From Dysidea avara (Eukaryota > Porifera > Demospongiae > Dictyoceratida > Dysideidae): 64,000 nucleotides of DNA. The stretch lies in NCBI RefSeq assembly GCF_963678975.1, contig NC_089274.1, positions 48,886,075 to 48,950,074 on the forward strand, in the 5' to 3' direction. Every line of letters begins with the position of its first letter. Positions within the stretch are counted from its first letter, which is position 1. The position numbers were made by a program, and so were the translations under genes. Of this stretch, positions 1 through 64,000 are shown in pieces. Under the pieces are notes generated by a model, which had not been told where the DNA came from, searched no databases, and saw only the letters and a program-made list of their open reading frames with translations.

Positions 1-460
1 GTTTTCCTGGGAGTGTTTAACAGAGCTGCCTTCCAAGTATAACCTTTCAGGATACTTCCTGCCCATTAGCATTTAAAAATATTTCCTGCATAAAATGGAT
101 GCATTTTTGCCCTTAAGAAAGATTTCTGCTGTGCACACAAAATTAGTGGCCAGACCTGTCTTAATAAACGTGTCTTATTTAAGTTGTTGTTGTTTCGTTT
201 CCTGATTAAGGAGATATTGAACCAATACAGTTTAAAATTCCACTGAAGTCTTGAAGACAAGAAATTCTATTTAAAAATCACTGTCACATGTCAACTCCAT
301 AAAAATATTACTGGTTCAGCTGAACACTCAGCAGTTACGTTGTTTCTCGACCAGTTTGGTACTTCCTTGGAGTTTGCTATTACCTCTACAGCATCAGCAG
401 TGGGAACAGCATCAGCAATGGAAAGATAACTCATGGTGGATTATAAATTTACAGTATCTA
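1..460. other. No gene seen
   Basis: AT-rich sequence without a convincing reading frame, splice-bounded exon or inverted repeat. It is the left flank of the hAT element that begins at 461. Confidence 0.5.
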
Positions 461-1004
461 CAGGGGCGGATCTAGGATTTTTACAAAGGGGTGGCTGATC
501 ATGAGAAGTGAACAGGGATTGATACAGCCAGATGTTTTGTGATTATAGAGAACCTGCAATATACTGTACACTATTTGTTGTTGGATTTTATCTATTGTTA
601 GTGGGTTGATATAAATTAGTGTGCAAAGCTGCAAAATTAGGGGGTCTGGGGTATCCCCAGAAAAATTTGAAAATTATGCTCTCTACAATGAATTTGAGAG
701 TGATTTCTGCAACTCTAGAATTATAATATATACTCACTGTTTGTTTGGCCGGTAATAAAAACATCTGATTACAAACTTCATAGCTGCAAGTGTTTTTGTA
801 GAACATTTACTTCTAAACTGATATTTGATTTATTCATCACCTGCTGCAAAGAATCTAAGACTTACACTTATTGTAGGATGTTATATCATTTCATAATCCT
901 ATTTACAGTTTACAGTGTCTACAATTACATCATTACTATTAAGTACAATGTGACAAACACCAAATGAAAATTGAAGTTTCATTTAGCTATACTTAGAGAT
1001 TCAT

Positions 1005-3429
1005 TCATCGCTGATGACAGTGAGAAAATTCTTCTACTGCTTCTGGTGTTAGACCACATGTACCTTGATGACAATGTAGTAGTGCTAAACCATTCAGCCT
1101 CTCTTGTCCCAGGCTACTCCTTCAAGCAACCTAAGTAAACTGATTGAGTGTTCACATTCACAGCTGGTTACTGGCAGAGTAGCCATTATCCTTAGAAGCA
1201 CATGTATATTTGAATAAAAGTCACTATCTGCATGAGGTAGTGCTTATTCTGGAGTGTTCAGTTGGGAAGCTAGCTTGTGGTCAGCCGTCCAGTGCTGCTG
1301 CCACATTTCAAGCTCAGCATAAAAAGATAGTGCAGATGGAAGATCATCTTCATAGAGCCGCAAGGTGGACTGCAAGCTTTCCCTGTCTATCACACTCCGT
1401 GAAGTGCTAATTGTAGATGGCAGTATTTGAATGAATTCTACAATGTTTTGAGAATGACCTTCTTCAAAACGTGATTCTATTTCATGGATCAAATGATCCA
1501 TTAAAGGAATTGTAAGATTTATACGATAATAATCATTGCAGGTTTCAGCTTGTGTATTTTCATGGTGTTGTTGCTTGCTGGCTAGACATGGCACACGTTC
1601 TTCCACACCTACACTCTGTGCTATGATCATAGATTGGCTGTGAATACGTGAATGGAAAACATTTGCATTTGACCGAGCTTTCTTGAGAGTTTCTTTCACA
1701 TTGGTAATTTCATGGTGAGCACAAGCTATGTCAACATATGGTCCCTGAAGTTTGCACTTAAGCCGCTTTGTGTAAGCCAAAACATTGTGAGTGGCTACCA
1801 ATGTCACAGTGAGAGAAAATTGTGACATTGCAAGCAAGAAAGATTGAGCATCTGACCTTGTATCCCTATTCCATTCACCACCACTACTTCCTGCAATGCT
1901 ATCAAAGCAACAGACAATGGGAAGGAAAAGGTCATAAAATACCTCAAATGCATCATGGCACTCCACCCACCTAGTTCTGCACATTTCCTTCACTTTCTTC
2001 CTTTTTTCACCAGCCACAACATCCTCTATCCACTTTTCTAACGCTAAATGCCTTTTAGGTGAGTATTTAAAGAAGCGAGCTATTGCATCAGCAGTCTGCA
2101 TCATGTTGTTTACTTCACGTATATCACAACACTTCATAACACACAGGTTGAGTCTGTGAGATGCACAGTGTGTATATATAGTCTTAGGGTACTTCGAAGC
2201 AATGCACACATCTGCACCCTTTGACTAGCCTGCCATTGCACCTGCACCATAATACACCTGGCCTCGCAAAAACTCTGGCTCTAGTTCCTAGTCAACAAGT
2301 TTGCCAATCATGTTATTTGCAATTGCTTTACCTGTCAGCCCAGTTTCACAAGCATGAGAAATTGTTCACATGGAATGCACACATGGAATGCCATCTTCAT
2401 CTACAAAACGAATGCTGATAGATAACTGCTCAGTGTTTGCGGCATCAGTTGCTTCATCTGTAATAACGGGAAAAACCTGGCCTGTTTTATTTTACTCAAA
2501 ATTTTATCCTACCACAAGCTTTAATCATGTCATTTTGTAATGTTTTGCTGGTGTATATGGCATTTTTGCTTGCCATTTGAAGGTACTCTTTAAGAACACA
2601 ATCACCAGCATCTATGTGAAACTGCAATAATGCATGAAAATTACCACTATGGCTGTCAGCTGGGTCGTCATCAATCATTTGACCAATCATCACGATGGCC
2701 AATTGCTTAATGGCCACAAAAAATTACAGTAGCTGCAATAAAATGTAGTTTTACACGATTTTCTTCCACTGTTTTAGCTACCTGAGAATTGACCTGTTGA
2801 TCAATTGATACAGCATTGTTTGCCATTACATTAGAGAAAGCCTTTGCTTTCTGTACTGCAAGCAAATGATTAAAATGCTCATTTAAGATGTCACTGGCAT
2901 GCTTTAAATTGGTAAATGGTCGATTAACAAGCAATCGTTTCTGTTTGAGCAAACAATACTCACAATACCCACCGTTTGTATTATGTCAACCAACTATGCT
3001 GAAAGTGTCTTTGCTGCTTTCTAAAAGTGTGGGCAGGAAATTTGTATGTGGCACTGGGTATGAAGTGATGATTAAGGAAATAATGTTTCTCATGGTCAGT
3101 GAGCTCTCTTTGTCCGTTATTCTTATAATTCACTACTCGATGGAAGTCTCCACAGCTTACAGCTGGATCCAAACTATGCCCAGAACTAGCAGCTATCTCA
3201 TCCATGGATTGCATTTCTACTTCTGTGGTAGCTTGTTCTGCTTCTGTGGTAGCTTGCTGTTCTGCTTCCAGCAGGTGCTTAGTTGTCACAGCTACCGCTG
3301 ATGGGCCAGCTCCATCAACAGCTTCATCTGGAGCAAAGTCATCATTTACTGGCTCACTGGAGATGTCATTAAGAGATAAATAATCAACCTCAGAAGATAG
3401 TGATGGTTGGTTTGGCACAACACTCTGCT
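1005..3429 (-). pseudogene. hAT transposase remnant (ZMYM/DUF4371 type)
   Basis: Read on the minus strand the pieces follow the order of this transposase family. First comes a TTF-like N-terminus around 2985-3060 (YKFPAHTF then FQHSWL). Next is a DUF4371 core around 2500-2950 (GNFHALLQFHIDAGD, then SKNAIYTSKT). The catalytic domain lies around 1500-2480 (GAGAMAG, CASHRLNLC, TRWVECHDAFEVF). A hATC dimerisation domain ends near 1005 (TLPVTSCECEHSIS, then ERLNGLALL). The copy is dead: in-frame stops lie between 2220 and 2380 (one directly before SKGADVC), and there are frame changes near 2490, 2710, 2980 and 1130. The foldback at 3439-4265 cuts the N-terminal region. As a family member it would have cut and pasted the surrounding element; here it is a relic. 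Confidence 0.8.
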
Positions 3430-3438
3430 GACTATCAG

Positions 3439-4265
3439 GAGAGCCTGTATTCCGCGGAATACGGAATAGCGGAATAACGGAATAAGCGAAAATCACATTC
3501 TAAATATTTTGTTATTGTTTATAGCCTCTATAACATTTTAATATACATACCTCACCTCGTAGAGAACACAATCACGATGGCACCAATCCTCGGGGTGATC
3601 TTTAAATAGGATATGTACAAAGATATTTACTCTAGAACAATCTAACTAAGCTAAACTATTGTTAAATACACTTCACTACATAATCGCTAGAAAACTAGAA
3701 GTTCTTTGTGCTATACTTGCTCATACCAGCTGTCACACACGAGCAGCTAGCTAGCTAACTGGCCGAATAGTTTAGGACAAAACAATCCACCCCCTAGGTA
3801 GCTACCCTCCGGCCTGCATGCATGGAATAATCTGACCTTTCTTATAACTCTGCTACCATTTCCTAAAGTGTTTCAAATAAATTCGGAGAATAATACTGCT
3901 TTCAGCTCCCAACATCAGAGCTCCAACAACACTTCGTATATAGCTAACTCTAATAAATTTCGGGCAGTTACTTGTGTGTGACAGCTGGTATGAGTAAGTA
4001 CAGCACAAAGAACTTCTAGTTTTCTAGCGATTATGTAGTGAAGTGTATTTGATCGTAGTTTAGCTTAGTTAGATTGTTCTAGAGTGAATATCTTTGTACA
4101 TATCCTATTTAAAGATCGCCCCGAGGATCGGTGCCATCGTGATTGCGTTCTCTACAAGGTGAGGAATGTATATTAAAACGTTATAGAGATAACAAATATT
4201 TAGAATGTAATTTTCACTTATTCCATAATTCTGCTATTCCGCTATTCCGTGGAATACAGGCTCCC
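3439..4265. mobile_element. Mutator-like foldback element in hAT
   Basis: Two arms of about 300 bp are inverted copies of each other, from GAGAGCCTGTATTCCGCGG on the left to the complementary end at 4265. The flanking 9-mers GACTATCAG (3430-3438) and GACTGTCAG (4266-4274) differ at one base, so this looks like a 9-bp target duplication. Long inverted arms plus a 9-bp duplication are typical of Mutator-like (MULE) non-autonomous elements. There is no coding capacity. It landed in the hAT transposase gene. Confidence 0.75.
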
Positions 4266-4829
4266 GACTGTCAGAACTGCAGTTCTTGCTATAATAGTAT
4301 TGTATGAGACATTATATCAGCTATATAATATGCACTATGTAATTTTCACTTTCACTGACATTGTACAGTGTATGTAGTTCTAGACCTCTTATCTTTGTGT
4401 GACTGTAATGTGTGATTAGGAGTGCTGTTACACTTTTCAGAACCACCACTTACATTTGACGTTTATATAATTTTCTGTACTTTTTGAGCTAACAAAACAA
4501 TTACTAACTAGCTAATAATTAGCTATGCTGGATATTTAGACAGCAATATCTATAGTGAATAATGATGCTAATCACTTGATCACCTGTTACTAGATGCAAA
4601 ATAGTCAAAAAGATTTCTTGTATTAGATATAGAAATACTTCTACAAGCCATTGTAAAAACCACTCCCAAAAATATAAGGAAACCCACAATTAAAAGTTTT
4701 GCAACTATGGAAATAAAACCCACAATCAAACTAAAATGTTTAAAGTAAAAGGAAGCCCGTCTCCTGTCTCTAGTCATTATTGGAGCAGTTTAAAACACCA
4801 GGTACAGTAATACAAATATTCCGCCCCTG

Positions 4830-5271
4830 ATCTAGTATAGAAAGATGTCAGTGGAGGTGCAGACATAGGTGTCATCAACAACCAAGTTTCCAATCCCTGG
4901 TGGGTAGAGTGTCTATGACTAGTTGACTACCGTACAACAGGAAAATATTGATGAAGAAAAATTTGACGAATTCACAGCTCTAGATCACAAATATACATGC
5001 CAATTGACTGCTTAATCTCGGAATGGTTTGATGAAGTTGTTCTTTCTAAACATACATACATATAGGGATGATATTTTCCCAGCTGGACAGACAATCCATA
5101 GATGGTTTAGCTAATACATTATATACATAGATGGTTTAGCTAATACATTATATACACACAATCATAGATAATGTAGAATATACTATCTATTAAAAGCTTA
5201 AAATCCGTGGATTCAAAATCGGGCAAAATAGAGGTGACTAGATAGCACATAATGACAATAATAGAGCTCAC
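4830..5271. other. Probable RPF1 first intron, no exon seen
   Basis: This stretch lies downstream (minus strand) of the RPF1-like exon 1 donor. I see no second exon in it, so the next exon must be farther left, beyond the hAT element or outside the window. It contains a tandem duplication of about 29 bp around 5099-5156 (unit starts ATAGATGGTTTAGC). Confidence 0.4.
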
Positions 5272-5457
5272 ATCCTCCCCAAGTTCCACTTGTTCCTCGG
5301 CTTGTCGTTTTCTGCTTTCCTTCTTCTCTCGCTTTTCCTTCGCTTTGCGTAGTCTTTCTTTCTGATAAAATATTTGTCTCCTCAACTTGTTCTTGATAAG
5401 ACTCGACCGAACTCCTTGTTTAGAGACGGCTGTATCTTCGTTCTTCTCGTCACTCAT
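5272..5457 (-). CDS. Ribosome production factor 1-like, exon 1
   Basis: The exon encodes 62 residues from MSDEKNED to VELGED and ends exactly at a GTGAGC splice donor (5266-5271) in phase 0. The central part (IKNKLRRQIFYQKERLRKAK followed by a Lys/Arg/Glu-rich helix) matches the N-terminal segment of RPF1/BXDC5 proteins, where IKNKQRR is followed by a basic helix and a GD before the Brix domain. Family members are nucleolar and act in 60S subunit assembly; the catalytically silent, RNA-binding Brix domain would lie in later exons not seen here. The start is the first ATG after an upstream region without matching frame; the longer open frame upstream (to 5652) shows no family similarity and is probably 5' UTR or promoter. 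The hAT transposon lies 3' of this exon, so it either sits in intron 1 or has separated the gene. Only exon 1 is identifiable, so the gene may be a fragment. Confidence 0.7.
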
Positions 5458-5814
5458 GATCAGCAGACAACCTAGCAGACAACTGGCACATGTAGTCACG
5501 TGCACTTCAAATATCTCAACGCCACAATCGAATTTGCCGTAAATTTTGGTTGTGCTGTTGTAGCACGTGCCAACCAAAGATTTCATACATACATGTGAAC
5601 AGAAATATGTGCATGGGGGTAGAGGAGACAAAAGTCTTCTAAAATCAATCATAACTCATGTAACTACGGCTTCAGTTTTCCATTCCTTTTGTTTACGCTG
5701 ATGATACCAAATGTCTGAGACAAAGAAGTAGTTTAGACACAGTTGAAGCTGACTTCATATAGACAATCTCTTCCACTGGAGTGTTTCTGTATTTTTAAGT
5801 TTGCACATTTCAGT
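5458..5814. other. Upstream region of RPF1-like gene
   Basis: No exon is seen. This segment probably holds the 5' UTR and promoter of the minus-strand RPF1-like gene. No clear TATA box or repeat stands out. Confidence 0.35.
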
Positions 5815-5887
5815 ACAATTCTTGGTAGAAAAACGACAACAAACCCCGCATAGCTGCTGTTGAAAGTATCAAAGATTTAGGAATATT

Positions 5888-6580
5888 AGTATAGCGGCAC
5901 AATCAAAAAATTGTGCACTTTTTCATAAAGTCATGAAACTTTCCACATAAATAGTAGTCCTCAATACATCTAATTTTAGATATAGTGCCATCGCTGATTT
6001 GACCTTTGGTGACCTTTATGGCCATTTTTGTACAGAAAATCGATCATTTTTGTCTTTAACTCCCGAGGCAGTAATTAACTTGTTAAAATATGGTACCAAA
6101 ATAAAGATCTTGCTGATAGAAACAACTTGGTTTGTATTTGAAGTCAATAGGTGATTTCGTTACTAAGTTATAATAATTTTTATTAGCTGCAAAATTAAAC
6201 CTGCCCTCGAGGTGTGAATTACCTGTGGGCATATAATTATACATAAATTTATCAAATTTTGCAGCTAATAAAAATGATCATAACTTAGTAACGAAATCAC
6301 CTATTGATCATGACTTCAAATAAAAACCAAGTTGTTTCTATCAACAAGATCTTTTGTTTGGTACCAAGTTTTAACAAGTTAATTACTGCCTCAGGGAGTT
6401 AAAGACAAAAATGACCAATTTTCTGTACAAAAATGGCCATAAAGGTCACCAAAGGTCAAATCAGCGATGGCACTATATCTAAAAATACATGTATTGAGGA
6501 GTACTATTTATGTGGAGTGTTTCATGGATTTATGAAAAAGTGCACAATATTGCCAGTTTTGGGGGCTACGCTGCTATACT
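5888..6580. mobile_element. Foldback element with arms of about 330 bp
   Basis: The left arm (from AGTATAGCGGCAC) and the right arm (ending GCTGCTATACT) are inverted copies that pair over nearly the whole element. The turn lies near 6190-6240 and the arms differ by scattered substitutions. No coding capacity. It splits the LINE motif DLGIL from its continuation at 6590. No clean target duplication was found. Confidence 0.75.
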
Positions 6581-6674
6581 ATACAGTATCACAGGACTTA
6601 ACTTGGGATAGACACTATAAGATGATATCAGAAAAGCCTATAAGATGCTTGGATTAATATGTACCTTAACTGAT

Positions 6675-6782
6675 GTGACTAAATTTAGTGATACACTAAA
6701 TTTAGCAATTTTAGCGATTTTGGTTGTTTCACCAATATCAGTACAAAATCACTAAATTTAGTGTATCGCTAAATTTAGTCAC
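6675..6782. mobile_element. Short palindromic MITE
   Basis: The left arm GTGACTAAATTTAGTGATAC is inverted at the right end (GTATCGCTAAATTTAGTCAC), and each arm itself holds a doubled CTAAATTTAG. ACCTTAA occurs just left (6662-6668) and just right (6781-6787) and may be a target duplication. It is inserted in the LINE fragment. Confidence 0.6.
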
Positions 6783-7172
6783 CTTAAGGTAGAAGTTTTT
6801 CAAGCAACAGAGCAATCACGACCAGAAAAAAGCTATACATCTCACTGATATGTTCTCAAGTATTATACTGTTCACAAGTGTGTAGACCTTTCTTAATCAA
6901 ACACATCAATTTGTTAGAAAGAATACAGAGACAAGCCAATGAATGGATTTTGAATGAATATCATGTGCCACACAGGTCTCGTCTGATGAGTCTATAGTGT
7001 TACCATTAATGTATGGTTATGAAATAAATGACATTATCTTCTTCATAAAATCTTACCTGAACATCCATCAACGTGTTTTAACATTGCTGAGTATGATGTT
7101 CAATTCAGTAGCTACCTCTAACACAAGATTCGGTTCATCTCAAAAAATGATCCACCATAGGTGTCCATCTAA

Positions 7173-7616
7173 TAAGGACCCGCCGATTATGCTTATTATT
7201 TTACCTATTTAATATGCTGCACTGCTCAAAATTTTGCCTATTATGCTTAAATTAACGCTCAATGTTTACCTATTATGCTCAATTATGCTCGACATCTATA
7301 CCTCAATTCCCATGTTTTCCTAGTAAATTTGCACTTTATAGTAAATAGCAAGTTGCTGAAGCACAGACTCTAAATCCTTGCTTGTCAAAATGCATGTCAC
7401 AGAAAAGATCGATATACTCTAATAGAACAGTCAGCTGTCTGACTATTCTCTGATTGTTCTATTAGAGTATATCGATCTTTTTCTGTGATATGTATTTTGA
7501 TAAGCAAGAATTTATGGTAATGTATAAGTGTTCTGCCTATTATGCTAGCATTATGCTCAATGCTTTCAGGCACCTATTATGCTCATTATTATGCCAGCAT
7601 AATCGGCGGGTCCCTA
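7173..7616. mobile_element. hAT MITE, TATTATGC family
   Basis: Ends are TAAGGACCCGCCGATTATGC and the inverse of TAGGGACCCGCCGATTATGC. The exact 8-bp duplication CCATCTAA flanks it (7165-7172, 7617-7624), which with a TAGGG-type end indicates hAT. The interior holds several CCTATTATGCT repeats and a near-perfect palindrome built from the recurring CTCTATTAGAGTAT motif (about 7406-7485). Non-coding. It landed in the LINE fragment. Confidence 0.85.
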
Positions 7617-7624
7617 CCATCTAA

Positions 7625-8797
7625 CTTTGCACAGAATTTATTTATTTATTTATTATTATTGATTAGCAAAACCCATTGGGTAAATCGCTAATGTACAAAA
7701 ACAAAATTTTAGTGTCTATGCATTTTGCAAAATTAATGGTTTTTGAAAGTAAGTAAGTCTATATTGTCAAGATCTTCCATATCTAAATTGTTCCAGTCTG
7801 GTATTGATCTTGGTAAGAAAGAGTTACTATATCGATTTGTTCTGGCATACAACTGTAATAGCTTCAAGGGATGGTTTGCCCTGGTACTTGTTGCAGGAGA
7901 TAACACTGGCAGATACTGATTTGGAACATAAATTAATTTGTTTACAAACTTAAACAACAGCATCAGACGTGCCTGTTTCCTACGATCTTCCAGTGTTGGC
8001 CATTTTAATTCCACTAACATTTCAGTTATACTGTCCCTATGATTCCTTCTCCAAGGTCTATTTAACACGAAACGTGCAGCACGATGTTGTATCATCTCTA
8101 ACTTGTGAATGAGTGATTGTTGATGTGGATCCCAGATAGAAGAGCAGTGTTCAATAGATGGCAAGACAATCTGTTTATATGCATGTTCTTTTAAGTGAGG
8201 TGGACAATGGTGGAGAGTTCTTCGCAAAAATCCCAGTAGACGATTAGCTTTATTGCACACTGAATTTATGTGAGGGGTCCATGACAACTTGTTATCTAAA
8301 AGTACTCCCAAATAGTGATGTCTCTCAACAACTTCTAAGGGGATTTTGTACATTGTATAGGAGAACTCACTAGCAGAATGTAGTGTAGATATCTGCATGA
8401 TGCAACATTTTGAAACATTAAATTCCATTTGCCAAATATCAGCCCATGATGATAATGTGTCAAGATCACTTTGGAGTATCTTATGATCTTCGGGTGAGTA
8501 GATAGGACGATAAACTAAACAATCATCTGCAAAAAGTCTCAACTGACTGTGGATGTTAGTTACAATATCATTTATATATATCAGAAACAACACTGGACCG
8601 AGCACTGATCCTTGTGGTACACCTGATGTTACACTGCAAGGTGAAGACTGCCTACCATCAATGATTACTTTTTGTGTACGATTTGTAAGAAACGATTGTA
8701 GCCACTGTAACAATTCACCTCTTATACCATAGAAATTCAGTTTGTGAGCTAGCCTAGCATGGGCAACTTTATCAAAAGCTTTTGCAAAATCAGAATT
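7625..8797 (-). pseudogene. CR1/L2-like LINE ORF2, 5'-truncated copy
   Basis: An open minus-strand frame of 326 codons (7733-8713) extends in frame to about 8795 (AKAFDKVAHARLAHKLNFYG). It contains RT motifs GVPQGSVLGPVLFLIYINDI and FADDCLVY, followed by the RT thumb region and the C-terminal WDPHQQ, HRAARFVLNRPWR and FLPRSIPDWNNL blocks. It is a close relative of the near-complete LINE at 46519-50472, including the 3' tail (TTTGCTAAT followed by TAA/TAAA repeats, 7625-7670 in inverse). The copy begins mid-RT, as expected for 5' truncation during target-primed reverse transcription. The remaining frame is intact, so the insertion is fairly young. Confidence 0.85.
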
Positions 8798-9149
8798 TTA
8801 CTTTCACCGCCTACCATGTCTATATGAACTCTCTGCCAAGAAAGGTTCATCTGTTCCTATTTGTATTATCAAATGTAAACTCTATACATGTGGGAACACT
8901 TTATCAAAATTTTGATGATATTAATATTCATTCTTTTCATTACAACTGCCCCTATTTCCACTGTATCGATGACACCCTTACACAGAGAACTTACCTAATA
9001 AATTCTTTTATTTTTGTTTTCCCTTTTCTTTAGTTTGAGTCCCTGGCAGCACTTGTCTCTCAGTACCTTTATTTGTACTGTCAAAAAATATTAAGTTTTG
9101 CATTGCATATAGTTCTGGTCTTTTCAGTGGTGGAGTCACAAGCCATTAT
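8798..9149. other. No gene seen
   Basis: AT-rich spacer between the minus-strand LINE and the R2-like LINE tail. No supported feature. Confidence 0.4.
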
Positions 9150-9800
9150 TCATGTTTATGCTGCATGACTTACCAGGAATGTATGCTAGTGTGTCTCCTC
9201 AGACCATCACTTATCATAACTCCTTATTGTCCTGATATAGTGATTCACAATAAATCAACAAATGCAGTTGTGCTGTTAGAGCTGACGTGTCCTTTGGACT
9301 CTATCCAACATTTGGAATCTGCAAGAGACCGAAAGCAGACCAAGGAAGATTACTTACAGATTTTATTGGAACTGGATAGATTGGGAACCCCTTGTTACTA
9401 CAATACCATCAAAATTAGTGTTCTTTGCCATTATTTACAATCATCACTGTCCTCACGGTGTAATGCTCTAGGCTACACTCAACAAGCTACAGCAATTTCA
9501 CGGTCTCAATGTAGAAAATTACTTGATGAAGCTGCTGGGTTATCTATTACTGCATCTAGAAGAATTTTTCTAGCAAGGGACTGTGCTGAGTGGTCAGTAG
9601 AAACATAGGACTTTTTTCATTATTCTTTTATTTTGTTTGTTTGTTAGTTTGTTTGTTGTTGTTTTGTGTGTTTGTTGTAATTTCACTCCTTGCCACACCC
9701 ACCTTATGGTCTTCCATGTTGTGGTCGCATGTGCCTGAGGACACACCACACTTTCAATTATGTATGCATTATTTTCATCATCATTGATGGTTCTCTCCTC
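9150..9800 (+). pseudogene. R2-like LINE, endonuclease tail fragment
   Basis: The frame 9165-9608 encodes the C-terminal restriction-like endonuclease region seen complete at 41690-42091: PDIVIHN, then VVLLELTCPLDSIQHLESA, RKQTKEDYLQILLELDRL and RRIFLARDCAEW. The PD...E.T...K spacing fits the nuclease of R2/NeSL/Hero-type elements. An upstream match near 9150-9210 is in another frame, so the copy is broken. The 3' non-coding part (GTTT-rich, then CTTGCCACACCCAC, ending near GATGGTT) is also shared with the copy at 42092-42260. Confidence 0.7.
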
Positions 9801-11661
9801 TCTAGCTAGCTATTAAAAAACTGGCAGTTTTTGCATGGCTAACCAGACGCAACATGATAGGGTAAATATTTGTCCACATCAACAAGTCAATCGAGAATTT
9901 TTTAGCAATAAGTCATGATTAGCATTCATTTCTATTCTGATGATTATATAAATTTAATAGCTAATTGGGTTCTTGAAGTCACTATCATTATAGCTATATA
10001 GATAGATATGCAATAACCTGGAACTGGATACAATTGTGCACAGCCAAGTCTAAGTTGAAGCCATAGCAAGCCAAATACAGGGTCATAATCAGTGATTTTT
10101 CTACAGCCACACTTCAGAATGGATAATTATTTAATTGTGGAGTGTAATAAGAGTAGAGATAGCTATGCGCATTATGGTATAATTGCTAAGGCAGCTCAAG
10201 GATTTTTCATGACTGATTTCTGATCAGGAGGATATTTTGGTAAGACAAAGAAAAAGAAGATAACTAATTACCTGCTGAGAATAACTGCCATCCACTACAA
10301 CTATATTAATATCACTGATAAAGTACATGAAAATCCTTACTTATAGCTACATAGCTTGCTACTGAATGCTGTGACTGCATGCTTTATTAGAGTAAATGAC
10401 TGCTCTGTTAGAGTATCTCGATCTGACTGCAAATCCATTGACCTGTTTCCAGAAACCTGAGAAATCCACCCCGAATTGTATATAATGTAACCACCGGTTG
10501 TACTATATACTATAGTCCACATGGAGGTTACTATACAGTAAAACTAATCAAGAAGGATATAACTTTTCTGGGTTCATTAATTTTCATGCATAATGTGGGA
10601 AATCTGGAGATTCCAAATGGCAGAACAGTGTAATCAAGAATTGGGGTGGACAAGGGTGCCATAAAATAGTCTGGCTTATATTTGTATCTCTGCAAGTAAA
10701 CTACATAATATTATTTTGGTTGATATGTAAACTTTATATATAGGTCCTTGTCAAATCAGTAATGCAACATCCATAATCACAGCACCACTGTAGGGCTGAA
10801 TTTATGGTTGCTCTGAATGATGTTGTAATCAATTGGGAATGTAGTAAATCATTTACAGTTAATAAATAAAGTGGAGCCATTTACACTACCCCGAGGAACA
10901 TTGGTAACTTGTGACCATTCAGAAGAGGTTCCACAAACAACAACTCTTTGTCTTCTGTTTTACAAAAAAAATAGCAATCCAGTTCAACAACATGCCTGTC
11001 AGTACATAAGATTGTAATTTCAATAACAAGAATTTATGTGGAACCTTATTTGAAAATCAAGGTACACTATACCACATTAATATTACATCATTATCAATGT
11101 ATCTATATAGGTATATAGCTATGCTATGCCTACTAATACTGTTTGCCAGACCATATCTCAAGTTTAATTACATACAGAATGAATCTAATCATAGTGATTC
11201 AAATGTAATCGATCTCTATTAACTACCATCCTTTCAGAGACCTGTATGATATTACAATTTGCCTCAATTCATGCTTTCAACAAAACTCAGTATAATACAT
11301 GTAGCTAACCAGCCATGAAAATCTTGGGGCCTTACATCTAGGGAGAGAAGTAGGCATTACAAATTTCTACTCAGCTTTACAGTGATTAGATCAGTAGTCA
11401 GTACCCTGAATTACAAGAAATTCTGTGAAATATTATAACAAGTGCATAAGTGCTTTAGTGGTGACAAATATGTATACATTAAGACTGATTTTCCAAAATC
11501 CGGTCACTAATACAGTAATTGACTGTTCTATTAGAATATTTCAATATTTAAGTCTTACTACATACCTAAACAATTTTGACTACCTCTCCATATAATTATA
11601 CAAAGAACTACAACACACCAACACACAGACAAGCACAGATACATACATATTAAGTCATTCA
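9801..11661. other. No gene; diverged MITE core at 10290-10440
   Basis: No exon is supported. Around 10290-10440 the sequence ATCACTGATAAAGTACATGA, then AAAATCCTTAC, a TAGCTTGCTAC block and a doubled CTCT(A/G)TTAGAGTATCTCGAT motif repeat the interior of the MITEs at 32442, 45640 and 55387, so an old copy without recognisable ends lies here. Another single motif copy is at 11521-11545. Confidence 0.45.
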
Positions 11662-11757
11662 CTATGTAATAGCTACTGTTTTGTTTTCCACATCTTTAGT
11701 CTCTTCCTCTTCTCCTTCCTTCTTCAGTTTGCTACCAAATTTCTCTTGAAGCTCCTC
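11662..11757 (-). CDS. Possible last exon of unknown gene
   Basis: Read on the minus strand, a pyrimidine-rich acceptor (TTTTCTGTAG, immediately right of 11757) is followed by 31 open codons (EELQEKFGSKLKKEGEEEE, then TKDVENKTVAIT) and a TAG stop at 11664-11662. The composition is charged and probably disordered or helical. I do not recognise the protein; earlier exons would lie to the right and were not found. The region just to the right is retrotransposon-derived, so this could also be a chance frame. Confidence 0.35.
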   Translation of the reverse strand, partial: EELQEKFGSKLKKEGEEEETKDVENKTVAIT

Positions 11758-11879
11758 CTACAGAAAATCAACATATATTAACTAGGCATATAGTTCAGTG
11801 ACAACTAAGAATGCAGGAAGAACCCCATAGTTGTTACATTAAGCAATCACTGGTCATATAAGTCAGTCTACACAACATC

Positions 11880-12400
11880 TCCCCCGTAAGTCAAACTCTC
11901 AGATGGTCTGGGGGTGTATGATAGTTCCAGTCTGGGAGCACATACCCATGGGAGACAGTAGAGGGTCCTTCATCAGCCAAAGATTCACCAGAGTGTCAGT
12001 TCTAAATCTCAAATGGATCTGCACTTCATCCAAAATGATTTCTACAACATGTGATATGATCTTGGAGTGCTGGCTGAACGTAGAACTGTTCCTGGAATGT
12101 GCTGTCCTCTTGCCTCAACGCATGCAGGCTGATCTTCAGGCAAGGTCGGTAATGTTCTAGTATGATATTTGTCATACTAGTCCTTCTGGGATCTCTTGTA
12201 CAGTTCATCCAGAGTTCTGAAGTTTCTGGTGTGAGACCATCTAGGTACAAGGTTCTGTGTCAGCTATGGAAGTTTGTCCTTATCCTCCTCCCCATCAACA
12301 GTTCCACTGGGTTACGTGAACACCGGGGCAGTGGGATTGCTTTATATGTGTCTGCAGAATGCTGTAGTAAGCATTTCAGCCAACCCATTGGGTGGTGGGT
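11880..12400 (-). mobile_element. Ty3/Gypsy fossil, integrase C-terminal part
   Basis: Minus-strand translation shows the hallmark of the end of a Gypsy integrase (a PVELLMGRR-type block near 12280-12310 and a YLDGLTPE segment following). It is broken, with several interruptions and no visible LTR. Together with 14150-14480 it appears to be one element on the minus strand, split by a LINE. The heavy decay suggests an old insertion. Confidence 0.55.
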
Positions 12401-12479
12401 TTGTGAGTATATTTGTATTATTAGTGATCATATAAATATGCTAAGCTATAATCCTCAGCATATTGATCAAGTAAAGCCT

Positions 12480-13240
12480 AAAAGTGAAGGAGAGGGGGGG
12501 CTTCAGCCCCCAAAGCCCCCCCCCCAAAAAAAATCCACCCCTGCCTATAGATTAAGATGTTGTCTGATGGGGTTTAAAGGACATGAATAAAATTTTAGAC
12601 AGACTGAACAGTAGATCAGTGTTGATACTCCATCCATCTAGAATATCTACCTACTTTTGCAGATCAAGACTGTCATTTATATCAGTTATAGTCTTGAAGC
12701 ACTTTGTGTCATCTGCAAATAATAATAATAATAATATTGAAGCCTCCTATATGGCACTACATAATTCAAGTACACAACTTCCATTCAAAATACTCTCAGA
12801 TTCAATCTCGTATCATTCAAATTTCAAAATTTTCCACTTTCAACATTGTTATTCTAACATGCACCTATTGTTGTGCAATTGTGAGAGGGTGTATCATGTA
12901 CATGTGCTTGATTGTCTGAACCTACCCAAACCTTTCCATTAACAAATGCTGCAGAGAGCCATATCTATAATCTAAAGGTAGTATATAATATCTACAGGCA
13001 GAAATATGCATGTTTATGTGGAAATGTCTCCAAATTGCAGTATTTTATATATATATAGCATCTATTTTTCAAAATTTCCTAGGGGGGGGGGGGGGGGGGG
13101 GGGGGGGGCATGCCCCCAGGCCCCCTAGTTCCAGCATGCTGTGAGATGTGCAAACTCCATCCAAGAGGTTAGTACCTTGAGTTAGCCCCCCCCCCCCCCC
13201 CCTCCCCCCCTTTATAAATCCTAGATCCGCCCCTGGTTAT
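12480..13240. repeat. G/C homopolymer and MITE-end debris
   Basis: The region contains CAGGGGCGG-type element ends in inverse (ATCCACCCCTG near 12534, GATCCGCCCCTGG near 13222). It also holds a G-run of 27 (13082-13108) and a C-run of 17 followed by another 7 (13186-13210). A short AAT microsatellite lies at 12718-12736. No gene is supported. These look like degraded non-autonomous hAT elements with expanded homopolymers. Confidence 0.5.
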
Positions 13241-13369
13241 ATATATATCCAAAGTTTCTACTCATAGAGATCTGTGTATCATTATTTCATCAGATTTAGA
13301 TTGGGAACCCCACCATCAACACATAATTTCAAAGGTTTTCCGGATGTTATTAGTTCCTTTTCAACAAAC

Positions 13370-14150
13370 ATAACTACTATATCCGAGAAACAATTTTCTT
13401 GTTAGATCCCAATTACTGTTTTGCCCAATACTATGGAAACCATACCTATTAAAAGATATTAGACAACTAGTACAGCTTCAGCGTCACACAACAAAGTACA
13501 TATTGAATGACTTTACCAGTAATTATAAATCTTGACTACTTGAGCTCAAAACTTACCTTTAATGTACATTTGGGATATCTGTGACATAACGTTTTTTATC
13601 AAAATCCTAAAAGCCCCTACCAACACATTCAATATCACTGACCATGTTAAATTCACTTCAGGAACGCACACGATTAGGATCTAGCAATAAACTACAACAT
13701 GTACGAAGTACCAATGTTTCCAACAGCAACTTCTACTCCAACAGACTCCCTTGAATATGGAATATTTTACTGATAATAGATCACAATATTAACCTACCTA
13801 CTATCAAATATATACAAACTTACAAACTTTCTCTGGAATCATTTTGAACTTAATTTTGAACTTAATTTTGAGACAACACATTCATTTTTTCTTTTGCTTG
13901 TCCTTTTAATAAGTCCCTCAAACCACCCAACTTTGATCACCTGTAACCCCTGCTTTAAATGAGTTTTATTATAATATAAGCAACTATAACTAATCTTAAT
14001 AATTACTATATAACTACTTACTCTTGGCTACTGGCACTGGATTCCAGTGGACCTTCAGAATACATTACATCTTAACAACTACTTGTGATTATATTGTACA
14101 CACCTTGTTGTATGTATGCTGTAAAGCAAATAAAATAAATACACAAATAT
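13370..14150 (+). pseudogene. LINE 3' fragment inside the Gypsy fossil
   Basis: Plus-strand translation in shifting frames matches the LINE C-terminus at 22540-22980: LVRSQLL-like start, TKYILNDFTSNYK near 13490, then RTRLGSSNKLQHVRS near 13660. An AT-rich 3' region ends near GCAAATAAAATAAATA (14130). Frame breaks are numerous. It lies between the two halves of the minus-strand Gypsy integrase and so inserted into that element. Confidence 0.6.
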
Positions 14151-14480
14151 ATATCTGAAGCCATTTGGTGGACCTTTTTAGAAGCAAATTGTGGTCTATT
14201 ATCAGCTGCCAAATCTTGCAAAGATAGCCTTGAGGTGGTACATTACACTAGGAGTTCAGCCTATGTATTTCCAATAAATTGAGAGTAATAGTTCATTACT
14301 GATAGATAAGTAGAACCATTTAGTTCAAATAAATCTGTAGCTGTTATATATGTTTCCATGGGTATGAGGGTAAAGGTGTGGTGAATTCCTTAGCAGGGAT
14401 CATAGTTTTCTGACATATGGGACATGATTGTTCAAGCACTTCAATTTCTTCAGGCCACCAGACTGAACATGAAGCTTGCG
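14150..14480 (-). mobile_element. Ty3/Gypsy fossil, integrase core part
   Basis: Minus-strand translation shows integrase N-terminal and core blocks (VWWPEEIEVLEQSCPICQ, AKEFTTPLPSYPWKH, then LKAIFAR and a DNGPQF-like block). It is broken, with several interruptions. It is collinear with the piece at 11880-12400, with a LINE fragment in between. Confidence 0.6.
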
Positions 14481-14583
14481 TTGTGTTGTAAAATATTAGC
14501 ATACTCCCTATCCTATGCCTATCCTATGCCTATCCTATGCATGCAAAAGTGATTATCTCAGTGTACACCAACTCTCCAGGAGT

Positions 14584-14925
14584 AAGCACAATGAAAGAGT
14601 ACAGCAAATTTTATCCAAAAGACCAGTGGTTGTACTACCTGACAGTTATGTGTGCACTGCAGTGAAACTATGCGTTAAGGACACATTGGAACCAACCTAT
14701 CTGTACAGTATATCTATCTCATTGTATTCCACCTCTCCTGGATCTCAAGATGGTTTGGTGCATATGATTCCATAAATACTTATATATAGGAGCTGAGCAC
14801 AATAAGTTGTATGACAGCAAATTTTATCAAAAGACCGCACCATCTTTGTGATTGTACTACCTGAGTTATGTGTGCACTACAGTGAAACTGTGTATTAAGG
14901 ACACCTTGGAACCAATCAAAAGTGC
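14584..14925. repeat. Diverged direct repeat of about 115 bp
   Basis: Two copies start near 14584 and 14796. Shared blocks are CAGCAAATTTTATC, TTGTACTACCTGA, GTTATGTGTGCACT and TTAAGGACAC followed by TTGGAACCAA. The rest differs by small substitutions and indels. No function is assigned; it may be a local duplication or part of an old repeat. Confidence 0.55.
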
Positions 14926-15307
14926 TTGTGTGTTTAGTGTGTAGTTCTGCATATGTTCCAGCAAGGACAATGCTAATATTATAATTTACAAGGCAACTGC
15001 TGTATTAGCTATAAAATAGCTACTCTAATAGAACAGTTGTGTTGCATGATATGCTTAAACCAGGCAAGGGTTACTGGGAGGCCCAACAATATTAATTCTT
15101 GCTACTGAGCACTGTTTGTTCCATGTACAGTGATGACTATAACATTATTATTGATGAATACCTCTAAATGTACACACATGGCCACAATAATTCCTATTAT
15201 TGCAAAAAAGGTAACTACATAACTATAACTATGAAGTTGCTACTGTTTTTATAACTACCAACTAAATTGAGTTTGATTCTCTCATCACACAAAATAAACT
15301 GTGAAGT

Positions 15308-16109
15308 TTACAGCTTGAATTTGCTGTACTGGAAGTGTGGAGAGAAGATACTCTCCACAATGTAGTCAGTATACTTCCCTTCTATGATCCCTTCTGCTTG
15401 ATAGCCATACAATGGTTTAGCATGTAGACACATCTTTTCAGTACGCAGGAAATCCCAGGCTGCCTTCTCTTCAGTTTCTATCTGCCTTCCATTGAGCCTC
15501 AAAACTCCATTCTCAATCTCTGGTTCTCTACGAAGGAACTGACCTGTATAATACTCCATTGTATTATGGAATGGAATGGAGTATGGAACTTACCCATTAT
15601 TCCATGACAGCCATCACTGATACCATTATCATCCATCACAGCCAGGTCAAGATGTTCATTGACAAAATTGACCTTAAATGACAGTGTTGGCTTCTTCACT
15701 GACACAATCATATTAGGGTGTTCTCCCTTCTTCAATTTCTCTCCCAGTTGAATTGTGGCAGTTGTGTTATCCACCATAACATGAACTGGACGATCACTGA
15801 GTACTGTCCTACTACCATCAAGGAGGACACTTCTGTCACTGGCTGAGATGGTGATCTTGGTGATGTCCTCAGTTTTACATTTACCCTCACAATTGTTCGG
15901 TTGAATCATAATACCGATGTCTCCTAAGAAGGTGGCATACTCCTTAAAATCCTCCTTCTTCTCAGGAGGAATAAAATAGGCATTAATGTTGATGGTGGGG
16001 TCAGAAATTAGGTTGAATGCAAAGTAAGCTAATCCTTGCATACTGTAACACAGTAGCTGTCCATCTGATAATGGCACAGCAAAATGAGGATCTTGTCCAC
16101 AATATACTC
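15308..16109 (-). CDS. ITIH-C domain exons (exons 5 and 6)
   Basis: Exon 5 (16109-15594) starts after the acceptor CACTTACAG and ends at ATTATGG|GTAAGT. Exon 6 (15543-15308) starts after ATTATACAG and ends in TAA. The intron between them is 50 nt. The domain order matches the family: DPHF start, buried-core LLCY, the FLGDIGIMIQ strand, the GCHGIMGQF turn that aligns with THGLLGQF of heavy chains, and TDYIVESIF at the C-terminus. Length (about 250 residues) is near the family norm. Extra cysteines in NNCEGKCKTED may form a disulfide in the secreted form. Confidence 0.85.
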
Positions 16110-19100
16110 CTGTAAGTGAACATGCCAATAGTAATTTGATGTCTTCAGATGATATCAATGCTTACCTCCTGTACATCCAAAACATTGACCATTTACACTA
16201 AACGAAGTTCCTCCCAAAGTAGAACAACACCTTCTTTCACTAACACCCATTCCATTAGCCATAATTGTTCCCGTGCAGTCAGCAGTTGTGGAATGACAAT
16301 CTACATGCAATAATGTAGTTAGTATTACTGTTGGTGAATGTGCTGATGATATACCTCCAGGACATGATGAACAGGTGCCATCAGCATCACTAAAAGACAC
16401 TCCATTAAGACCACCACTGCAACAGTGATTCATGTCAGTAGGAGACGTGTTGCTAGTAGCTCCAGTACAGTCACATGCTCCAGTGTAACACATTGGATCT
16501 GTACAGTGATAGATAATCTAGTCAACAGATAATTCCTATGGGTAATTATGAAAAATCATATGCATGGGAGTAATATTGGGAAGGAATTTCTATTTGTATG
16601 CTGCACTATAATTGTGCAGAACCACAAGCAGAGTTTTTGTACACTGTAATACTTATGGTGTCTTATAGCTATGTAGTCAAAACTTCTTTTCAAGGAAAGG
16701 TCTGGTTAAATGTATGTAGGCTCAGCTGTCATGCAGCTGTGCAAAACATAACTCGCATGAAAATAAGCCACTGAAAGGCAAGCAGGCTATTTTAATAAAT
16801 GAAAGAAATGTGACTGACAACCATTCCCATTGTATTCATTCTTCATTCTGGAAGAATACAATCACACTACAAGTACATGACTTATCACTAGTGGCAGATC
16901 TAAAATTTTTAAATGGGGGTTACTGGAAATGTCACAACATAATGAATTTATGGAATAAAAAGAGGGGTTTTGGTGGGATCTGGGGGCATGCCCTCAGAAA
17001 TTTTAAAAGATTTTAAAAGTTCTAAGTAATAGTTTGATTTCAGACCACATGTATGTGTTGAATAAAGACCTGTACTGTAAATGTCCTTTCATTATAGCCA
17101 GTTTTGAGACCTGAATGGCCCATAATTTAGCCTAATTCATCCATACCCATTCCTCTTTCACTTTGTAAACACCAACTTACCCTCCCCTCCCACCACCCCT
17201 TTTGGAGCTTGCCCAAAACATTCAACATCGAGTTAAAAACTATCTAAAATCGTGGGAAACTTAGCTGTTGGCTACTTATTTTATTTATTTATTTTCATTG
17301 CTTTACAGATACACATGAGAATTACAAAGGTAGTGAGGTACAAAGAAGATAGGACAGTACAATTGAAAAGTGATCTGAAGGACAAATGGCAATCAATGCC
17401 AATAACCTATAAAAACTATTTATCTAACTACAGCTTAAATTAATTACAATAAATGATAGTTACAAGGGTAAGGGAGCTTAGAATAATCACAACAAGGGCT
17501 GGAAAATACAGTGAATTTAAAAAATGATACTTATGCTTTGGTAGGAAGGAATTCACAAGAAGTTTGCAGACATTTGCCATACTTGGTACACATAGCTTCA
17601 ACCATTAGTAAGCTACAACACACTAAATACTTAAAACCAGTATTTCTCGATAGTATAATAGGTGATAATACCGGTTTTCCCAGGTAACATATACGTAAGT
17701 TCAGGCTATGACGTCACTGGTTGGCAAATGCAGCGTGGGTCTCAAGTACTGGCTAGGGAAAAACAAATTTTCATACAAACAGATCACAAATATATTAAAG
17801 AAATAAGAAGGAACTAAGAACTAAGTCATTTTGAGACAAAACTTGCGTGCTCAAAGACTTGCCAACCATGCAGCTCAGCACCATTCTGTGCTCAGTACAT
17901 AGCCCGAACTTATGCATAGGGTTGTTTACTAAGGTAAACTGTCAGTACATCAATATTATAGCTTCTGGACTAGGTATACTGCTGGCTGTTGAGCTAAAAT
18001 TTAAAAGGGTATTTCTAACTGCATGAAGAAGCCCATCTATAGTTTCAAGTCTCTCATACTAGCCAACAAAGATTGAATAACACAGTACTCACTTTTCACT
18101 GTATGCATGCAGTCCAGGTACACAACAAAGTTAAAAAATTTATGCACTAATTCTGTTAAGCAATAAATAAATTATAACACTGAACAACAATGATAACATG
18201 TTCTGAACACAATACTGATACTGAGTGTAAACTGAGATCTGTATTTTACCAAATCCTTTATGTGAAGGAAAAAACAGTACCATACTTGTTAAGGTGACCT
18301 CAAGTTTTAACGATGCTGAATCTCTTATAGGTATTGTGAATTGCAAAATTTGTAGAAATAATGAAATTCACCTGGCTGTGACCATGCAGGCACGATTCTA
18401 AGGGGGATCACTAGTTTCTGGAAACCAGTCAGCTTTTTTTTAAATCAAACAACTCATTAAAACAGTGAGAAAATTTAGGTATAAAACGAGGTGTATCATG
18501 AAAAGACAGTAACTTCTAGTGATCAGACTGCATAAACTGCTTCCAAGCTTTGAACGTGTTAAGCTTTTGTGACTTCTGCAACCATAGATAACTATATCTA
18601 TGCTGCAACTCTTTGATAATGTATCAAACAGGGCCGGAGGAGGCAAAATTGAGTTGGTCAGGCCATTGTATATGTTGAAATTATTACCATATACATGGTG
18701 TTGCCAATGAGAGGAGTTGCTGTACAGTGTGTGAGGTAGGGCCCAAACGAACTTAGGTGAATTCGAAGGTTCGTTCAAACGAACGAACGAACATTCGAAT
18801 GTGGGTTGAACAGTTCGAACTATAGTTACTAATTTGACAGTGATACAGTTAAGCTATCCATTTTGCTTTGTTGCATAATGATGTGGGGGAGGCCAGACAT
18901 ATGGTATTAGACATTTAATTAAGTTATGTGTTGATGGTTTAGTGGTGGTCACAGGCCATGCCTCTATGAGGCTTTAAAGTTTCTATGTGGTGCCATCACT
19001 TGTCTCAACTGTATAGCAGTAGTAAAATGTACTTAAAACCTAGTAATCACAAACAATTTTTACTTGTGGTATTCAATTTCAAGTTTTCTCAGTAAAACTG

Positions 19101-22100
19101 TTGAGTCAGTACAACTGCATGTGTGTGTTGCAAACTTGTGAGATGCATTTAACATTTAATATGCTGTGATTTATAATTTATAAACAGGAATCAGCTCCAT
19201 TTAAAAGTTTGAAAGATTCGTGAACTTTAGCTGATGAATGTTCGAACCCTGACAATCCAAGTTCGTTTGGGCCCTAGTGTGAAGCACACTCTGCAAAGTG
19301 CAAAGCACGAGCATTCTAGGGGTCTGAGGGCATGCCCCCACAGGAAATTTTTGAAAATTAGACACTCAGATATGCAATTTTAGTGATATTTCACTGCTAG
19401 TTAGCAATATAAATCTCAAGCCTATCTGTTGTTCTTCAACCTTTCTATACTATGTATAATAGGTAGGTAATTGTAGACCTGACATACAGGGGACACAGCA
19501 TGAAACTTGTTATACGGCTCAGCTAGTGTACAGTCAGTAGCAATTAGAAGTTCAAGGGAGTCTGGGGGTTGCAGGGGTCTGGGGGTGCAACCCCCAGGAG
19601 CTGCAGAATTTTTTGCAATTTACAGGCTTGAAAATGCCTTGAAATTGATGTTAAATTTCTAGCTAGCAACTTGCAATCTTCCCCCCAAATTTCACAGGGA
19701 ACCCATGCAGCAGGCCACCTTATAGAACAGCCTATAATTAATTTGTTTTTAGTATTTATGACTAGGCAGCTAACTGTATACAGTGAATTTACACAGTACC
19801 AATAAAAAGGACAGCTACAAAAATGCAGTGTACTACTAAACTGGTTTGTATGCAATGAAGTGAATGAATCATCACGTAAATATACTGGTGGACAATCACG
19901 AGATCAATCACTATTCGAAAATGGCGCAATGTGGGGTGAGACTGGGAGTTTGCTCAGCATCTTGACAGGACGAGTGGGTAGTTGAAGAGGAGTGATTTCT
20001 ACTCAATATCTGATCCAGATGACCCCCATGTAATGTATGGGTGTACAACTTCCTGTCACAGAATGAGGTGCCTAGTTTGTCACTGCCAGCCCTTCCCCCA
20101 GTAAAAGAAGCCAAGCCAAGAAATGCTAATTATTATTTTATGAAGATGAATTGTGATATAAGTGTGTTGGTTTAGAATCAAAGGCACCTGCTGTACACGT
20201 TATAAATGCCAACTGTCAGCACCGTGACATGATATGTAGAACCCACAATCATTTCTGTACAAAATGATGCAAATGCTATGCTGTACTGTAAGGTAATTGG
20301 AAGTACTGTACGTGTAGTTTTGTGCTGTAGTTAGGCTGAGAAACTATAGGTAACTACTCATGCCATGCATTTTCAATAACATCTGTGAAATGTACGTGTA
20401 GATATGATCATGCATGAAGTAATATAGTTTGAGCTGGTCAGCTAGTTGGTCCAACTACAGATTATTGGTCTGGCTCAGGCCTGACCAATCAGACTGTCTC
20501 CTCCGGCCTTGTCAAATCTTTCTGTATAGACTTAGAGTGTCAAGATTTAACTGCGAAACAATTTATTATAGGGTGATTTAAGTAAAATGTAGCTGTAATT
20601 AAAATGTCTCAGAATGGACCCTGGCTGCCCCTGATGGTTTTTCTGCCTTTGAGTTGGAAACCAGTCAGCAAATTTTCTAGAACTGCCCCTGGCTGTGACT
20701 ATTTCATATCCTGCATGCAATACCAATCTAGTATGTCACTGATGATCCTATGATAAACAACAAGAAAGGCCAGATACCTGTCCTACAGATCTAGACCTTC
20801 AGTACATGTGCAGCAAAGCTCAATAAATAAACAACATGGATGCAGGTTGATCATCGATGATTTGGCCGGTAGCTAGCTATTTTGTAACTACATCATATGT
20901 TACCAGCATTCTCTATATACATCAGTGTGATGACATCCTCAAAATCTGCCGCTTACTTTACTTTCAACTTTTCTAAAGGAGATTATCAAGGTCTCTGTAA
21001 TCACATGATTCATTCTGATTTCACACCATGTCTTTTAAGTCACGATATAGAGTTTATATGGCACATCATTGAACAGTTACTGGTGGAAGGTATGCAATTG
21101 TTTACTCTGTTGTACAAGGTTCATTCATACCAAGATCCCATCCGAAATAATTCTGAGATAAGGCATTGCATCAATCGACTTAGAACACTCCGTCGTAGAT
21201 ACAAGTGTCATCCTACAAATCATATCTCCAGCGTCATCAACTCCATTGAAAATACACTTCAGGACAAAATTAAAATAGCTAAGCAGAACTTCGAATTACA
21301 TCTTGTTAATTGTTACACCTCATCTTATAATAACAAAATATTTAAATACCTTAGATCTATCACCAAGTCCAGAAATATTCCATCAGTCATGAACCTTGAG
21401 TCTTTGAATGTTAATACTGACCACAGTAAATTTAATCATATTTTCATTCAGTTTTCCATGATCCATCTTCTATCCCGAAGATTGATGACCCCCCAGCTAT
21501 ACACAACTCACTACAATCAATTACCATTACTGTTACAGATGTTTATCAAGCTCTAATCTCATTAGATGTCAACAAATCTGCTGGAATTGATAACATCTCC
21601 CCTAGAGTACTACAAAGTTGTGCTGTAGCTCTTAGTGAGCCACTTCATCACCTATTTATACTCAATCACTCCACCACTCCACTTTACCAACCTGTTGGAG
21701 AATCCACAAAATTGTGTCCATATTTAAGGCGGGCAATTCTAATTGTGTTAAGAACTATTGTCCTATTTCGTTATTATCTATTGTATCAAAAGTTCTTGAA
21801 AGATTAATCTTTAACAAGATTATCTCTCATATTAGCAAATCTATCAGTCCATCCCAGTAAAATTGTTCTACACTACAACAGATGCCAATTTTCACTGATC
21901 AAATCATTAACAGTCCCTTACAAACAGATGTTATTTACCTTGACATCAGCAAGGCTTTTGATTCAGTGTCACATAGTATCTTACTGATCAAGCTGTGATC
22001 AATGGGCATAGCTGGTACTCTATGGTCTTGGTTCAAGAACTATTTGACTAATCGCTATCAAAGGGTTTCTATCAACAATTGCTATTCTGATTTACTTCCA

Positions 22101-25100
22101 GTAGTTTCTGGTGTTCCACAGGGCAGTATTCTTGGCCCCTTGCTGTTTTAGTTTACATCAATGACATGTCTTCATACATTCATGAAAGCCAACTACTCAA
22201 ATTTGCTGACAATGCCAAGTGCTTTATCCATGTTAGTACACTCTCTGATCATAAGGCTCTTCAAGACAACATCACTGCTCTTTTAACTTGGTCAAGGGTT
22301 GTTGATCTGGATTTTAGTTTAAAGAAATTTATTCATTTATCATTCAAACGTAAACTCGACACCTTATTCTATGTCCAATTCAATTATACCTCATGTCCAT
22401 TCTCATAAAGATCTTGGATTAATATTAACTGAAGACCTAAGTTGGGATAAACATTACAAAGACATCACTGCTCGTGCATACAAAATGCTTGGACTAATTC
22501 GCTGTACTATTGCCCCCACCCATTCACCTTCTACATTGGTCAGACTGTATGTATCATTGGTAAGATCACAGTTACTCTACTGTATGCAAGTTTGGCGTCC
22601 TCACCTAATGAAAGATATTTTAAACCTTGAAAGAATTCAATGTCGTGCCACTAAATACATCTTGAATGATTACACTAGTTGTTACAAAGACCGTTTGATA
22701 AATCTGAGGCTCCTTCCTTTAATGTACATATTTGAACAAGACATACTGTTTGCTATTAAATCAATCAAATCACCAACTAATCGGTTCAACATCAATAACT
22801 ACATCACTTTCAACTCTACCAATACTAGATCAGGCTCCAACAACAAACTCTTGTTACCTCAACATCTTAACAACATATCGCGACATTCTTATTTTCATCA
22901 TTTACCATCCCTGTGGAATGCCATACCAATTCTAGACCTAAACATGTCAGTTTGTTTGCTGAAATCTAAACTGAAATCATATCTGTAGGACCATTTCCTG
23001 ACTAACTTTAATGAGAACAACAACTGGACTCTACATTACTTGTGTCCATGCTCCAGAAGTCACCAAACTAAACCTCCAACTACCAATTTTAATCACTTAT
23101 AATCTTAACCATGTAACTATGTAATTACTTAAGTAGTTAGTATTAATTGTACGTATTTTATGGCTGTTGGTAGGCATTCCAGTATCCGAGATATTTAAAT
23201 AAAAAAATTCTCCGTATATTCCCCAATAGAACCCTGGCACAAAATAACAACTCGCATTTAACTTGGGATTGCCCCGTAGTGCGAGCTCCAATGAAGATAA
23301 AAATCACTATGGGGTTTGTCCACACGCTGATCATCATGAAAATCTTAGTTTTGTTGTGCGCGTTACATATAAGTAAGTTTGTGTTGTTTTGTAATCTTTT
23401 CATGCCTTGTAATGTATATAGAATACTTTAAAACTTTTAAAAATGTACTGTCGGGTGGAAGGTAGTCACTGGTGCTTACTTTAAAGTGCGTAGTTACTTC
23501 GCTCGGGTTAGCGATTTTCAGCTCCAGAGCAATTTTCTGATGGCTGTGTCATCAGCTCAAAAATACAAACCACTTCAAAGTCAGCATAACAATGCTGTAA
23601 TTGAAACCACAACTCCACCTTAGGTATTGTTGCATCATTGTGGCACCTCCACTTCAGTTGTTTACCTTTATAAGTTGTTAACTTGATGTTTTTACTTACT
23701 TGAGATAGTCACTTGCCTATGGGTATGCACTACTGTATTGAGAAGCGTGCAGCAGGTGAAACATATTTGCTCACCACAAAGCATACAAAAATCAATGAGA
23801 TCCGATAAGATCTGAAGTTACTCTCATTACATGTACAAACTTGCAGCTAGAAGCAACTGCAGTTGCAAGACAGTCCAGATTGCTAGATGGCTTCCTGCCA
23901 TTTTCCCCTTTAAAATGTATGGGGAGCCCTGGAGAAAAAATGTACCTTTTTCCAGTTTTTAAGCACTGTGCATGCCAAAGTAGCTAATTCCAACCCAACA
24001 AACTATATATTTCTGAGATCAGCAATCAATGCTCTATCTATTGAGCATATAAAAGTCCATTTTTCCAAAATTTAAAAATCGGCTGGAATGCCTACTGTTG
24101 GTTGCTACGTACCAACAGACCTTTGGTTTTTTTACACCATAAAGCCTAAATAAATACTCTTTACCCCATGCATGCGTAGAAGGGGACTGTTATCTGTTTA
24201 AGGTGGCGCTGAAGTAATTATGTGAAGCCGTACAATGCCCATTTGTCACAATTAAAATTAGCCCACGCGCTTAATTAGCTATTTTAGGATGGTGGAGAAC
24301 TCCGGTTGTGAACCATGTAGTCCAAGTTTAAAGGGTGCTTATGATAGCCTGTAATGTTGTAGCGTAGCATGCCAAGTTCCGTGAAATCACCCGCTTTAAT
24401 TTCGTGGCTATTAAACTCTGAACTTACGAGCCGATTTTAAAAATAACTCACCCCAGAAACAACCTAGCGCTAAGCCGCCTTGGCTCTTATGGTTTCTCAC
24501 CTTGTAGAACAACTCTATGGAATCCTTTTTAACGATAACAACGTGGAAACTGGTTAAAATGCAAACCCGCATTTTTCAACAAGTGATATCACGCCCGTCA
24601 ACAGCGAATCGCGAAAAATCTTTCCATAGCCCTGTAAAGAAACGCTTCACCAGTGCCTCTGCCACATTTTGAGGGTCTATGGTACATAAATATGGAGTTA
24701 TTTCACGAATTGTAAGACAGTGTAACTGGCCAGGGCACGCTCCGTAAAGCAGTAATCACGCGATGACAGCTGGTGTTGTTCACCGTGAAGTTACCAGAGT
24801 TTTGACAAGGTGATGAAGTTAGTACGTGAATATCGTTACTTGTATCAGCAATAGTAGCCTGACAGTCTAATAGAGTTGGTCCTTTCAATATTTCGAAGCG
24901 CTTTGCTTTGTTCTACTAGTTTTCCGTGTTTTTTCGCGCATGGCCACAAACATGATGTCCCATTAGCCTTGTAAGGCTTCATTTGATTACTTCAGCGCCA
25001 CCTTAAGGACATTACTCAAAAGTGCTCGCAAAAGTGGCATACCTGCGGCGGGGCATGGCATACATGATCCAGATCCATCGTCGTGAGACATTCCACCTGA

Positions 25101-25311
25101 GGCACAACAATCACTCATTGACATTCCAGTGCTGCTTGCTGTACCGCTGCAATCTGAGGTCGACTGGAAACACTGTTGTTGTTGAGCACTAGTCGTTTCT
25201 ACAAACAATTTTCGGTAATGGCACTCTGGAGTCGTGCACAACTACAGACTCCTGACCTTTGAGTGCTGCAAGCACTAACCAACTGATCAAAACAATCATA
25301 AACCGTTCCAT
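15308..25311 (-). CDS. Secreted six-Cys-module protein with ITIH C-terminal domain
   Basis: Six exons join without a frame error: 25311-25257, 25198-25043, 16498-16355, 16300-16166, 16109-15594 and 15543-15308. Their lengths sum to 1242 nt, that is 413 residues plus TAA. Every junction is GT-AG and in phase 1. Residues 1-18 (MERFMIVLISWLVLAALK) form a signal peptide. Three cysteine modules follow at residues 19-70, 71-118 and 119-163. Residues 164-413 resemble the C-terminal domain of inter-alpha-trypsin-inhibitor heavy chains (QDPHFAVPL, LLCY, HGIMGQFL, DYIVESIF). The usual VIT and VWA domains of that family are absent. In vertebrates heavy chains are cut at the Asp-Pro of DPHFII and the new Asp end is esterified to chondroitin sulfate; here Asp170-Pro171 is kept. 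I infer an extracellular protein, perhaps linked to matrix polysaccharide. Further module exons hidden in the long intron cannot be excluded. Confidence 0.85.
16166..16498 (-). CDS. Six-Cys module exons 3 and 4 (modules M2, M3)
   Basis: Exons 16498-16355 (48 codons) and 16300-16166 (45 codons) are separated by a 54-nt intron and followed by a 56-nt intron. Both begin and end in phase 1. Each encodes one module with the pattern C-x6-C-x(14-15)-CC-x(13-15)-C-x2-C, usually with a GVSF or GTSF motif after the double cysteine and a CPG or CTG at the exon end. M2 carries one additional cysteine in the first loop. Symmetrical exons allow module gain or loss without frame damage. Confidence 0.85.
18629..20511. 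mobile_element. Nested element with GGCCGGAGGAG ends
   Basis: CAGGGCCGGAGGAG at the left and CTCCTCCGGCCTTG at the right pair as an imperfect repeat of about 34 bp that also includes GGTCAGGCC. TCAAA flanks both sides (18624-18628, 20512-20516). No coding sequence is recognised. It sits inside the element at 18387-20691. Confidence 0.45.
18737..19276. mobile_element. hAT-type MITE, GTTCG-rich
   Basis: Ends TAGGGCCCAAACGAACTT are inverted at 19276. Flanks GTGTGAGG (18729-18736) and GTGTGAAG (19277-19284) form an 8-bp duplication with one mismatch, as expected for hAT. The left subterminal region carries the short array CGAACGAACGAACATTCGAA. Non-coding, 540 bp; innermost of three nested elements. 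Confidence 0.7.
20897..23160 (+). pseudogene. CR1/L2-like LINE, 5'-truncated and broken
   Basis: A frame at 20897-21556 gives the linker between endonuclease and RT (RTLRRRYKCHPTNHISSVIN, then FKYLRSITKSRN). The RT palm (DVNKSAGIDNISP near 21560-21600, GVPQGSILGPL near 22115, then LLKFADN in place of FADD) is scattered over several frames. The RT thumb and C-terminus are open at 22371-22988 (DLGLILTEDLSWDKHYKD, SLVRSQLLYCMQVW, ATKYILNDY). An in-frame stop and shifts lie between 21560 and 22170 and near 22400. It lies in the long intron of the ITIH-like gene, in the opposite orientation. The same family supplies the fragments at 5815-7164 and 13370-14150. Confidence 0.8.
23161..24111. mobile_element. 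Possible element with GGTAGGCATTCCAG ends
   Basis: TGTTGGTAGGCATTCCAG at the left is inverted at the right as CTGGAATGCCTACTGTTGG. No target duplication or coding potential was found, so this rests on a single imperfect pair of about 22 bp. Confidence 0.3.
24202..25002. mobile_element. TTAA-flanked element (piggyBac/Kolobok type)
   Basis: GGTGGCGCTGAAGTAAT starts the element and its inverse ends it, with similarity over about 40 bp (TGAAGCC, then TACAA). TTAA stands at both outer edges (24198-24201 and 25003-25006), the target signature of piggyBac and Kolobok. 801 bp, with a minus-strand frame at 24703-24888 that shows no known domain. It is inserted only about 35 bp downstream of the exon 2 donor of the ITIH-like gene. 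Confidence 0.75.
25043..25311 (-). CDS. Signal-peptide exon 1 and module exon 2
   Basis: Exon 1 (25311-25257) holds ATG and 18 codons of a hydrophobic signal sequence, then the donor AAAG|GTCAGG. Reading straight on hits a stop, so splicing is required. A 58-nt intron ends in TTGTTTGTAG. Exon 2 (25198-25043) encodes module M1 with C-x6-C-x13-CC-x13-C-x2-C and ends GCCGCAG|GTATGC. The split codon gives Glu19, keeping phase 1 as at all other joints of this gene. Confidence 0.75.
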
Positions 25312-25725
25312 TGTAGCAAACCACTCAGAGCTAAATGTCCTTCTACGCCGTTTCAACTATCAAAACTGATCGACCCAATTGTCACAGTGCCAGTTTATAG
25401 CTATCCTAGCTGCTCGGTTTTCGTGAAATAACCCCCCACACAAACCGTCAGACTAGCTGCCCCTAGCTTGAATTGCTCTCCTACGACCACAAAAATACTA
25501 TCTTATTCACGACCGACCCTAGCTGCGCCCCACTTCTCGATTACTAATTACTAGACTGGAGGCGCCCACCCTCTTGTGAAGCGATGGGCAGAAGTATCTT
25601 GATAGCGTAGCTAAGTATATTAGAAGTAGCTAGACACAGGAAAATTTTACAAAATCAAATGCAGTGGAACGGGTACATCCATTCACCGGACTGATTAGTT
25701 TTTCGTGAGTTTATAAATCTAACTA
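25312..25725 (-). promoter_or_regulatory. Upstream region of the ITIH-like gene
   Basis: Between the start codon and the large element at 25726. No clear TATA box. The region should hold the 5' UTR and promoter; nothing more specific can be supported. Confidence 0.3.
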
Positions 25726-26624
25726 CACTGTTAAAACAGTTGGTTGGAAGGTTATCCCAAAACAGGGATAAAGTGGCTGACACATATAGCATACCAAATC
25801 CAGGGATAACGGTTATCCCAACTTTCAATAGTATGACCTTTATCCCATATGGGTAGGATGAAGGTTATCCCTACGCTAGTATAACGGTTATCCCCAATTG
25901 TTATTTAGTATTTAAATAATTATTAATGTATTTCAATTACAGAAAATAAATGCTGTTCAAATAGTCAACTCCAACTTCTGAAGTGCTCGTGAGATGTTAG
26001 GACCAGCATGATCTGCAGCATTGACAAGCAATATAGTTACAGTTCTTATTCAAGCATACACCATACCTTAATATTGTAAACAGCTAACAACACTTCATAT
26101 ACAGTCCACAGAACCTGCCAAAACGTTATACATTGTTTCTGGTACACTCTATGCTTACAATTTGTCATCAATCTGCATTGCAGCAGGGAATTCCACCTAA
26201 CAGTAGGGGCGCTAACAGCAAGACAGATGCTACTATAATTTTCAAGTAACAGGCGGGAATAGCTGTCGGGCAAACAATATCCATCACAGTGTGTTATCAA
26301 AAGGCAACACCACTAGAATGTCAAGTCGTATTATTAGTATCACAATTGCTGTAATACTTACATTTTGTATACAACATGATGGAGATGGAATATCAGGAGC
26401 ATACACACTACAACCTGTAATAATAACATGTGAGATGACGGCAATTCTTATTCAACTATTTACCACATCCATACCTTGGCTAATTGTCAAGACTCAGTGC
26501 AGAAAGCATGTTGGTGTTGCAACAAGCCAGTCATTAATCAATTACCAGACACAATACCTGCATGGTGTACCTGCATGTATGTAACTGATGATAGGAATGT
26601 GTAACTAACCTGCCGGGCTGTCTC

Positions 26625-27014
26625 CTATAGTATGTTCGCGTTGAGCTGAATCCTCAAAAACATTTAATAACTCATGGATGTAATTACACATGATCTTGAA
26701 ATTTGGCTCATTTGCAGTACTGCTTGATCCGCTAAAAATATTTCAAAATCTTGTTGTTCAAATGTTTGACATAATATTTACGGCCAATCAAAGTTTTTAC
26801 AATACATTTCCTATGGAGAAGCCATATAAGCACAGTGTCCATTACAGCCCTTTCCCGAACTTGTAATGGAGCCAAACCATACGTGTCTGTTGTTGACACC
26901 TTTACTGTTACCAATAATCATCTGGTTGGCAGAAATGTTAACTCTGTTGAGAAAAAATCCACTTTTAATTTTTAGCTGTTTTTCAGGGTTCAGCTCAACG
27001 TGAACATACTATAG
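26625..27014. mobile_element. CTATAG MITE, copy 1
   Basis: CTATAGTATGTTCGCGTTGA at the left is inverted at the right (CGTGAACATACTATAG), with further complementarity in GAGCTGAA. It is 390 bp and non-coding. It is a direct-repeat partner of 28078-28460, with roughly nine positions in ten shared. The flanks differ, so this is independent insertion rather than local duplication. A TA-target element (Tc1/mariner-like) is possible. Confidence 0.75.
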
Positions 27015-28077
27015 GTTACTTGGCTGCCACTGTGCACATAGCAGAACATAACCATATCAGCATGCACACTACACTCAGTGGGTAAGATTGGCATGATGTC
27101 AGCTGTTCTGTAAAGGGTACATAATGGCAGCTATCCACTGTAAACACTCACACTTTGCTGTAACAGCTGGCAAACTGAGGTTAGATACGTAGCTTCGTCA
27201 CCTGGCTGAGTTATGCATTAAAGAGATCCAACTGTCTGAAATTTCACTATTCGATGTACCAGTCATTTTGAAGCAGCCATGAGACTGCAACTTTAGCACC
27301 GTCTTGCCAGTCCGTCAACCAGTGGTTCCACAGCACTGTAGATAAACTGTTTGCTGCACTTTCCATATCTAAATTACAAAGTACTGTACACCAAGCTGAA
27401 TATTACTAGTAGAAACGTCACCTTCGTATTCTTCAGTAGGTCAGCTGTTTCAGTCAGTTGCGAACGGCCTTCCTGTTTAACGTATTGCAAAACCGACCCG
27501 CTTAGTCAAGCTGCCTGTTCTTGTAGACACAATAACTCACAAATTTTCAAGTATCTTCTTTGCCAAAACCAGTTTATTTTATGAACAAACTGAACGAACT
27601 TACAGAGGAATTTTCAGTAATATTCGTTACCACGGTAACTTTCGTCGTTAAGTAACGTACGTAAACGCTACGTCACGGGAGTGAGTATTAAATGGAAAAA
27701 ATGAGATTATCTCGTTGCATCAGTGGTTGCATGCTGCCAGCGGGAGACTCTAAGCAAAAGTAAGGTTATAAATACTCTAGAGCATTATCTCATGCTGTAC
27801 TTTTGTAGATCAGAATCATCGAAAATGTTCAGTTGAATATACGGGTAGTCAAGCTACCGTTCCTCAACTTCTTTTCCTACTCCATTAGTAATCTACTGTG
27901 ACTAATGCAGTAAAACTAAAGTGAGACGTAAATACTATATTAGTGTTTTGTGATCATGTACAGTCGATTTCGGATTACTTTCTGCATGCAATTGAACAAT
28001 TTACATTGTGATTGTTCAAACATATGAACTAATTGTTTGCAACCTAGCTCATTTACTTGTATAACTAAATACTAGTA

Positions 28078-28460
28078 CTATAGTATGTTCACGTTGAGCT
28101 GAATCCTCAAAAACATTTAATAACTCATGGATGCAATTACACACAATCTTGAAATTTGGCTCATTTGTAGTACTGCTTGACCCACTAAAAACATTTCAAA
28201 ATCTTGTTGTTCGAATGTTTGACATAATATTTACAAATTTTCACAATACATTTCCTATGGGGAAGCCATATAAGTACAGGATCCATTACAACCCTTTCCC
28301 GAACTTGTGATGGAGGCAAACTGTACGTGTCTGTTGTTGACACCTTTGCTGTTAATTACCAATAATCATCTGGTTGGCTGAAATGTTAACTCTGTTGAGA
28401 AAAAATCCACTTTTAATTTTTAGCTGTTTCAGGATTCAGCTCAACGTGAACATACTATAG
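28078..28460. mobile_element. CTATAG MITE, copy 2
   Basis: Same family and orientation as 26625-27014, including the blocks CATTTAATAACTCATGGATG and CATTTCCTATGG. Small indels separate the copies. Both lie within the CACTG-ended element. Confidence 0.75.
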
Positions 28461-28970
28461 CACAATAGATACTCACCCCACAATGCCAGGAGTGTACATG
28501 TAAATACGGCAAGTAGACATTCACATTATCACGTTTGCAAGTCGCGTGTGAATTGTTCAAAAGCAATCTGAAATCAACTGTGCTAGTACTACCTGAGTGT
28601 GTACTGGAGTCTGTTCTGACAGTGTTGTCACAGTGTTGCTGCAATTTGTAACCACAAACAAAGTAATTACAATAGTTGCTTATTTTAAGTTCATCAATTC
28701 CAGAAGCGTATCCAGGATATTTCCAAAGTGGCTTCCAGATTTAGCAGTGAGGTACAGAGGTCTGGGGCTGTGTTCCCAGCCACTGACAGATTTAGAAAAT
28801 GCTTCAAATTTACTAGATTTTTGATTTCATGAATAGTAACTATTTCAATTTGTACTTGGTTCCTCATGATGATTTGTGGCTGGTCAGGTATATATTGTAG
28901 TGACCAAATACATTTCCAATTAAAATGATTTAGGTACTTTAAATTTCAACATTTTTAACACCCTTAAACT

Positions 28971-28973
28971 GTG

Positions 28974-29017
<44 letters not shown>

Positions 29018-29021
29018 TGTG
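28971..29021 (+). repeat. (GTGC)n microsatellite
   Basis: About twelve GTGC units ending in GTGTGTGG. Next to it (29085-29215) lie three short copies of the CTCTAATAGA(A/G)CAGTCA motif in inverse orientation. Confidence 0.95.
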
Positions 29022-31432
29022 TGGCTCACTACTGATAGGCTGAAGTGCTGCACCAGCATAATGCTAGTTATGAACACTACTTATACTCTCTAATAGAGCA
29101 GTCAGTGGAAACTGCAATTGAGCACTCCAATGCATTGTCCAAAGCTCCTTAAATTGATACTCTCTAATAGAACAGTCACTTTGTAGTCAATTACTCTAAT
29201 TGAGCATTCACTGATTAAAACTTTCAAAGATAATTGTAAGAAATGTTTTTGAGCACATTGGGAACACTGAAGAGCATAACAGGTAAAAATTTCATGAAAT
29301 TTTACCCAGCCCTCAATCCAGGTCAGTCCATAAAACGGGTCAGATCTGGATTACCTGCCCAGGTGACCCACTGAGTCCAGACAAAATGTGACGTAGATGA
29401 CCTTGTTTCAACCATGTGTGTATGTGCTGTGCACGCGTGTGTGCATGTGTGTAGTATGTAGAACTGAGCCAATAATTTCCAAAACATTTGTTGATTATGT
29501 GTCATACACTGTTCCTAATCAGGGACGAAACTAGCACTTTAGTGATGCTAGTATACCCAAAGTGTCCTAATTTTAGAGGTCTAAACAACTACAAATGAAA
29601 CCATTAATGGTGTCAAGGTACATTTCCTGATTTCAAGTACTGTATCGTCAATTATGGCCCGGACACTTATTATGTTCAGGCAAGTGTTTACCCTAGCCAC
29701 AAGACTGGTGACTATAATTTACAAGACCAAAAATCATATTCCTTGGAATCAACTTGAGGTTTTCTCTTCTTGATATATTCCATAGATTTCAAGTTTAAAG
29801 GAATGCTGTAAAATGCTTTTGCTTCACTGTTTTGTACTAGGAGTTCCTGTGAAACCAGGCATTTATTTCTGTTGTACGACTCTATACCGTATCTAGCAAC
29901 TACTGTGTGTATGATATAATTATATGGGACTGGCCGTAGTGCACCATTAGGAAAAATATGAGTATTATTTTATCATTAAATTTCATGATTTACTTGTTTG
30001 TTTAGCGTCAAATTATGTTCAGCCAATGTAATAGCACTGAGAGAGTTATGTGGACTATTTTGTATATTTCTTGAATTAAAATGTATATTTTCTTATTCAC
30101 AGGCATTCTGAGAAACTGAAATCAAGATATTGGGCCAGGGGCTGAGGGGTGCATAAGAACTGTGAAGGAAGAGAACATTTAAGTAATATCTAACTGTCAC
30201 TAGTAGTAATATCTAACTGTCACTAGATGATAACAATACTCCATAATGTGTCCGTGGTTGGACAAAAGTTGTGATAATGTATGTGCTTACTTGCAGATGG
30301 ATGTGTAGACTATAACTGACCGAACATGCATGTTGTATTACAGTACATTGTCAAGCAGCATCATGATGAATTATTTACATACACAAAGTGTGGAACTCTC
30401 AAGTTGTTCGTATATAGATCACCACTAGTTCCCTTTAAGAATTGTATTTACGAAAGGTATTGCTAGTATACCAAATAGCCCTTGGTCGTTGAAATACAAA
30501 CTCATCAAGTACAAGTAACACAAACACTAGTTATGCTATAACATTGTGATCACAAGTAATGTTGTTCATTGAATTATGCAATAATATTTCAGTTGAGTTC
30601 CTTGCTTGTGAATAGTTTTCACAACTGCTTGACACGTAGCTGATGAGTTACAAACTTTGATCAGACTCTAGAGTCAGGTATGTTCAATCCAGTTGGTACT
30701 AACAAGCTGCTCATTAGGATTCATGCCTCATTTACCCTGCAACAATTATAAACAGTTCACCCTGCAACACTACTAATAAGTACAAGTACACAAAAATTGG
30801 CTTTCGCAGATAGTGAGGAAGATAATATAACCTGATATGCATTTAGTAATGTTTGACATTGTTTGTATTTTGTACAAGCAATGCTTCCTTTTTATCATGT
30901 CACCTTGCAGGACGTACACAGTAATTTTGAAAAGAGTTTTCTCTACAGCTACGAGTATTATAATTACCTGACTGCTTTATTAGAGTATCTCACCAAATAA
31001 TATTCTTCAGAACAAGCATTGCTATTACATGACAAACACTATTTACAAGGCGAAGGCTCCTGTTTCATGAAAGATCCCATGATTTCTGTATATCTGCAGT
31101 TTGAATTTATGTAAAGGGGTTTCCTGAAACTTGCCCCTGCCTTGGAAGTACAAAACTCATGTAACCTAGTAGATATTTTCTGTTGCATACAAGATTGTGT
31201 GTAAGAAATTAAAAGTATGCACTAGTCACTCTGAACTGCTTAGCTATATTTTACTTTAAACCGGCGATCATACATGTATATGCAAGGGAGTATCATGCTG
31301 GTCTGTGTTGCACACTACATTTGAACCCTTCATATGCCTTGAGATTTTGACTCATTGTTACTAGTAGCAATATTGTGTAGTCTCAAGTCTCGTCTTGATT
31401 GTATATTGACTTTGGTAGACTGTGCAGCAAGT

Positions 31433-31690
31433 TAGTCTCGTGCCATCCACCCCTTCACAAAAGTAAGGATCTGCAGCCGGTGAAATACAGATACTAAATA
31501 ATCTCAAAAGGAATTCAATTAGACAGTGTATGTAATTGCTAGTTATGTCAGATGATTACCCTTCAAAAGCATTGTGTTGCCAAGGTGATTTGTGTGTGAA
31601 TGTGATTGGCACACACTACCAAATCTGAGTGGTAGAATCATTTAGTATCTGTATTTCACTTTTTGCAAAGGAGCAGGCGGTGCCAGACTA
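31433..31690. mobile_element. Mutator-like MITE, older copy
   Basis: It aligns throughout with the element at 43304-43587 (shared blocks TTCAATTAGACAGTG, AAAGCATTGTGTTGCCAAGG, TCATTTAGTATCTGTATTTC). Its ends are a diverged TAGTCT(G/C)GCGCC-type inverted repeat. No matching 9-bp flanks remain, so it is older. Confidence 0.7.
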
Positions 31691-31864
31691 GTCCCTGTGG
31701 CACCTCCTTATGCAATGTGTATGTACATGCATGCAAAGTTTTAATAGTTGTCCCACTCACTTTACATTAATCTAAATATTACTCCATTTTATAGCTGCCA
31801 CAAAATTTCACAGATGCATATCGCCAGGAGTAATATAATGTACAATTGTAAAGGACCGGTTGTA

Positions 31865-32068
31865 TCATATTTCTACCGCTCTGAATCCTCTTACATCTGT
31901 GCCCAGTGATCCGAGGCGATCCTGGGTACCCGAGCAACTGACAAACCACTTAGGTGTCCCGTATTTGCTGGTGTTCCACTCTCTGTACTTGAATCCATTC
32001 CAGATCATTAAGTAGATAAATCGTGACACTGCATGCACTGGTCCGCCAAAGCACCCATCCGGCAGCAT
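31865..32068 (-). CDS. Short ORF of unknown nature
   Basis: 67 codons (MLPDGCFGGPVHAVSRFI, then WNTSKYGTPKWFVSCSG and a GTDVRGFR block) with an aromatic-rich, protein-like composition. No family recognised. It lies just inside the right end of the CACTG-ended element and could be an exon of that element or a captured host fragment. Confidence 0.25.
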   Translation of the reverse strand: MLPDGCFGGPVHAVSRFIYLMIWNGFKYREWNTSKYGTPKWFVSCSGTQDRLGSLGTDVRGFRAVEI

Positions 32069-32441
32069 AGTAACGAATCATATAATAAGCGCCGCATAAA
32101 GATGACGCGCTGCGCTTTAGATTGAAATACGTAGTAAATGCACGGAAGAAAACGGAATAAGGACATCGCGAAGGTATAAACGTTATACCTGTGAAGTTTT
32201 ATACCAACTTGTAGGGATAACCTTCATCCCATATAGTATAACCTTCATACCAAGTCTTTTTTATACCAACTAGGTAGGGATAACCGTCATACTCCTTGGT
32301 ATAACCTTCAAACTTCATTTTTAACAGTGTAGGCTCGGCCTAGATTCATAATTAGCCATTGTTCCAACTGTTTACAGTCGATTGCAGAATCCTTGAAAAA
32401 ATATGCCGTACCGTGAGTGTTTCCGTAAGTCTCATTGTGGG

Positions 32442-32812
32442 CAGCGGCGGAGGAAGTAGTTGATATGAGGGGGGGCTCCGCTGGGCTGACCCAGACTTAT
32501 TTCTATAGTTTGGTAAGGTGAGACCAAAAAAAAAAAAAAAAAAAAAAAAAGGTCACAACCAACTGACAAGAGTTTTCCACCTCACCAGCTACCATTTCTA
32601 GCTGATAAATTACATAAAAATCCTTACATAGCTCGCTACACACTGACTACTTTATTAGAGTGACTGCTCTATTAGAGTATCTCGATCTTTATCACGGTCT
32701 TCAAGAAAGATAATTTCGGTGTGATATCATTCTGAGGGGGGGGCTAAGCCCCCCCTCAGCAGACCGAAGGGGGGCTTTAGCCCCCTAGCCCCCCCCCTTT
32801 CCGCCGCCTATG
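32442..32812. mobile_element. Young hAT MITE (CAGCGGCGGA), copy 1
   Basis: 371 bp with ends CAGCGGCGGAGGAAG and the inverse of CATAGGCGGCGGAAAG. The exact 8-bp duplication ATTGTGGG flanks it (32434-32441, 32813-32820). The interior has an A-run of about 28, the block AGGTCACAACCAACTGAC, the doubled CTCTATTAGAGTATCTCGAT motif, and a GGGGGGCTTAGCCCCCC-type hairpin near the right end. Nearly identical to 55387-55745. Confidence 0.9.
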
Positions 32813-32869
32813 ATTGTGGGTAAATTTTTGTTGTCCTTGCCGCCACGGATTCAACAGCTTTTTCCTCAG

Positions 32870-33131
32870 TCCGGCGTCAAGAAAATCCATCCCTCCTGGA
32901 GGAGACTGAGTGTGGCCCCGACTAGACATTGGGTGACCTGCAGTTCGATTCCTGGGGTTGGAAGGATTTTTTTTTCTTACTTTGGCCCCTTTTCTGTTAC
33001 ACCTTTTCAGCTATAAGTCACTAAGTCTAAGTCCTTGAAATTAGGTTAGGTAATCCTAAGGCTGCAGCACATGTTGCTGCAGACCTTCAGTGCTGGTCAC
33101 TGTAAAGCATTAATACAATACAATACAATAC
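32870..33131 (+). repeat. tRNA-related SINE candidate
   Basis: A B-box-like GCAGTTCGATTCC lies at 32940-32952 and a T-run follows. The 3' part ends with the tail AATACAATACAATACAATAC (about 33112-33131). The body between resembles the tail at 42325-42370 (a GG(A/C)CCCTTTT-type block). The 5' boundary is uncertain. Confidence 0.5.
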
Positions 33132-33869
33132 TACAAAGCCCACGGAACGTTTACGGCGGGAAGAGAAATTTCAACAATCTGCAATCGACTGTACTGACAT
33201 GTATAAAATTCTGTCCCGTTCCGTAAAATCATAGGGTCAGGGGCGTATCTAGCCCAAACATGATGCCCGGGCAAGCCCATTTACCCTCGCATTTACCGGT
33301 ACACCTAGTCTAGTGAACAATCTGTGTGGGTTCATACGTGCATTCATCAAATTGTTGTTTTCAAGTGCATGGCACGGCTAGCTACAGTTATTAACTCTTA
33401 TCTGTATGCATATATAATAGCTCATCAGTCTGCAATCACTCCATACTAGTCTCTAGCTACGATGCATGTAATCGATTGTGGGACTGCAGCATCACGTGCC
33501 ACACAAAAGGATACTTCCAACTCATACACAGCTTCTAATACAGACGATTGCGCGATCTTTGCAACAAAAACCGTCAAGCGAAAACCGAAAACGTGATCCA
33601 TTTGCTTTGAAAAGGTGCCGAAATACGTAACAAGCTCACGTTTCCATTGACTTCCTGTGTTGCATAGATTCCGAAATCGTCTGTAGTTCTTGCGCGACAA
33701 CAAAAACAAGCGAAATCACGTGCATAGGATTTCGACCAATCAAATCGATTTATTTTTGAACTTCAAACTATAAATACCACACGTGACATCCGCTTTAAAT
33801 TTGTCGACGCGCAAGAACTATTATTATTGTTTACTGAGCAGTCAGCCCTGCTGGTGTGCTCAGGAACTA
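33132..33869. other. No gene; solitary hAT-like end
   Basis: CAGGGGCGTATCTAGCCC at 33239 looks like a hAT terminus, but no partner end was found. GTAGTTCTTGCGCGAC (33674) is nearly inverted at 33805-33823 (a possible hairpin). Minus-strand frame 33446-33709 has no recognisable domain. Confidence 0.35.
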
Positions 33870-34434
33870 CCGTATAGCGGGTTATTTTCGAAACAGAAAT
33901 TTTCGTACAAAAAGCAAAATATGAATTTCGAAAGATTTTAATTTCGAAGAGTGCATATTTCGAAGTCCGGATGGATTTCAAATAAACGGAAAATCGTGTC
34001 ATAAATTATGAAGATGCGTGAATGTTTGCCGAAAACTGACTTACTGATGGAATAATCCCCATTCCTGTGCACTGGAGAGAAGACTGAGGGAGTCTCGGGT
34101 GGAGTGAACTCACTGTCACGATCACGCTCGATCATAGCTAGCTCATAGTATCCTAATCACCATAGATTGTAGAGCAGACGGCATCAATTACCATTCTGGA
34201 TCACCTGTTTTCTGGTTATTGGTACAGTAATGATACAGTTTACCCGTTATCATCAGCAATACTGAGCTAAAACTCGAGGAATACACGAACGAATCACCAA
34301 AAGTTAGACGGTTGCTTTCACTTGTGGGAATTTATTTTCGAAAAACAACCGGACGTGGGAATTTATTTTCGAAGAGAAGGGCCTCTTCGAAATATCCGAA
34401 AATAAAAACCTTTCGAAAATTACCAGCTATACGG
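33870..34434. mobile_element. TTCGAAA-rich inverted-repeat element
   Basis: CCGTATAGC(G/T)GGT(T/A)ATTTTCG ends are inverted, with TA just outside on both sides (33868-33869, 34435-34436), compatible with a Tc1/mariner-type MITE. TTTCGAA and its inverse recur many times near both ends (at least ten copies). No coding sequence. Confidence 0.65.
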
Positions 34435-34436
34435 TA

Positions 34437-35219
34437 TTAGAACCTGTGTAAGAGTTCTCAATGGTGGTCGGAATTCCTCAATGGCGGTCGGAATTCTCAA
34501 TGGCGGTTGACTGATTCCTTTTAGACAACGACTGAGTGTGCAAGCAGTGTACTGGAATTTTGAAAGTTCAATGGGAATCCAGGTGGGATATAAATTGTGA
34601 AGTTCAGTGATTGTTTATTTTTATTCCCGGGATTTTGAGATAGTTACAACCTGTATGGACATGATTAGAAGTTAGGTAGCTGTTGAGCTGGCAAGACATT
34701 TCATAGACACAAGATAATTACTAAAGCAGCGGATCACGTGGTTGTCATGGCAATCGTAATGTAATGTACAGTAGCTAGCACACACACCTTGCAGTTATTA
34801 ATATTTTACACTAGAAGCTAGTAATACACAACTTCTCAATGGTGTAACTGTATGTGCAAACACTTTCAAATATAACTAGCACAAGGAGGCCATGCTATTA
34901 TAATGTCATGACATCCTGAAGTGCTGCCGGGTTATAATATAACTTTGTTGAATTGCATGTGTGGCTGAAGGACTGCATCTCCATTGTTCACCTTTGTCAA
35001 AAGTCTCACTCCCAAGAGAGATCCAAGGTTGGAGCCTCTGGTATTGTAAGGGCGAGCTAGTATCTGGTATAAGGTATTCTATATCACCAGCGAAAAGAAT
35101 TGTAACAGACAACTGTCTTGCAATTTACTCTACTAGCTGCTAAACAAAAAACCAGTGGCTATATCAGGCTGATAAAACATCACATGACAGTGGTTTTTCC
35201 CAGGTCCCCTAGCTATACG
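34437..35219. other. No gene; triple 20-bp repeat
   Basis: Three tandem copies of TCAATGG(C/T)GGTCGGAATTC lie at about 34456-34510. Nothing else supported. Confidence 0.4.
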
Positions 35220-35772
35220 AGCAGCAGGATGGAGTAATGAATAATGATATTAATGCATTCCTACATCGTAATCTTTATCAATGCCCTCCCACAATCAAAT
35301 GTAATATTTATAAAGCAATGGTTTGCCCTATTATGGAGTATGCTTCCTCAGTCTGGGACCCACACACATGTGTTAACATTAATCAATTAGAAGCTGTACA
35401 GAGATCTGCCGCAAGAATGTGCTATAAAGACTTTTCTAGATTCTCCAGTGTTTCCACAATGTTAACTGATCTTAATCTACCCACCCTGCAGAGCAGAAGG
35501 AAAAAATTAAAATTACAAATGCTGTATAAAATCATTCATTGTTTAGCTGATATTCCAGATGATTGTTTAACTCCCGTTCCCTCCTTTTTATGAAGTGGCT
35601 ATTTTAATCAACTAAATACTAGAGTGGACAGTTTTAAATTTTCCTTCTTCCCTTCAGTGATTAAACTATGGAATAATCTACCCCAGAACATTGTTAACGC
35701 TCCCACATACACTGAGTTTTGTAATGATTTGGACACTTTTATAATTACACCTGTGCATTATAATCATACATG
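35220..35772 (+). pseudogene. LINE RT C-terminal fragment
   Basis: The frame 35237-35593 shows the RT connection region (YKAMVCPIMEYASSVWDPHT, QLEAVQRSAARMCYKDF, LPTLQSRRKKLKLQMLYKI). After a stop at 35591 the same frame continues to about 35770 with SFFPSVIKLWNNLP and ends at TAA-like sequence near 35772. CR1/L2-like, but a different family from the copy at 46519. 5'-truncated. Confidence 0.75.
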
Positions 35773-36102
35773 ATTCCTGCACAGTACACAATATAATAAT
35801 ACTATTCAGCAGCAGTTTGATCGTAAGAGTCAGTGACACATCTGGCTTTCCATTCTGTCGCTGAGCTTGGCTCAGTAGTGTCATAGATTATATATTCCCT
35901 ACATAATCTATGGTAGTGTTTTGATCTCGGTTTTGTAGTCTGGACTGAAACGTTCAAAGTGAAAGCTTAATAGCTGCTAACATGAAGCAATTTACGATTG
36001 TATTGTTCAGTTGGTTAATGTTTGAAGAAGAAAAGATGAAGTAGATGTACTTTAAATATTTTATCAGTAAATGTACAAATTATATATATAATACATATAT
36101 TG
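35773..36102. other. No gene seen
   Basis: AT-rich spacer between the LINE fragment and the minisatellite. Confidence 0.4.
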
Positions 36103-38640
36103 ATTACAGAAATCTCCATGGTGGTTTCTTTGTAACTGAACTTTCTACAAGGTGACTTCTTCTAGATGCTCTCTCTACAGGGTGAATTGTTTGTAGCTGA
36201 ACGATCTACAAGGTAACTTCTTCTAGCTGATTTCTCTACAGGGTGATTTGTTTGTAGCTGAATTCTGTACAGGCGATTTGTTTGCAGCTGAGCTCTTTAC
36301 AGAATGGTTTCTTTGTAGCTGAACTCTCTACAAGGTAACTTCTTCTAACTGATCTTTCTACAGGACAATTTGTTTGTGGCAGAATTTTCTACAGGGTGAT
36401 TTCTTTGCAACTGAACTCTCTACATGGTGGTTTCTTTGTAGCTGAACTCTCTACAAGGTAACTTCTTCTAGCTGATCTCTCTACAGGGTGATTTGTTTGT
36501 AGCTGAACGATCTACAAGGTAACTTCTTATAGCTGATCACTCTACAGGGTGATTTGTTTGTAGCTGAATTCTGTACAGGTGATTTGTTTGCAGCTGGCTC
36601 TTTACAGAATGGTTTCTTTGTAGCTGAACTCTCTAAAAGGTAACTTCTTCTCACTGATCTTTCTACAGGGCAATTTGTTTGTGGCTGAATTTTCTACAGG
36701 GTGATTTTTTTGCAGCTGAACTCTCTACATGGTGGTTTCTTTGTAGCTGAACTCTCTACAAGGTAATTTCTTCTAGCTGATCTCTCTACAGGGAGATCTG
36801 TTTGTAGCTGAACTATCTACAAGGTAACTTCTTCTAGCTGATCTCTCTACAGGGTGATTTGTTCGTAGCTGACTTCTGTACAGGTGATTTGTTTGCAGCT
36901 GAGCTCTTTACAGAATGGTTTCTTTGTAGCTGAACTCTCTACAAGGTAACTTCTTCTAACTGATCTTTCTACAGGGTGATTTGTTTGTAGCTGAACTATC
37001 TACAAGGTAATTTCTTCTAGCTGATCTCTCTACAGGTGATTTGTTTGTAGCTGAATTCTGTACAGATGATTTGTTTGCAGCTGAGCTCTTTACAGAATGG
37101 TTTCTTTGTAGCTGAACTCTCTACAAGGTAATTTCTTCTAGCTGATCTCTCTACAGGGAGATCTGTTTGTAGCTGAACTATCTACAAGGTAATTTCTTCT
37201 AGCTGATCTCTCTACAGGGAGATCTGTTTGTAGCTGAACTATCTACAAGGTAACTTCTTCCAGCTGACCTCTCTACAGGGTGATTTGTTTGTAGCTGAAT
37301 TCTGTACAAGTGATTTGTTTGCAGCTGAGCTCTTTACAGAATGGTTTCTTTGTAGCTGAACTCTCTACAAGGTAACTTTTTTAGCTGATGTCTCTACAAG
37401 GTCACTAGTTTGTAGCTGAATTCTCTACATGGTGGTTTCTTTGTAACTGAACTTTCTACAAGGTGACTTCTTCTAGCTGATCTTTCTACAGGGTGATTTG
37501 TTTGTAGCTGAACTCTCTACAAGGTAACTGCTTCTAGCTGATCTCTCTACAGGGAGATTTGTTTGTAGCTGAACTCTCTAAATGATGGTTTCTTTGTAGC
37601 TGAACTCTCTACAAGTTAACTTCTTCTAGCTGATCTCTCTACAGGGTGATTTATTTGTAGCTGAACTATCTACAAGATAACTTCTTCTAGCTGATCTCTC
37701 TACATGGTGATTTGTTTGTAGCTGAATTCTGTATAGGTGATTTGTTTGCAGCTGAGCTCTTTAAATAATGGTTTCTTTGTAGCTGAACTCTCTACAGGGT
37801 AACTTCTTCTAGCTGATGTCTTTACAGGGTCACTAGTTTGTAGCTGAATTCTCTACATGATGGTTTCTTTGTAACTGAACTCTCTACAAGGTAACTTTTT
37901 CTAGCTGATCTTTCTACAGGGTGATTTGTTTGTAGCTGAATTCTGTACAGGTGATTTGTTTGCAGCTGAGCTCTTTAAAGAATGGTTTCTTTGTAGCTGA
38001 ACTCTCTACAAGGTAACTTCTTCTAGCTGATGTCTCTGCAAGGTCACTAGTTTGTAGCTGAGCTCTCTACATGGTGGTTTCTTTGTAACTAAACTCTCTA
38101 CAAGGTGACTTCTTCTAGCTGATCTTTCTACAGGGAGATTTGTTTGAAGCTGTCAAGCTGAACTCTCTTCAAGGTAACTTCTTCTAGCTCATCTCTCTAC
38201 AGGAAGATTTGTTTGAAGCTGAACTCTCTACTAGGTAACTTCTTCTAGCTGATCTCTCTACAGGGAGATTTGTTTGAAGCTGAACTCTCTACAAGGTAAC
38301 TTCTTCTAGCTAATCTCTCTACAAGGAGATTTGTTTGTAGCTGAACTCTCTACATGATGGTTTCTTTGTAGCTGAACTCTCTGCAAGGTAACTTCTTCTA
38401 TTGATCTCTCTACAGGGCGATTTGTTTGTAGCTGAACTCTCTACATGGTGGTTTCTTTGTAGCTGAACTCTACAAGGTGATTTCTTCTAGCTGAACTATC
38501 TCTTTCCATAGTTGCGTGAACTCCCTACAAGGTAGCTTCTTCTAGCTGATCTCTCTACAGGGTGACTTGTGTGTAGCTGATCTCTATACAGGTTTCTTGT
38601 TTCTTGCTGATCTCTTGAATTTTCTTCAGGGTGACTGCTC
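36103..38640 (+). repeat. 2.5 kb minisatellite (about 30/61 bp)
   Basis: About 80 half-units of 30 to 31 bp, each with a core TAGCTGA(A/T)CTCTCTACA. They are mostly arranged as 61-bp doublets (one half with AAGGTAACTTCTTC, the other with GGGTGATTTGTTTG). Several variant half-units recur at regular spacing (for example TTTGCAGCTGAGCTCTTTAC, ATGGTGGTTTCTTTG), giving a higher-order pattern of several hundred bp. No open frame. The array ends directly in a doubled CTCTATTAG(A/G) motif (38637-38675). Confidence 0.95.
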
Positions 38641-38659
38641 TATTAGGATGACTGCTCTA

Positions 38660-39480
38660 TTAGAGTATCTCGATCTGGCACTTGCTGCACCAAGTTGGAT
38701 TTCGTGTTATAACTCCGTGGCTTTAAGTCTGATTCTTCTACACCATTGATGAGCCTTTCTAAGATGATTACTCCATCTGTACAACGATTTTCAAAACATT
38801 ACCCCAAGCGGTTTATCTGGTAGGCGTGGCAAGCAGTCGTTTTTTTATTAGCTAATCTCGATTGCATAATTGTTACACACTGTTGGTTTTTTCGCTGTAT
38901 CTTCCTGTTTTTTTAGCTCGATTTCTTTCAAACCACAAAAGGTTTGAGGTTCAATAGTTAACCTATTCACCCATCGATTTTCAGCTTCTTCCCATACGCG
39001 GTTTACCCTGTAGACGTGACAACATATTGGTGTTATTTTTCGTGAATAATCGCTCATAACTCTTTGCCTGTTTATCGTATTCCAGCCAAAGTTGGTAACG
39101 AGATGCGCCTTTATACCCCCCTTCTGTGTGCCGAATTTCAAGGCAATTGGATGTGGCGTTCGCGTTTTATAGCAGTTTTTGTAAGTGTGCGACAAGAGGA
39201 AGAAAAATAAGAAAAAAAACGAAGAAACTGAGCCAATTTTTGAAATCGCATATCTCGGGAACGCTTTAAGCGATTTCGCTCAAATTTGGAATGTGGAGTG
39301 CTGAAGTTGGAGGGCATGTCCACAGCAAAAATCGTCTTGTTTCATCAAGGAAGCACAGAGCTACGGAGGTGCGAAAATTGCATTTTCTTTCTTCCTGTTA
39401 ATGTACTCACGGGTGTTACGCGCCGGCTTCTTGGGCCGCACGACACACTACCGTGTGTCTTGATATATATATACGATATG
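38660..39480. repeat. Repeat block beside the minisatellite
   Basis: Two diverged units of about 180 bp can be aligned (around 38755-38880 and 38935-39065: CGATTTTCA followed by CC(A/C)(T/A)ACGCGGTTTA-like and TAG(A/G)CGTG(A/G)CAA blocks). The minus-strand frame 38848-39195 (KNCYKTRTPHPIALKFGTQ, then ENRWVNRLTIEPQTFCGLK) is open for 115 codons but resembles nothing I know. It ends with ACACACTACCGTGTGT and a TA run. Probably satellite-associated sequence rather than a gene. Confidence 0.4.
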
Positions 39481-39714
39481 TTAATTGTTTAGCCTCTACC
39501 CTTGACTGGATTTAGCTATAGTGTTTGATACGTTAGCACAAGGAATGGTAGTATCTTCAATTCAACGTAGTGGCTATTCGTCCGGTTCCGGACGCTGATT
39601 TCACCAGGCTATTCGTCCGGTTCGGATCGCGTGGTCCTGTTCGTCCAGTTTATGATTATATAGCTACTGGGTCGAGACAGCACAGCTGATAATTGACCCA
39701 GGTAATTACAAACA

Positions 39715-39951
39715 AAAAAAAAAACAACATTTAACATATACATGCATACATAAAATTATTTATTGTGTGATGACAAGGTGGTTGGTAAAAATTTCTGTGG
39801 ATTGCTCTTCAATAAAATTGTTAGGTAAAGTGTTCCATTCTCTTAAAGTATTCGGAAAGAAACTTCTCTGATACGATACAGTGGAACTGACTGGGATAAT
39901 AAATCCAACCAGTACTACAGTGTCACCCATAACTCGAGTATCAAAACACAC
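39715..39951 (-). pseudogene. LINE ORF2 C-terminal fragment
   Basis: Minus-strand frame with YQRSFFPNTLREWNTLPNNF and FTNHLV, the typical LINE C-terminal end seen also at 35640-35750. Only the last about 60 codons survive. Confidence 0.6.
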
Positions 39952-39956
39952 TAGTT

Positions 39957-40081
39957 GTATGAAAGTAAGTTTTTGGGTGAGTTAGAGGCGAGCTAGGGTT
40001 GGAGCGAGCGAACCGAGCGTCCCGGCGAAGCCGGGCCAACCCTAGCTCGCCTCCAACTCACCCAAAAACTTATCTTCATAC
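39957..40081. mobile_element. 125-bp hairpin element
   Basis: The left half (GTATGAAAGTAAGTTTTTGG, then GCGAGCTAGGGTTGG) is inverted at the right. The loop is GC-rich (GAGCGAGCGAACCGAGCG, then CCCGGCGAAGCCGGG, itself a small hairpin), unlike the AT-rich surroundings. Confidence 0.7.
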
Positions 40082-40150
40082 AGACAGTGAAATTCATCAT
40101 TGTGCTTAACAGGCAAACGTCATGTTAGGGTTAGGGTCGGGTTCAGCTTT

Positions 40151-40303
40151 GGTTTCTTCTTCACTGGGTATTTCTTCTTGTATAGGTTTCTTCTTCACTG
40201 GGTATTTCTTCTTGTATAGGTTTCTTCTTCACTGGGTATTTCTTCTTGTATAGGTTTCTTCTTCACTGGGTATTTCTTCTAATCTTGTATAGGTTTCTTC
40301 TTG
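40151..40303 (+). repeat. 34-bp tandem repeat, about 4.5 copies
   Basis: Unit GGTTTCTTCTTCACTGGGTA followed by TTTCTTCTTGTATA. The last copies carry a small insertion and then decay. It lies immediately upstream of the R2-like ORF. Confidence 0.9.
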
Positions 40304-40359
40304 AATGACGTATATAAGGTAGAAACTAAGAGAGGTCAGTAGCTGGGAGCCAAGTAGGT

Positions 40360-42091
40360 ACAAGTTGTTTCTGAAGTTGTTGCTTTACATACAATAGAGT
40401 GGAAACCATGTGCTAAAAGAGCAAGGAACTTTGTCTCCCTTGATGGGAAACCTGCTTTTACCAAAGCCAACGGGAAACCATCAGTTAAATTTGCTGACTC
40501 AATGGAACACTCACTCAAAGGATATGCTGACGATGTCACTTTGATCTCCTGTGATATCGATGTTCATAAATCAGTTTTACAAACAATTGACCTGAAGGCA
40601 GCAGATTTGGACTTGACTTTTAAACTATCTAAATGTATTTCCTTTCTATTTGATGGCTCCAAAGTTGCGCCAATGGGCTTGCCATTATCCAAATGTACAA
40701 CTAGACCCATCACAGAAGGCCAAACCAAATTTTTAGGAAAGTTAATTGATGTCTCTTTGAGTGCTACCAAGAAAGCTGCAGGCAAGCGTATGATAAGCCA
40801 TCTTACTGACCTACTTTCTGCATCTGACTCACTCCCCATCCGTGGTGAGTACAAACTGTGGATTTACCGGAACTATATTCTCTCACTGACACGGTTTCAT
40901 TTGTGTGTTGATGCTGTCTCCAGGGGGACCATCTCCAAGTTAGAATCTATTGCCACACGGTTTCTGAAGAAATGGCTGAATTTGCCCCGGAGTGCTACAC
41001 GAGTTATTCTGTACTACCCAGGTGTTTGTTGTCCTAGTATTTCTCATGTCTCCAGGGAGGCAAAACTAAGTTTGCTAACCTGTGTCAGTGCCTCCTCTGA
41101 CTTGCGGCTCCAGGAACTTAACCTCCATTTGCGTCTTGGGAATGTTGCTCTACAAATCCAAGACAATGACTATTCCATCCTGTCGATTGCTCAAAAACAA
41201 TTATCTGCCTTCCCATCAGCTCGGTCGTTATATATTAAGGCTAAGCACCAGTTGTCAGATTCCATCAAAGCTCAATGCAAAGACCATTTACAGTCACTAA
41301 CTGTTCAGTCAAAGTTTGAGAGTTCCGCTGAACTAGAGAGCTCCTGTAAAACTTGGAACAGGCTACTGAAGGGATTCCACCCCGGTCAATTGTCATTCCT
41401 CCTTCGTGCAGCATCTGACACTCTACCCACCGCTGTGAATTTACAGAGATGGTCCATCCTATGTGAAGCGAAGTGTTTGCTTTGCGATTCACGGCGCCCA
41501 ACAACTGCTCATGTTTTAAGTAGCTGCCCTGCAGAATTAAATCAACAGCGGTATACCTACCGTCATGATCAGGTTCTTCGTGTTTTGGCCACTAAACTTT
41601 CTGAAGCATTTGCTGACATCCCATTTGTTAAAGTGTTTGCTGATATACCTAATTTCCATGCTGATAATTCTCCACAGTCTACAATTCCGATGAGTCTCCT
41701 TATTACATCCTACCGTCCAGACATTGTAATATATAATTCCCAGAGTTCTTCCATCACTCTGTTGGAACTAACATGCCCTCTGGACTCCATCCATCACATC
41801 CAGTCTGCTCGCAATAGGAAGCAGAGCAAAACTGAGTATCTGCAGCTGTTGGCTGAATTTGATCGCCTAAATATTGCTAACTATTATGACACCATTGAAA
41901 TCACGGTACTTGGTCATTTTCAAGTGTCTTCCATCAAGAATTTATCTAGTTTGTTAAACTTTGTTCAAGCTGATATAAGGATTTCGAAGCACATTATTAA
42001 GGAATGGTTAGATGCTGCTGCCTCTGCCAGTATCTCTGCCTCTCAGAGAATTTTTCTAGCACGAAACTGTACAGAGTGGTGCACAAATTAG
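40360..42091 (+). CDS. R2-like LINE ORF: RT end, Zn knuckle, nuclease
   Basis: Open from just after a stop near 40357 to TAG at 42091; the first ATG is 40502 (529 codons), but the frame continues upstream, so this is a 5'-truncated ORF. GYADDVTLIS (residues 7-16 from that ATG) is the RT catalytic YxDD. A CCHC knuckle follows (C325-x2-C328-x8-H337-x4-C342). Then a restriction-like endonuclease block appears (RPDIVI 405-410, ELTCP 422-426, K440, K443). This order is typical of R2/NeSL/Hero-type LINEs, which prime reverse transcription at a nick made by that nuclease. The finger and most of the palm of the RT are missing, so it cannot be autonomous, yet over 1.7 kb there is no stop or frameshift, implying a young insertion. 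The 3' non-coding part runs to about 42257. Confidence 0.8.
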
Positions 42092-42257
42092 ACAGTTTTA
42101 TTTTTGTAATTACAGTAATTAGTCTTTTTTGTTGTTGTTGTTTTTGCCTTGCCATGCCCACAGTGTAGTCCTCTACTTTTTGTGTTCGCATGCTGTCCGA
42201 GGTTTCACATGCCTATTTGTTTTGTTGTACATCTTTTCATCACAATTGTTAATGATG

Positions 42258-42370
42258 GTTATCTTTCAGTGGTTACGATCCTTGCCTCACACATTGGAGG
42301 TCCCGGGTTCGATTCCAGGATAAGTCAAGATTTTTGTTTCGTTTGAGGACCCTTTTTTGTCTAAGTTTTT
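42258..42370 (+). repeat. tRNA-Val(CAC)-like sequence with SINE-like tail
   Basis: GTTATC, then CAGTGGTTACGATCC (D-arm region), CTTGCCTCACACATTGGAG (anticodon arm with CAC) and CCCGGGTTCGATTCC (T-arm), closed by GATAAG that pairs with TTATC, look like a tRNA-Val with a few mismatches. T-rich sequence follows with a block shared with the SINE at 32870. It directly follows the R2-like LINE 3' end. Either a SINE head or a tRNA relic used as target. Confidence 0.6.
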
Positions 42371-42479
42371 ATTCACGTGAACCGAGCCGGACGAATAGCT
42401 TGGTAAAATTGGCGTCCGGAACCGGATGAATAGCCTCTACCTATTTTCAAGGACGTCATTTTGTTGTAGTAATCTTTAC

Positions 42480-42861
42480 CAGGGCCGCCCAGAGAAATTA
42501 AGGGGCCCAGGGCAAAGAGTTAAAGTGGGGCCCCAGAGGCAAGGAGGTTTCCATTCTGAATCACAACTTCACCCAAGCTGTAAGTTGAAGACCAAAAAAA
42601 AAAAAAAAGGTCATAACCTGCTAACAATGACAATAACTACCCCTCACCAACCATATCTCTTTATCTATAAGCTTGCTACATTGCTCCTCTGAAGAATACT
42701 GTGACTGCTCTATTAGAATATTTAGATCTGACTGCTCTATTAGAGTATATCGATCTTTTAAACAGGTATTCAAGGGGCCCTTCATGAGGCCTCCTGGGGC
42801 CCCTTTCAGGCTGGGGCCCAGGGCAAAATGCCCCAGTTTCTCCCCCCTGTGGGCGGCCCTG
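42480..42861. mobile_element. hAT MITE, CAGGGCCGCCCAGAG ends
   Basis: Exact 8-bp duplication ATCTTTAC on both sides (42472-42479, 42862-42869). Ends CAGGGCCGCCCAGAG and the inverse of CAGGGCCGCCCACAG. The interior shares the A-run followed by AAAGGTCA and the doubled CTCTATTAGA motif with the MITEs at 32442 and 45640, although its ends differ. Confidence 0.9.
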
Positions 42862-42998
42862 ATCTTTACCGCATACTTAATGAAAAAGAAAGAAACACGA
42901 TGTGTGCATGCACACTGTACAAATTTGTGAGACTGCATGATTTCTGAGAAAGCATGTGGTGTATCTCAATATGGCAGTGTTCCACACTGGTTTGATGA

Positions 42999-44036
42999 TA
43001 GGTCTGCGCCTATTATGCCGGCATAATCATAGGTCACCAATTTAGTGAGAATAATCCAGGAATTATAGGATGGTTACAGGCATAATTTTAGAATAATCGG
43101 ACGACCATGGGAATAGTCGGTGGAATTAGGGGGCGTGTCTCTTCTTGATTAGTTAGTAGAAGAAAGAGTTAAACTACTACAAATGATATAAAGCTGACAG
43201 GAGTGCTGGCTGAAAGTAGATGAAAGCCTCTAAAAGATCGATATACTCTAATAGAACGCTCAGATACTCTAATAGAGCAGTCAGATCGTTTCATGTTACC
43301 AATTAGTCTGGCGCCGCCCGCCCCTTCGCAAAAAGTAAGGGTCTGGTGAAATACAAATACCTAATCATTTCAAAAGGAATTCAATTAGACAGTGCACGTA
43401 ATGCTTGTTACGTCAGATGATTGCACTTCAATTCGAACAAAAGCATTGTGTTGCCAAGGCGATTTCTGTGTGAACGTCATTGGCATGCACTAATTGGCTA
43501 GCGCCGAATCTGGGCGCTAGAAATGATTTAGTATCTATATTTCACCAGACCCTTGCTTTATGCGAAGGGGCGGGCGGCGCCAGACTAGTTACCAATCTGC
43601 AGCCAGCATCAGGGATTTAACTGCACGATTATCTGCAATTCTGAAACTTGTACATCTTATACCAGTGTATCTTCTTCAAGTCTTTGAGCATTAGTATCTA
43701 CCTAACTTAGTACAGTAGATACAACATATTATTATAATACACTAATAGTTAAATACACTTGAATTATTGCTGTAGATAGTTATTCTAAGTCTGCTGTAAC
43801 TATTATGGATAGAAAAATGATGTGTAAGGTGGAATGCTTCATATATGGCTATTAATAATTCGGACAAAACTACTTATAGCAGCATCTTGAAAACTAAGCG
43901 ACTAGCCACAGATATATACTGAATGAGAATAATTATGGAATAATAGGCTGGATACAAGAATAACAAAAAGAATAATAGGAGGGAAATTCTGGAAAGAATA
44001 ATAGGTAAAATTTTGAGCATAATAGGCTCAGGCCTA
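42999..44036. mobile_element. hAT element, TATTATGC family, 1.04 kb
   Basis: Ends TAGGTCTGCGCCTATTATGC and the inverse of TAGGCCTGAGCCTATTATGC. Exact 8-bp duplication TTTGATGA (42991-42998, 44037-44044). Subterminal ATAATAG(G) repeats. Interior has two inverse copies of the CTCTATTAGAGTAT motif (43232-43290) and a Mutator-like MITE (43304-43587). No coding frame. Confidence 0.9.
43304..43587. mobile_element. Mutator-like MITE inside hAT element
   Basis: Ends TAGTCTGGCGCCGCCCGCCC and its inverse. Exact 9-bp duplication GTTACCAAT (43295-43303, 43588-43596). The GC-rich arms contrast with an AT-rich centre. Same family as 31433-31690 but younger. Confidence 0.9.
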
Positions 44037-44044
44037 TTTGATGA

Positions 44045-44403
44045 CGTATAATAAAACCCCAGAGTTGCCCTCCACCATTGGTAGTCCACATATTGGTAAT
44101 TCTTAAAGCAATGTCACCCCAGGGAATTCCTGAGATACAAGCCCTCAAAATTTGTTTTTTTCTTATTGCTTAATTGCACAAAATCATAATGACATACAAT
44201 TCAGTTGTCATATAATTTGACACAGTCCAACGGTAAATTTCAGTGCAAAACATTTGGTTAAATTTTTGCAGAGTTATGGAATTAACAATGTCATGCCTAC
44301 AGCAACTATTTTAGTCTATAGATAGATTAGTAGTGGCACTTGGCATATAACCACATGTACATGTGTACCTAGCTATGCAATGTGTATTCTTACATGTGGA
44401 CAG
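44045..44403. other. No gene seen
   Basis: Upstream of the module exon at 44404; an earlier exon with a signal peptide would be expected here or farther left but was not recognised. Confidence 0.35.
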
Positions 44404-44544
44404 CTGTGTGCTATGCTGATGATGGTAGGTGTCCTACTGGAATTACCACTAAGCTATCAAGTGCTAATATTAGTGAATGTTGTGGGAATACCCTCAGTGG
44501 AATATTCTATTTGTCACCAGATGGTGTTTGTATGTCATGTCCAG
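44404..44544 (+). CDS. Six-Cys module exon (gene B)
   Basis: 47 codons between an acceptor (TTACATGTGGACAG) and a donor (CCAG|GTGAGT), phase 1 at both ends. The module VCYADDGRCPTG, then ISECCGNTLSGIFY and DGVCMSCPG has C-x6-C-x15-CC-x15-C-x2-C, as in the ITIH-like gene on the other strand. The role is presumably extracellular by analogy; partner exons in this neighbourhood were not found before 63782, so the assignment to one gene with that exon is tentative. Confidence 0.65.
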
Positions 44545-44774
44545 GTGAGTTCATAACTGAATGTATATCATGTCATCTATGTACAAAGCACTCTGACCCT
44601 GTTCCATGGTGTGTAAGTATGATCTAAATCTTATTAGCATTTAATTAGTTGATTTGTTCATTTTCAGTTACACATTTTCTTGTCCTTTTATATAGTCCTG
44701 CAAAGTGGGTAGAACATTTTTCCTTTTCATGTGGATCAGTTATATAGCTGAAAATCTGCATGATCTTAATATTA

Positions 44775-45052
44775 ACAAGTACACAAAAAATTTTGGAATT
44801 TTGAGCTAGAGTAGGACCATAGCATATTGATAAAAAAGTACAGAAACAAGCTAGCCAGGAGTAGTGCACGATATTAAATCACAGTAAATCAATAAGAAGT
44901 GTTATAAACCTACTGTGCTTAAGATACCATAACGGAAATGCACAGTAGGGATACAACACTTCTTATTGTAACATACATAAAACTCCTTCTTTTTGACAAT
45001 GTGCTGTGGTCCCTACTCTAGTTGAAGATTCCAGAATTTTTTGTGTATTTGT
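44775..45052. mobile_element. Palindromic MITE (ACAAGTACACA), copy 1
   Basis: Arms of about 130 bp starting ACAAGTACACAAAA are inverted at the right end; they contain AGTAGG(G)ACCATAGCA and ATCACAGTAAA(T/A)CAATAAG. Same family as 52139-52428. Non-coding. It lies in the presumed gene B intron. Confidence 0.7.
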
Positions 45053-45185
45053 TTGTTAACTGTTTTTGTAAAATAAAATTATTATGGCCAGTGAACCCAC
45101 GCATACCACATTAAAATAAAGAAATGGCACTGCATGCCCCAGCTATTCATTATCATCTGAAAAGTGAAGTACCCATTATGCTTCA

Positions 45186-45545
45186 TTGTCAGCTATGTTC
45201 AACCAGTTACACAGCATAATGAATCAAGAACTGTTTGAAAAACACCTCTGCAATCAAAGTAGCCACGGCACTATGAAAAATACGGACGATTTCCATTACG
45301 AAGGGAAGCCATCATGTGCTACCACCAAATTGACTGTCAGCAAAGATGAATGGGACACAAAGGGGACACTGGTAAATTCAGGAAAATACATTGTACGTAC
45401 TGCGGTATGCCAAAAGGCACGTGTCCAGCTGAAGCGACGTTGACAGTGAAAAAGTCAAGCCCGTAGCCTTAGCCGTTATCAAGTTACGCTTGTCTGAAGG
45501 CATCAGTCAGTCAGTCAGTCAGTCAGTCAGTCAGTCAGTCAGTCA
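45186..45545 (+). repeat. ORF-bearing repeat ending in (CAGT)n
   Basis: An 85-codon frame (45186-45443: MFNQLHSIMNQELFEKHL, then SKDEWDTKGTLVNSGKYIV) continues in another frame through TLTVKKSSPVALAVIKLRLS into a (CAGT)10 tract (45504-45545). No domain recognised. A frameshift near 45400 and the microsatellite tail suggest a repeat rather than an active gene. Confidence 0.4.
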
Positions 45546-45639
45546 CTAGAAAATTTTGTTTAAAAAATATTCATAGTAACTTGCTGAAAGCATTTTGGGT
45601 CAATCTGAAGGCTTGTTTGGGCTTAGTTTTACCTAACCA

Positions 45640-45934
45640 CAGGGGCGGATCCAGACTTATGGAAAGGGGGGGTCAAAATTAACTCTAAGACACTACATTG
45701 TCTGGTTTGGTAAGATGAGACCCAAAAAAAAAAAGGTCACAGCCAGCTGAAAAAAGCTGTCCACCTCATCAACTAGGCATTTATCACTGATAAAGTGCAT
45801 AAAAATCCTTACATAGCTTAATTGCTACACACTGCTCTAATACTGTGACTGCTTTATTAGAATATCTCGCTCTTGGTATACTAAAAATTTTTGGAGGGTC
45901 AAGAGCCCCCTTTGACCCCCTGTATCCGCCCCTG
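45640..45934. mobile_element. hAT MITE, CAGGGGCGGATCCAG ends
   Basis: Exact 8-bp duplication CCTAACCA (45632-45639, 45935-45942). The interior shares with the 32442/55387 family TTTGGTAAG(A/G)TGAGACC, the A-run, GGTCACA(G/A)CCA and the TTTATTAGAATATCTCG variant of the motif, but the ends are of another type. Confidence 0.9.
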
Positions 45935-45942
45935 CCTAACCA

Positions 45943-46518
45943 ATACTTGCTTCAGGGAAAAGTAAGTCTGGTTTTTGGGTGATATTTTTTCATGGGCCAC
46001 ACCCACACCTTTGTGGTCCGTACTGTATGATAGTCAATGGATATGCTAAGCATATAAGGCTTTGTACAGTATATAGCTGAGGTAGTTATTTCATTGATAG
46101 CAAGATATCAACACATTTTTGTGTTATGGAAATTAACACTGTGAAAACTTGTATTGTTTTGTTGCACAACGATTCTATGGATGGTTACAAAAAGATTAGG
46201 CCACATAATAAATATTGTTCAATATATCAATTGCATTAATTTACATGGTAAACTTATCCTCCACACTGCATGACAAAAAGTCACGACGTATAATAATTTA
46301 TATTTCTTCATATTGAATAGAACAGTACTGTATATATCAGAAGCTGACCCACTGGAATCAAATTGCAGAGATGTAGTTGTGTTGTGATGAGGATTACTAT
46401 TAGATGCAAATACCTTCGATTGTGGTATGCAGCTACTTTTGTCGTCTCCTTGAAAGTAAGCTGCCAAGAAGATATTCCTGAAGAAAAGTTGTGCTTTCCT
46501 TCCCTTTCGTGAACAGAA
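45943..46518. other. LINE 5' region, no gene
   Basis: Likely includes the 5' UTR of the LINE whose ORF1 starts at 46519; the 5' boundary could not be defined. Confidence 0.4.
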
Positions 46519-47505
46519 ATGTCGTTGAACGCAATTTCAACTCCCAGTCCAGGTTTACTGCCATTGAAACGACCGAGATCTAAAGACAGCTCAAACCAGC
46601 GCGAGAAGAAATCCAAAAGAAACAGTACTTGCCCAATATGCGATGAAGTAATTAAAGAAGCTACAAAGCACAGGAAAGGTGATGATGCAATCTATTGTGA
46701 AGGCTACTGTGACGCGTGGGTACATCGTAGATGCACTGGGTTATCAGCAACGAACTTCGCGACATTAAGAGATGCTGGCGAAGAACACACGTTCTTTTGT
46801 CTATACTGTGAGATCCAAGCGCAGAAGGCAGAAATAGACAGCTTAATGTCGACCATTACTACACTTCAAACTTCTCTAAATGATCTTAAACGCAAACTAG
46901 ACCTTGTTAATCAACCACAGCAGGCTTCTACTCAAACTGTTCGTGCTCCAGTTGTTGACAAAGTTTCAAACACTGTCTATCAAAATGCCACCAACATTGA
47001 TAGGAAATTCAACATCGTTGTGTATGGTGTAGCAGAAAATCTCCAAAATACCAACAGACAACTCCGAATGAAAAAGGACATGGAAAACGTGATGGAGGCT
47101 CTGTCTGCAACTGATATTGACATTGAACCTAGTGATATAAAAGATTTGTATCGTCTCGGCAAGTATGACCAAAAGAGTGAGCGTCCCAGACCCCTTCTGG
47201 TGAAGTTCCTTCGTTCAAACACAGCAATTGACATCCTAAGTTCTAAGTCTAAGCTTGAAGCTCCAATCTACATAAAACCTGATCTAACTCCCCAGGAGCG
47301 TCAAAAGGAACGCTTATTATTGAAGGAAAGGGGATCCCTAATTGACAATGGTACCGAACGGAGATACATCAAAATAAGAAATGATTCCTTATACCTCAAC
47401 AAGCTTCACTGCAAAGTGAGTACAGATGGTAACAAATTAGAGTATGTAACTGTATCAGCACAGCCACTTAATAATACCTCTGCCACAAGCATGGAGTCAT
47501 CCTGA
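46519..47505 (+). CDS. LINE ORF1 with PHD finger
   Basis: 328 residues. A PHD-type C4HC3 zinc finger spans about residues 38-97 (C38, C41, C60, C64, H69, C72, C94, C97). A coiled-coil segment follows (about 98-135, EIQAQKAEIDSLMSTITTLQ). Then comes an RRM-like domain (FNIVVYGVAENL, YRLGKYD, RPRPLLVKFLRS) and a basic C-terminal domain. ORF1 proteins of this kind bind the element's RNA and act as chaperones. The start at 46519 is the first ATG of the open frame. No break is seen. Confidence 0.85.
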   Translation: MSLNAISTPSPGLLPLKRPRSKDSSNQREKKSKRNSTCPICDEVIKEATKHRKGDDAIYCEGYCDAWVHRRCTGLSATNFATLRDAGEEHTFFCLYCEIQAQKAEIDSLMSTITTLQTSLNDLKRKLDLVNQPQQASTQTVRAPVVDKVSNTVYQNATNIDRKFNIVVYGVAENLQNTNRQLRMKKDMENVMEALSATDIDIEPSDIKDLYRLGKYDQKSERPRPLLVKFLRSNTAIDILSSKSKLEAPIYIKPDLTPQERQKERLLLKERGSLIDNGTERRYIKIRNDSLYLNKLHCKVSTDGNKLEYVTVSAQPLNNTSATSMESS

Positions 47506-47604
47506 CTCCCTGTTTCCACTATAACTAACTCAAATCCTGACTCAAATTCACAGGTATTTACTAACTCTACTAATAACCCAAACTCAAATAATGTATTAAG
47601 TGAT

Positions 47605-50402
47605 TTGAAACTGTCTATTGTAAATTTCTGTAGTGTTACTAACAAACGAACCCAACTTGAAGTTTTTCTGGTTACCTATGCAATTGACATCATTATAGAG
47701 ACAGAATCACATTTGAATGAATCTATTCTAAACTCTGAGGTTTTCCCAAATAATTATCAAACATACAGAAAGACAGAAACACTTCTGGTGGTGGTGTGTT
47801 TATTTCCATAAAGAGCTCTATACCATGTACACAAATTAATGACAATTCAACTATTGAAATAGTGTGGGCTCACGTTCATCTTGACAAGAACAATGACTTT
47901 ATCGTTGGCTCCTTTTACTGTCCTCCTCACTCAAGTGATACAATACTTGACAACTTGCAGTCTTCCATAGACACGATTAAGCAAAAGTATCCCCACACTC
48001 AAATCATTCTTGGAGGTGACTTTAATTGTCCAGGTATTGACTGGGAAAACAGTACACTAATAAATTCCTATGTATCATGTCACTTTCGTGAAAAACTTAT
48101 TGACTTATCACACAACTACCAACTGTCTCAGTTAGTCACCTTCCCTATAAGAGCTCAAAATGTTTTAGACTTATGCTTTACTACTAATCCTAATTCTGTG
48201 ATATCATGTGAACCACTTCCAGGCTTGAGTGACCACGACGCTGTTTTAGTATCCATCAAGATTCCTAAACGTGTAATCAAACAACATCCCAGAACTGTTT
48301 ACCTTTACAAGCTAGCTGACTGGGAAAAAATAAGAGAGGAATTATCAGACTTGTCACATGATTACTTTGAAATAAATCAAGCATCACCCCAAAGCTTAGA
48401 TGAAAATTAGTCCTTCTTCTTACAAAATTTACAAGAAATAATAAACACTCATACTCCTACCAAGAAATTAAGTACAAGAATTCACCTTCCCTGGCTGTCT
48501 TCTGCTTTAATACGACTCATACGTAAAAAGCAAAGAGTTTATAGAAGAGCAAAGCGTTATTGTCGAGATAGTGACTGGAATGAATATAAATCATTACAAA
48601 AAGAGATAGATCATAAACTAAAGTACCAACACAAATCCTACCTGACAAACCTAACTTCATCACCAGACAGTAACAAAAAGTCTTTATGGCACTACATCAA
48701 GTCACGAAAACAAGAAAACAATGGTATTAGTACATTAATAAATCCTATAAATGGTCATATCATAACCAATCCTGTGGAAAAAGCAGACACCCTCAATCAA
48801 CACTTTCAGTCTGTCTTTACATCCGAAGATAATAGTAACATTCCTGACAAAGGTCCATCCATCTTTACCTACATTTGAGATTACCGAACAAGGAGTCTAC
48901 AACTTGTTAAGTACCTGTGACACATCCAAATTCCCAGGACCTGACTCCTTGCATCCGTATGTACTGAAGGCCACAGCTGCCGAATTATCTCCCATTCTAA
49001 CTCATATTTTCAAACAATCACTAGAATCTGGTGAAGTCCCATTACAATGGAAGCATGCCTATGTCACCCCAATATTTAAAAAAGGTTCCAAAGCTCACCC
49101 AGGCAACTACCGTCCTATCTCACTCACCTCAGTAGTTTGTAAAACAATGGAGAATATCATCGTGAGTCAAATTATGAAGCATTTGGAGGACCACAATATT
49201 CTTTCAGACAACCAGTTTGGATTTAGATCAAAACATTCCTGTGAGACTCAACTACTCATTACTGTTAATGACATTGCAAAAGATATTGACAGGAACCTGC
49301 AAGTTGATGCTGCTATATTAGACTTTTCTAAAGCGTTCGACAGAGTAGCTCATTCTAGACTTCTCTACAAATTAAATTACTATGGTATAAGAGGAACTGT
49401 CTTACAGTGGCTAGAGTCCTTCCTTCATGGTCGTACCCAACAGGTTGTAGTAGAAGGCTCTAGATCTTCTACATGTCAAGTTACATCTGGTGTTCCACAA
49501 GGTTCCGTACTTGGTCCTGTGTTGTTCCTAATTTACATTAACGATATTGTAACAAACATCAAGAGTGAAATTAGATTATTTGCTGACGACATTCTACTCT
49601 TTAAAACTATAGCTACGCCCAACGATCACAGAATACTGCAAATGACTTAGATTCCTTAACACAATGGGGTAGCAACTGGCTGATGGAATTTAACATTCCC
49701 AAATGCAATATTTTACAATTTACAACCCACCACAGCAAAAGCACTTTTACATATAAAATGTCTAATATTCCATTGAATATTGTATCAGAGCACACCTATC
49801 TTGGTATCCGCCTCCATCATACACTATCATGGGAACCTCATGTTAACTATATTTGTGGAAAGGCAAACCGTCTTCTTGGATTTCTGAAAAGGAATTTATA
49901 TAATGCCCCAATACAAATCAAAGAACACTTATACAAACAATTATTGTTACCTTCTATTGAATACTGCTCAGCCATCTGGGATCCTTATCACCAAACAACA
50001 GTTAGCAAATTAGAAATGATCCAACACCGAGCTGCAAGATTTGTTCTTAATAAACCATGGCACAGATCCAGTCAACAACACAGTATTACAGATATGCTTA
50101 ATTACCTTCAATGGCCAAGTTTAAAAAGTAGGAGAAGGAATGCTAGACTTATATTATTATTCAAGATTGTAAGAAACTTACTGGTGCTACCAAACCATTG
50201 TTTACCCCAGCCAACCCCTGTATCATATACTCGTGCCAATAATCCCCTCAAATTTGCACAGCTGCAATCCAGAATTGATTTATATAAGTATTCTTTTTTG
50301 CCAAGAACAATTATTGATTGGAATAACTTGAAAATTGACAACATTGACACAATTAACCTTGACACTTTTAAGAACATTATAGATAAGCTAAACAATTTGT
50401 GA
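47605..50402 (+). pseudogene. LINE ORF2, endonuclease and RT, broken
   Basis: Apurinic-type endonuclease: NFCSVTNK near 47625, GGDFNCPGIDW near 48015 and LSDHDAV near 48225. RT: GPDSLHPYVLK, VTPIFKKGSK, YRPISLTS, QFGFRSKHSCETQL, FSKAFDRVAH, GVPQGSVLGPVLFLIYINDI and LFADDILLF. The C-terminal blocks are WDPYHQ, HRAARFVLNKPW and SFLPRTIIDWNNL. Interruptions: a frame change near 47795, a stop at 48408-48410, a frame change with a stop near 48878, and a frame change near 49645. Otherwise catalytic residues are retained, so the copy is young but inactive. Confidence 0.85.
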
Positions 50403-50472
50403 TTTGTAATGCACATTAGCGTGTTGCCCCTGGTGGGCTTTGCTAATTAATAATAATAAATAATAATAATTA

Positions 50473-52138
50473 GAAGTGTAGTAACTAACCTTTCTGATAT
50501 AGCAACTGACAATAGTCAGCATTTTTGTAGTGCAAACTAGCTCAAAGTTTTACTGCTCAGCCAACCATGCAATGACTACAACGGTTCTAACTGTACAGGT
50601 TGTATTATTAAAGGTCATGGAGGCTTGCAGTTTCTCACAAAAAAATCTTGACAGTATTGGTTAGGTGTAGCCCAAAAGCTCCTTCAATATAACTAGAAAC
50701 ACATGCTATGGAATAAGTGACCAGATTTGTAAATACCCAATGCAAGACTAAATTTTACACTATAAACCATTGATTACAATGGGTAAATTATTTGTGTATT
50801 TAAAAAATTCCATAAATTTTTAAAAATACTTTGTTCTTTGTGAAGAAAGGGTCTAATGGTAAAAACCTGGATATCATCTTACCGTATAGCAGACATTTTT
50901 GAAAAATGATGCTTGATAGCAAGTTTGAAAACTATATTTGAAACAGTGCCTTCATCACTGTGCCATGCCTTAGATAATTAGCTGGTAAGGATTCGTAAGT
51001 GAATACAAAACCTTTATATCATTGTACTGATTACCTGCAAGCTGTGAATCCAGTTACAGTGTCTGGAGCCCTGCCCCCATTATTGAAGAGGTAAACAAAG
51101 GGCAAGAACAGCCTGATCATGATCCCCTGTGGACACGCATAGACAAATGTGCAGTGCTAAATTCTGACAAAGAGTGTTTCTTGACTTACAGACACTGACT
51201 CAACAACAAGCAAATAAATGTTGTTCATGCTCTTTTAAAAAAGCAGTTCACAAATGCAGTTTGCCTACAGTCAACTTTACTATAATTTGTGACCAGATTT
51301 CACATAACCAGGCTTCCACACACACAAAATCAAACTTACGTTTTTACCAGAAATGGATTGCTAGCCTAATACACTATCATATTCCACACTGTACTTCCTT
51401 CAGGACTGGCAAGTCTGGTTTCTGTGGCAGCTTTCTTCCGACCCTGTCAAATCCACGAGTGGGAGATTGGTGCCATTGAATGGCCATGGCTTTGTGATAA
51501 TGGTGTGTAGTGAGCTGGGACTTCACAGAGAGCTCGCCAATAGTGTTCTCAGTCAATTTGGAGTGATTTGAGGGCCATGGAGAGCCCAAACTTGGCCTCT
51601 GGATTCCAATCGTCTTCTTGCTTCATTTTATACCCCTATATTGAGCCCGCCCCCCATCCTCCCACCCTATTACTATCACCTGTGATATTATTACCCGCTC
51701 GAGAAAAGCTGCCCAAAACAGGGCTAATTTTGGGTATCAGAAATGTATACACCCACTCAGTGATAGCTAGTAAATAGATGCATACTTGGTGCAAATTTTG
51801 TTTGCACAGCTGTAGGCACTGGGAAGTTATTACACAATGATTACTTAAAATCGCCATATCTCCTAAAGAAGCTTTGTGCGTCGAAGCCGGGTTTTGTCAA
51901 ATTCAGTCACATTATAAAGATTTACCAGTAAAAGTGATGACAGGTTCACAATTAGCAAACTCCAATAACTGCATGTGGTCTGTTTGCAGTGGCAGTGGCT
52001 TCAGCCCATTGTAAATGGGCAGGATCTGTGTAAGGTGTTCAAGAAGCTGGAAGAAATGAGGCTCTACCTTTATGAGAAAAACAGTCACTGACAATATTTA
52101 ACTGATTTTTATTTTGTGTGATACACTCATAGTGTACA
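50473..52138. other. No gene seen
   Basis: No exon or clear repeat. A stretch at 50881 (ACCGTATAGC) resembles one end of the 33870-34434 element, without a partner. The frames at 51174-51589 have no domain. Confidence 0.4.
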
Positions 52139-52428
52139 CAAGTACACAAAAAAAATTGGAATTTTCAACTGGAGTAGGGACCATAGCACATCGGTAAAAA
52201 GTACTGAAACTAGCTGGAGTAGTGCATGATATTAAATCACAGTAAAACAATAAGAAGTGTTATATCCTTACTGTGAATTTCCGTTATGGTATCTTGAGCA
52301 CAGTAGAGATGTAACACTTCTTATCGTTTTACTGTGATTTAATATCATGCACCACTCCCACCTTGTTTCACTACTTTTTATCGATGTGCTATGGTCCCTA
52401 CTCTAGTTGAAAATTCCTGTGTACTTGT
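52139..52428. mobile_element. Palindromic MITE (ACAAGTACACA), copy 2
   Basis: Arms of about 135 bp invert around 52275, with blocks AGTAGGGACCATAGCACAT and ATATTAAATCACAGTAAAA. Same family as 44775-45052; the arms match each other better than the two copies match. Confidence 0.75.
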
Positions 52429-52555
52429 AATGTATTAATCATAATTATATTGTTAATACTTTTCCAAAATTGTAAATATAATTCAAAAATGTATTCCTGA
52501 AGCCATTCAGGGTGCAAATGTAAATGATAAGTTAATTAACCAAATAGTTCACCAC

Positions 52556-54042
52556 TAGGCTTGAGTCTGTTATGCTCCAAAATTTGCCTATTATGCTTTT
52601 TGGCATTTCTCAATTTTCTGCCTATTATGCTTGTTTTCATGCTTTTCAGAAATGTATTATCCTTTTATTTTGTGTGCTTTTTGTACAGAGAATTCTTTGT
52701 ATGATACAATGTAAAAGTGTCACTTCAACTGCAACATAAAAATAATAGTAATATCTTGAAATTGGGATGTGCTCTAGAGTTAATAGGTATAGGGGGCATA
52801 TCTATAGTCCTCAGAAGCTATAAACATTTTGTTGTTTAGTATTTTTGTAGTTTTGTATGCAAATAATGCACCTATAAATGTAAAGCCCCACTACCACAGG
52901 TACGGGCTGAGGTGGGGGAAGGTGGGGATTTGCATCTCTGAAAATTACAATTCCCCATTTACTGGGGAAGTACTGGTGATACAACCCCCCACATACCCCG
53001 ACAAATCTCCCAGTAGCGAAACCCAGGGTTAGTCGGGCTTTGTACAATCGCTATCGCATATACGGGATCTGTCACAGTGTAGCTATTCCAGTTGTCAAGC
53101 AGGTTCTAGTGGTGACAGATAGTAAGTCAGCATCCATGAAATGCTGCATTGGTGTGCTTCTTGGACAATGACAAATCCCCACCACCTCGGGGGAAACTTA
53201 ACGATCCATTCCCCCACCAACCCCAACTTTCCCCCACTTTCAGCCCATACCTGTGGTAGTTGGGCATTACATTGATAGGCACATAATTATGTATAAAATA
53301 TTATGCATGGTTTCTGATTCTTCTGAGTTGTAGCAATTGGTATTCAAAGGACAGCAACTGCTATGTATGGAGCACCATGCCAGGAACATGTTAGCCTCCT
53401 GGGGATAAGCACTTAAAATGGTTCTTATTCTATTGCATGTGATGACTGTTATATTAGATTGTTTGACTGTTCTATTAGAGAATCTTGATTTTTTGAAACA
53501 TTTCCTGGTTTGATATTAACTCCTGTCTCACTATAGACCTGCAGAAACTTCACTATTTTCAATGTCCAGACATTCAATAGCTATAGTGACTCAACACTAA
53601 TTTTATTATCATCAGAGCTTCTATTGTATTGTCTTCCAATCGAGCTTCCAATAGTCATAATCATCATTTTATCACATTTCATTATTCAAAATCAGACGAT
53701 GAGACACATTACATATTTACCAAATTCAATGATTAAAGCTCAGCTAAACTGCTTTGCTGTGCCTTGACTAGTTGGCACGTGACTTCATGTGTCCTATAAA
53801 ACCCAAACCCACGATGAAAAGCACTCACTCCATTGAGTGTAAACACTGTACTGCATTTTTCTACTTGTTCATTTCACCATCCAAAACAGTGACTTTGCGA
53901 CTGTTATAGCAGAAGTTATACCTATAGTGGCGGAAATTAGCCCATTGTGCTCTTAATTATGTTCCATTATGCCTGCATTATGCTTTATGCTTCCATCCCC
54001 TGTTGTGCCAAGAATTATTCCAGCATAATTGACACAAGCCTA
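52556..54042. mobile_element. hAT element, TATTATGC family, 1.49 kb
   Basis: Ends TAGGCTTGAGTCTGTTATGC and the inverse of TAGGCTTGTGTCAATTATGC; exact 8-bp duplication TTCACCAC (52548-52555, 54043-54050). Subterminal TATTATGC repeats. Interior carries TGACTGTTCTATTAGAGAAT (53464) and a nested inverted-repeat element. No transposase frame. Confidence 0.9.
52871..53279. mobile_element. Nested MITE, ACTACCACAGGTA ends
   Basis: CCTATAAATGTAAAGCCCCA, then CTACCACAGGTACGGGCTGA with GTGGGGGAA is inverted at the right end (TTCCCCCAC, CAGCCCATACCTGTGGTAG). The arms are about 55 bp. No certain target duplication. Confidence 0.65.
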
Positions 54043-54050
54043 TTCACCAC

Positions 54051-55010
54051 AGAGAGGGAGAGATCAACAGCCTGGACTTCATTGGACTCATGAAGCTGTG
54101 AACAAACCTCACCAGCATATATACCAGTTGTGAAATTGACCCCTTAGGAATTAACTCTTTTACAGATTTATTGACTCTAACATCCAGTGGTTGTGGTCTA
54201 TTAATACAGTTAACTATAACACCAAAGTGATAGGGATGTTGTTATCTTTAAGGACTTCAAGCACTTGAGCCTTGAACTGATCAAATATTACCAGACAGCT
54301 CTGGTTATCTGGTAGCTTGATACTTCTGCTTTACATATGGCAGCAGAATCTCAGCAAATTAAAGTAGTCAATCCGTTGGCCCAGTGATTTTCTGTTAAGG
54401 TCATGGAAATTTATCAGTGGGAAAAGATCTTCTTGTGGTTCCCTTATGGTGGCAGAAAGTAGCCAGACATGGTGACACTTAAAACTGCAATGATTTATCT
54501 GTTATCGTCTATGCCTTCATATTTGCAACTGTTTTGCTTCCTTCTGCCTCCATGGTCCAGTTCCTAATAGGAATGTATTCCAATATGGTCCCAATTAATA
54601 ACCAAGTCATCTGGAATCTCCTCAAGCTCCATGATTGCCTTCATGTCATAGACAAATTGGGCAAGGAAGAAAAATTGTAGCCGGTTGCCTGGAGGTTAAA
54701 TATATAAACCAAATCAAATTGTGTTTCATTTTCTTCAAAATTTACATTTGATATTTTTTCCTTTATTTGTAGCTTTCCTTTTCATGAAGTTCATTCGTAT
54801 CATCAGATACCTTGCCCAGTACTTGACAATCACAATGTTTACCACTACACCATTCACTTGCAACTGCTGCAAGAATGTCTCCACATATTTAGCTCTTTAC
54901 CCAACAGTCAATGCAGTAATTTCTTGGCTTTCACCTGGTCCACACAGCGCATGTAGATACATACTTCACCTTCTAACTATGCAAGGTACTGGGAGAAAGC
55001 TTCGTTGTTG
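54051..55010 (-). pseudogene. pogo-like (DDE_1) transposase remnant
   Basis: Minus-strand translation in several frames reads, from high to low coordinates: an N-terminal helix-rich part (CGPGESQEITAL, ARYLMIRMN), then VYDMKAIMELEEIPDDLVIN and a WDHIGIH block. After these come AVLSVTMSGYFLPP, then NQSCLVIFDQFKAQVLEVLK with the D-x-F-like catalytic block, DNNIPITLVL and a RPQPLDV-like end. This order is that of pogo/Tigger-type transposases of the Tc1/mariner superfamily. Multiple frame changes and stops; no terminal repeats recognised. It abuts the right target duplication of the hAT element at 52556-54042. Confidence 0.65.
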
Positions 55011-55386
55011 ATTAGCTTGCTTTTCAGATTCCATCTTAGAAAAATGTCACATTGCTGATGTAATTACAATTTCAATTCCACTGCTGTTTTGGCAATTATG
55101 AATGCCAAATGCAACAAAAATCAGACAAATGTTTATTAAACATCAATACTTTTACATCACTGAAATTCGTCACATCGACATTATTTAAGCAATATGATTG
55201 GTGTTTTGTGATTGATGTTTCAGTATCAATCTAAAAACATTAATGATTTCATATGATCGATGTTACAGCATTGGTTCAAAACATCCATGATTATGCATAG
55301 ATCTCCGAAAATCAATGTTTTTGATTGCTTCGATCAAAAAAACATTGATTTAAATCGAGGTGACGAATTCCTGTAAACATTTCAAC
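55011..55386. other. No gene; AATCGATGTTT-like repeats
   Basis: Degenerate repeats of (A/G)AT(T/C)GATGTTT(C/A) type recur between 55130 and 55350, suggesting the end region of an unrecognised element. Confidence 0.35.
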
Positions 55387-55745
55387 CAGCGGCGGAGGAA
55401 GTAGTTGATATGAGGGGGGGCTCCGCTGGGCTGACCCAGACTTATTTCTATAGTTTGGTAAGGTGAGACCAAAAAAAAAAAAAAAAAAAAAAAAGGTCAC
55501 AACCAACTGACAAGAGTTTTCCACCTCACCAGCTACCATTTCTAGCTGATAAACTACATAAAAATCCTTACATAGCTCGCTACACACTAAGTACTTTATT
55601 AGAGTGACTGCTCTATTAGAGTATCTCGATCTTTTCAAGAAAGATAATTTCGGTGTGATATCATTCTGAGGGGGGGCTTAGCCCCCCCTCAGCAGACCGA
55701 AGGGGGGCTTTAGCCCCCTAGCCCCCCCCCTTTCCGCCGCCTATG
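55387..55745. mobile_element. Young hAT MITE (CAGCGGCGGA), copy 2
   Basis: 359 bp, exact 8-bp duplication ATTTCAAC (55379-55386, 55746-55753). It differs from the copy at 32442 by a handful of substitutions, A-run length and a small deletion before TCAAGAAAG. Same doubled CTCTATTAGAGTATCTCGAT motif. Confidence 0.9.
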
Positions 55746-55774
55746 ATTTCAACTGTGAATTTTAAAGTAGCATT

Positions 55775-56254
55775 TTAAGTGCTTCCAAATATACTCCATA
55801 AGTGCAAGCATGTGCGAGGGGTATTCTTGAAGGTGTTGGACCTTTCTGTATTGCCAAATATCTGGTATATTCCATGAATATTAGAAGATTGCACCTCATC
55901 TTCATTGCAAGTAGGTGATTTGATGCTACCCTTAGTTGATAAAAGGTACTCACTCACAGTAGAATTTTCTGTTTTGATTGCTGAGCTAGGCATTAACATT
56001 GATAAAGGCCCTTCTAGCTTTGGCAGAATTGCTTCTACTGCTTCCTGCTTTGTAGGTTCCTTGCTAGTGAAGTACTTCCATAACACTGTTTCACCATTTT
56101 CACCTTGTATAAATTTCCAAGGATCTTGTTTATACAAGCAGAAGTGATTATAACTTTTCAGTAATGACCATACAAATGTCAGACCAGCTTTATGGTTGCA
56201 ATCATCCAACAACACTATTTGCCTCACAATACTTACGGTGTACAATGGCCCCAC
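55775..56254 (-). CDS. 159-codon ORF of unknown function
   Basis: Open frame starting MGPLYTVSIVRQIVLLDD, with QDPWKFIQGENGETVLWKYF and a Ser/Pro-rich later part. No family recognised. Part of it (the QDPWKF region, 56100-56140) reappears inverted at 57515-57550 next to a large inverted repeat, so the ORF may belong to a mobile element. Its 3' end is close to the MITE at 55387-55745, which may have altered the original end. Confidence 0.35.
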   Translation of the reverse strand: MGPLYTVSIVRQIVLLDDCNHKAGLTFVWSLLKSYNHFCLYKQDPWKFIQGENGETVLWKYFTSKEPTKQEAVEAILPKLEGPLSMLMPSSAIKTENSTVSEYLLSTKGSIKSPTCNEDEVQSSNIHGIYQIFGNTERSNTFKNTPRTCLHLWSIFGST

Positions 56255-56269
56255 ATGGTTAGTTAATCT

Positions 56270-56645
56270 CCTAGCAAGAGAACATTACTACCCATTTCTG
56301 CTATCGAAGCTGCTACTCTAGATAATTTTACTAATCAACTACGTAAGTTATTAATTGTATAACTATATTATCGTAACTTTTTTTTTTTTCTTTTTATTGT
56401 AATATATGCACTATAACTCACTGATTGATTATAACTAGCAATTATATGTATGTACTGTATGCTGTAACTTATTATTTATGAATAGTAATTATAATCAACA
56501 CATGCACTGTTTATTATTAGTAACTGTAACATACACATTGTAGCATACATACTTTAACTTATTGATTGTAACGTGTTCTGTGATTTACATTCTAGGCAAA
56601 CCAGCTGTGCTGCCTGCCTAGTAATTAATAATAAAAGAAGAAAAG
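56270..56645 (+). pseudogene. LINE 3' end remnant
   Basis: A short frame resembling a LINE C-terminus (DNFTNQLRKL) is followed by AT-rich 3' UTR. It ends with a hairpin (CTAGGCA, then TGCCTAG) and AATTAATAATAAAAG tail, as in CR1/L2-type 3' ends. Confidence 0.5.
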
Positions 56646-56769
56646 AAAAGAACATTACTATAACATCAACTAGAGTAACAATGCAGGTGAGAACCATGCA
56701 CAGCCTACACACAACCGACTAATATCAGACCAAACAAGGAAATGGGTGGCAATCTTGCTAATTGGTTGG

Positions 56770-57520
56770 TAAATACCTGATGCCGACAATACATATTCCC
56801 ATTCTTTCACATGCCAACAAATAATCACATTCCTGTCATAGGAATGATCATAATATAGATTATCCTTTACTACTCCAATTCTTTCTACTTGTAGCCTAGC
56901 TGAATATTGTGGCTATTCAATGAAACACCAAAGATTGCTAATAGTTTATGCATGGGAAAAAACTAATTTACTATTAACATCATTTGCATGCATTCAAATA
57001 TTTCAGCTGAAATAATTAATCCCCTGCTATATTATCCTTGCCTTTACCTGCTGCATCCAGCTACGTATACCCCAGTTTCTTGTAACAGAAACATGACAAG
57101 TGTAATAGATCTATAATGAAGTGTCTAACTATACTTCAGGCAAGTGTTCGCCACGGGGTAGAGGCTCAGCCGTGGGTAAGCAGGGAACAAATTTTCTTCT
57201 TTACATTCATTGATTTAAGCAAGTACATACTAGTCCTGTACATTCCACTAGTGACCAATTGAGAACAGTGGTGTGATCATAGAATAATTAATTAGGATTG
57301 TGATAGATTTAATGTAAAACATTTCATTAATTTCCATGATAGATTTATTAGCAATCTTTGGTGTTTAATTGAATAGCCACAATATTCAGCTAGGCTACAA
57401 GCAGAAAAGAATTGGAGCAGAAAATGGATAATCTATAATTATAATGATTTTATGACAGGAATATGGTTATTCATTGGCATGTGAAAGAATAGGAATACGA
57501 ATGGCAATGTATATTGTTGT
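56770..57520. repeat. Large imperfect inverted repeat
   Basis: The left arm about 56795-56945 (TCTTTCACATGCCAACAAAT, GTAGCCTAGCTGAATATTGTGG, AAGATTGCTAATAG in order) is inverted at about 57350-57500. A further inverted match links 56100-56140 with 57515-57550. Possibly a foldback element or two inverted copies of one repeat. Confidence 0.6.
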
Positions 57521-57765
57521 CTTGTATAAACAAGATCCTTGGAAATTTATATTTCCATAGCTTTTGCTAAAATTTACTGATCCATTAAAAATAGGTGGTT
57601 TAGACACAGCACTTTCCATCCAGCTAGCTACTTCAAGAAATTGTAAAAATGTATGGGAAAATAGATGTTGGGACATTAAGGATTAATATTTTTGCTGTCT
57701 TGCATGAACATAAACAGCAGATAGCTTTTGCAGCACATTCTTTAGCATGTATTTTTGCTCAATAG

Positions 57766-58025
57766 TTAGCACTGGACAGAGCAGCAGGAGTAGCTATTAA
57801 AGGGAAAGCAGCAATAGCAAAACCAGGTGGAGGAGCAACAAGTTGCTGGTAGTATAGCATCAAGTTGTACGTATGTAGCTAGTACAAAGTAGTAGCAGCC
57901 AGCAGTAGCTATACATGCAGCAGGGGTATAGCTAGGAGAAGGAACAGCAGTAGTAGCAGTAGCAGCAGCAGCTAGGATGCAGCAGTAGCAACAGAAATAG
58001 CAGCAGCATGCAGTATGCATGCATT
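57766..58025. repeat. GCA/GTA-rich simple repeat
   Basis: Irregular AGCAGTAGC and CAGCAGC repeats. The minus-strand frame with many Cys, Ala and Tyr is a product of the repeat, not a gene. Confidence 0.8.
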
Positions 58026-58229
58026 TTCACACGGATGCCTAGGGAAATGTGTTCGGGAAACAGGAGTACCCTGAGAAACACGTAGTCTAACTATGACATA
58101 GACAGCCGGACACTGCCACCTGCAAACTTTTTTCTGTAGAAATGAACCATACATGCATGTAGCTGGTGCTTGTTAATCCAGTAGCAGTTACTTAACTATT
58201 GTGACATAGACTAGGTCCTAGATTCACAA

Positions 58230-58473
58230 TTAGCCATTGTTCCAACACTTTAGCATGTGTTCCGTCCTGTAAAATAGTAGTGTGATATCTTCCGGAATTG
58301 TTCCGTCCCATCCTGTTCTGGAAAGCAGGTATTCCCAGATAACTGTGACAAAACTTTTTGTCACACGTGCCACATGCTTTGCTGGATCCCAGTCACAACA
58401 GCCATCAGAAATCATCGCTAGAGTGTGAAGGTGTAGCATCACTGGATCATAATGATAATCGTATTCAGAAAGC
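58230..58473 (-). CDS. Possible terminal exon, unknown protein
   Basis: After an acceptor-like CTCACTGGTAG, 80 codons stay open to TAA (LSEYDYHYDPVMLHLHT, AMISDGCCDWDPAKHVAR, RTGWDGTIPEDITLLFYR, CWNNG). The residue mix (Trp, Asp, His, Cys) looks coding. No family recognised. Its last bases (ATTAGCCATTGTTCCAAC inverse) recur at 32348-32365, and a CCGT(C/T)CTGTAAAAT-like piece near 33220, hinting that fragments of the same gene or repeat are scattered. Confidence 0.4.
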
Positions 58474-58661
58474 CTACCAGTGAGTTATTTTAGCACAAAT
58501 TCGATCAGGAAGCTTCCATTACTGGTAGTCTAAATCAGTTATTGGTATCTGCGCTATTTTAGAGACTTGAGGAATAGCACAATAATCACTGAGAGAAACA
58601 ATAACCTATACATTACAGTACTGTATATTAGAGATTATGGAGTGTAAGATATTGTATTAAT

Positions 58662-58832
58662 TGTCATACTAGTTGTCTGATAACCCCTCTGGATCGCCCT
58701 TACTCGTGATTGAGACGGATACAATTCCGCTGCACATATATTTATCACGTGAGACTCTGGTACAACCACTCTCTAATTACAAACACAATCTTAACCTAAA
58801 TACAATACAAATGCTAACTACAGTTCCTTACA
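58662..58832 (-). repeat. Candidate 3' LTR of the BEL/Pao fossil
   Basis: 171 bp beginning TG and ending CA on the minus strand, directly after the purine-rich CCAGGGGAGGA. A second copy was not found; only a 15-base match to its first part occurs near 62840-62856. The call rests on position and ends. Confidence 0.5.
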
Positions 58833-61800
58833 TCCTCCCCTGGTTGACCATAGTCAAGTGTGGTTATCTAATAGATCAGCGGACCACTGCTTAAACTGCT
58901 CCCATACCTTCAAGGCGGCCATTCTCAAATTCCTCTCTTCAGTAACACTCTGATTAGGTAAGGCCGACTTACCTCAGTCATGCAGCTCAGTGGGGGTATC
59001 GCCTGTGATTGAAGGATGTTTGTTATCTCCATGAGTAGATAAGTTCTGTCATCAACTGCTTGATTGTCCTTATCAGAACTGCAGTTGATTTCTAACGGGT
59101 ATAACAATTGCAGTGGTCGTTGCAAAGTGGTTTCCTGCTCTCCTCTGGCTGCTACTCTAAGTACTGCTCCTCTGTGCTGTCCATCCTTGCCAGTTAACAA
59201 TCTTGTCACTCTGGCAACCTTCCAAAAGCCTCTTGGTAGGTCTGGGTCTTGGACACAATTATGTCGCCCTTCCTGGACTGCTGAGAACTGCTGTCTCTTA
59301 CTTGGGTAGCGGCGAGCATTACATAATTCCTGAAGGTATTCCTTTTCCCAGCGATTCCAAAAGTGGTTCACTGTGTTATTAAGATGCTTTGCTCTCTTTA
59401 TGAGGGTATCATCCGTGATGGTGAATTCTTCATCGTCCTTGTCTACCATTTAATACAAGTCATCAGGAAGACTCAACAGCCTGTGCCCCACGAGGAGGTG
59501 CGGAGGAGTTAGTGGCCCCTCTAAGTCATCAAAACTTACATAGGTAAGCGGACGGGAGTTAACAATTGCCTCAACTTCCACTAAAGCTGTGTTGAGCTCA
59601 TCGTAAGAAAACTTGGCTTGCCCAACAATCTTCCGTAGACATCTCTTCACCAACTTGACTAAACATTCAAATAGTCCTCCCCACCATGGAGCTTTCTCTA
59701 AGTTGAAGGTCCACTCTATGCCCACTTCTGCAAGATATCTCTTAAATTCAGGTTGGTTCACTATGTCCTTAAGGGTTACTTGGAATGCCTTACCATTGTC
59801 TGACACAAACTTCCTGGGTAGTCCTCGTCTGGCAGTAAAATTCTTCAAACACCTGAGAAAAGTTTGTGCAGGCATGTCCAATACAAGTTCTAGATGTACA
59901 GCACTAGTAACACAGCAGGTGAACAAACATATCCACACCTTACAGCTGTTATCATCTCCTTGGGCACGTACAAACAGTGGTCCTGCGTAGTCGACTCCAT
60001 TGTAGGTAAACGGTGGTGCTTCATTTACCCTGAAGGCTGGAAATGGTGGTGGTGGTGGTGGTGCATGGCCATCATAACAGCGACACATGACACATTTGTG
60101 GATAATGGACCTCACTAGGCTCCTACCACCAACAATCCAGTACTGTGAACGTAATTGAATCAATGTGGCTTTGCTACCACACTGTGCTGCACAGTGTGAT
60201 GGGCATCCTTCACAATCAGCTCTGTATAATGGTGTTTTCGTGCAAGCATTAATGGATGTTTGGCAGCAAACGATAAATTAGAATTCTGCAGTCTGCCCTG
60301 ACTTCTCCAGAGGATATTCTTGTCTAAGTAAAGGTTAAATTGTGTCCTCCACATTGGAAAGTTCTTGTCCTTCACTAGTGCTGTCTGGCAATCTGAGACC
60401 CACAGCTTCCTAGCCTTAGCCAAATCATTCTGTGTGAGCTGACGTGATTGATTCATATCCTTCAACAAGGATACAAACTTCAATACATAAGCTGTAACTC
60501 GATATAGCTTGTGGACAGTACTGTACCTATGGCAATCTACAATATTACTCACTTGAATGGTGTTGTCTGTTGGTGTCATCAAGCAGAATATGTCACTTGA
60601 CTTGAGCTCCTTAGCACATGCCTCAGGTATCTCAGAAGGAAGGGAAGTTGTGCTCGGGTCATCATGTAGCCAACTGGGGCCATGTTTCCACAATACACTA
60701 GCAGATGACTCTTATGATGATAATCCACATGATGGTATGTCTGCAGGGTTGCTCTTCCCTGAACAATGATCCTAACACTCTGCTGGTACCAGCCTTCTAA
60801 TCTCAGTAACACGATTTTGTACAAGAGGTTTCCAATCCTTTTCTGTTCCTGTTATCCAGTAGAGACCTATCTGTGAGTCCGTAAAACATCTGGGTAACTG
60901 CAGGGTCAGTTGTTCCTTGAGGCTGTCCATAACTGTCTTCATTAATCTGGCCAGCAACGGTGCAGAGAGTAACTCAAGCCTGGGAATAGTTTGAGTCTTT
61001 AAGGGGGTAACACGAGTCTTTGATACGACAAAACTGGAGCGCTTACCAGTTGAACCGATTTCTACAACGTATATCACTGCTGCATAAGTGATGGTGGATG
61101 CATTGCAAAATCCAAATAGCTGGTATTGTACAGCATCGTCTCGTGTTGAGAAATAGTACCGATCAATGGCCACAGGCTTACTCTTCTCTAAATCTGTAGT
61201 GAGTTCTTTCCACATCTTTAACACATTGCCTTCAAGTGGTTCATCCCAATTTACTTGGGTCTTACAAAGTTCTTGTATAAGCACCTTAAACCTTATCGTG
61301 ATAGGCGACAGAAAGCCTAGTGAATTGTAGAAGTGGCCGATCAAACTAATTTCTTTTCTCTTCGTGGGCACCAAAGGGAGTGCACTTTTTGCAATGGTGG
61401 ACAGGTCAAATATTAACTGGTCAGACTGACTATTCCAGCAGACACCTAATACTTTATGCTCTTCAGGCAAAGTAGGTTGGTCAGGGGACAGTGTGTCATC
61501 TACATATGTTGCATCAGATACATGACTATACCTGTTCTGCTCAGGACTGACTTCCCTCAACATTGTCTCCCTCAACACATGGGAACTAGTGACAAATTTA
61601 CGCAGATTAAAGGATGCATGACTTAAGGCTTCTTTGGCAAACAAGTAATGTTCATATGCTTCTTCTTCACTGTTGCCACCACAGACCAAGTCATCAACAT
61701 AAAATGATTGCAATAGTTTTGTCACCAGTTCAGGGTGCGAGGGCGAATATTTGTTGAAATGGTGCTGTATGGTGGAGTTGAGCAGACACAGGCTAGAGGA

Positions 61801-62860
61801 CACACCAAAAACTACTCTTGTAAATTTGTAAACAACAATGTGTGGGCTTGTACTGAAGGGGTTGTCAACCCATAGAAATCACAGTACACCCTGGTCCTCT
61901 GGTGACACAGATATCATAAGGAAAGCTTTCTCTATGTCTGCGATCCACGCTACTCTGTATGATCAGAAGCGAAGCAAGATTCCAGTACCTTCTGATTGAA
62001 TTTGGGTCCAGTGTGTAGACAATCATTCAGTGAAGGACCCTTTGCATGAGCAGAGGCATTGTACACAATCCTTACTTTGCTAGTGTCCTTGTCCTGCCGC
62101 ACTACTGCATGGTGTGGCAAGTAGTGTGTTTTGTTAAAGCTGCTGTCTGTCCGATCAACCATCTCAATAATTCCCACATTAAATTGTTCTTGAATTATTT
62201 TACTGTACTCATCAAGTATTGTTGGGTCACGTCGTAGTTTCTGTAACAGGCCATTAAGTCTACGTAAACTCAGGCCATAATTGTCTGGTAATGGCTGGTG
62301 GAACTCCTTTCAAGGTAAGGAAACTTCATAACATCCTTCCTTTAGCTCAACAGCATGGATCAGATGATCATAGGTTTTGTCTTTTAGAGGTTCCATCCCA
62401 AACTACTCTAGCTCCCAAAATGATCGCAAGGTCCTGTCTAACTGATCATCACATGATCCGATTTGCAACATGTGCACAGTCATTGCAGCTGTTACAGTAT
62501 CATCAGTTTCATCAGTAATTACTGGACCGGATAGCACCCATCCCAACTTAGTGTTGATAGCAACAGGACCTGTTTGTCTTCTTATGACCTCTCCTGTAGT
62601 CAGTTGCCAATAAAAATCTGAGCCTATTAACATGTCAACGTTAAGTGGGGTATTACTCAAGTGAGTGTCTGCAAAGTTGAGAGAGGACAAGTGGGGAAAC
62701 ATCTTGAGCAAGTGTTGATGGGTTGAGCAGACAATGGTTCACAGATATGAGGGATAATGAGTAGCTCCAGTATCTCATCTTGACTGGACCTTGTCACAAC
62801 GCCAACGCGTACAACTTCATAGCATCTGGGAAACAGTTATAACTACAGTTCCTTAAATGG
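58662..62860 (-). mobile_element. BEL/Pao LTR retrotransposon fossil
   Basis: Minus-strand order of parts: protease-like (DUF1758) region about 62403-62711, RT remnant about 61950-62300 and RT with a YVDD block near 61690. Then Pao-type peptidase A17/RNase H region 60772-61650, integrase zinc-binding and core 59450-60700, and C-terminal domain 58925-59449. A candidate 3' LTR of 171 bp (58662-58832, TGTAAGGAAC to GTATGACA on the minus strand) follows a purine tract. No gag or convincing 5' LTR is seen. Broken, with roughly five to seven interruptions. Large parts are still well conserved, so it is of moderate age. Confidence 0.85.
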
Positions 62861-63781
62861 AGATTTGAATTTTCAGGCCAAAAAAATCACCCAAAAACCA
62901 GCTTCACAATGCCATCCTGATGCCTTGGCAATATTGGTTAGGTATAACCCTAAATACTTCCAATAAATTGTTAATTTTATATTCAATGAAATTTTCTACT
63001 GACTAACTGCCTGCCTGTTTACCTGCCAGCCTGCTTGCCTCCACAGTCACAAGGCTAGACCCCCCACCCATAATATACTCTTGATAGGACCACACCCTTA
63101 AATGATCAGAACACACTGCCACACCTTAATTATAGCTGGGTGACTACTTCCCTTAATGACCCAGCTGCTATTAATGGTAAACAACTGTCAAGACATGGCA
63201 TTGAACTACTCCCCATTAATCTATTGCATAAAGCTCAGCAGCAAGATCAAGATGCTCTAATAAAGTAGTCAAAGCCACACATGTATATCATTGCTATGCT
63301 ATAGCAAAATAGTTAATAAACTAGTGCAATAAAAATAAATGAAGTACAGTTACAGAGATAAAAAGTAGTGAAACAAGAATGATGGTAACTAGTCTATGTG
63401 GGAAAATCCCTACTTTGGCATTGAATAGAAGGTGGTAACATGCCAAACTAGGGATTTTCCCACATAGACAAGCTACTGTAATTCATATATTTTTATTGTT
63501 TTAACATGTTTTATTGCTGGAACCCTACTTTATTTTATTTTTAAATTATTGCACTAGTACCTCAATTTCTTGCTTCTTAACATAGTTAGAATATTGTTGG
63601 TATAGTCTGAAGGGAGAACAAAGGTGTCTTAACTTGCATGTCTGTGGAATCACTTAACTATTAAGATACTGACCAGCTGATGCAGTGTAATAGGCAATAG
63701 TCAATATTGAGTTACACAATACACAGAGCTATATACTGTAGACTGTGTAGAGAGTATTCAAAGACACTCTTATTGCTTTAG
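62861..63781. other. No gene; hairpin at 63392-63469
   Basis: A CCTG-rich stretch at 63004-63040 and one motif copy (CTCTAATAAAGTAGTCA, 63254) are present. At 63392-63469, GTCTATGTGGGAAAATCCCT and its inverse form a 30-bp-stem hairpin with TTTGGCA/TGCCAAA at the loop side. Confidence 0.5.
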
Positions 63782-63913
63782 GAATGTGCTACACAACTGC
63801 AAGTGGCTGTTCAGTGTTCACACTGAATGTAACGACTGCATCATTTCAGGACTGCTGTGATAATAATGATGGAATGTCATTTCAATCTGGACAAGTATGT
63901 CATAACTGCCCAG
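63782..63913 (+). CDS. Six-Cys module exon (gene B or C)
   Basis: 44 codons between acceptor CTTATTGCTTTAG and donor CCCAG|GTAAAC, phase 1 at both ends. MCYTTASGCSV, then FQDCCDNNDGMSF and QVCHNCPG gives C-x6-C-x14-CC-x13-C-x2-C. A 64-nt intron follows. Same architecture as the modules of the minus-strand ITIH-like gene. Confidence 0.75.
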
Positions 63914-63977
63914 GTAAACTCATCTTCTAGTTTTTTGTATTACATTGTTGATAAAAGTTGTAAATGCTCATTTCCAG

Positions 63978-64000
63978 ATGGGTTGATGTCCATAATTATT
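63978..64000 (+). CDS. Start of next exon (cut by window end)
   Basis: After the acceptor GCTCATTTCCAG, 23 nt continue in phase 1 (split codon GAT, then GLMSII). The exon runs off the window, so its content is unknown. Confidence 0.5.

Follow-up and report, generated by a model that had tools for sequence, protein, structure and literature searches.

The question raised by this locus is whether a DPHF motif encoded outside a heavy-chain gene marks an ITIH-type processing site and, if so, what would become of the two halves of the protein that carries it. In the window, i.e. the whole 64,000-nucleotide stretch of the Dysidea avara genome analysed here, an earlier note had described a 413-aa protein with Asp170 in a QDPHF motif, and both the length and the residue number were reproduced when the gene was rebuilt from the sequence. 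The gene lies on the minus strand (25311-15308) and consists of six exons (lengths 55, 156, 144, 135, 516, and 236) with GT-AG introns, which join into an open frame of 413 codons; all five introns are of phase 1. The 8.5-kb intron between exons 2 and 3 was predicted from module similarity and from the tandem copy. The features of the gene are as follows.

25257..25311 (-), exon 1: start Met and a signal-peptide-like hydrophobic stretch, MERFMIVLISWLVLAALK; the tandem copy L063 has the same N terminus.
25043..25198 (-), exon 2: Cys module 1 (Cys 28, 35, 49, 50, 64, and 67).
16355..16498 (-), exon 3: Cys module 2 (Cys 74, 79, 81, 96, 97, 113, and 116), seven being an odd number.
16166..16300 (-), exon 4: Cys module 3 (Cys 120, 127, 143, 144, 158, and 161).
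15594..16109 (-), exon 5: QDPHF and the bulk of the ITI_HC_C-type domain, with a phase-1 intron upstream.
16099..16101 (-), Cys167: possible tether, three residues before Asp170; the column is Cys in 4 of 83 aligned domains.
16081..16092 (-), DPHF motif with the predicted Asp170-Pro171 scissile bond: DPHF in frame in 83 of the 90 genomic matches read.
15607..15609 (-), Cys331 in GCHGIMG: possible disulfide partner, the pairing being putative; the column is Cys in 9 of 83 aligned domains.
15308..15543 (-), exon 6: domain end, with YTDYIV..IF common to ITIH1, and the stop codon.

The N-terminal stretch indicates that the product is probably secreted. It contains 25 Cys in all, of which the three modules hold six, seven, and six, respectively, and the Asp170 codon lies 17 bases into exon 5. 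The Cys modules have no Pfam match up to E 10. A search of Rfam gave no match. Two additional modules of the same type are present in the window, at 44409-44546 (+) and 63787-63915 (+), the latter perhaps being part of a tandem gene with a DPHF exon at C3:48964486, past the window end. The window also contains retroelement remains at 7733-8713 (-), 40502-42091 (+), 47796-49650 (+), and 59450-61803 (-), the matches being to reverse transcriptase, endonuclease, Pao-type peptidase, and, below the cut-off, integrase.

The ITI_HC_C-like domain proposed in the earlier note was borne out by profile search: ITI_HC_C (PF06668) is the sole Pfam match of the 413-aa product, covering residues 203-345 and scoring 40.2 bits, above the cut-off of 27 (E 3.5e-10). 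As that note had also claimed, neither VIT nor VWA follows the three Cys modules, no Pfam match to either being found in the protein up to E 10; no match to VWD was listed up to E 10, and no VIT place was found on the window's contig among the genome VIT matches listed. Asp170 precedes the Pfam start by 33 residues, and the identical offset is seen in human ITIH1 (Asp at 7, profile start at 40), so that the position of DPHF ahead of the aligned domain, which had been named as grounds for rejection, does not tell against the motif standing at the domain start. The human letters used here are supported by their 234.9 bits and, up to the Asp, by PDB 6fpy_A. BLASTP of the window domain against this human stretch gave 22% identity (E 2e-10), pairing DPHF with DPHF and extending to the C-terminal end. 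The window domain retains Asp, Pro, and His as well as a Gln-Gly (SMQG), and the residue before Asp is Gln, not Gly. Judged from the sequence, the DPHF that opens this ITI_HC_C domain is real and of ITIH type.

The distribution of the domain is wider than the earlier note had seen. In total, 116 genomic matches to the window domain were found at E<=0.001 (a broken gene can give two), and 90 of these were read, 30 from a first search and 60 later. DPHF is present in frame at the expected point in 83 of the 90. Of the remaining seven, L104 carries EPHF and, alone among the 83 aligned domains, has lost a Cys that the other 82 retain. A stop closely follows the motif in L018 (HPHF) and in L028 (DPHF). 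L026 and L033 are apparently parts of a single broken gene that was matched twice, and the N terminus is not visible in the matched frame in L038 and L119. The codons for DPHF drift, with 18 different 12-base spellings among 85 sites, one of which was probably counted twice owing to the overlap of L026 and L033. A chance tetrapeptide is ruled out by the count of 83 in 90 together with the varying codons. In an alignment of 25 copies, 13 columns are invariant, including D, P, H, and F; these copies were picked for having DPHF, and the conservation argument rests on the count of 83 in 90 instead. The domains diverge to 25% identity with that of the window, and only 11 of the 25 aligned members reach Pfam ITI_HC_C at E<=1, so that the family link of the remaining members runs via window-type copies.

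Among the 83 copies, as read in genomic frames, the residue before Asp is Gly in 53 and one of seven other residues in 30, and Gln-Gly, mostly at Asp+18, is retained in 79 of the 83 domains. A tree was computed for 82 domains (L104 excluded), using the sequence from the Asp onward. On it, a single change accounts for whether Gly or another residue precedes Asp (support 89/81; 91% of bootstrap trees), and the window protein belongs to a set of 29 rows without Gly (100/100). L071, which also lacks Gly, sits next to the Gly clade, in a region for which the program flags long branches.

The N-terminal parts that precede the domain differ: Cys modules in the window gene and L126, VIT-VWA in L062, VWA and a long Asp/Lys repeat in L124, NIDO-VWD-C8-TIL in L127, and a part without Pfam match in L125, the assignment of each to a single gene with the DPHF domain being deduced from strand and order. 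Cys modules also lie beside 7 of the 30 loci that were read with 1,500-base flanks (L009-L012, L019, L025, and L027). The ITI_HC_C domain thus occurs apart from VWA, as had been claimed for the window protein, and gives the impression of a mobile unit placed at the C terminus of different proteins. In L124 (C8:26360000-26365999, minus strand), a tract of Asp/Lys repeats (DDKDDKKDK), several hundred residues long, lies between VWA and GDPHF. In L127 (C5:13573500-13579999), NIDO, two VWD-C8 units with GDPHY, TIL, and then a GDPHF domain lie on one strand, so that two kinds of candidate self-cleavage domain apparently occur in one protein. A scan of prokaryote genomes gave one hit, L128 (3001-3213), a piece of a TDPHF domain that ends at an N run; its scaffold is otherwise bacterial-looking and binned as a gammaproteobacterium (CAR3_bin_15), and the piece is probably animal DNA in a metagenome bin. 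Among the open-licence papers listed, judging by titles and abstract starts, we found no description of the DPHF/ITI_HC_C family.

The VIT-VWA gene, L062 (C7:14889000-14896499), is heavy-chain-like. It contains a weak VIT place (31.4 bits vs a cut-off of 26.5), a VWA domain (Pfam E 1.3e-18) whose frame matches human ITIH4 (E 2.8e-48) and ITIH1 (E 4.5e-42), and, downstream of VWA, SDPHF and ITI_HC_C (31.7 bits); its domain match at C7:14894550, with SDPHF, lies outside the 90 matches read. An 88-aa SDPHF piece of L062, from a frame without Pfam match, matched 91 genomic places, itself included. The window gene is among them (37%, E 6.5e-5), and the match begins at the motif, which places DPHF and SDPHF in register. 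Three further copies of the SDPHF exon, with 98-100% identity to L062, are present on the same contig (C7:14.89-14.95 Mb), and VIT places, each with an internal stop, are listed near two of these three. The earlier note had suggested that the attachment chemistry is older than the heavy-chain architecture; since the domain is also carried by a VIT-VWA gene of the same genome, no order of origin follows.

The reading of DPH as an ITIH signature of sugar attachment also has to be given up, as the same triplet belongs to the self-cleavage motif of VWD domains, where the GDPH Asp-Pro bond is cut with hydrolysis (PMC10880436). That report describes GDPH self-cleavage in several VWD proteins. In FCGBP, mutation of Asp or His blocked the cut and mutation of Gln at Asp+14 had a partial effect, the Gly-Asp bond of the cleaved protein is cis, and the cut halves are tethered, the cut being proposed to stabilise the fold; GDPH in a predicted VWD-like domain of ITIH3, 5, and 6 is already noted there (PMC10880436). 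In the D. avara genome, DPH at the VWD start and a Cys five residues before the Asp were found in 12 of 12 VWD loci read, which are the best 12 of at least 150; 18 more copies were collected with a pattern demanding that Cys and GDPHY and are not independent evidence. Comparison of the DPHF-family and VWD profiles was not significant (P 0.027). The loosest local alignment by hhalign, likewise non-significant, runs from DPHF/GDPHY through HGIMG/CGLCGN and pairs the Gln-Gly of the DPHF family with the FQG of VWD. Foldseek with a poor single-sequence model (pLDDT 50.2) gave nothing at E<=0.001, RGMB-containing entries ranking 33, 41, and 44 with E above 1. Among solved structures, the 25-copy DPHF profile gave nothing better than E 0.63, and phmmer was also fruitless. 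The reading as a plain VWD domain was dropped, given the lack of a Pfam VWD match and the non-significant profile comparison.

We favour, with moderate confidence, the explanation that the C-terminal DPHF/ITI_HC_C-type domain is an ITIH-type self-processing cap, which would release, and possibly transfer, the N-terminal cargo. Self-cleavage at Asp170-Pro171 is likely in view of the in-frame DPHF in 83 of 90 matches and of the varied settings of the module. After folding, the side chain of Asp170 would attack its own carbonyl and break the bond to Pro171, as deduced from what is known of FCGBP and of the heavy chains. The cap, which extends from Pro171 to the C terminus, would then come away from the three-module cargo, although in the window copy a disulfide may keep both joined, and the activated Asp would be captured by water as the default or by a sugar hydroxyl, which is the heavy-chain outcome; the same domain is also present on other kinds of protein in the D. 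avara genome. Against this explanation stand the replacement by Gln, in the window protein, of the Gly that forms the cis bond in FCGBP, the non-significant comparison with the VWD profile, the poor structure model with its lack of Foldseek hits at E<=0.001, the lack of a solved structure better than E 0.63, and the small share of members (11 of 25) that reach the Pfam profile. The missing Gly as a bar to cleavage was nevertheless dropped: recombinant mature human HC1, a heavy chain of the esterified kind, ends ...VDTD (PDB 6fpy_A residues 634-660), i.e. with Thr before Asp, so that the loss of Gly in the window protein fits the heavy chains. The construct is described as the whole mature protein (PMC7170535).

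Two special cases of the self-processing cap concern the fate of the halves. In one, which we hold only tentatively, Asp170-Pro171 would be hydrolysed and a disulfide would hold the halves together, the cut serving only to stabilise the fold; FCGBP provides the precedent (PMC10880436). The tether may be Cys167-Cys331 or may involve the odd Cys of module 2. Of the 83 domains, 4 have Cys at both positions; they are the copies with YCGQDPHF and comprise every domain with Cys in the Cys167 column. Against such a pairing, five further domains have the Cys331 equivalent without Cys in those four residues, one shows the reverse, and the 25 Cys of the product leave the pairing unforced. The claim that the mature product would be the Cys modules only is weakened accordingly, as a disulfide of Cys167 may keep the cut halves joined in the window copy. 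In the other special case, which we consider unlikely, a sugar hydroxyl would capture the Asp170 intermediate, leaving the Cys modules ester-linked to a matrix polysaccharide. The closest known domain is the C-terminal domain of heavy chains, whose cut Asp is ester-linked to chondroitin sulfate before TSG-6 moves the heavy chain to hyaluronan (PMC4661386). The non-Gly residue before Asp, as in HC1, is in line with such a transfer, as are the 15 genomic places matched by chondroitin-synthase-type sequences and the 78 of 83 copies without Cys in the four residues before Asp (a genomic reading, splice sites not worked out), from which the cargo could leave. The presence of Cys167 in the window copy speaks against it. 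Also on the side against it, the vertebrate chondroitin chain bearing heavy chains sits on bikunin (Kunitz domains were found at 44 genomic places in D. avara), and the vertebrate transfer enzyme contains a Link domain, for which no genome match was obtained in a search that is uninformative on absence, its positive control also being silent. A sugar ester on Asp170 of the window protein is rated as possible, although nothing specific to this gene points to it.

That DPHF is a structural turn and never cut seems doubtful to us. A folded turn can hold a motif, and recombinant MUC2 GDPH was uncut in one host, but self-cleavage of GDPH VWDs is reported in several proteins (PMC10880436), and Asp, Pro, and His are retained in 83 of 90 matches despite identity down to 25%. 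A far-reaching extension, which we regard as improbable, would make the DPHF/ITI_HC_C domain a C-terminal tag of general use, whatever the cargo. It would cut itself off and leave the cargo ester-bonded, via the new terminal Asp, to matrix polysaccharide. The cargoes would be Cys modules, VWD-C8-TIL mucin-like chains, VWA proteins, and heavy chains; such a tag would be an animal counterpart of sortase-type anchoring, with vertebrate heavy chains as one surviving use.

The processing domain of heavy chains is thus seen in proteins of other kinds, and in many copies within a single animal genome, which also contains VWD domains with a related GDPH site. The origin of heavy-chain sugar attachment from simple self-cleavage could thereby be tested in one species, by distinguishing DPHF cargoes with a free Asp from those with an ester.

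Compared with known systems, the window protein shares with human ITIH1 DPHF in register, a Cys after about 10 residues, HG[IL][ML]GQF, and G.YTDYIV..IF, and with human HC1 a non-Gly residue before Asp (Gln and Thr, respectively). Unlike vertebrate heavy chains, it has no VIT and no VWA, and its cargo consists of three Cys modules. The heavy-chain-like genes of D. avara resemble the window gene in having ITI_HC_C with (S)DPHF in register, whereas L062 has VIT (weak) and VWA, both of which the window gene lacks. In the self-cleaving VWD domains of FCGBP, MUC2, MUC5AC, and RGMB, the D-P-H of GDPH sits between the first two strands, and D-P-H is also present in the window domain; the latter, however, has no Pfam VWD match, and Gln in place of Gly sets it apart from GDPH. 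Some VWD members, though not all, have a Cys that links beta strand 1 to the rest of the domain; Cys167 and Cys331 are present in the window protein, their pairing being putative.
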